A stretch of 25,726 bases of DNA from a virus: positions 1-25,726 of the IMG/VR virus record IMGVR_UViG_3300030333_007450. One strand, 5' to 3'. Shown here one piece after another: positions 1 to 25,726 of the stretch. The notes below the pieces were generated by a model that worked only from the letters and a program-made list of their open reading frames with translations, did not search any database and was not told the origin of the DNA. The stretch's first letter is position 1; each line of letters begins with the position of its first letter. A program made the translations under genes and the position numbers.

Positions 1-285
1 AAGTTGGCATTATCCAACAAACAAAGCAAAAGGCTCGGAGCGATTATTTCAGTCGTCTTTGAAGAACAACTCCCTGACGACATAGACAAAGAATTATTGA
101 ATAACGGCTTCATTCGCGAAACAGACAAAGCGATTGGCTATCAATATAAATTGACAGATAAAGGCATAGATGAAAAGAATCGTCTAGCAACTCTTGCAGG
201 ACTCAATATCAAATATCAAAGCGAAAGAAAAAAAGATGGGAAAGAAAAAACCAAAAAAGAGAAAATACTAATCAACGAAATCTAA
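1..285 (+). CDS. Small hypothetical protein, winged-helix-like, possibly 5'-partial
   Basis: The reading frame is open from the first base and ends with TAA at 283-285. A TTG at position 4 could be the start, but the gene may equally begin outside the window. The product is about 93 residues. Residues 30-60 (GFIRE...YQYKLTDKG) look like the last helix and wing of a winged helix-turn-helix, where an aromatic-x-LTDKG strand is common in MarR/PadR-like proteins. The C-terminal 25 residues are almost all lysine and glutamate. It points rightward, towards the end of the leftward early block, so it may be the last gene of a rightward block lying to the left. Function is not known; the DNA-binding suggestion is weak inference from a short motif. 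Confidence 0.5.
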   Translation, partial: KLALSNKQSKRLGAIISVVFEEQLPDDIDKELLNNGFIRETDKAIGYQYKLTDKGIDEKNRLATLAGLNIKYQSERKKDGKEKTKKEKILINEI

Positions 286-501
286 GCGATTAACATAATT
301 AGAGTCTGTGCGATCAGGCCGATTAGGCATATGCGGTACTTTGACCTATACAGGACGGCTGACTCAATCGCCCTTTCTAATTCTTTTTTATTCGTTTCTG
401 TTCGCATATTCATCAGTAAAAAAAAGGGTCAGCATAAAAATGCGACCCCTTCTATTTTGGAGAAATGTATGAAATCAAACATACTTTCAAAGAAAACTAT
501 A
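286..501. other. Convergent intergenic region
   Basis: No convincing gene lies here. The stretch separates the rightward gene ending at 285 from the leftward HNH gene ending at 502 and contains the terminator hairpin at 418-449. A rightward open frame at 331-513 has no ribosome-binding site and runs through the terminator, so I do not call it. Confidence 0.6.
418..449 (-). terminator. Intrinsic terminator of the leftward early block
   Basis: GGGTC (426-430) pairs with GACCC (444-448) and GCAT (432-435) with ATGC (440-443), around an AAAA loop and one bulged A (431). On the leftward strand the hairpin is followed at once by eight U residues (the complement of A418-A425), the classic rho-independent arrangement. 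It lies 53 bases after the stop of the last leftward gene. On the other strand only a broken U-rich stretch follows, so rightward termination would be weaker. Confidence 0.85.
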
Positions 502-822
502 TCAGAAAGGTAGGCCGTCATCAACATCCTGATCCATGCTTTTCGTTTCATATAGTGTTTTTGCCAGTTCTTTACCAAATGAAGGTTTCAAACCATAGCT
601 GACGAAAAATTTTTCCTCATTGCCAAATTTACTGTGCAATTCTGTGTGGTGTTTGAAACATATCGGTATCACATTGTTGTCACCAGAGCGCATAGAAAGG
701 CCTCTAGAGCCATCATATGGCTTCAAGAGATGATGTACTTGTATTTGGTTGTTGGTGTTGCATATTGAACATGAGAGCCTAGAAACATATTCAAGGTGTT
801 TTCTGTCAACCAATCTTTTCAT
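502..822 (-). CDS. HNH-type nuclease-like protein with SSB-like acidic C-terminal tip
   Basis: The protein has 106 residues. It shows a zinc-binding HNH/beta-beta-alpha-metal arrangement: C18-x2-C21, then H30-H31 (the catalytic HH), a G-S-x-D-N-N turn, and C55-x2-H58-H59 with H63. This layout matches small phage HNH proteins of the DUF968/Ref-like kind that cut DNA during recombination. The last residues are DDGLPF after an acidic linker. This closely resembles the DDxxPF tip with which bacterial SSB recruits repair and replication proteins, and the SSB-like protein at 2961-3335 ends the same way. The start overlaps the previous gene by 4 bases (ATGA). It is the last gene before the terminator. 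The nuclease call is well supported; the role in recombination is inferred from neighbours. Confidence 0.8.
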   Translation of the reverse strand: MKRLVDRKHLEYVSRLSCSICNTNNQIQVHHLLKPYDGSRGLSMRSGDNNVIPICFKHHTELHSKFGNEEKFFVSYGLKPSFGKELAKTLYETKSMDQDVDDGLPF

Positions 823-1046
823 TGGTTGAGAAATACTTTGCCTGTGATCTCATCCACGAATGCGAAGACCCATCCTTGCGCATCTCTCAGCATCCAGTAG
901 CCTTGTTTGCGATTTCTATAACTGAAGTCTTGATGCATATCTTTGGTATTCTTTGATCCATTCACAAACTCGTGATGGTTTTTGCAGAATTTTAAATATC
1001 TTTCGTAGGCATTCTCAATGTTAGTTACTTTCCGTCTTTTCTTCAT
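819..1046 (-). CDS. Small conserved protein with YWML...G...A.V motif (family copy A)
   Basis: The product is about 75 residues from the ATG at 1046. A TTG at 1067 would add seven residues but lies deeper in the preceding gene. The C-terminal half reads YWML, four residues, G, three residues, AFV, then TGKVF. The same arrangement occurs in the gene at 1520-1744 and, more weakly, at 13135-13389. The N-terminus is basic (KKRRK). No catalytic motif or membrane segment is visible. It overlaps the HNH gene downstream by 4 bases and the 58-residue gene upstream by 26, so translation is probably coupled. Function is unknown; the fold is probably a small beta-rich domain with conserved aromatics. Confidence 0.65.
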   Translation of the reverse strand: MKKRRKVTNIENAYERYLKFCKNHHEFVNGSKNTKDMHQDFSYRNRKQGYWMLRDAQGWVFAFVDEITGKVFLNQ

Positions 1047-1197
1047 TCTGTGGATAATATTTATCAAACAGTTCTTTTGCTTCTGTTTCGGTCAACAGCT
1101 TGCGATTAAGATGCAGTCTTTCTGATTCGTTCATCAGTCTCCACATACTGAAATTCTCGTTGCGGCTTAACTCATCTGAATAGTTGAAAGTTGGCAT
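1021..1197 (-). CDS. Small hypothetical protein, 58 residues
   Basis: A short frame on the leftward strand starts at ATG 1197 and stops with TAA at 1021-1023. It has a strong Shine-Dalgarno (AGGAGGG) a few bases upstream, in the tail of the preceding gene. The product begins MPTFNYSDELSR and contains a charged, probably helical segment (NESERLHLNRKLLTETEAKE). No known motif is present. Without it there would be a hole in an otherwise gapless operon, and the good ribosome-binding site supports it as real. Function unknown. Confidence 0.6.
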   Translation of the reverse strand: MPTFNYSDELSRNENFSMWRLMNESERLHLNRKLLTETEAKELFDKYYPQNEEKTESN

Positions 1198-1324
1198 ATG
1201 CCCTCCTTATCTTCTTTTTTGTTTGTTTCCATAGGTCGGTGACTGTGGGTTTTTGCTTCCAGTCAACGCTCCAATCAAATCCCAACAGACCATCTCGCTT
1301 TTCAAAATACTTCTTTCTCTTCAT
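1172..1324 (-). CDS. Small basic hypothetical protein, 50 residues
   Basis: This short leftward frame starts at ATG 1324, overlapping the stop of the ribbon-helix-helix gene by 4 bases (ATGA), and ends with TGA at 1172-1174. The product begins MKRKKYFEKRDG and has two DW/SW aromatic spots and a strongly basic C-terminal half. No motif is recognised. The 4-base coupling is the same arrangement seen at most junctions in this block, which is the main argument that it is translated. Confidence 0.55.
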   Translation of the reverse strand: MKRKKYFEKRDGLLGFDWSVDWKQKPTVTDLWKQTKKKIRRAYANFQLFR

Positions 1325-1533
1325 CGTTTTGACCTCAGATCGTGTTCATTCCCATCTTGGTCAACACAGTGAATCCAGTAATATTGGTGTATCAAGTGTG
1401 AAATGACATGACTGTTAGTTGAGTTGTCAGCTTGTTGACAGATTCTTTTCAGCATCCGCATGGTGTCTTCATCTAGACGAATAGACACCCTCGTTTTATA
1501 AGGTATCTTGTCCATGGGTTTAATTTCTTGCAT
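1321..1533 (-). CDS. Ribbon-helix-helix DNA-binding protein
   Basis: The 70-residue protein has a typical ribbon-helix-helix core: a beta strand TRVSIRLDE (residues 15-23), helix 1 (DTMRMLKRICQQ), a turn, then helix 2 (NSHVISHLIHQYY). Proteins of this class (Arc/CopG/MetJ-like) dimerise through the strand and bind the DNA major groove. A second methionine at residue 7 (1515) is an alternative start. It overlaps its upstream neighbour by 14 bases and the 50-residue gene downstream by 4. It is a likely regulator of phage transcription, but its operator cannot be identified from sequence alone. Confidence 0.7.
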   Translation of the reverse strand: MQEIKPMDKIPYKTRVSIRLDEDTMRMLKRICQQADNSTNSHVISHLIHQYYWIHCVDQDGNEHDLRSKR

Positions 1534-1744
1534 CAGGACTCACTACGCTATGAAGTATTTCATGCACACTGCCATTTGTTTTGTGAACATAAGCGAGAAA
1601 CATACCTTCTGGGTTCTTCAACATCCAATACACCTCTCCTTCAACAGATTTTTCTTCATCAGCTTGGTCATACTGGAACCCTTTATCTGCTCTCTCGCAG
1701 ATATACCTGTATTCAGCTTGTATAAAACCGAGTTTTTTCATCAT
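1520..1744 (-). CDS. Small conserved protein with YWML...G...A.V motif (family copy B)
   Basis: I chose the ATG at 1744 because it forms a 4-base ATGA overlap with the preceding stop; an ATG at 1765 is the alternative and adds seven residues. The product is about 74 residues. It shares with copy A (819-1046) the arrangement YWML, four residues, G, three residues, AYV, then NGSVH, with acidic residues before it. The N-terminal half is charged and unlike copy A, so the shared C-terminal half is probably a small domain of its own. Function is unknown. The two copies in one operon suggest an old duplication. Confidence 0.65.
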   Translation of the reverse strand: MMKKLGFIQAEYRYICERADKGFQYDQADEEKSVEGEVYWMLKNPEGMFLAYVHKTNGSVHEILHSVVSPDARN

Positions 1745-1953
1745 GTATTTTCGTATTTTTCCCATTTTTCACGCAAAGCCGCTCTGTACCTTATGTGGCA
1801 TTTCGCGCAGAGTGATGCAGGCTCTATGTAGTAAAGTAAACTTGAACGCATTTCTTCATCGCAGAGTTGACATTCTTGGAGGCACTCGCGATCATTTGTT
1901 ATCTGTTCAAACGTGATTCCGTTTTCAATTATGTAGTCCCCGATTTTACTCAT
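1741..1953 (-). CDS. Small zinc-ribbon-like protein
   Basis: The 70-residue product starts at ATG 1953, which overlaps the preceding stop by 4 bases; an upstream start at 1971 is less likely. It contains two CxxC knuckles, C28-x2-C31 and C49-x2-C52, followed by H53, with C24 nearby. This is the usual four-cysteine zinc-binding pattern of treble-clef or ribbon domains. The C-terminus is basic and helical (RYRAALREKWEKY). Such small phage zinc proteins often bind nucleic acid or host proteins; neither can be shown here. Confidence 0.6.
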   Translation of the reverse strand: MSKIGDYIIENGITFEQITNDRECLQECQLCDEEMRSSLLYYIEPASLCAKCHIRYRAALREKWEKYENT

Positions 1954-2138
1954 GAGAGTACCCCTGAACACTTATTCACGATTATTGAACCATAGTTCGG
2001 GTATTTCATACATTTCTTGTATATTTCCCAATCATTCTCGCTCAACATACCCATGGCCTTATGAATCGTCTCGTGCCTCATATCAATGTTATATTTTATT
2101 CTGATATTTTCTTCAACATGTTCTCTCAATGTAATCAT
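1950..2138 (-). CDS. Small hypothetical protein, 62 residues
   Basis: The product starts at ATG 2138, overlapping the preceding stop by 4 bases (ATGA), and itself overlaps the zinc protein gene by 4 bases. It is predicted largely helical (LREHVEENIRIKYNIDM and HETIHKAMGMLSEND). I recognise no motif. Its precise fit between two coupled neighbours supports it as a gene. Function unknown. Confidence 0.55.
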   Translation of the reverse strand: MITLREHVEENIRIKYNIDMRHETIHKAMGMLSENDWEIYKKCMKYPNYGSIIVNKCSGVLS

Positions 2139-2620
2139 ATTTCTACTCTGTTATATTTAAAATAATCTTCACAAGCATCATCAAGGCCTATATTATCAAC
2201 ATAAGCCCATTGCGCTTTAGTGCCACCCCAGTAGCCTCTTACGGTGTTGTCTCTGGTTTCAACATATATATTCGGACCACCACCTGCGACCATCAGTTCG
2301 GCACCATGATAATTACCACTAATATCCATAATAAATTTAATATCGTATACATTTTGCAAATAATCATAACCATTGGGCACAAAATCATCTGGCTGATCTT
2401 CATCATGCCAACGCTCATATATTTCGGGATCATTTTGTTGTAGACCGCTTGATATGTCTTCTGCTATAGAGCGAACCAAATCCGTAAGTTCATCTTCCAC
2501 AGCTTTAAGCTGGTCTTCGTAGGTCGTCGTTTCTGGGGGTATAGGTTTATCATTCAAGAATGAAAAATCAAACATATTCTCAAATGCTTTTTTCGGGCTG
2601 TAATCAAAAATATTCATCAT
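2135..2620 (-). CDS. Conserved phage protein of unknown function (GGGPNIY motif)
   Basis: The 161-residue protein starts at ATG 2620, with AAAGG five bases upstream. The N-terminal half is acidic and probably coiled (YEDQLKAVEDELTDLVRSIAEDI). The C-terminal half (about 90-160) is a conserved-looking beta domain: YDIKFIMDISG, AELMVAGGGPNIYVET, VRGYWGGTKAQW. A segment of the type VA-GGPNIYxxT followed by a YWG strand recurs in small proteins of phages and mobile elements, to my knowledge without a function. It is the first gene after the promoter at 2652-2694 and heads the block of small genes. Confidence 0.65.
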   Translation of the reverse strand: MMNIFDYSPKKAFENMFDFSFLNDKPIPPETTTYEDQLKAVEDELTDLVRSIAEDISSGLQQNDPEIYERWHDEDQPDDFVPNGYDYLQNVYDIKFIMDISGNYHGAELMVAGGGPNIYVETRDNTVRGYWGGTKAQWAYVDNIGLDDACEDYFKYNRVEI

Positions 2621-2651
2621 AGTTACCTTTATTCAATTTAATATTATATTC

Positions 2652-2694
2652 ATTGTTGCTCATTTTCTACTAAAAGTAAACCCAAAAAGGAATA
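2652..2694 (-). promoter_or_regulatory. Leftward promoter with 23-bp repeated element, copy 1
   Basis: Positions 2672-2694 are identical to 13454-13476. Read leftward, the element contains TATTCC, a T-tract and GGGTTTACTTTT. TTTACT (2680-2675) is a fair -35, and AACAAT (2657-2652) a fair -10 after 17 bases. It lies 52 bases ahead of the gene starting at 2620. The identity extends upstream of the -35, where an activator could bind. Confidence 0.6.
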
Positions 2695-2704
2695 TTTATT
2701 TGTT

Positions 2705-2944
2705 TCAATCACTTTGACTGGTTTTCTGTTCATATCTTCTTGCCTCATTATTCCAATGTAAATCAAGTATGTCTGTCATTGTATACCTGACATCATTCAA
2801 TCTAGAAACATCACTGAGGAACATTTCGTTCATCTCATTGATTCTGTCCAACACATCATCAAGTTTATTTATCGCTTGTAACAATTGGTTATATTTACTT
2901 TCTGAAAGTTTAATAATCACCATTTTTTGTTTCTTCTTTGCCAT
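2705..2944 (-). CDS. Small coiled-coil hypothetical protein
   Basis: The 79-residue product starts at ATG 2944 with a strong AAAGGAG Shine-Dalgarno eight bases upstream. The N-terminus is basic (MAKKKQK). Residues 13-60 (KLSESKYNQLLQAINKLDDV...) have a heptad-like pattern of L, I and M typical of a coiled coil. No catalytic motif is visible. It is the last gene before the promoter at 2652-2694 and follows the SSB-like gene by 16 bases, so it is probably co-expressed with the recombination genes. Function unknown. Confidence 0.55.
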   Translation of the reverse strand: MAKKKQKMVIIKLSESKYNQLLQAINKLDDVLDRINEMNEMFLSDVSRLNDVRYTMTDILDLHWNNEARRYEQKTSQSD

Positions 2945-2960
2945 TTACTCTACTCCTTTT

Positions 2961-3335
2961 TCAAAATGGAACTGAATCATCGCTAGATGGTTTGTCCTGT
3001 TTTTTCGGGTATAATTTTACCCTCGTATATTCATTTCCGTTTGAAGCGGTCTTTTTGTAGCCGCCGAATTTATAAGGTTTGCCGTCAATCGTTATAGGAC
3101 CGCCGATGTCTGGGCTACTTTCTGGGTCTATTTTGTCAGTGTTTATATAAATCCGGCCTACAGACATTGCCAATTCATATTTCTCATATTCGCCATCATC
3201 TGACGTGTACAAGAGTATAGAAAAATACCTGTCTTCACCATCTACGTTTATTTTCCCTTTGCGAACACATTGGACTTTATTTTCAAAAAATAATCTTCCT
3301 GTGTTCTCTGCGTTTTTGAATTCTTCACTTTCCAT
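2961..3335 (-). CDS. Single-stranded-DNA-binding-like protein with DDSVPF tip
   Basis: The 124-residue protein starts at ATG 3335 with a strong AAGGAGAG Shine-Dalgarno. It ends in a low-complexity linker (PKKQDKPSS) and DDSVPF, matching the DDxxPF tip of bacterial SSB proteins that docks partner proteins. The body is beta-rich and contains two related stretches: GKINVDGEDRYF (about 28-39) and GPITIDGKPYKF (about 79-90), each followed by a TSDDG or TASNG turn. The second looks like the DUF736-type strand pattern seen in other phage proteins. It sits with an annealing protein and a nuclease, the usual company of a phage SSB. An OB fold is likely but not proven. Confidence 0.65.
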   Translation of the reverse strand: MESEEFKNAENTGRLFFENKVQCVRKGKINVDGEDRYFSILLYTSDDGEYEKYELAMSVGRIYINTDKIDPESSPDIGGPITIDGKPYKFGGYKKTASNGNEYTRVKLYPKKQDKPSSDDSVPF

Positions 3336-3630
3336 TCAATCTCTCCTTGATTTGTGATAACTCGTTTTCGTTTAAATTCAGCCTATATTGATAGCCTTTT
3401 GAGCCTTCAATGCTTGACCTTTGAACAACTTCTTTATTCATGTCTAGAGGCAACTTATATTTTCTTCTTCTTTCAATTTTTCTTATATTCCTTATTGAAG
3501 CTGAGATTGTGGGTTCGCCATAGAACTTACCCACTTTCTCATTTATGACTTCTTGTAATTGCCAATAAGTCCACCATTTGCCATTCAACAAACAAATAAA
3601 AATATAGTCATCTAAACAGCTTGCCCTCAT
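3325..3630 (-). CDS. Winged-helix-like DNA-binding protein
   Basis: The product is 101 residues from ATG 3630, which overlaps the ERF gene stop by 4 bases. Residues 15-50 (NGKWWTYWQLQEVINEKVG, EPTISASIRNIRK) read as a helix-turn-helix in which the second helix (TISASIRNIRK) would contact DNA. The segment KGYQYRLNLNENE is a wing-like hairpin. This arrangement recurs in small phage early proteins. There is no effector domain. Its position between the annealing protein and the SSB-like protein suggests a replication or recombination accessory, or a local regulator; I cannot choose between them. Confidence 0.6.
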   Translation of the reverse strand: MRASCLDDYIFICLLNGKWWTYWQLQEVINEKVGKFYGEPTISASIRNIRKIERRRKYKLPLDMNKEVVQRSSIEGSKGYQYRLNLNENELSQIKERLNGK

Positions 3631-4286
3631 TGTTTTAGGGTTTCGTATGCGACTATCATGTCATTGAAAACGCTTTTGAACTCATCATCATCTTTCAGTT
3701 CGCCATAGACTTTTTTTATGTTTGCTTTGTTTTTTTGGTAAAAGTCTCTGCATTTTTGTTCTTCGGGTTTACCCATGACTTTCCTTAACTCGTCAACATA
3801 CTGAGATATTTCACTGAAGGAAGAAATCTTAGCCCCTTTTTCTGACAAAAGAACATATCTTTTGTTGAGGTCTGGTGCTTTTTCCTTGTTGTGTATTGCG
3901 TTTTCAACCTCAAAAGAACTGGCGAACTCTCCGCCGCCGAGCCCAAGGTTTGCCAATGCCCTACCGATTGCTGATGTTTCGCAGTTTTCAAGGGCAGAAG
4001 TTTTATTGATCATTCCTCTGTTCCTAAACTCTTCTGCAAACCCGTTCGCTACGGTTCTCCATTCTCCATCTTGGTATATAGTTATCGTTGCTTTAACGAC
4101 TACCCTCTCAAGATCGCTGAAGACAACTTCAGTCGCAATGTTCGCATCACTACCGTAATGCCTTCTGAACATATCAGTTCTTGTTGGAACAGTGGCATAC
4201 CATTTGCCTTTTATGTTCACTTTGTTTGGTTCAACGTCTTCTAACGAAGACAAGCCGATTATGGCCTGATTCAATCTATCCATCAT
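3627..4286 (-). CDS. erf: ERF/Rad52-like single-strand annealing protein
   Basis: This is predicted to anneal complementary single DNA strands during phage recombination. From the ATG at 4286 (4-base ATGA overlap with the nuclease stop; GGAG close by) the product is 219 residues; frames starting at 4295 or 4337 are longer alternatives. The key signature is NKTSALENCETSAIGRALAN (about 94-113) followed by LGLGGG, characteristic of phage ERF-superfamily proteins, where it forms the helix and glycine turn of the annealing core. The segment YATVPTRTDMFRRHYG precedes it. The C-terminal third is charged and helical. Together with the upstream PD-(D/E)XK nuclease and the downstream SSB-like protein it forms a standard phage recombination set. 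Confidence 0.8.
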   Translation of the reverse strand: MMDRLNQAIIGLSSLEDVEPNKVNIKGKWYATVPTRTDMFRRHYGSDANIATEVVFSDLERVVVKATITIYQDGEWRTVANGFAEEFRNRGMINKTSALENCETSAIGRALANLGLGGGEFASSFEVENAIHNKEKAPDLNKRYVLLSEKGAKISSFSEISQYVDELRKVMGKPEEQKCRDFYQKNKANIKKVYGELKDDDEFKSVFNDMIVAYETLKQ

Positions 4287-5083
4287 TTTCTCCATATAGT
4301 TTTTGCATTCGCTGTTTCTTCCTCGCTCCACATCCAAGAATCAAAGTTTGGGAAGAATGCTTGTGCTATTTCATTTTTATCACCGATAGAGAGCAAACGC
4401 TGTATTGCTTTTGCTCCGCTAATCAAGTCTTCAAATTGTTCTTCAACGTCATCAACGACTATGGAACGAACATCTTTTTTTGTTTTGGTTACGTTGACAT
4501 AATCAACAATCGCGGTTGACTGTTCCGCAGTTGCGTAAAGAGAAAGTTGCCTTTTAACTGTTTCGGGTATCTTTGATGGCATGCGGCTTACTGTTTTGAT
4601 GTCTCTAACAACCCCTTCATATTGAAGGTCAATGAAACCGATGATTGGAACAGGCAACCCAACATCAATGCTGACGTGTTTTTGATATGAAATCGGTTTA
4701 CCCATGTCACCATAGTAGGGGCATGCTGTTTGTATATATGTTGGTATCAGCCTTCTTTCTTTTAAAATCTTTGGGTCTGAATGGTCTGCTTCATTGTGTT
4801 CGGTTAGGCCTCTGAACCTTTTGATCGCTAACTCTTTTACTTTTTCTATGCTCGGTTTCTCTGAACTGAGGTATATTCCTATTGCTTCGTCAACCACTAT
4901 TCCTCTCCAAGCGGGTGCGCCTGCTTTGGTTGGCATGTTGAATAGGTATTTGTATATGAACTTACACGGATCAGTGATATAGGTGTTGATGGAACTCGCT
5001 GACAAATGCTCAATTCCATGTTCTTCAAAATCATTTTTCATCATACATGCCTCAATGTTATTGTTTTTCAATTGAAACATCAT
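4283..5083 (-). CDS. PD-(D/E)XK (RecB/Cas4-like) nuclease
   Basis: The 266-residue protein shows the RecB-like nuclease core: SASSINTYITDPCKFIYKYL near the N-terminus (residues 28-48), D152 in GFIDL, D161-I-K163 (the D-x-K catalytic triplet) and QLSLY (179-183), the QxxxY motif. Cas4/RecB-type family members usually have a histidine in a GxxxH motif; here the equivalent segment reads GIVVDEAI, with Asp65 in that place. ATG 5083 has AAAGGA six bases upstream; a second start at 5044 with GAGG would remove 13 residues and clear the promoter. It probably resects DNA ends for the ERF-like protein encoded next, which starts within its stop codon. Confidence 0.75.
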   Translation of the reverse strand: MMFQLKNNNIEACMMKNDFEEHGIEHLSASSINTYITDPCKFIYKYLFNMPTKAGAPAWRGIVVDEAIGIYLSSEKPSIEKVKELAIKRFRGLTEHNEADHSDPKILKERRLIPTYIQTACPYYGDMGKPISYQKHVSIDVGLPVPIIGFIDLQYEGVVRDIKTVSRMPSKIPETVKRQLSLYATAEQSTAIVDYVNVTKTKKDVRSIVVDDVEEQFEDLISGAKAIQRLLSIGDKNEIAQAFFPNFDSWMWSEEETANAKTIWRK

Positions 5084-5131
5084 TATAATTCCTTTAAGGA
5101 ATATTTAAAAGGGGTTGGGGTGAATAAACCC
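5061..5131. promoter_or_regulatory. Divergent promoters with palindromic operator
   Basis: ATTCCTTTAAGGAAT (5088-5102) is a perfect 7-1-7 inverted repeat. Rightward, TTGTTT (5061-5066), 17 bases, then a perfect TATAAT (5084-5089) places the -10 against the palindrome and the start inside it. Leftward, GGGTTTATT gives a -35 TTTATT (5128-5123) and, after 17 bases, AATATT (5105-5100), which overlaps the right arm. A repressor on the palindrome would block both directions. The likely binder is the Cro-like protein encoded from 5140. The right arm can also serve as ribosome-binding site for the start at 5083. Confidence 0.65.
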
Positions 5132-5139
5132 TACGGAAA

Positions 5140-5376
5140 ATGAAGCTCAGACAATACCTAGAAGAAGAAAAATTAACACAAGTTAAGTTCATTGATATTT
5201 GTGAAATGGCCACTGGGAAAACTATACCCCAACCGACACTCGCTAAATGGATATTGGGTGTTCGCATACCAAGGAAAGCTGAGATGGAAATGATACATTC
5301 TATCACTGATGGTAAAGTACAACCGAACGATTTTTATAATTTAGAAGGACAGACATGGCATTCAAAACATACATGA
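5140..5376 (+). CDS. Cro-like helix-turn-helix regulator
   Basis: The 78-residue product is a compact helix-turn-helix protein. MKLRQYLEEEKLTQVKFIDI begins like lambda-type Cro proteins. The turn and recognition helix follow (IPQPTLAKWILG, 29-40), then RIPRKAEMEMIHSITDG and VQPNDFY; the PNDFY ending of the fold is shared by many Cro/CI-family phage regulators. The start has GGA four bases ahead. It is the first gene rightward of the palindromic operator and overlaps the ParB-like gene by 22 bases. It is likely an autorepressor that also controls the leftward nuclease operon. No CI-like partner with a cleavable domain is seen, so lysogeny cannot be inferred. Confidence 0.75.
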   Translation: MKLRQYLEEEKLTQVKFIDICEMATGKTIPQPTLAKWILGVRIPRKAEMEMIHSITDGKVQPNDFYNLEGQTWHSKHT

Positions 5377-5975
5377 AAAAACTTGATGAGATCACACCTT
5401 ACGAAGACAACGCGAGGATAAATGATAAAGCTGTTGAGAAAGTGGCGCAAAGTATAAGCGAATATGGTTGGCAATCACCAATTGTTGTTGATGAAGAAAT
5501 GGTAATACTCGCTGGCCATTCAAGGCTGAAAGCAGCGAAGATGTTAGAAATCAAAACAGTTCCCGTCAAAGTTGCTGAAGGCCTCACAGATGCACAGAAA
5601 ATGGCATATAGAATAATGGATAATAAATCGCAAGATTTCGCACAGTGGGACAATAAGCTCCTTTCTAAAGAGTTTGAGAGGTTAGCGAATATTGATTTTG
5701 ATTTGAACATGACTGGTTTCGGCCTTGATGAAATAGCTAAACTCAATGAGAAGATGCTTGAGTTTGATTCACCTGAAGACGTCAATGAAATCGGTTTTGA
5801 TATCAATGAGAACTTTGAGGTTCCCGAAACGAATGTGAAATCCTTCATGTTGCTTTATGACTTGAAACAGCTAGAGGAATTCAAAGGGATGCTTGATGTA
5901 TTGAAAGAAAAATACAACATTGAGAATTATTCAGATATCGTGTTTGAGGCCGTCAAGAATGAGTCAAACACCTAG
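5355..5975 (+). CDS. ParB-like N-terminal domain protein
   Basis: The 206-residue protein carries a ParB/sulfiredoxin-type domain: ITPYEDNARINDKAVEKVAQ (13-32), SPIVVDEEMVILAGHSRLKA with the GHSR motif at 54-57, then VPVKVAEGLTDAQKMAYRI and NKSQDFAQWD (90-99). In phages this domain often precedes a DNA methyltransferase in one polypeptide; here no methyltransferase motif follows, only an acidic region and a tail (KSFMLLYDLKQLEEFKGML...) like the end of those proteins. The start at 5355 has AAGGA five bases upstream; ATG 5373 is the alternative. ParB-like proteins bind CTP/ATP or nick DNA. Its place directly before a base oxygenase suggests a DNA-targeting role, which is inference. Confidence 0.8.
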   Translation: MAFKTYMKKLDEITPYEDNARINDKAVEKVAQSISEYGWQSPIVVDEEMVILAGHSRLKAAKMLEIKTVPVKVAEGLTDAQKMAYRIMDNKSQDFAQWDNKLLSKEFERLANIDFDLNMTGFGLDEIAKLNEKMLEFDSPEDVNEIGFDINENFEVPETNVKSFMLLYDLKQLEEFKGMLDVLKEKYNIENYSDIVFEAVKNESNT

Positions 5976-6900
5976 ATATACATTCAGCCCAAAAATGACT
6001 GAAGAAGAAGCGAATCAGTTGATGGGCACATATGCAGAAGAAAAACACTTCAGCACTGTTATAAACGATGATTGTGATGCTTATAGCGATAAAGGTGAGC
6101 CGCTGTTTTTTTTCCGGAAAAATAAAATACCTTCCAAAATTTGCAAAGATGCGTACATAGGCCTCAAGCCTGCAGCAGTTATTAGTGAGAACAGGGGTAA
6201 CGCGGCAGGACCCCTTTCATATGCTGATGGCGCGACTGGTGTCAACGATGCCGCTAATAATGTTCAATTGAATGATCGCAGGTTCAGAGTGGTCAAGCAA
6301 GACGGAACTTTGTCAAAAGTTTCAAGGGCAAAAAAAGTTCGCTCAGGTATTGCCGGATATTTTGATCGCAATGTGAGGTTTCCATATTGTAGGCAAACAC
6401 AATACACAGAACAACATCTTGAGAAGTTCGCAAAGGGTGTTCCGATGTTGAAATATATCTCAAAAATGTACGAACAAGCTTGTCCAGAAAGATACGCGCA
6501 ACATAAAGAAGTTGTTGACCGCACTAGTAGTGATTTCGTGATTACGGACACAGTGTTCACAACTGTCACCATCAACAAGAATTTTCAGACCGCATATCAC
6601 AAAGATGCAGGCGATCTTGAGTGTGGCCTCGGAAACCTTGCTGTTTTAAGCGCAGGAAGTTATGAGGGTGGTTATACAGTCATGCCGAGGTGGGATGTCG
6701 CTTTTGATTTATCAAGTGGAGATGTTTGCTTTTTTGACGTGCACGAAGTACATGGAAATACAGCAATGACTTCAAAAAGGCCGTTTGAACGCATATCAAT
6801 CGTTTGTTATTACAGGAAACACATGGTTCATTGTGGAACCATCAAAGAAGAGCTTGAAAGGGCGAAAAACAGGAAAGAGGGAGATAAAATAAACGTATGA
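5959..6900 (+). CDS. TET/JBP-family 2-oxoglutarate/Fe(II) DNA dioxygenase
   Basis: Predicted to hydroxylate the 5-methyl group of a pyrimidine in DNA using 2-oxoglutarate, oxygen and Fe(II). From ATG 5959 (GAGG upstream, 17-base overlap with the ParB-like gene) it has 313 residues. The C-terminal half is a double-stranded beta-helix with the TET/JBP signature: TTVTINKNFQTAYHKDAGD with H214-x-D216 as metal ligands, a G-rich turn SAGSYEGGYTVMPRW, FDLSSGDVCFF, then VHEVHGN with the distal His (265), and R278 in RISIVCYYR for 2-oxoglutarate. The N-terminal region has conserved-looking RGNAAGPLS and FPYCRQTQYT segments seen in phage versions. Known phage TET proteins oxidise 5-methylcytosine; JBP acts on thymine. 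Which base is used here cannot be told from sequence. Confidence 0.85.
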   Translation: MSQTPRYTFSPKMTEEEANQLMGTYAEEKHFSTVINDDCDAYSDKGEPLFFFRKNKIPSKICKDAYIGLKPAAVISENRGNAAGPLSYADGATGVNDAANNVQLNDRRFRVVKQDGTLSKVSRAKKVRSGIAGYFDRNVRFPYCRQTQYTEQHLEKFAKGVPMLKYISKMYEQACPERYAQHKEVVDRTSSDFVITDTVFTTVTINKNFQTAYHKDAGDLECGLGNLAVLSAGSYEGGYTVMPRWDVAFDLSSGDVCFFDVHEVHGNTAMTSKRPFERISIVCYYRKHMVHCGTIKEELERAKNRKEGDKINV

Positions 6901-7679
6901 GAATATTGATACCAACATATATGAGAGAAGAATCTCAAATTTCATTGAAAGGGATTAAGCAAGTATATGATGGCGAAGTTTTTTTGTGCACGGACACAAC
7001 GAGATATGATTACCTCAAAGCATTGAACCCTTGGGCTGAAGTTATAGATATTGGAATTACTGACGGAATCGCTGACACGCGACAGAAGCTCGTTGATATC
7101 GCTGACGGTGAAAAAATATTCATCGTTGATGACCAAGTTAAATTTTATGAAAGAACGCCAGCAGGCCGAATCGTCAGCATAAGCCCCAAAGGTTTTAAAA
7201 AAATGATGAACGAAATAGAAGATGCTCTTGACGATTATGCTTGGGTGGGTGTTTCAGACAGGGCAGGTAACAACAGGGTTACAGAAGGCACAGCAGAATT
7301 ACAACGATCATATTCATGTTATGGAATCAACACAAAAACATGGAAAGAGAACGAGATAAACTTCAATGGATTGTATGAAAAAACTGGCGCCAAGTTGTTT
7401 GAAGATTTTTATGCATTACTCAGTATGTTCACCAAAGGAATGAAGAATCTCGTTTTATATAACTATGCTTTTCATCATCCGCACGGGAAAGTCGGCGGTA
7501 ACTCAGAATACAGAACAAATGAAACACAAGCATTTTGTTACACGATGTTGAGAGATGAGTTTCCAGACTTCGTCAAATTGAAATACAAAAAGAACCCAAC
7601 ATGGACGACAGACAGGTCAGATGACAAGCGTTTAGAGTCAATAATTTCATGGAAAAAAGCATACGAAAGCAGTCAATAG
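6897..7679 (+). CDS. GT-A-fold glycosyltransferase-like protein (TET-associated type)
   Basis: The 260-residue protein begins MRILIPTYMREE, a GT-A Rossmann strand, and continues with GIADTRQKLVD (57-67) and IFIVDDQVKFY (74-84), whose D78-D79 sit where GT-A enzymes bind metal and nucleotide sugar (DxD-like). WVGVSDRAGNNR (116-127) and AKLFEDFYALLSM with E169-D170, the usual acceptor/catalytic acid position, follow. This arrangement fits the TET/JBP-associated glycosyltransferases predicted by comparative genomics of phages. The start overlaps the dioxygenase stop by 4 bases (ATGA), so the two are translationally coupled. Likely role: transfer a sugar or similar group to the hydroxymethyl made by the dioxygenase. 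The donor is unknown. Confidence 0.75.
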   Translation: MRILIPTYMREESQISLKGIKQVYDGEVFLCTDTTRYDYLKALNPWAEVIDIGITDGIADTRQKLVDIADGEKIFIVDDQVKFYERTPAGRIVSISPKGFKKMMNEIEDALDDYAWVGVSDRAGNNRVTEGTAELQRSYSCYGINTKTWKENEINFNGLYEKTGAKLFEDFYALLSMFTKGMKNLVLYNYAFHHPHGKVGGNSEYRTNETQAFCYTMLRDEFPDFVKLKYKKNPTWTTDRSDDKRLESIISWKKAYESSQ

Positions 7680-8017
7680 TTCTTGATCTTGATGATACGA
7701 TCTGTTTTCCAGACCATAATCAGAGCGACACCTTTCTGAAATACGGAAGAGCGAAACCGAATAGCGCTGTCATTGAGAAGTTGAGAGAGCTTCATTCAAA
7801 TGGTTGGTACATCATCATAAATTCAGCGAGAAGAATGCTCACACACTCTGGTGATATTTCTAAAATTGAAGCTGACGTTTCACTCACAACGAAAGTTTGG
7901 TTACGAGATAATGGCGTTCCGTATGATGAGTTGATATTCGGCAAACCATATTCAAGCAGTTATTACGTTGACGACAAAGCGATGACAATTGAGGGTTTTA
8001 TAAATTGGCGAACCTAG
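7649..8017 (+). CDS. HAD-superfamily phosphatase, small capless type
   Basis: The 122-residue protein has all HAD motifs: VLDLDDTI (nucleophile D13, acid D15), IIINSAR (S59), a lysine in FGKP (K99) and YYVDDKAM (D108, D109). The segment AKPNSAVIEKLRELHSNGW is typical of the small HAD phosphatases found in capsule and lipooligosaccharide loci, often beside sugar nucleotidyltransferases. It overlaps the glycosyltransferase gene by 31 bases and the nucleotidyltransferase-kinase gene by 13. Its likely role is to remove a phosphate from an intermediate during synthesis of the activated donor. The substrate cannot be read from sequence. Confidence 0.8.
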   Translation: MEKSIRKQSIVLDLDDTICFPDHNQSDTFLKYGRAKPNSAVIEKLRELHSNGWYIIINSARRMLTHSGDISKIEADVSLTTKVWLRDNGVPYDELIFGKPYSSSYYVDDKAMTIEGFINWRT

Positions 8018-9483
8018 TTATACCAGCCGCAGGCTCTGCAACAAGGCTTCAGCCATTGTCAGCTAACACCAGTAAAATAATGGTCAGAGTTAACGGTAAA
8101 CCATGCCTTGATTATATAGTTGAAAGCGCGAAGAAAAGTTCAGAAATAGAAGAGATCGTGGTTGTTGATGGCGCTTTTGATGATATAAGAAGATATTGTT
8201 CAAACAAACACCCTGAAATAAAGTTTGCCAAACAACCTGAGCTAAAAGGACCGAGAGACGCTGTTATGATAGGTTTGAATGCTCTTGAATGTAAGGAAAC
8301 ATCGGTTGTTGTTTGGTTAGGTGATGCGATAATATTACACGATGAATTACCAATAGGAACTGATTTTTTACTCTGTAAAGAAGTTGATGACCATAGCGCT
8401 TGGTGTATGTGGGACGGAAAGAACTATTGGGACAAGCCGAAAGAAAACATAAACAATGCGCACGCACTTGTTGGCCTTTATTCTTTCAAAGATGCAAAAC
8501 TTGCAACGGAATGTTTCAACGAAAGTGATAGTTATGATATTTCAGACGCGCTGAAGCGCTATCAAGAGTTTGGCGCTTTTGAAAAAATATTGACCGAAGA
8601 ATGGTATGACATCGGAGAGCTGCAAACATACTACAAAACTTGTGCGAGTTTGTTGAATCAAAAATCAAGGATTTTCAACAATTTAGTCTATGATCCCACC
8701 ATAGGAACAATCACAAAACTGCCTGACTATCACGATGAGAGCTCAATACAGAAGATTAAAAACGAGAAGAATTGGTATGCCTCACTCAACAACGAACAGA
8801 GTTTTTTTACCCCTAGGATAATGCGTGAAAAAAATGAATTGACGATGTCCTATGAGGCCGGAACATTGCTTTCAGACTTGATGTTGTATGATGATTTACC
8901 GAGTTCTGTTTGGGAGTATATTTTGAACAAAGTGTTTGAGATCAAAAGGAATTATTTTGAAGAAGCGTTGAATCATGAATTCATTGATTTCAGTGAGGAA
9001 TCAAGGAAAATGTGGCTCGGTAAAAGTGAAGAAAGAATAAAACGAACAACCTTTAGCAATGGCGAGAAGTCAAAATTGTTAGAAATAGCACAAACACTCT
9101 GGAAGAAAACAAGGCCTATAAATTGTATGCATGGCGATTTACATTTAGGGAACATACTATATAACCAAACAACTGATCAATTTAAATTCATAGACCCTAG
9201 AGGCCAATATGGTGATCTAGTTGAGACAACTCTCGGAGATAACCTTTACGATTATTGCAAATTATCACACGACTTGATCCATGGTTATAACGCTATGCAA
9301 AATGGTGTTGAGCATAACCGAGTCGTTACTGACGTTTTCGTCAAACTGCTCAAGAAACACGGCCTACCCATCAAAGAGATACATGATGGCGGTTTATTGT
9401 TATTGGCGACCTGTATACCTTTACACTATGAAGACGCTGTGAGGCAAGAACGATTCATGCGATATGTTCAATCAAAATTATAA
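8005..9483 (+). CDS. Bifunctional nucleotidyltransferase / APH-like kinase
   Basis: The 492-residue protein is a fusion. Residues 1-215 are an NTP transferase: VIPAAGSATRL (5-15) with R14, K24 in SKIMVRVNGKP, WLGD (104-107), and WYDIG (200-204) for the second metal. Residues 222-492 are a choline/aminoglycoside-kinase fold: FNNLVYD...ITKLP, an E-x-x-WYASL segment, the catalytic loop MHGDLHLGN (375-383, D378) and FIDPRG (D397 metal ligand). It would phosphorylate a small alcohol or sugar and link it to a nucleotide, as separate LicA and LicC do for choline, or as capsule enzymes do for unusual sugars. The start is TTG at 8005; the next Met would remove the nucleotide loop. The 3' end overlaps the convergent primase-helicase gene by 16 bases. 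Confidence 0.8.
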   Translation: MANLVIPAAGSATRLQPLSANTSKIMVRVNGKPCLDYIVESAKKSSEIEEIVVVDGAFDDIRRYCSNKHPEIKFAKQPELKGPRDAVMIGLNALECKETSVVVWLGDAIILHDELPIGTDFLLCKEVDDHSAWCMWDGKNYWDKPKENINNAHALVGLYSFKDAKLATECFNESDSYDISDALKRYQEFGAFEKILTEEWYDIGELQTYYKTCASLLNQKSRIFNNLVYDPTIGTITKLPDYHDESSIQKIKNEKNWYASLNNEQSFFTPRIMREKNELTMSYEAGTLLSDLMLYDDLPSSVWEYILNKVFEIKRNYFEEALNHEFIDFSEESRKMWLGKSEERIKRTTFSNGEKSKLLEIAQTLWKKTRPINCMHGDLHLGNILYNQTTDQFKFIDPRGQYGDLVETTLGDNLYDYCKLSHDLIHGYNAMQNGVEHNRVVTDVFVKLLKKHGLPIKEIHDGGLLLLATCIPLHYEDAVRQERFMRYVQSKL

Positions 9484-11171
9484 TCATTCCAATCATCGGG
9501 CATGTTTTGTGTTTCATAATTTCTCGTTTTAAGGTTATAAACGAACTTGGCTTCACCGATTTTCCCGTATAAATCCTGTTCTCTGATCTTACGAATGATG
9601 ACCCTAGTTGAGTTTTCATCAAAATCTCGGTGTACGGTCATGATTGCATCAGATTGGTTGTGCCAATGAGCCGCTCCGCTTATATCATATGCGGTTGGCG
9701 GCAAGTAACCGCCACCATCCGTTTTTGGTAGTTTCGTCGGGTGTGCCACAACCCATGTGACTATGTCATGTATTTTTGAGAATCGCTTACATGTGGATAT
9801 AAAATCCCTGATGTGTTCATCTTCTCTCGCTCTACCCTGTCTTTTCGCATCAACTTCGTTATAGGGGTCAATTATCAGACCATCTATTGAGTATTTGAAA
9901 CAAGCGCTTTTCGCAACCGAAAGTATATAGTCAATGTTGGGAACTGATTCACGAGCCTCAATGAAATAGAAATGTTTATGAATCCAACGCATACCTTCGG
10001 CAATTTCTTCTTTCGTCATCCTAGTATCAAGCGTTTGGTCAAAAGGTTTCTTCGTGTACATCTGCAACAATCTCCTGATGTGCATTGATGTTGAATGTTC
10101 AGGGCTGAATACAGCGAACCGCATATTATGATTCAAAGCCAAATTCAGCAAAATTTGATCAAGGAACAGGCTCTTACCATGGTTTGGTATTCCTGTTATC
10201 ACATGAAAAGTTCCTTTCATAACTTTATATATATCGTCAAGGCCTTTCATTCCTATCGTGTATGGCTTCTCATAGTTGCCTTCATATAAATCCTGTATCT
10301 GGTTCCAATAATCGTTCGCTGTATATAGGCCATCAACGGGATAAGGTTCGCAATTCTGTATCATTTCTCTGAGCATCACTGCTCCATGTTTCATGAGAAC
10401 CTCATTCGCATCTTTACAGCCCTCTGGCAATCTAACGTACCAGCACAAATCTTTGCCGAAACGATGTAATAGTTCTTTGTGCAAAGCCCTTCCGCTTTTG
10501 TCATTGTCTGTGAACAGTATTATCTTCTTGGCAACGAGAGGGCAGTTTCTGAGGGGCTCAAACCTCAAGTCATCCTTTTCGCCTTTGTATTCTTTGGGCG
10601 CACCGTTCGGTAATGTCGTTGCATAATTTATACCGACCTCTGCAAGCGATAGAACATCCATTTCACCTTCACAGAATACTACTGTGTCGCTCTTGTATAT
10701 GTTGTCATAATTATAAAGTGTTGGTTTCGTGTTCGGTGACTGCTTGAATGATTTGTCAAGGGTTCTGAATTTTATGTTCGCCAGTTGGCCTTCCTTGTCG
10801 TAGTATGGAAACGCAATCCACTTGCCGTCATTGTAAATTCTAAAAGAATCAACTGTTGTCTTGCTCAAGCCTCTTTCTTTGAGGTATTCATATACGAAGT
10901 CATCGTGTTTCTTTTCTTTCACAACCGGAGGAACATACTCTTTCTTCTTTTCATACCTTCTGTACTTGCCATAAGAAAGCGCCCAAGAACCTTTATACTC
11001 ACAATGGTGACAATACCATACTGCACTATCACTCTTGATCGTGAGTGATAGTGGGTTGTCTCTAGGGTTATGTTTATCTGGTTGGCAAACAGGGCATTTT
11101 ATCTTTTGGTTTCCTGTGTTTGTGTGCTTCGGGTTGATACCTTCCGCACTGAGTTTTTCATATAATTCCAT
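9468..11171 (-). CDS. Primase-helicase, T7 gp4/Twinkle-like
   Basis: This 567-residue replication protein primes and unwinds DNA at the fork. Domain order: zinc ribbon (C26, C29, C54, C57); TOPRIM primase core with VVFCEGEMDVL (E168) and LFTDNDKSG (D222, D224); linker; RecA-like hexameric helicase with Walker A GIPNHGKS (327-334), Walker B GLIIDPYNEV (D435), a VVAHPTK strand (sensor region near 475) and ISGAAHWHNQSDAI. All expected catalytic residues are present and the length is close to T7 gp4, so it looks full-length and active. It follows the winged-helix replication gene by two bases. No DNA polymerase is seen in the window; it must lie outside or be the host's. Confidence 0.92.
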   Translation of the reverse strand: MELYEKLSAEGINPKHTNTGNQKIKCPVCQPDKHNPRDNPLSLTIKSDSAVWYCHHCEYKGSWALSYGKYRRYEKKKEYVPPVVKEKKHDDFVYEYLKERGLSKTTVDSFRIYNDGKWIAFPYYDKEGQLANIKFRTLDKSFKQSPNTKPTLYNYDNIYKSDTVVFCEGEMDVLSLAEVGINYATTLPNGAPKEYKGEKDDLRFEPLRNCPLVAKKIILFTDNDKSGRALHKELLHRFGKDLCWYVRLPEGCKDANEVLMKHGAVMLREMIQNCEPYPVDGLYTANDYWNQIQDLYEGNYEKPYTIGMKGLDDIYKVMKGTFHVITGIPNHGKSLFLDQILLNLALNHNMRFAVFSPEHSTSMHIRRLLQMYTKKPFDQTLDTRMTKEEIAEGMRWIHKHFYFIEARESVPNIDYILSVAKSACFKYSIDGLIIDPYNEVDAKRQGRAREDEHIRDFISTCKRFSKIHDIVTWVVAHPTKLPKTDGGGYLPPTAYDISGAAHWHNQSDAIMTVHRDFDENSTRVIIRKIREQDLYGKIGEAKFVYNLKTRNYETQNMPDDWNDYNFD

Positions 11172-11173
11172 AC

Positions 11174-11815
11174 CTATCCCGCAATGTTGTTCATGTTGTT
11201 TCGCTTGAATTCTTTTCTGCTGACATAACCTTCATCGTCAACCGAGAAATAATCCATCCATCTTTCTTGGTTCAACCAAGTTGTTGGATGTGGAATGAAT
11301 TTTAAATCATTATTACGGCTTTCATATTTAAATCTTTTTGCACCGTATATGACGCGATCATAAAATTTGCAGTCAATCTTGAAGAAACTTTTCTCGGCCG
11401 TCTTTTTTCCCACTTTTTTTGGATATATCTTCCAGAACTCATTGAAACTCTGATTGATATTAGTTTTTGTATAATCTTTTGTATTATCAGGTTCAGACAC
11501 CCCAACCCTCAGGGGCTTCTGGCGGGTAGGGGTGGATTCACCCGACGATAACAACAAAGTGTATCTATTTGAGGTGAAACCACCGTCTTTGGTTTTTCTG
11601 TGCTCAATCTTTAGATACCCCAAACTCTCAAACTCTTTGATTGTTTTCTGTATTCCTTTTGTGTCTTTCAGGCCGATGATCTTAGCAATATGTTTATGAG
11701 AAGGGTAACACTGGTTGTTTTCATCAGCGTAACTACCTAGTAGTAGCAGTATCAGTTTTTTCGTTGGGGTAAGCCCATCAGTTCTCCACGCGGCATTCAT
11801 CATTTCAATTGACAT
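11174..11815 (-). CDS. Winged-helix replication initiator/adaptor-like protein
   Basis: From ATG 11815, with a strong GAGGGG Shine-Dalgarno, the product is 213 residues; a GTG at 11818 and internal ATGs at 11803/11800 are alternatives. Residues 10-95 form a winged-helix domain (LTPTKKLILLLLGSYAD, YPSHKHIAKIIGL, GIQKTIKEFESLGYLKIEHRK, SNRYTLL). A proline- and arginine-rich linker follows. The C-terminal domain has FWKIYPKKVGKKTAEKSFF and IPHPTTWLNQERWMDY, a conserved ending of many phage replication proteins that load or adapt helicase. Immediately downstream is the primase-helicase. The linker DNA carries a GC-rich inverted repeat (11498-11534), which recalls lambda O, whose gene holds the origin in the same relative place. 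Confidence 0.75.
   Translation of the reverse strand: MSIEMMNAAWRTDGLTPTKKLILLLLGSYADENNQCYPSHKHIAKIIGLKDTKGIQKTIKEFESLGYLKIEHRKTKDGGFTSNRYTLLLSSGESTPTRQKPLRVGVSEPDNTKDYTKTNINQSFNEFWKIYPKKVGKKTAEKSFFKIDCKFYDRVIYGAKRFKYESRNNDLKFIPHPTTWLNQERWMDYFSVDDEGYVSRKEFKRNNMNNIAG
11498..11534. repeat. GC-rich inverted repeat inside the replication gene, possible origin
   Basis: Arms 11498-11508 (CACCCCAACCC) and 11524-11534 (GGGTAGGGGTG) pair over 11 bases with one central A-A mismatch and a 15-base loop. The stretch is much richer in G and C than its surroundings and encodes only the interdomain linker. A further GGTG/CACC pair (11532-11543) lies beside it. Possible uses are initiator binding or a primase/replication start; neither is shown. 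Confidence 0.4.
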
Positions 11816-12305
11816 CACTCCCCCTCATACGAGCCCACCATTCAGGCATTTCATTGTGTTTCCAAACTGCGTAGTGCTTTTCATTGACCATATAGTCGCG
11901 ATACGCTTGTGTGTGCGCCTCATTTTTATATACATCTGGCATCGCTTGTGCGAAAGGGGTAAGTTTGCCTTCTGGAATTGATAAACGACCTACAGTTAGC
12001 GGCAACAACAATCTCTCGCAAGCGTGTGTTTTGTTATATCGTTTTGTATATTCATCGCACAGGGTTCTAAAATGTGACAACAACCAACCATAGTTGCTTC
12101 TATTTTCCCTCGCCCAAACTGTGCAAGGATGATTAACATAAGCGCTTTTATAGAGGCCTAGGGTGTCGCAATAATCTTCGCTCATATACCTACGGAGTGC
12201 GGTACATAACATTTGTGCAGACTCAAGCGTCATTTTAACGACGAGTTTATCTGGCAAAGATCGGGCTGACACCCTAGGGCTTTTTGACGTTGCGAATATA
12301 TTCAT
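11805..12305 (-). CDS. Conserved phage protein of unknown function (KLVVKM...NHPCTVWAR)
   Basis: The 166-residue product starts at ATG 12305 in a 4-base ATGA overlap with the protease-like gene. Conserved-looking elements in order: MNIFATSKSPRVSARSLPDK, LVVKMTLESAQML, NHPCTVWARENRSNYGWLLS (58-77), EYTKRYNKTHACE, LTPFAQAMPDVYKN and AYRDYMVNEKHYAVWKHNEMP-WW. I know this pattern from proteins of T4-like and other marine phages, where it is annotated as hypothetical or, doubtfully, as a pyrimidine-dimer glycosylase. Conserved K, H, R, E and D residues make an enzyme likely. It sits in a replication operon, so a nucleotide or DNA metabolism role is plausible but unproven. Confidence 0.65.
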   Translation of the reverse strand: MNIFATSKSPRVSARSLPDKLVVKMTLESAQMLCTALRRYMSEDYCDTLGLYKSAYVNHPCTVWARENRSNYGWLLSHFRTLCDEYTKRYNKTHACERLLLPLTVGRLSIPEGKLTPFAQAMPDVYKNEAHTQAYRDYMVNEKHYAVWKHNEMPEWWARMRGSDVN

Positions 12306-13135
12306 GTTTCTGTGCCTTGTTTTTTATAGTGTTCATCAATCAGTTCTAACGCTACTTCCTTCGCTTGTTTCCATGTTTCGTATGCATGTTCAGAGTCAAA
12401 AGAGACATCGTCGTCGTCTGTTTGTGTCTTATCATAAACATAAATGACTAGTTCTTCTTCATACCAATCATCGTGATAGATTTCTAACCAATCATGTTTC
12501 TCGCACAATTCTTTACATACTTGTTTTGGGTGTTTGCCTTTCTTGCGTTTAGTCATAGGAATACGCTCTGCTGTAAGACGCTCATTGTCGTATTTCTTTT
12601 CGTATTGGCCTAACTGACGTTCAACCTTTTTCATACTGTTATCAATACGCTTTAGATTAGACTGATATTGTTTTTGTTTTTTGAGCAAGTTAGCTTTTCG
12701 TAGTTTCAGTTTTTTATAGTTTTTAGCTACGACATTTATCTGCGTGCCTTTATGCACATTCTTACTACGCATATCATCTATATCAAACCTTGCACCAATG
12801 ATTTCATAATCGCTTACTTCAAGAGGGTCGCTCCTATATTGTTTATGGCCGTAACCATAACTGTGGTATAACTCATGCGCGAACAGATAGCTCAACTTCT
12901 CTAAAGTTATATTTTCGGAAACCGATAAATATACATCCCATTCATCTGCTGTAGTGTAAACCTTACCAACATATGCACGGCCACTATAACCTTCAGCTTT
13001 GTTTGCGATTTGCACCTTCAAGCTATTCCAATGTGGCAACCTACCTTCTCTTATCGCTACCAAGTTATGTATTAGTGTGAACAGAGGCTTTAGTTTTATG
13101 CTGTCAAATTTTGATGTGTTCTTAATTATCTTCAT
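12302..13135 (-). CDS. Metalloprotease-like protein with HExxHxxGxxH motif and coiled coil
   Basis: The 277-residue protein has LSYLFAHELYHSYGYGH at residues 81-97. It gives H87-E88-x2-H91-x2-G94-x2-H97, the extended zinc signature of metzincin-type peptidases (three His ligands, Glu as base). Before it, YVGKVYTTADEWDVYLSVSENI resembles the strand that lines the active site. Residues 140-195 are strongly basic and form a long coiled coil (KKLKLRKANLLKKQKQYQSN...). The C-terminal part is acidic, with a DDDD stretch. It starts one base inside the previous stop (TAATG). There is no signal peptide, so it would act in the host cytoplasm, perhaps on a host or phage protein. A non-catalytic role cannot be excluded. 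Confidence 0.7.
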   Translation of the reverse strand: MKIIKNTSKFDSIKLKPLFTLIHNLVAIREGRLPHWNSLKVQIANKAEGYSGRAYVGKVYTTADEWDVYLSVSENITLEKLSYLFAHELYHSYGYGHKQYRSDPLEVSDYEIIGARFDIDDMRSKNVHKGTQINVVAKNYKKLKLRKANLLKKQKQYQSNLKRIDNSMKKVERQLGQYEKKYDNERLTAERIPMTKRKKGKHPKQVCKELCEKHDWLEIYHDDWYEEELVIYVYDKTQTDDDDVSFDSEHAYETWKQAKEVALELIDEHYKKQGTET

Positions 13136-13389
13136 TACACGAACCTCTCAACAGGCCTGCCTCTTTCGTCAAACTCTGTTTCAGGTGTGGTCTCAACATA
13201 AGAAGCATATTGGCATTCACCACGATGACCTACCCAACCGATATACATACCTTTCTCATCATTCATGAACCAACCGCCTAGACGCTGACTTGAATGTTCT
13301 TCTGAAGGTGTGTGTGGGTAATTTTCAGGTGCGTTTTCCATGAAAAGGCTGAACGCTTCTGTGTAAGTTTTTTCATTGAACTGTTTCAT
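13135..13389 (-). CDS. Small conserved protein with W-M...G...V motif (family copy C)
   Basis: The 84-residue product starts at ATG 13389, with GGAG at good spacing; a TTG at 13407 is the alternative. It reads MKQFNEKTYTEAFSLFMEN, then GGWFMNDEKGMYIGWVGHRGE, which lines up with the YWML...G...A.V segment of the genes at 819-1046 and 1520-1744. The remainder is acidic. It is the first gene of the second leftward block, next to the repeated promoter, so it is probably among the earliest expressed. Function unknown. The likeness to the other two is short and could be convergent. Confidence 0.6.
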   Translation of the reverse strand: MKQFNEKTYTEAFSLFMENAPENYPHTPSEEHSSQRLGGWFMNDEKGMYIGWVGHRGECQYASYVETTPETEFDERGRPVERFV

Positions 13390-13432
13390 TTTTGTCTCCG
13401 TAATCAAAGTTAATATTCATTTCAATATATTC

Positions 13433-13476
13433 ATTATCGTTCATTTTAATAAAAAAGTAAACCCAAAAAGGAATAA
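13433..13476 (-). promoter_or_regulatory. Leftward promoter with 23-bp repeated element, copy 2
   Basis: Positions 13454-13476 repeat 2672-2694 exactly. Leftward, GGG is followed by TTTACT (13462-13457) as -35 and, after 18 bases, GATAAT (13438-13433) as -10, a better match than copy 1. It precedes the start at 13389 by about 44 bases. Beyond the -35 lies GGAATAATATTTA on the top strand, similar to GGAATATTTA at the other two leftward promoters. Confidence 0.65.
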
Positions 13477-13501
13477 TATTTATCAGTTTATTATAAAAAC
13501 C

Positions 13502-13531
13502 TTGTTTTTTAATGCTTTTATGGAATATTAT
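13502..13531 (+). promoter_or_regulatory. Candidate rightward late promoter
   Basis: TTGTTT (13502-13507), 18 bases, then TATTAT (13526-13531) lies 22 bases before the terminase small subunit start. The -10 lies within GGAATATTATCC (13522-13533), which resembles the GGAATA elements at the leftward promoters. It is back to back with the leftward promoter at 13433-13476. The match is only moderate and AT-rich sequence makes chance hits likely. Confidence 0.4.
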
Positions 13532-13552
13532 CCAAAGAATACTTGAGAAATA

Positions 13553-14116
13553 ATGAGTAAAAAAACCACAGTAAATAAAAAACTCACTGAGTCAACGAAA
13601 CTCAAAATGCGTAATGACTTCGTTCAAGGCCTTGACGATGAAGGACAAAAAACCTTCCCAACGCTTGATCAACTCATTGGCAAGTACAGAGTAGCCAAAT
13701 CAACAACATATAGAGTCGCATCGCAAGAAAACTGGAAACAACAACGCGCTCAGTTTCAAGAAAAATACACACAAGAGCTTGATGAAAAAAGAACGAAAGA
13801 AATGATTAAAGAATCAAAACAGTTTGACAATTCAAGCATAAATCTTGCGAAAGGAATATACAGCTCGGTTGCGCAGATGCTACAAGATAACAGCAGAAAA
13901 ACGCAAGAAGGAAAAAACACATTATCACCACAAGCGATTAGAAGCTTGGCGACTGCCGCAGCTACCGCACAAAGAATAGCGAAACTCGCACTAGGTGAAT
14001 CAACGGAAAATATAAATGCCAACGTCAAAGACAGCAGGTCTTTCAGAGAAGCTATGGAACTCTTGGACGAGGTTGCAAACGCCAAACGAAATGGCGACTT
14101 GGAATCTTTACACTAG
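13553..14116 (+). CDS. terS: Terminase small subunit
   Basis: The 187-residue protein is predicted to recognise phage DNA for packaging. Its N-terminal third contains a helix-turn-helix (LDQLIGKYRVAKSTTYRVASQENWKQQR, about 38-65), followed by a long charged helix (QEKYTQELDEKRTKEMIKES) and an alanine-rich helical oligomerisation region (SLATAAATAQRIAKLAL). This layout and its place directly before the large subunit are standard for small terminases; sequence similarity between them is usually low. The weak GAG ribosome-binding site lies six bases before ATG 13553. It is the first gene of the late block. Confidence 0.75.
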   Translation: MSKKTTVNKKLTESTKLKMRNDFVQGLDDEGQKTFPTLDQLIGKYRVAKSTTYRVASQENWKQQRAQFQEKYTQELDEKRTKEMIKESKQFDNSSINLAKGIYSSVAQMLQDNSRKTQEGKNTLSPQAIRSLATAAATAQRIAKLALGESTENINANVKDSRSFREAMELLDEVANAKRNGDLESLH

Positions 14117-15323
14117 ATGGATAGCTACAGCGAGAGATAAGCAACTACAGCCTTCAGAAGAACATTTCATTTGGCTCATACTCGCAGGTCGGGGTTGGGG
14201 TAAAACCAGAACCGGAAGTCAAGATATCGCATTATATGCATTGAGAAACCCTAACACGATATGCGCGGTTGTTGCGCCAACACACGGAGACTTACGAAGG
14301 GTTTGTTTCGGCGGTCCTTCAGGCCTGATGAATGTGATTCCAGACGAATGCCTTGAACAAGGCAAAAGCCAAAAAGGTTATTCTTCATCTCTGTCAGAAA
14401 TACGTTTAGCAAACGGCTCTAAGATCATAGGCTATGCGGCACAAGAACCAGAAAGGCTTCGTGGTCCACAATTTCACAGAGCATGGTGTGATGAGTTAGC
14501 CAGTTGGCGGTACAGTGAAGCTTTTGACCAACTGATGTTCGGCTTGAGGCTAGGTGATGATCCACAATGTATAATCACAACAACACCAAAACCAACTAAA
14601 CTGATAAAAGAACTCGTCACCAGAGAAGATGTTGTTGTTACTCGTGGTAGCACGTTTGAGAACGCAGAGAACCTAGCAGAAAGCGCACTTCAGATGATGA
14701 GGGATCGTTATGAAGGCACAACACTCGGAAGACAAGAATTATACGCGGAAATCATAGACGGAATTGAAGGCGCATTGTGGTCAATGCCAATTATTGATGA
14801 AACAAGAATCAAACAAGAACCTGAAGATTTGAGAAGAATCGTTGTATCAATTGACCCTGCGGTCACTTCTAACGAAAATTCTGATGAAACAGGAATTGTT
14901 GTTGCAGGGGTGGATTACAACAATAATTATTATATACTTGATGATGTGAGCGGTGTGAAGAGTCCGGACGAATGGGCGAAGACCGCTGTACGTTGTTACT
15001 ATGAATGGGAAGCCTCAAGAGTGGTAGCAGAAGTAAATAATGGTGGAGACCTAGTGGAACGAATCATCAGATCAGTAGATGCAAATATTCCATATACTGC
15101 GGTAAGAGCTTCCAGAGGGAAAATGGTAAGAGCAGAACCTGTTGCGGCACTCTATGAGCAACGCAGGGTTCATCATGTAAACAGCTTTCCAGAATTAGAA
15201 GATCAAATGTGTTCATACACAGGTGAAAGGAATCAGAGTAGCCCTGATAGGTTAGATGCTATGGTATGGGCAATCACCGAGCTTTCACGCTCAACAGGAC
15301 AAGCACAATGGAGAATAACATAA
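14091..15323 (+). CDS. terL: Terminase large subunit
   Basis: This packaging motor pumps DNA into the prohead and cuts it. From ATG 14091 it has 410 residues; the frame opens at 14016 but that start would overlap TerS by 100 bases. The ATPase has Walker A AGRGWGKT (32-39), a coupling region VVAPTHGDLRR, and Walker B AWCDELA (D134-E135). The C-terminal RNase-H-like nuclease shows VSIDPAVTS (D255) with SDETGIVVAG, AEVNNGGD, and SPDRLDAMVWA near the end. All key acidic residues are present. It overlaps TerS by 26 bases and the portal start by one (TAATG). Confidence 0.95.
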   Translation: MATWNLYTRWIATARDKQLQPSEEHFIWLILAGRGWGKTRTGSQDIALYALRNPNTICAVVAPTHGDLRRVCFGGPSGLMNVIPDECLEQGKSQKGYSSSLSEIRLANGSKIIGYAAQEPERLRGPQFHRAWCDELASWRYSEAFDQLMFGLRLGDDPQCIITTTPKPTKLIKELVTREDVVVTRGSTFENAENLAESALQMMRDRYEGTTLGRQELYAEIIDGIEGALWSMPIIDETRIKQEPEDLRRIVVSIDPAVTSNENSDETGIVVAGVDYNNNYYILDDVSGVKSPDEWAKTAVRCYYEWEASRVVAEVNNGGDLVERIIRSVDANIPYTAVRASRGKMVRAEPVAALYEQRRVHHVNSFPELEDQMCSYTGERNQSSPDRLDAMVWAITELSRSTGQAQWRIT

Positions 15324-17191
15324 TGGCATGGTATAATAGATTATTGAAGAATATCTTCGCGATTGGTGATGACGCAAAACAAGCACCAGTCGTGCAATAT
15401 TATGGTGTGGGTTCAGCCGCGCCGAATAAAGATAAATATGAGGATTTAGCAGAGGATGGTTATCTCAAGAACGCCATTGCCTATCGTTGCGTAAATGAGA
15501 TAGCTCAGGGTGCTTGCTCTGTTCCTTTTAAACTATTGAGTGGTGAGAATGAAATACCAGAACACCCTTTGTTGTCATTACTCAATAGGCCAAGCCCAAT
15601 GTCTTCGGGCAACGAGTATTTCGCATCACTTTACAGCTATCTATTATTGAGCGGTAATGCATATATGTTGAGAAGCGGTCCTGAGTTTAGTGAACCGCAA
15701 GAGCTACATTTGTTGAGGCCAGACCGTATGCGTATCGTAGCATCAAACAGAAGCGTGCCAGAGGCATACGAGTATGTCATAGGCGGGAGAGTTATAGAAC
15801 GTTATACCGTAGACCAAGAAACAGGCACGGGCGAAGTGAAACATATGAAGATGTGGCACCCACTAGACGATCATTACGGATTATCACCTATGGCTGCAGC
15901 AGCAGTGGACATAGACCAATACAACTTAGCAGGCAAGCACAACGTCAACCTTTTGTTCAATGGCGCTAGGCCTTCAGGGGCTGTTATATTCAAGCCGAGA
16001 GATGAATCAGGTATGCCAACTTATTTGAGTGAATCACAAAGACAACAATTGATGACTGACCTTAAGAATCGGTTTAGCGGTACGAGTAACACAGGAAGGC
16101 CACTGCTACTTGAAGGTGATTTTGATTGGAAAGAAATGGGGTTAACACCGAAAGACATGGATTTCCTCAACCTCAGGCACCTGTCCGCGAAAGATATTGC
16201 ATTATGTTTCGGTGTGCCGAGTCAGTTAATCGGTGTGCCTGATGCGCAGACTTATTCAAACATGGCAGAAGCAAGGCTGGCATTATATGAAGAAACCATC
16301 ATACCATTGATGCGACGAGTAGAATCCGACCTGAATGAATGGCTCGTTCCACAGTTTGATGAATCTTTGACTCTTGTATATGACTATGACGACATACCTG
16401 CGCTCACTGAAAGAAGAAGAATGATATACACGAACGTTATTGAAGCGGTGAGAGACGGAATCATTACACGAAATGAAGCGAGAGAGAGACTAGATTTAGA
16501 GCCAATTGATGGCGGTGATGATATCTACATCAACGCAAATATGTTCCCTTTGGGTTTTGATGTTCCGCCAGAGGATAAAGATGCGACTAACAATGATGAA
16601 TTATTTGAGGATGTTTACGGAGATGATGCTTTTGATAAAGCGATCTCTGACATTGATTTCAGCCCGACAGGTGGTATGAAATCGGAAGCACAGAGAGGCT
16701 TAGAATGGCGCAGAGAGCATGGCAGAGGCGGTACTGAGGTTGGTATTGCTAGAGCCAGAGACATAGTGAATGGAAAATCACTATCGGCAAGCACAGTCAA
16801 AAGGATGTATAGCTTCTTCTCAAGGCACGAAGTAGACAAGCAAGCAGAAGGATTCAGGCAAGGCGATAAGGGATATCCTAGTAATGGTCGTATCGCATGG
16901 GCTTTATGGGGTGGAGATGCAGGGTTCTCTTGGTCAAAGAAAAAAAGAAACCAAATAGAAAATGAGTCAAAGGAAGAAATCAGAAAAGATGTGTTCAGCA
17001 CACCACAAGAGGCGCAAGAAAGAGCTGATGAGATTGGCTGTGATGGAACCCACTCACATGATGAAGATGGCCGAACCATATATATGCCATGTAATACGCA
17101 CGAAGAATACGAATCGCTCACAGGTGAAGACGTGAAGATGACTGTTGAGGATTTGCATCAAACAGCGAAACAATTACTGAATGGCAAGTGA
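15323..17191 (+). CDS. HK97-type portal protein with C-terminal extension
   Basis: The 622-residue protein forms the dodecameric entry ring of the head. Residues 1-410 match HK97-family portals: AIAYRCVNEIAQGACSVPFKL, HPLLSLLNRPSP, SGNAYM, ELHLLRPDRM, GLSPMAAAAVDI, MGLTPKDMDFL and IALCFGVPSQLIGVPDAQTYSNM. HK97-family portals commonly have about 400-450 residues, so some 180 are extra. The extension holds a module SEAQRGLEWRREHGRGGTEV-GIARARDIVNG...RIAWALWGGDAG, found in other phage head proteins, and an EIGCDGTHSHDEDGR...YMPCNTH motif with Cys/His that may bind metal. ATG 15323 overlaps the TerL stop (TAATG); ATG 15308 is the alternative. Confidence 0.9.
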   Translation: MAWYNRLLKNIFAIGDDAKQAPVVQYYGVGSAAPNKDKYEDLAEDGYLKNAIAYRCVNEIAQGACSVPFKLLSGENEIPEHPLLSLLNRPSPMSSGNEYFASLYSYLLLSGNAYMLRSGPEFSEPQELHLLRPDRMRIVASNRSVPEAYEYVIGGRVIERYTVDQETGTGEVKHMKMWHPLDDHYGLSPMAAAAVDIDQYNLAGKHNVNLLFNGARPSGAVIFKPRDESGMPTYLSESQRQQLMTDLKNRFSGTSNTGRPLLLEGDFDWKEMGLTPKDMDFLNLRHLSAKDIALCFGVPSQLIGVPDAQTYSNMAEARLALYEETIIPLMRRVESDLNEWLVPQFDESLTLVYDYDDIPALTERRRMIYTNVIEAVRDGIITRNEARERLDLEPIDGGDDIYINANMFPLGFDVPPEDKDATNNDELFEDVYGDDAFDKAISDIDFSPTGGMKSEAQRGLEWRREHGRGGTEVGIARARDIVNGKSLSASTVKRMYSFFSRHEVDKQAEGFRQGDKGYPSNGRIAWALWGGDAGFSWSKKKRNQIENESKEEIRKDVFSTPQEAQERADEIGCDGTHSHDEDGRTIYMPCNTHEEYESLTGEDVKMTVEDLHQTAKQLLNGK

Positions 17192-18045
17192 ACCTATCCG
17201 CTAGTAAACAAAATCTAGCAGTTGATAGGCCGATAAACCTAGAAAGGATATTCAGACGAAGAATCAACTACTCATTTGAAGTAAGGGCGCAACTGCGTTT
17301 GCGCAACAATTTAGAATTAGTCCTTTTTAGCAGGCTTCAGAACTTAATAAGGAAACACATCAGACAACAAGCTGAAGATTTGAGAAATAATCAACTCAAT
17401 CTGCAAAACTCCGAAATACGATTCCTTGAATCATTGAAGCTGTTGATGGCCATACATTACAAGAGAATATTCATGGCGATATATGAAAGGAACATGAACA
17501 TCTATCAGAACCTTCAAAAAAAACAAGATGCGTTTGATTTTAGTAATGTTGACTTTGAGAAAGTAGTTGCGGGGTATATATCAACTAATACTATCAGATT
17601 GGTTGGAATTTCTGCAACACTCACAAAAAACATAAAAAAAATAATAGAAGAAGGATATCGTGAAAACCTATCAAGTGCCGTTATCGCAAGGAACTTAGAG
17701 CGTGAAATACCGACGATAAGCAGAACGAGAGCTCTGATCATCGCACGAACAGAAACTCACAGCGGAGCATCATTCGCTAACCATAAGTACCATGTTGATG
17801 TCGGTGATAGCCTCGGTATAGATTTCTACAAGAGATGGGTCGCGGTATCAGACGGAAGGACGAGGCCTGAACACAGGGAAGCAAACGGACAAACAGTGAG
17901 AATGAATGAAAAGTTTGAATTATCACACCCGAAAAGAGGCACAGTTTTTATGGACAGAGCAGGCGATCCATCTGGCGGTGCGTATCATTCAATAAATTGT
18001 AGGTGTGTTATTACTTATGCTGAGAACCCTGATGACTTGGATTAG
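17188..18045 (+). CDS. Mu gpF/SPP1 gp7-like head morphogenesis protein
   Basis: The 285-residue minor head protein starts with GTG at 17188, overlapping the portal stop by 4 bases (GTGA). The N-terminal 140 residues are basic and helical. The C-terminal half carries the Mu-F signature: RALIIARTETHSGASFANH, KRWVAVSDGRTRPEHREANG, a glycine-rich turn RAGDPSGGAYHSINCRCVITY (ending CRC at about 271-273) and an acidic tail. Members sit near the portal inside the capsid and help assembly; some are ejected with DNA. Position between portal and protease agrees. Confidence 0.9.
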   Translation: MNLSASKQNLAVDRPINLERIFRRRINYSFEVRAQLRLRNNLELVLFSRLQNLIRKHIRQQAEDLRNNQLNLQNSEIRFLESLKLLMAIHYKRIFMAIYERNMNIYQNLQKKQDAFDFSNVDFEKVVAGYISTNTIRLVGISATLTKNIKKIIEEGYRENLSSAVIARNLEREIPTISRTRALIIARTETHSGASFANHKYHVDVGDSLGIDFYKRWVAVSDGRTRPEHREANGQTVRMNEKFELSHPKRGTVFMDRAGDPSGGAYHSINCRCVITYAENPDDLD

Positions 18046-18060
18046 TACTATATGTTGTGC

Positions 18061-18096
18061 TAGACTTTTGTGTAATATAACTTATATTGTATGAAA
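18061..18096 (+). promoter_or_regulatory. Candidate promoter with AATATAACTTATATT palindrome
   Basis: TAGACT (18061-18066), 16 bases and TATATT (18083-18088) form a fair promoter in the only gap among the head genes before the capsid gene. A perfect 7-1-7 palindrome, AATATAACTTATATT (18074-18088), covers the -10. Transcription would begin near 18095, next to the ATG at 18096, so the message could be leaderless. AT-rich composition makes chance symmetry possible. Confidence 0.4.
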
Positions 18097-18935
18097 TGCC
18101 GAAACCTAAACCCGAAACAGGCGAAGCAAAAAAAGATTTTATAAATAGATGTATGGGAGACGACATTATGGCAACAGAATATCCAGATTCTGACCAGAAA
18201 CCAGCTGTTTGTGCAAACGCATACGATGACTCCGAAGATTCCAAAGAGAATGACAACCAATTAGAAACCAAGCAATACATTGAAATAAACACCGAGCTCA
18301 AAGCAACCGAAGGAGATGACGAAGGTATCTTCAATGGTTATGGCTCAATCTTTGGAAACAAAGACTTAGGCAATGATATAGTTGAGAAAGGTGCGTTTCT
18401 AAAGAGCTTGAACGACAGAGGCGCAAGAGGTGTCAAGCTATTATGGCAACACAAGACAGATCAGCCTATCGGAGTTTTTGAAGAAATCCGAGAAGACAAC
18501 AAAGGCCTGAAGGTCAAAGGCAAACTCGCACTCGGCACACAAGGCGGTAAAGAAGCATACGAATTGATGAAAATGGGCGCACTGGATGGAATGTCCATTG
18601 GATATCGTGCTGATCCTGCAAAACAGAAGTACGATGAAAAGAACAAAAGGCGATTTCTGAAAGAGGTAGACCTCATGGAAATCAGCTTAGTAACCTTCCC
18701 TATGAATCCGAGAGCTACGATTCATGCGGTCAAAGGTGAAGATATGAACATCAGGGATTTAGAGAAAGGACTGCGTGATGCTTTCAGTTTTTCTAGGTCT
18801 GATGCAAAAGTCGGTGCAAAAGCACTGCATGACACCTTTAATAAACAGCGAGATGCTGAAGAAAAAGGTGACATAGAACTCTTAGAAGCCATACGGCAAA
18901 CAACAACATTCTTAACTAAAATTACTAAGGAATAA
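18096..18935 (+). CDS. HK97-family prohead protease
   Basis: The 279-residue serine protease matures the prohead by cleaving the capsid delta domain. The first 45 residues (MPKPKPETGEAKKDFINRCM...DQKPAVCANAY) are a short cysteine-containing module often joined to phage head proteins. The protease follows: IFNGYGSIFGNKDLGNDIVEKGAF, VKLLWQHKTDQPIG (His119), LDGMSIGYRA (Ser167) and LMEISLVTFPMNPRA, the usual order for this family. ATG 18096 is chosen; a TTG at 18087 is in frame. No Shine-Dalgarno is visible, unlike most genes here. The C-terminal 60 residues are charged helices, possibly a scaffold part. Confidence 0.9.
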   Translation: MPKPKPETGEAKKDFINRCMGDDIMATEYPDSDQKPAVCANAYDDSEDSKENDNQLETKQYIEINTELKATEGDDEGIFNGYGSIFGNKDLGNDIVEKGAFLKSLNDRGARGVKLLWQHKTDQPIGVFEEIREDNKGLKVKGKLALGTQGGKEAYELMKMGALDGMSIGYRADPAKQKYDEKNKRRFLKEVDLMEISLVTFPMNPRATIHAVKGEDMNIRDLEKGLRDAFSFSRSDAKVGAKALHDTFNKQRDAEEKGDIELLEAIRQTTTFLTKITKE

Positions 18936-18938
18936 AAA

Positions 18939-20162
18939 ATGTCTGAAGAAAATATCGTTAAGGAAGCTATCTCTGATATGGGCAAAGCGTTTGAGGAATT
19001 TAAATCCACAAACGACAAGCGTTTAGAAGAGATTGAAAAAAGGGGTTCTGCTAACTCTGAAACTGAAGAAAAGTTGGCTAAAATTGAAGCTGACTTGGAT
19101 AGGTTTGAGGGTGTCAACCAACAGTTGACAAAGCAAGCTCAGGCTCAAGATGCTGTTAAAGATCAAGTAGATCGTATTGAAACTATGTTGAAAAGACCAG
19201 AAATGGGACTTTCTACACAGTCTATAGACGAGAAAGCTCAAATCTTTGAGAAGTATCTGAGAAAAGGAAAAGAATCATTAGACGAAGTTGAGCTTAAAGC
19301 TCTGACTGTATCTAATGATACTACTGGCGGATATTTGGCTCCACCTGAATATGTGCAAGAACTTTTGAAAACAGTGACTGAAATTTCACCAATCAGAAGT
19401 ATTGCTCGTATCAGAAGCACGGGTCAAAGATCAGTCCAGATGCCTAAAAGAACTGGTCAGTTCTCAGCACAATGGGTAGCTGAGTCTGGTACTCGTTCAG
19501 AAACAACTGGTTACACAGTTGGGATGGAAGAGATACCTACTCACGAAATGTACGCATTGGTTGATATCTCTGAGCAAGATTTAGAAGACACTGTCTTTGA
19601 TCTTGAAGCAGAAATGTCAGGTGAGTTCGCAGAGCAGTTTGCTAAGGCAGAAGGTACTGCATTCGTTAGTGGTAATGCTGTAGGTCGCCCTGAAGGGCTT
19701 CTTACCAATAGTTCAGTTGGCGAAACAGTAAGCGGTAGCGCTTCTGCGATTGCGGCTGATGGCTTGATTTCACTAGTCCACGCTGTAAAAAGTGACTATG
19801 CTAGAAACGGAACGTTTGTCTTTAATAGATCAACACTCGCTTCTGTCAGAAAGCTAAAAGACACAGCAGGACAATATGTGTTCCAAGCAGGTATGATGCT
19901 CACTAGTGGAGTACCTAACTCCGTTCTAGGTCATCCCTATGTGGAAGCAACTGATATGCCAGATGAAGGTAGCAATACCTACCCTGTGCTTTTCGGTGAT
20001 TTCGCTAGAGGTTACATGATCGTTGACAGAGTCCAACTAGCTGTTTTGCGTGATCCTTTCACACAAGCAACTAGCGGTAATGTCCGATATGTAGCAAGAC
20101 GTAGAGTTGGCGGTCAGGTAATACAGGCTGAAGCGATTCGTAAACTTAAATGTTCAACATAA
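18939..20162 (+). CDS. Major capsid protein, HK97 fold
   Basis: The 407-residue protein builds the capsid shell. Residues 1-95 are a charged coiled coil (IEKRGSANSETEEKLAKIEADLD...), the delta scaffold domain that the upstream protease removes. The mature part begins near 120 with TTGGYLAPPEYVQELLKTVTEISPIRSIARI and continues with QMPKRTGQFSAQWVAESG (E-loop region), SGEFAEQFAKAEGTAFVSGN, RPEGLLTN, FNRSTLASVRKLKD and VLFGDFARGYMIVDR, all typical of HK97-like capsids. AAGGA lies seven bases before ATG 18939. The protease stop is only four bases upstream. Confidence 0.95.
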   Translation: MSEENIVKEAISDMGKAFEEFKSTNDKRLEEIEKRGSANSETEEKLAKIEADLDRFEGVNQQLTKQAQAQDAVKDQVDRIETMLKRPEMGLSTQSIDEKAQIFEKYLRKGKESLDEVELKALTVSNDTTGGYLAPPEYVQELLKTVTEISPIRSIARIRSTGQRSVQMPKRTGQFSAQWVAESGTRSETTGYTVGMEEIPTHEMYALVDISEQDLEDTVFDLEAEMSGEFAEQFAKAEGTAFVSGNAVGRPEGLLTNSSVGETVSGSASAIAADGLISLVHAVKSDYARNGTFVFNRSTLASVRKLKDTAGQYVFQAGMMLTSGVPNSVLGHPYVEATDMPDEGSNTYPVLFGDFARGYMIVDRVQLAVLRDPFTQATSGNVRYVARRRVGGQVIQAEAIRKLKCST

Positions 20163-20172
20163 GGGGTAGTAT

Positions 20173-20637
20173 ATGAGAGATTTATCTAACAATATCAATC
20201 CTGCTGTTAGTATCATCAATGCGGTAAAAACTGCCGCAGGTAATGGTACTGGCGTTGATCTACAAGGTTATGAAAGTGCAACCATTTTGGTTGACGTTGG
20301 CGCAGAAGGCGACACTCTATCTAGCTCAGTTTACTTTGAAATCTCATTGGAGCATTCTGATGATGATTCAACTTACACTGATTGCGCACAAGCTGACATC
20401 ATAGATGGAACCATTTCCGCAGGCGGAATTTGGCTCAAACTAGATGGTACAGCGAATGGCAACCCAGATAGCGCAGGCGGAATCTTCCGTGTGGGCTATG
20501 TTGGTGGCAAGAGATATGTAAGAGTCGTTCTAGCTAAAACTGGCACTCACTCTAATGGCACACCTATTGGTGCTATGGTCGTTAGAGGACACGCTAGGAA
20601 TAGCGCAGACAACGCTTTCACAGAACATAACGCTTAA
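20173..20637 (+). CDS. Small virion protein after the capsid gene (possible decoration protein)
   Basis: The 154-residue product starts at ATG 20173, with AAGGGG about seven bases before it. It begins MRDLSNNINPAVSIINAVK and has GTGVDLQGYESATILVDVGAEG, a beta-sandwich-like series of strands, SLEHSDDDSTYTDCAQADI, FRVGYVGGKRYVRVVL and IGAMVVRGHARN. Proteins of this pattern regularly follow the capsid gene in siphovirus-like phages and are annotated as hypothetical or decoration proteins. Position and all-beta content favour a capsid surface protein; I see no direct proof. Confidence 0.65.
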   Translation: MRDLSNNINPAVSIINAVKTAAGNGTGVDLQGYESATILVDVGAEGDTLSSSVYFEISLEHSDDDSTYTDCAQADIIDGTISAGGIWLKLDGTANGNPDSAGGIFRVGYVGGKRYVRVVLAKTGTHSNGTPIGAMVVRGHARNSADNAFTEHNA

Positions 20638-20661
20638 TCTAACAGGTTAAAGGTCGTTGAA

Positions 20662-20751
20662 ATGATATATATGGCCTTATTGAGTTTAAAAGAGGAAGGG
20701 TCTGTTGATTCTTCCGTCATAAAAAGACACTTCCTCTCTCATTTAATATAG
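20662..20751 (+). CDS. Possible 29-residue peptide
   Basis: A short frame starts at ATG 20662, with AAAGG eight bases upstream, and ends at TAG 20749-20751, eleven bases before the next gene. The product begins MIYMALLSLKEEG. It occupies the whole gap between two structural genes, which is why I list it. It also spans the hairpin at 20692-20736, so it could be a leader peptide, or the frame may be chance. No motif is recognised. Confidence 0.3.
   Translation: MIYMALLSLKEEGSVDSSVIKRHFLSHLI
20692..20736 (+). repeat. Hairpin between structural genes, possible attenuator
   Basis: GAGGAAGGGTCT (20692-20703) pairs with AGACACTTCCTC (20725-20736) over 12 bases with one G-A mismatch and a 21-base loop. 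An alternative GGAAG/CTTCC stem (20694-20698 with 20711-20715) would compete with it. The following bases (TCTCATTTAATA) are only weakly U-rich, so this would be a partial terminator or RNA-processing site lowering expression after the capsid genes. Confidence 0.4.
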
Positions 20752-20761
20752 GTAATAAAAA

Positions 20762-21100
20762 ATGGCAAAATATAAAGTAATAGTTCCAAAAGCGGGGGCA
20801 GCAGACAAGCACGGAACCAGTGCGAAGTTGTACCCAGTAGACGAAATTGTAGATGCCAGTGAAGATTGGCAAGAAGAACTAATGCAGACGTTCATGGCAA
20901 ATGGATGGGCTGTAGAAGTCAAGGTTGATGCTCCAGAAGAAGCAAAACGTGCAAGAAACGAGAAAGGTCAACTCAAAGCAGATGATCCTTCAACACCTGA
21001 TGTCAATGAGGCATGGGAAGGTGGAAAAGCACCAACCAAAAAGAAAACAAAGAAAAAGGCAGTTGCTAAGAAAAAGACTACGAAAAAAGCCAGTAAGTAA
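20762..21100 (+). CDS. Small virion-associated protein with lysine-rich tail
   Basis: The 112-residue product starts at ATG 20762 (weak AGGTAAT upstream). Residues 1-60 form a small mixed domain (MAKYKVIVPKAGAADKHGTS, LYPVDEIVDASEDWQEELMQTFMANGWAVEVK). Then comes KGQLKADDPSTPDVNEAWEGG, and the last 24 residues are almost only K, T and A (KKKTKKKAVAKKKTTKKASK), like a histone H1 tail. The middle and tail recur in small head-proximal proteins of other phages. The tail could contact packaged DNA or inner capsid. A head-completion or connector role is possible from position; function is unknown. Confidence 0.6.
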   Translation: MAKYKVIVPKAGAADKHGTSAKLYPVDEIVDASEDWQEELMQTFMANGWAVEVKVDAPEEAKRARNEKGQLKADDPSTPDVNEAWEGGKAPTKKKTKKKAVAKKKTTKKASK

Positions 21101-21121
21101 GCTTACTAAGGGTAATGGCAA

Positions 21122-21475
21122 ATGACCGCAGGCTTTCATCATTTCGTAATTGAACAAGGTGCAACATTCAGCAAGACGCTGACGCTGAAAGATTCGTCAG
21201 ATACTGTAATTAACCTCACTGGTTATACTGCAGGTGAAATGGATTTAAGAGTCAATCATGACTCAAGCAGTGCCTATCTCACACTAACAACAGCAAATGG
21301 CAGAATGTCATTAGGCGGTACAGCAGGTACAGTAACCCTCACGATATCTGCATCAGATACATCAGGTTTAGATATTCAAGATGGTGTTTATGACTTAGAG
21401 CTTACTGATGGCAATTCTAATATATATAGAATCTTGGAAGGAACATTTCAAGTTAGACCACAGGTAAGCAAATAA
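21122..21475 (+). CDS. Conserved small structural protein upstream of the tail fibre
   Basis: The 117-residue product starts at ATG 21122 and ends one base into the start of the fibre gene (TAATG). It begins FHHFVIEQGATFSKTLTLKD, then VINLTGYTAGEMDLRVNHDS, LTTANGRMSLGGTAGTVTLT and DGVYDLELTDGNSNIYRILEGTF. This all-beta pattern is a familiar one in phage tail or baseplate loci, where it is normally placed next to fibre genes. It is probably a fibre-attachment or baseplate-associated protein. Assignment rests on pattern and position only. Confidence 0.6.
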   Translation: MTAGFHHFVIEQGATFSKTLTLKDSSDTVINLTGYTAGEMDLRVNHDSSSAYLTLTTANGRMSLGGTAGTVTLTISASDTSGLDIQDGVYDLELTDGNSNIYRILEGTFQVRPQVSK

Positions 21476-24400
21476 TGGCAGTCAGCTCGGTATCAGTTAG
21501 TTCTACAGACACAGTCAATACAGTAACTGTTACTGATACTAGCAATATCAGCGTTGTTACCGTAGGCACTCAAGGCCTCGGTGGACCAAGTACAGTTTTA
21601 GGAAGAAGCGTTGCAAGCCTCACAGCAGGTTCTGCTGATGACAATGCACTTCTAATTTATGAGCATGCAAATGAAGCATGGACAACCACTAAACAAATTG
21701 ATGATGCAATCAATATAGGTGCTGTAACAGTTAGAAGTGGTGGAGTAGCAACATTACCAGAGATTAGAACAGCAACCATCAAGTACAGCGATGGTGATGC
21801 GGCAATAACCATAGCAGATGGTGGAACTGTAAATATTGCAGCAGTCAACTTAACCACAGTAACGCTCTCAGGAAAGCTGACAGCGGACAACAACGAAATA
21901 GAGGGTAACAACTTTGATATCAATGGTGGTGATATCGCCAGTGGCGTTACAATCAATAAATCACCAACAATAACTCTGGCAGGTGACTTATCAGGTTCTG
22001 CTACCCTCACCTCTTTAGGAAACGCTACTCTAACAGCTACAATCACTGCTGATGCCACTGCTTTAGGCACAGATACCACTGGTGCTTATGTAGAAACAAT
22101 CGTTGCAGGAGAAGGCATAGACGTAAGCGGATCAGGTAGTGAAACAGCAAATGTTACTATCAGCGCAGAAGATGCCAGTGATTCAAACAAAGGTATTGCT
22201 AGCTTTAGTGCTACTGATTTCTCAGTATCAAGTGGCGCAGTAACTCTACAAGCAGAGAGAATACAAGACTTAGTGGGAGCTATGGTTTCATCTAATACTG
22301 AAACAGGTATTAGTGTTGTATACCAAGATGCAGATGGAACGCTAGATTTTTCAATCTCAGATGCCTCTGATAGCGTGAAAGGTATAGCAACATTTGATGC
22401 AACAGACTTTTCTGTTAGCTCTGGTGATGTGACCATAAATGCTGAACGCATTTCTGACATTGTTGGTGCAATGGTCAGCTCTAATACAGAAAGCGGTATA
22501 TCTGTTACATACCAAGACTCTGACAACACTATAGATTTTGATGTTGGTGATTTTGATATTGCTCTCACAGGGGATGTAACTGGTAGTGGAACAGTAACAA
22601 ATCTAGGAAATGTCAGCATAACAACTACAGTTGCTGCAAACAGTGTCGCACTTGGCACAGACACCACAGGAGATTATGTAGGCACGATTACTGGTGGGAC
22701 TGGTATTGATTCAACAGCCGCAACCAGTGGAGAAGGAACAACACATACATTGAGCTTAGACCTCAATGAGCTTACAACAGAGACAAGCATTGCTGATGCA
22801 GATTTTATAGCAATGGTAGATGCGACAGATGATGGCTCAGGAAAAATCACATTTGAGAACCTAGAAGATGCCATATTCTCATCTGTCAGTGGCGATGTTG
22901 CTATTGCAGAAGATGGGACAGCCACAATACAAGCAAACAGTGTTGCTCTAGGTACAGATACAACAGGAAATTACATGGCAGAGGTGTCCGCAGGAGAAGG
23001 CATAGACATCTCACATACGCAAGGAGAAGGCTCTACAGCGACCATATCAGCCGAACTTGCAACAGAAACCAATGCAGGTGTTGCCACATTTGATGGAACA
23101 GACTTCACAGTTTCCAGTGGCGATGTAACAATCAATACAGAAAGGGTACAAGATATCGTAGGAGCAATGGTTGGTTCCAATACGGAGTCAGGCATTTCGG
23201 TGACTTATGATGATGGAGATGGCACATTAGATTTTAATGTAAGCGATCCAACAATCACAATAGATGGGGATATGAGTGGTTCTGCCACAATGACCAATCT
23301 TGGCAACACCACGATCACTTCAACGCTAGATACAGTCAATTCCAATGTTGGTTCTTTTGGTAGTGCGACAGTTATTCCTGCAATTACAGTTAACGCAAAA
23401 GGCTTGGTCACAGCAGTAAGCACCAACAGTATATCTACGAGTTTTACACTTTCAGCCGATAGTGGTTCCAATGATACATTCAATACAGGTGAAACGCTGA
23501 CAATCAGTGGTACCTCTAATGAAGTAGAAACAGCAGTCTCAAACAACGAAATCACTATTGGCCTACCAGACAATGTAACAATCGGTGGAAACCTTACAGT
23601 TACAGGAAACTACACCGTCAACGGAACAACGACAACTGTCAATACTGCGAATTTAGATGTTGAAGACCCACTCATTAAGTTAGCAAAAGCAAACGATAGC
23701 TCAGATTCAGTAGACATTGGTATATATGGTCTTTATGACACCTCTGGATCGCAAGACCTTTATTCAGGATTATTTAGAGATGCAAGCGATAGCGGAAAAT
23801 GGAAACTGTTTAAAAGTTTACAAGCAGAGCCTACAAGTACAGTAAATACCAGTGGAACAGGATATACAAAAGGCACGTTGGTTGCAGACATTGAAGGTGA
23901 TGTAACAGGAGATGTAACAGGCGCTCTCACAGGAAACGCATCTACTGCAACTGCATTAGCAACAGGTCGTACAATAGCCCTAGCAGGCGATGTAACAGCC
24001 TCTGGTGTGAGCTTTGATGGTACGGGTAATATATCTCTCACAACAACGATAGCTGCAAACAGTGTCGCATTAGGAACCGATACAACGGGTAATTATGTCG
24101 CCACAGTTGCAGATGCAGGAAACTCAAGAATAACAGTTGCAAACTCAGGCTCAGAAACAGCAGGAGTCACGCTTGATATTGCAGATAATGCGATTGGGAT
24201 TGCACAGCTTGCAGGAATTGCTAGAGGAAAGATTATATATGGAGATGCTTCAGGAAACCCTGCTTTATTGGCATTGGGTAGCAATAATCAAGTCTTAAAA
24301 TCAGATGGCACTGATTTGGTTTGGGGTTCTGATTCAGGCTTATCCACTGAGGAAGTACAGGACATCGTTGGTGCAATGTTCAGTAGCAATACTGAAACAG

Positions 24401-25726
24401 GCATAACGGTAACGTATGAAGATGGGGATGGAACAATAGACTTAGTAGTAGGCACTCTTAACCAAGATACTACAGGAACTGCCGCTCTAGCTACCTCAAT
24501 CACTGTCTCTGCTAATAATTCTACTGATGAAACTGTTTACCCATTGTTTGTAGATGGAGCCACAGGAACGCAAGGCGCAGAAACAGACACAGGATTAAGT
24601 TATAACCCAAGTTCAGGTAATTTGACGATTGGCGGTGAGCTTAGTGCCGCAACATTGGATATCTCAGGCAATGTAGATATAGATGGAACATTGGAAGCAG
24701 ATGCGATCACGATTGATGGTACAACGCTCTCAGAGACGATTGCAGACACTGTTGGAGCAATGGTATCTAGTAACACCGAGTCAGGAATAACTGTTGCCTA
24801 CGATGACAGTGATAATACGCTTGACTTCACTGTTGCAACGCTCAATCAAGATACAACAGGAAATGCGGCAACCGCTACAGCTTTAGAAACAGGCAGAACA
24901 ATCGGAATGACAGGGGATGTCGTTTGGACTTCTGCATCATTTGATGGATCAGGAAATGTCACAGGTACAGCAACCATACAAGCTAACTCAGTGGCATTGG
25001 GTACTGATACCACTGGAAACTATGTAGATAATGTCACAGGCGGTACAGGTGTCTCAGTTTCAGGATCAGCAGGGGAAGGTTGGGAGCCACAAATATCTAT
25101 AGGACAAGCCGTAGGAACGTCTGATTCTGTTACCTTTGGTTCTGTAGCTGTAGATAATTTCACGCTCAATGGGACTGAATTAGACCTATCCAGTGGCGAT
25201 TTCACATTGGATGTAGCAGGTGATATCAATTTAGATGCCGATGGTGGCGATATCGTACTCAAAGATGGTGGTACACAGTTCGGTAAAATATCCAATGCAT
25301 CTACCATTACGCAATTCAATACAGTGGATTCAATCATTGTACCCAAAGGAACAACAGGACAAAGGCCTACAGGTGTTGCAGGAATGTTCCGATACAACAC
25401 GACAGATGGCAAGTTTGAAGGCTATACGAATGCTTGGGGCGAGATTGGTGGCGGTGGTAGCGGTCTATTTTCTACCAATAAGTTCACTGGTGATGGCTCA
25501 ACCACTGCATTTACAATGTCAACTGCACCTGCTGATGAGAACTATGTCATTGCATTTATTGATGGTGTATACCAAAACAAAGATGCTTTTAATGTCTCAA
25601 GCACAACAATCACCTTTGACACCGCACCTGCAAACACAAAAACAGTTATTGTTCATGTGGTTGGAAGCACAGTATCAGGAGCAAATGCCAACTTAGATAC
25701 ATTCACAGGAAACGGATCAGCCACCG
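21475..25726 (+). CDS. Long repetitive tail fibre protein, 3'-partial
   Basis: A single frame runs from ATG 21475 (TAATG overlap) to the window end without a stop, at least 1417 residues. It is rich in S, T, G, A, D and N, with few charged or aromatic residues and almost no Cys, typical of beta-structured trimeric phage fibres. It has interspersed repeats (ANSVALGTDTTGNYV five times; VGAMVSSNTETGI five times; ATDFSVSSGDVTIN three times). A middle segment YTVNGTTTTVNTANLDVEDP is common in fibres of marine phages, as is GMFRYNTTDGKFEGYTNAWG near 25380-25440, followed by a GGGGS spacer. It would bind the host surface. Tip and any chaperone domain lie beyond the window. Confidence 0.85.
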   Translation, partial: MAVSSVSVSSTDTVNTVTVTDTSNISVVTVGTQGLGGPSTVLGRSVASLTAGSADDNALLIYEHANEAWTTTKQIDDAINIGAVTVRSGGVATLPEIRTATIKYSDGDAAITIADGGTVNIAAVNLTTVTLSGKLTADNNEIEGNNFDINGGDIASGVTINKSPTITLAGDLSGSATLTSLGNATLTATITADATALGTDTTGAYVETIVAGEGIDVSGSGSETANVTISAEDASDSNKGIASFSATDFSVSSGAVTLQAERIQDLVGAMVSSNTETGISVVYQDADGTLDFSISDASDSVKGIATFDATDFSVSSGDVTINAERISDIVGAMVSSNTESGISVTYQDSDNTIDFDVGDFDIALTGDVTGSGTVTNLGNVSITTTVAANSVALGTDTTGDYVGTITGGTGIDSTAATSGEGTTHTLSLDLNELTTETSIADADFIAMVDATDDGSGKITFENLEDAIFSSVSGDVAIAEDGTATIQANSVALGTDTTGNYMAEVSAGEGIDISHTQGEGSTATISAELATETNAGVATFDGTDFTVSSGDVTINTERVQDIVGAMVGSNTESGISVTYDDGDGTLDFNVSDPTITIDGDMSGSATMTNLGNTTITSTLDTVNSNVGSFGSATVIPAITVNAKGLVTAVSTNSISTSFTLSADSGSNDTFNTGETLTISGTSNEVETAVSNNEITIGLPDNVTIGGNLTVTGNYTVNGTTTTVNTANLDVEDPLIKLAKANDSSDSVDIGIYGLYDTSGSQDLYSGLFRDASDSGKWKLFKSLQAEPTSTVNTSGTGYTKGTLVADIEGDVTGDVTGALTGNASTATALATGRTIALAGDVTASGVSFDGTGNISLTTTIAANSVALGTDTTGNYVATVADAGNSRITVANSGSETAGVTLDIADNAIGIAQLAGIARGKIIYGDASGNPALLALGSNNQVLKSDGTDLVWGSDSGLSTEEVQDIVGAMFSSNTETGITVTYEDGDGTIDLVVGTLNQDTTGTAALATSITVSANNSTDETVYPLFVDGATGTQGAETDTGLSYNPSSGNLTIGGELSAATLDISGNVDIDGTLEADAITIDGTTLSETIADTVGAMVSSNTESGITVAYDDSDNTLDFTVATLNQDTTGNAATATALETGRTIGMTGDVVWTSASFDGSGNVTGTATIQANSVALGTDTTGNYVDNVTGGTGVSVSGSAGEGWEPQISIGQAVGTSDSVTFGSVAVDNFTLNGTELDLSSGDFTLDVAGDINLDADGGDIVLKDGGTQFGKISNASTITQFNTVDSIIVPKGTTGQRPTGVAGMFRYNTTDGKFEGYTNAWGEIGGGGSGLFSTNKFTGDGSTTAFTMSTAPADENYVIAFIDGVYQNKDAFNVSSTTITFDTAPANTKTVIVHVVGSTVSGANANLDTFTGNGSAT
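22048..25026 (+). repeat. Repeat ANSVALGTDTTGNYV in the tail fibre, five copies
   Basis: Copies of a 15-residue unit lie at 22048-22092 (ADATALGTDTTGAYV), 22636-22680, 22933-22977, 24055-24099 and 24982-25026. The middle VALGTDTTG is invariant in the last four. Each follows a strand of the type LAGDxxGSxTxTxLGNxTxT or a fibre equivalent, so the real repeating module is longer. Codons differ between copies, meaning selection keeps the protein, not the DNA. Confidence 0.85.
22261..24828 (+). repeat. Repeat QDIVGAMVSSNTETGI...DGTLDF in the tail fibre, five copies
   Basis: Thirty-residue units lie at 22261-22350, 22450-22539, 23146-23235, 24355-24444 and 24739-24828. Each has VGAM, SNTE, a GI strand, then Y-x-D-x-D-x-T-x-D. 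Three are preceded by an ATFDATDFSVSSGDVTIN-type strand pair ending in AER. Spacing is irregular, so copies are shuffled modules, not a simple tandem array. Confidence 0.85.

Follow-up and report, generated by a model that had tools for sequence, protein, structure and literature searches.

The gene run at positions 5140-9483 of the window (the whole 25,726-nucleotide stretch analysed here) raises the question of whether a candidate DNA-base dioxygenase, a glycosyltransferase (GT) and a set of donor-activating enzymes encoded side by side form one pathway for decorating phage DNA and, if so, which base is decorated. The source record is a linear virus contig of 25.7 kb in which head and packaging genes lie rightward of the island. 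Based on the protein families, active sites and gene linkage described below, we consider it likely that the island is an operon for the glycosylation of DNA bases after replication and that it encodes sugar-donor enzymes of its own.

All genes of the run are on the + strand and encode, in order, an HTH-like protein, a ParB-like protein, a TET dioxygenase, a GT, a HAD phosphatase and a nucleotidyltransferase-kinase fusion (NK), with neighbours overlapping by 4-31 bases (Table 1). Pfam, PHROGs and NCBIfam profiles served to assign the families; for the five genes behind the HTH-like ORF the matches lie far outside chance. A first-pass annotation had described five overlapping rightward genes at 5355-9483, opposite to both flanks, and all of these ORFs were found, the two bordering blocks both running leftward. 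The GC content of the island (0.39) is like that of the remainder of the record, and a scan for promoters and terminators gave nothing above chance level. The HTH-like ORF overlaps the start of the ParB-like gene, and 18 related loci keep such a gene immediately before ParB; the copy in one of these relatives (L002) is 75% identical to that of the window. This ORF is probably the first gene, or regulator, of the island.

Table 1. Features of the island and its flanks, in window coordinates.
Feature	Position	Strand	Evidence
PD-(D/E)XK-superfamily protein (left flank, outside the island)	4283..5083	-	PDDEXK_1 1.1e-9
HTH-like protein, 78 aa	5140..5376	+	HTH_3 weak, E 0.05
ParB-like protein, 206 aa	5355..5975	+	ParB_N 6.7e-7; phrog_620 1e-50
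TET/JBP-type 2OG/Fe(II) DNA-base dioxygenase (predicted), 313 aa	5959..6900	+	Tet_JBP 2.1e-23
TET metal ligands H214, D216 (HxD)	6598..6606	+	no variation in 56 sequences
TET H265 (third metal ligand), R278 (2OG), R286	6751..6816	+	no variation in 56 sequences
GT, GT-A-like (predicted), 260 aa	6897..7679	+	phrog_842 9.7e-39
HAD phosphatase, EcbF/BcbF-like, 122 aa	7649..8017	+	TIGR01689 1.7e-21; motif DLDDT intact
Sugar-1-phosphate nucleotidyltransferase (predicted; residues ~1-222) fused to APH-type small-molecule kinase (~240-492)	8005..9483	+	NTP_transferase 8.6e-14
Primase-helicase (right flank, convergent with the island)	9468..11171	-	phrog_239 8e-87

The ATG start of the TET gene sits inside a longer ORF with a TTG start (5920-6900). 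The protein scored 82.8 bits against Tet_JBP, above the curated cut-off of 34.9. As the first-pass annotation had reported, its H-x-D motif, distal His and Arg are all present, and in an alignment of 56 sequences H214, D216, H265 and R278 were invariant, giving a complete HxD...H triad and 2OG arginine. R286 was likewise invariant, also within each class of downstream cassette (see below), and its position, eight residues past the 2OG arginine, suggests that it is the residue expected to contact the base. Sequence searches of the TET against solved structures returned chance-level matches only, so that a fold comparison was required for a structural assignment. A model built from the 56-sequence alignment (pLDDT 91.6) was compared with solved folds using VIA-align, and the closest were TET2 (Z 20.7), CMD1 (19.4), NgTET1 (17.7) and CcTet (16.6); AlkB/FTO folds ranked below all four of these, the first AlkB homologue at Z 13.1. 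As modelled, the window protein has a TET fold and not an AlkB/FTO fold. Family, fold and active site together predict that its substrate in DNA is a pyrimidine, oxidized at the 5-methyl group. A search of host genomes with the window TET led only to three metagenome bins.

The profile matched by the GT, phrog_842, is that of beta-glucosyl-HMC-alpha-glucosyltransferases. The protein is 42% identical to AAY80_028 of Stenotrophomonas phage DLP6 and about 27% identical to the GTs of LuckyBarnes. The window GT had no match to the Pfam TAGT family (PF20691); members of that family connect by BLAST to the cluster containing it. We interpret the protein as a predicted DNA glycosyltransferase, GT-A-like and a remote relative of TAGT.

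The remaining two genes constitute the candidate donor module. The HAD protein scored 76.5 bits against the capsule phosphatase family TIGR01689, below the curated cut-off of 162, and is thus a relative of that family, not a member; its identity is 54% to a DLP6 ORF that carries no annotation and 45% to the HAD of Enterococcus phage 9183. The C-terminal half of the NK protein is APH/fructosamine-kinase-like, and residues G10, R14, K24, D107, H376-G-D378, N383 and D397 of the fusion are invariant among its relatives. In the structure model, the nucleotidyltransferase half, to which all the listed structure matches of the fusion correspond, has the fold of GalU and RmlA, the UDP-glucose and dTDP-glucose pyrophosphorylases (Z ~20).

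To define the setting of this module we read the best 80 of 137 stretches containing NK relatives which, with the window, gave 81 NK loci. The HAD gene adjoined NK in all 81. Moreover, where 4.4 kb or more of upstream sequence was available (52 NK loci, the window included), every locus carried an enzyme that makes a 5-substituted pyrimidine: a thymidylate-synthase homologue in 45 and a TET in seven, with no locus having both or neither. All seven of the TET-type loci had a GT of the window type. The NK-linked synthases retained, in 57 of 58, the Asp at the position of T4 gp42 D179 and are of dCMP type, which indicates that this donor module is used for 5hmC-type DNA as well. In four TET loci (L002, L003, L016 and L017) the module is replaced by a HAD-kinase fusion and a non-homologous, HldE-like HxGH nucleotidyltransferase, and in L013-L015 an HxGH nucleotidyltransferase is fused to a mannose-phosphate-isomerase-type cupin and followed by a TAGT. 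The function has therefore been kept where the gene has not, which supports selection for a dedicated donor.

A second pattern emerged from the relatives of TET in viral contigs, for which scans gave at least 536 and at least 594 confirmed matches. The set of ParB-TET loci that we compared comprised 84: the best 80 of the at least 536 TET relatives, together with the window, L002, L003 and the pelagiphage HTVC112P. Upstream sequence was available for 77 of these loci, and in each of them a ParB-like gene lay directly before TET, with its end at the start of TET or a little way into it; in the remaining seven loci TET begins at most 266 bases from a contig end. From this linkage alone we infer that the ParB-like protein probably brings TET to DNA. 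Downstream, a recognizable base-tailoring gene followed TET in 84 of 84 loci, and its type varied: GT/TAGT in 29, ADDT cassettes (with GATase, GNAT and P-loop kinase) in 29, FkbM-like in 16, a kinase alone in nine and a cut GATase cassette in one. On a tree of 69 TETs, at least 13 changes among the GT, ADDT, FkbM and kinase-only classes were needed, and the active-site residues of TET were the same across all classes. This constancy while cassettes are exchanged indicates that one catalytic handle serves a range of chemistries. The ADDT cassette was also a leading partner (43 of 85) in another TET clade, DLP6-like and distant from the first. The ParB-TET core with an exchangeable slot for glycosylation, amino-acid-transfer or FkbM cassettes is, in our assessment, new.

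Taken together, the linkages ParB-TET, HAD-NK and NK-pyrimidine enzyme tie the island to DNA modification. The first-pass annotation had proposed a DNA hypermodification island with its own donor enzymes acting as one pathway; the families, active sites and linkage back the former, and linkage over ~240 related loci makes the latter a well-supported reading. It had also named a lack of linkage in related phages as a finding that would speak against the idea. The pairs ParB-TET, TET-GT and HAD-NK stay linked, which speaks for it, and the exact five-gene order was seen in the window only; elsewhere the functions recur shuffled, or with the nucleotidyltransferase replaced non-homologously.

In the pathway that we propose, the ParB-like protein, as the constant partner of TET, would recruit it to phage DNA, where TET would turn a pyrimidine's 5-methyl group into 5-hydroxymethyl. 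The HAD enzyme would dephosphorylate a sugar phosphate, after which NK would phosphorylate the anomeric carbon with its kinase half and form an NDP-sugar with its nucleotidyltransferase half; this order of donor steps is suggested by homology to the RB69-like arabinose module. The GT would transfer the sugar moiety onto the hydroxymethyl base, so that some of the bases in virion DNA would bear a bulky sugar, as either glycosyl-5hmU (base-J-like) or glycosyl-5hmC. Such a sugar presumably serves against restriction and CRISPR.

Which of these products is formed depends on the acceptor base. If it is thymine, TET would act on T in the manner of JBP and the GT would yield a phage version of base J whose sugar is activated by the phage; if it is cytosine, TET would oxidize 5mC made by the host or by a methyltransferase encoded off the fragment, and the GT would yield glycosyl-5hmC. 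A C5-methyltransferase (PF00145) was found in none of 34 ParB-TET records, which included the window and the complete genome of HTVC112P as well as fragments that may hide one, and was also absent from four complete phage genomes carrying other TETs (DLP6, P12024L, S-CBWM1 and Cr30). The same search recovered PF00145 in five of seven other viral records and was thus able to detect one. The absence of the methyltransferase favours thymine and a base-J-like product, and it counts against cytosine, of which host methylation would mark few sites. Also on the side of thymine are the lack of a thymidylate-synthase homologue in all of 30 ParB-TET records, the repeated exchange of cassettes behind a constant active site, and the presence in the same slot of ADDT, homologous to that of ViI-like phages, ViI DNA containing hypermodified thymidine (PMC6449724). 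In the other direction, a C5-methyltransferase does lie near TET in distant loci that combine TET-GT with HAD-NK (L147/L181 and L183), the GT family is named for HMC glucosyltransferases, and the donor module is otherwise found with dCMP-type hydroxymethylases, which favours 5mC. Residues D219 and R286 are invariant across the cassette classes of the ParB-TET clade, and as the same pair occurs in L147, which has the methyltransferase, it does not separate T from 5mC. Two further points against thymine are that D219 would correspond to the Asp of NgTet1 that is said to contact the cytosine amino group, and that the phage TETs characterized in the work of Burke in 2021 reportedly act on 5mC. On balance we lean slightly toward thymine, a choice that we make tentatively, and regard 5mC as a slightly less probable acceptor.

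The nature of the transferred group and its target were also considered. The donor genes might instead make a non-sugar group, such as CDP-choline or a CDP-alcohol, leaving a base with a phosphodiester-linked or other group. The possibility arises because LicC, a phosphocholine cytidylyltransferase, heads the PDB sequence matches of the nucleotidyltransferase (5e-7), and the similarity of the kinase half to choline as well as fructosamine and APH kinases is in keeping with it. We think it unlikely, given the match of the structure model to sugar nucleotidyltransferases, the membership of the partner GT in a hexosyltransferase family and the service of homologues in arabinosylated phages. Very improbable, in our view, is that GT, HAD and NK decorate a surface glycan or protein and lie near TET by coincidence. 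The HAD family takes its name from capsule biosynthesis, and its cyanophage homologues sit in nucleotide-sugar clusters, but a pyrimidine C5-modifying enzyme accompanied NK in every locus with sufficient flank, and the GT is DNA-GT-like and its gene overlaps that of TET. Returning to a glycosylated base, the fuller proposal is that ParB-TET is a thymine dioxygenase by which phages create 5-hydroxymethyluracil in completed DNA, and that the island adds a phage-activated sugar, giving a viral mark like base J. ParB-TET would then be a general core for making such handles, with a downstream slot that swaps sugar, amino-acid and FkbM-type cassettes. We advance this proposal with some hesitation, as somewhat short of an even chance.

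These findings have implications for reading other viral genomes. The parts of the island are known singly; what lies beyond them is the combination, the conserved ParB-TET core and a possible thymine target. For the hundreds of viral TET relatives, the core with its swappable slot offers a simple rule for reading loci, and one that predicts several DNA modifications. The HAD plus nucleotidyltransferase-kinase pair, always accompanied by a pyrimidine C5-modifying enzyme given enough flank, is a strong marker of DNA glycosylation that can help to find sugar-modified phages and to predict restriction and CRISPR resistance. Should thymine be the acceptor, phages would possess a pathway resembling that of base J, and the ParB-TET enzymes would serve as tools for introducing 5hmU into DNA.

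Several known systems share parts of this design. The system of phage TET plus TAGT for cytosine hypermodification, as Iyer in 2013 and Burke in 2021 are said to have described it, uses a C5-methyltransferase to give 5mC, and a host UDP-sugar suffices. It resembles the window in having TET followed by an overlapping glycosyltransferase gene; the window differs in encoding donor enzymes and in having no methyltransferase seen. With base J of kinetoplastids, made by JBP1/2 and JGT (PMC4150806), the window would share TET/JBP oxidation followed by glycosylation if the acceptor is T, but it belongs to a phage, with unrelated partners and its own sugar donor. Glucosylated 5hmdU was unreported in phages as of 2019 (PMC6449724).

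The thymidine hypermodification of ViI and M6 is linked to the island through sister ParB-TET loci, whose ADDT enzymes are homologous to those of ViI-like phages. The ADDT profile from these cassettes matched Ackermannviridae phages, and the annotation of the phiMAM1 ADDT notes similarity to a ViI protein; ViI DNA carries 5-NeOmdU (PMC6449724). The cluster-1 P-loop kinase and GATase of the cassettes had no profile match in the examined stretches of ViI-like phages, so that ADDT alone ties the cassettes to known thymidine chemistry. These phages differ from the window in that 5hmdU is incorporated at replication (PMC6449724) rather than formed by TET oxidation of DNA, and the window slot holds a GT in place of ADDT and kinase.

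Closest in gene content are DLP6 and Synechococcus phage S-CBWM1, in which GT, HAD, nucleotidyltransferase, kinase and TET are grouped as in the window. In DLP6 (AAY80_028-030 region) the GT, an unannotated HAD ORF, the nucleotidyltransferase-kinase and TET lie side by side, and in S-CBWM1 gp8-gp12 are five consecutive genes for TET, TAGT, HAD, nucleotidyltransferase and kinase. Unlike the window, both are without a ParB partner, the order is shuffled or the nucleotidyltransferase and kinase are separate genes, and the GT of S-CBWM1 is a TAGT. Their records carry only the annotations 'SNF2', 'hypothetical' and 'capsule phosphatase' and do not describe the pathway. The same functions recur, in shuffled orders, in several viral contigs, and in Enterococcus phage 9183 the HAD and nucleotidyltransferase-kinase adjoin a thymidylate-synthase homologue. 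The family names 'phosphoheptose isomerase', 'SNF2 DNA repair protein' and 'DnaJ' were rejected, as they appear to be annotation errors.

The donor module itself is shared with RB69 and other Mosigvirus phages. Profiles of the HADs, kinases and nucleotidyltransferases of the NK loci matched RB69 ORF051c, ORF052c and ORF053c (2.6e-12, 6e-7 and 3e-6, respectively). This cluster has been proposed to supply UDP-arabinose, RB69 DNA being arabinosylated (PMC6024577); a later correction gave the linkage as 5-ara-dC (PMC13390438). Involvement in pentose modification is likewise suspected for the ORF052_053c homologue of Thanatos (PMC12838424). In RB69 these genes are accompanied by ORF055c, an arabinose-5-phosphate isomerase, and a 5-hodCMP synthase, and the arabinosylation pathway is itself a proposal (PMC6024577, PMC13390438). 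The SIS isomerase (PF01380) and thymidylate synthase were both absent from the window record, and the RB69 SIS as query had no match in the 81 NK loci, from which it follows that the donor need not be arabinose; the window being a 25.7-kb fragment, absent partners may also sit outside it. The first-pass annotation had called the donor pathway undescribed. Given the homologous RB69 module (PMC6024577, PMC13390438, PMC12838424) and the sets already present in DLP6 and S-CBWM1, this was only partly right. Both RB69 and the window would have a phage-made sugar donor for DNA-base glycosylation, but in RB69 the handle comes from a thymidylate-synthase homologue acting at the nucleotide level, whereas in the window it would come from TET acting on DNA, and what is new here is an RB69-like donor module on the TET route.

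Cassettes comprising an amino acid:DNA transferase (ADDT), a P-loop kinase and a GATase, with or without a GNAT, were found linked to TET genes in two distant clades of related loci (L184-L260 and L018-L054). Neither a C5-methyltransferase nor a thymidylate synthase was present in the TET-ADDT cassette loci of these clades, which are candidates for amino-acid hypermodification by a TET route. In L018, the N-terminal half of the long ORF that follows TET looked, by eye, like a PLP-dependent enzyme. In phage Cr30, a true thymidylate synthase is encoded at another site, apart from the TET, ADDT-like and TAGT-like genes.

Features of loci related to the island
Locus	Position	Feature	Setting
L018	6868-9006	ORF, 712 aa, ADDT domain C-terminal	after TET
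L038	6903-8479	ADDT-like, then FAD-dependent amino-acid-oxidase-like gene	downstream of ParB-TET
L008 (Cr30)	8436-10573	TET plus ADDT-like and TAGT-like gene	latter two ~1.7 kb downstream of TET
L005 (HTVC112P)	gp17-gp19	ParB-TET, then FkbM-like methyltransferase	
L095	5572-8592	1006-aa ORF spanning TET match	metagenome bin, bog Gammaproteobacteria
L004 (DLP6, KU682439.2)	6910-7290	HAD gene	without annotation in record
L143	9104-10321	C5-methyltransferase-like protein	beside HAD-NK
L105	7461-8660	C5-methyltransferase-like protein	beside HAD-NK

An FkbM-like methyltransferase followed ParB-TET in 16 of the 84 ParB-TET loci examined (pelagiphage HTVC112P, L005, and related loci), and this enzyme possibly O-methylates the hydroxymethyl base in pelagiphages.

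A C5-methyltransferase-like protein of ~400 aa adjoined HAD-NK in 68 of 80 loci (L096-L175, the best 80 of 137), and TET was absent from all 68. Tested members matched PF00145 at 1e-23 to 1e-29; some of these proteins kept the PPC motif, and no plain ENV motif was seen in those sampled. The setting of the protein in these TET-less loci was a dCMP-hydroxymethylase/glycosylation cluster.

Existing records name the TETs of DLP6, S-CBWM1, Cr30 and HTVC112P as SNF2 or DnaJ, and relatives of the HAD phosphatase carry the label phosphoheptose isomerase.
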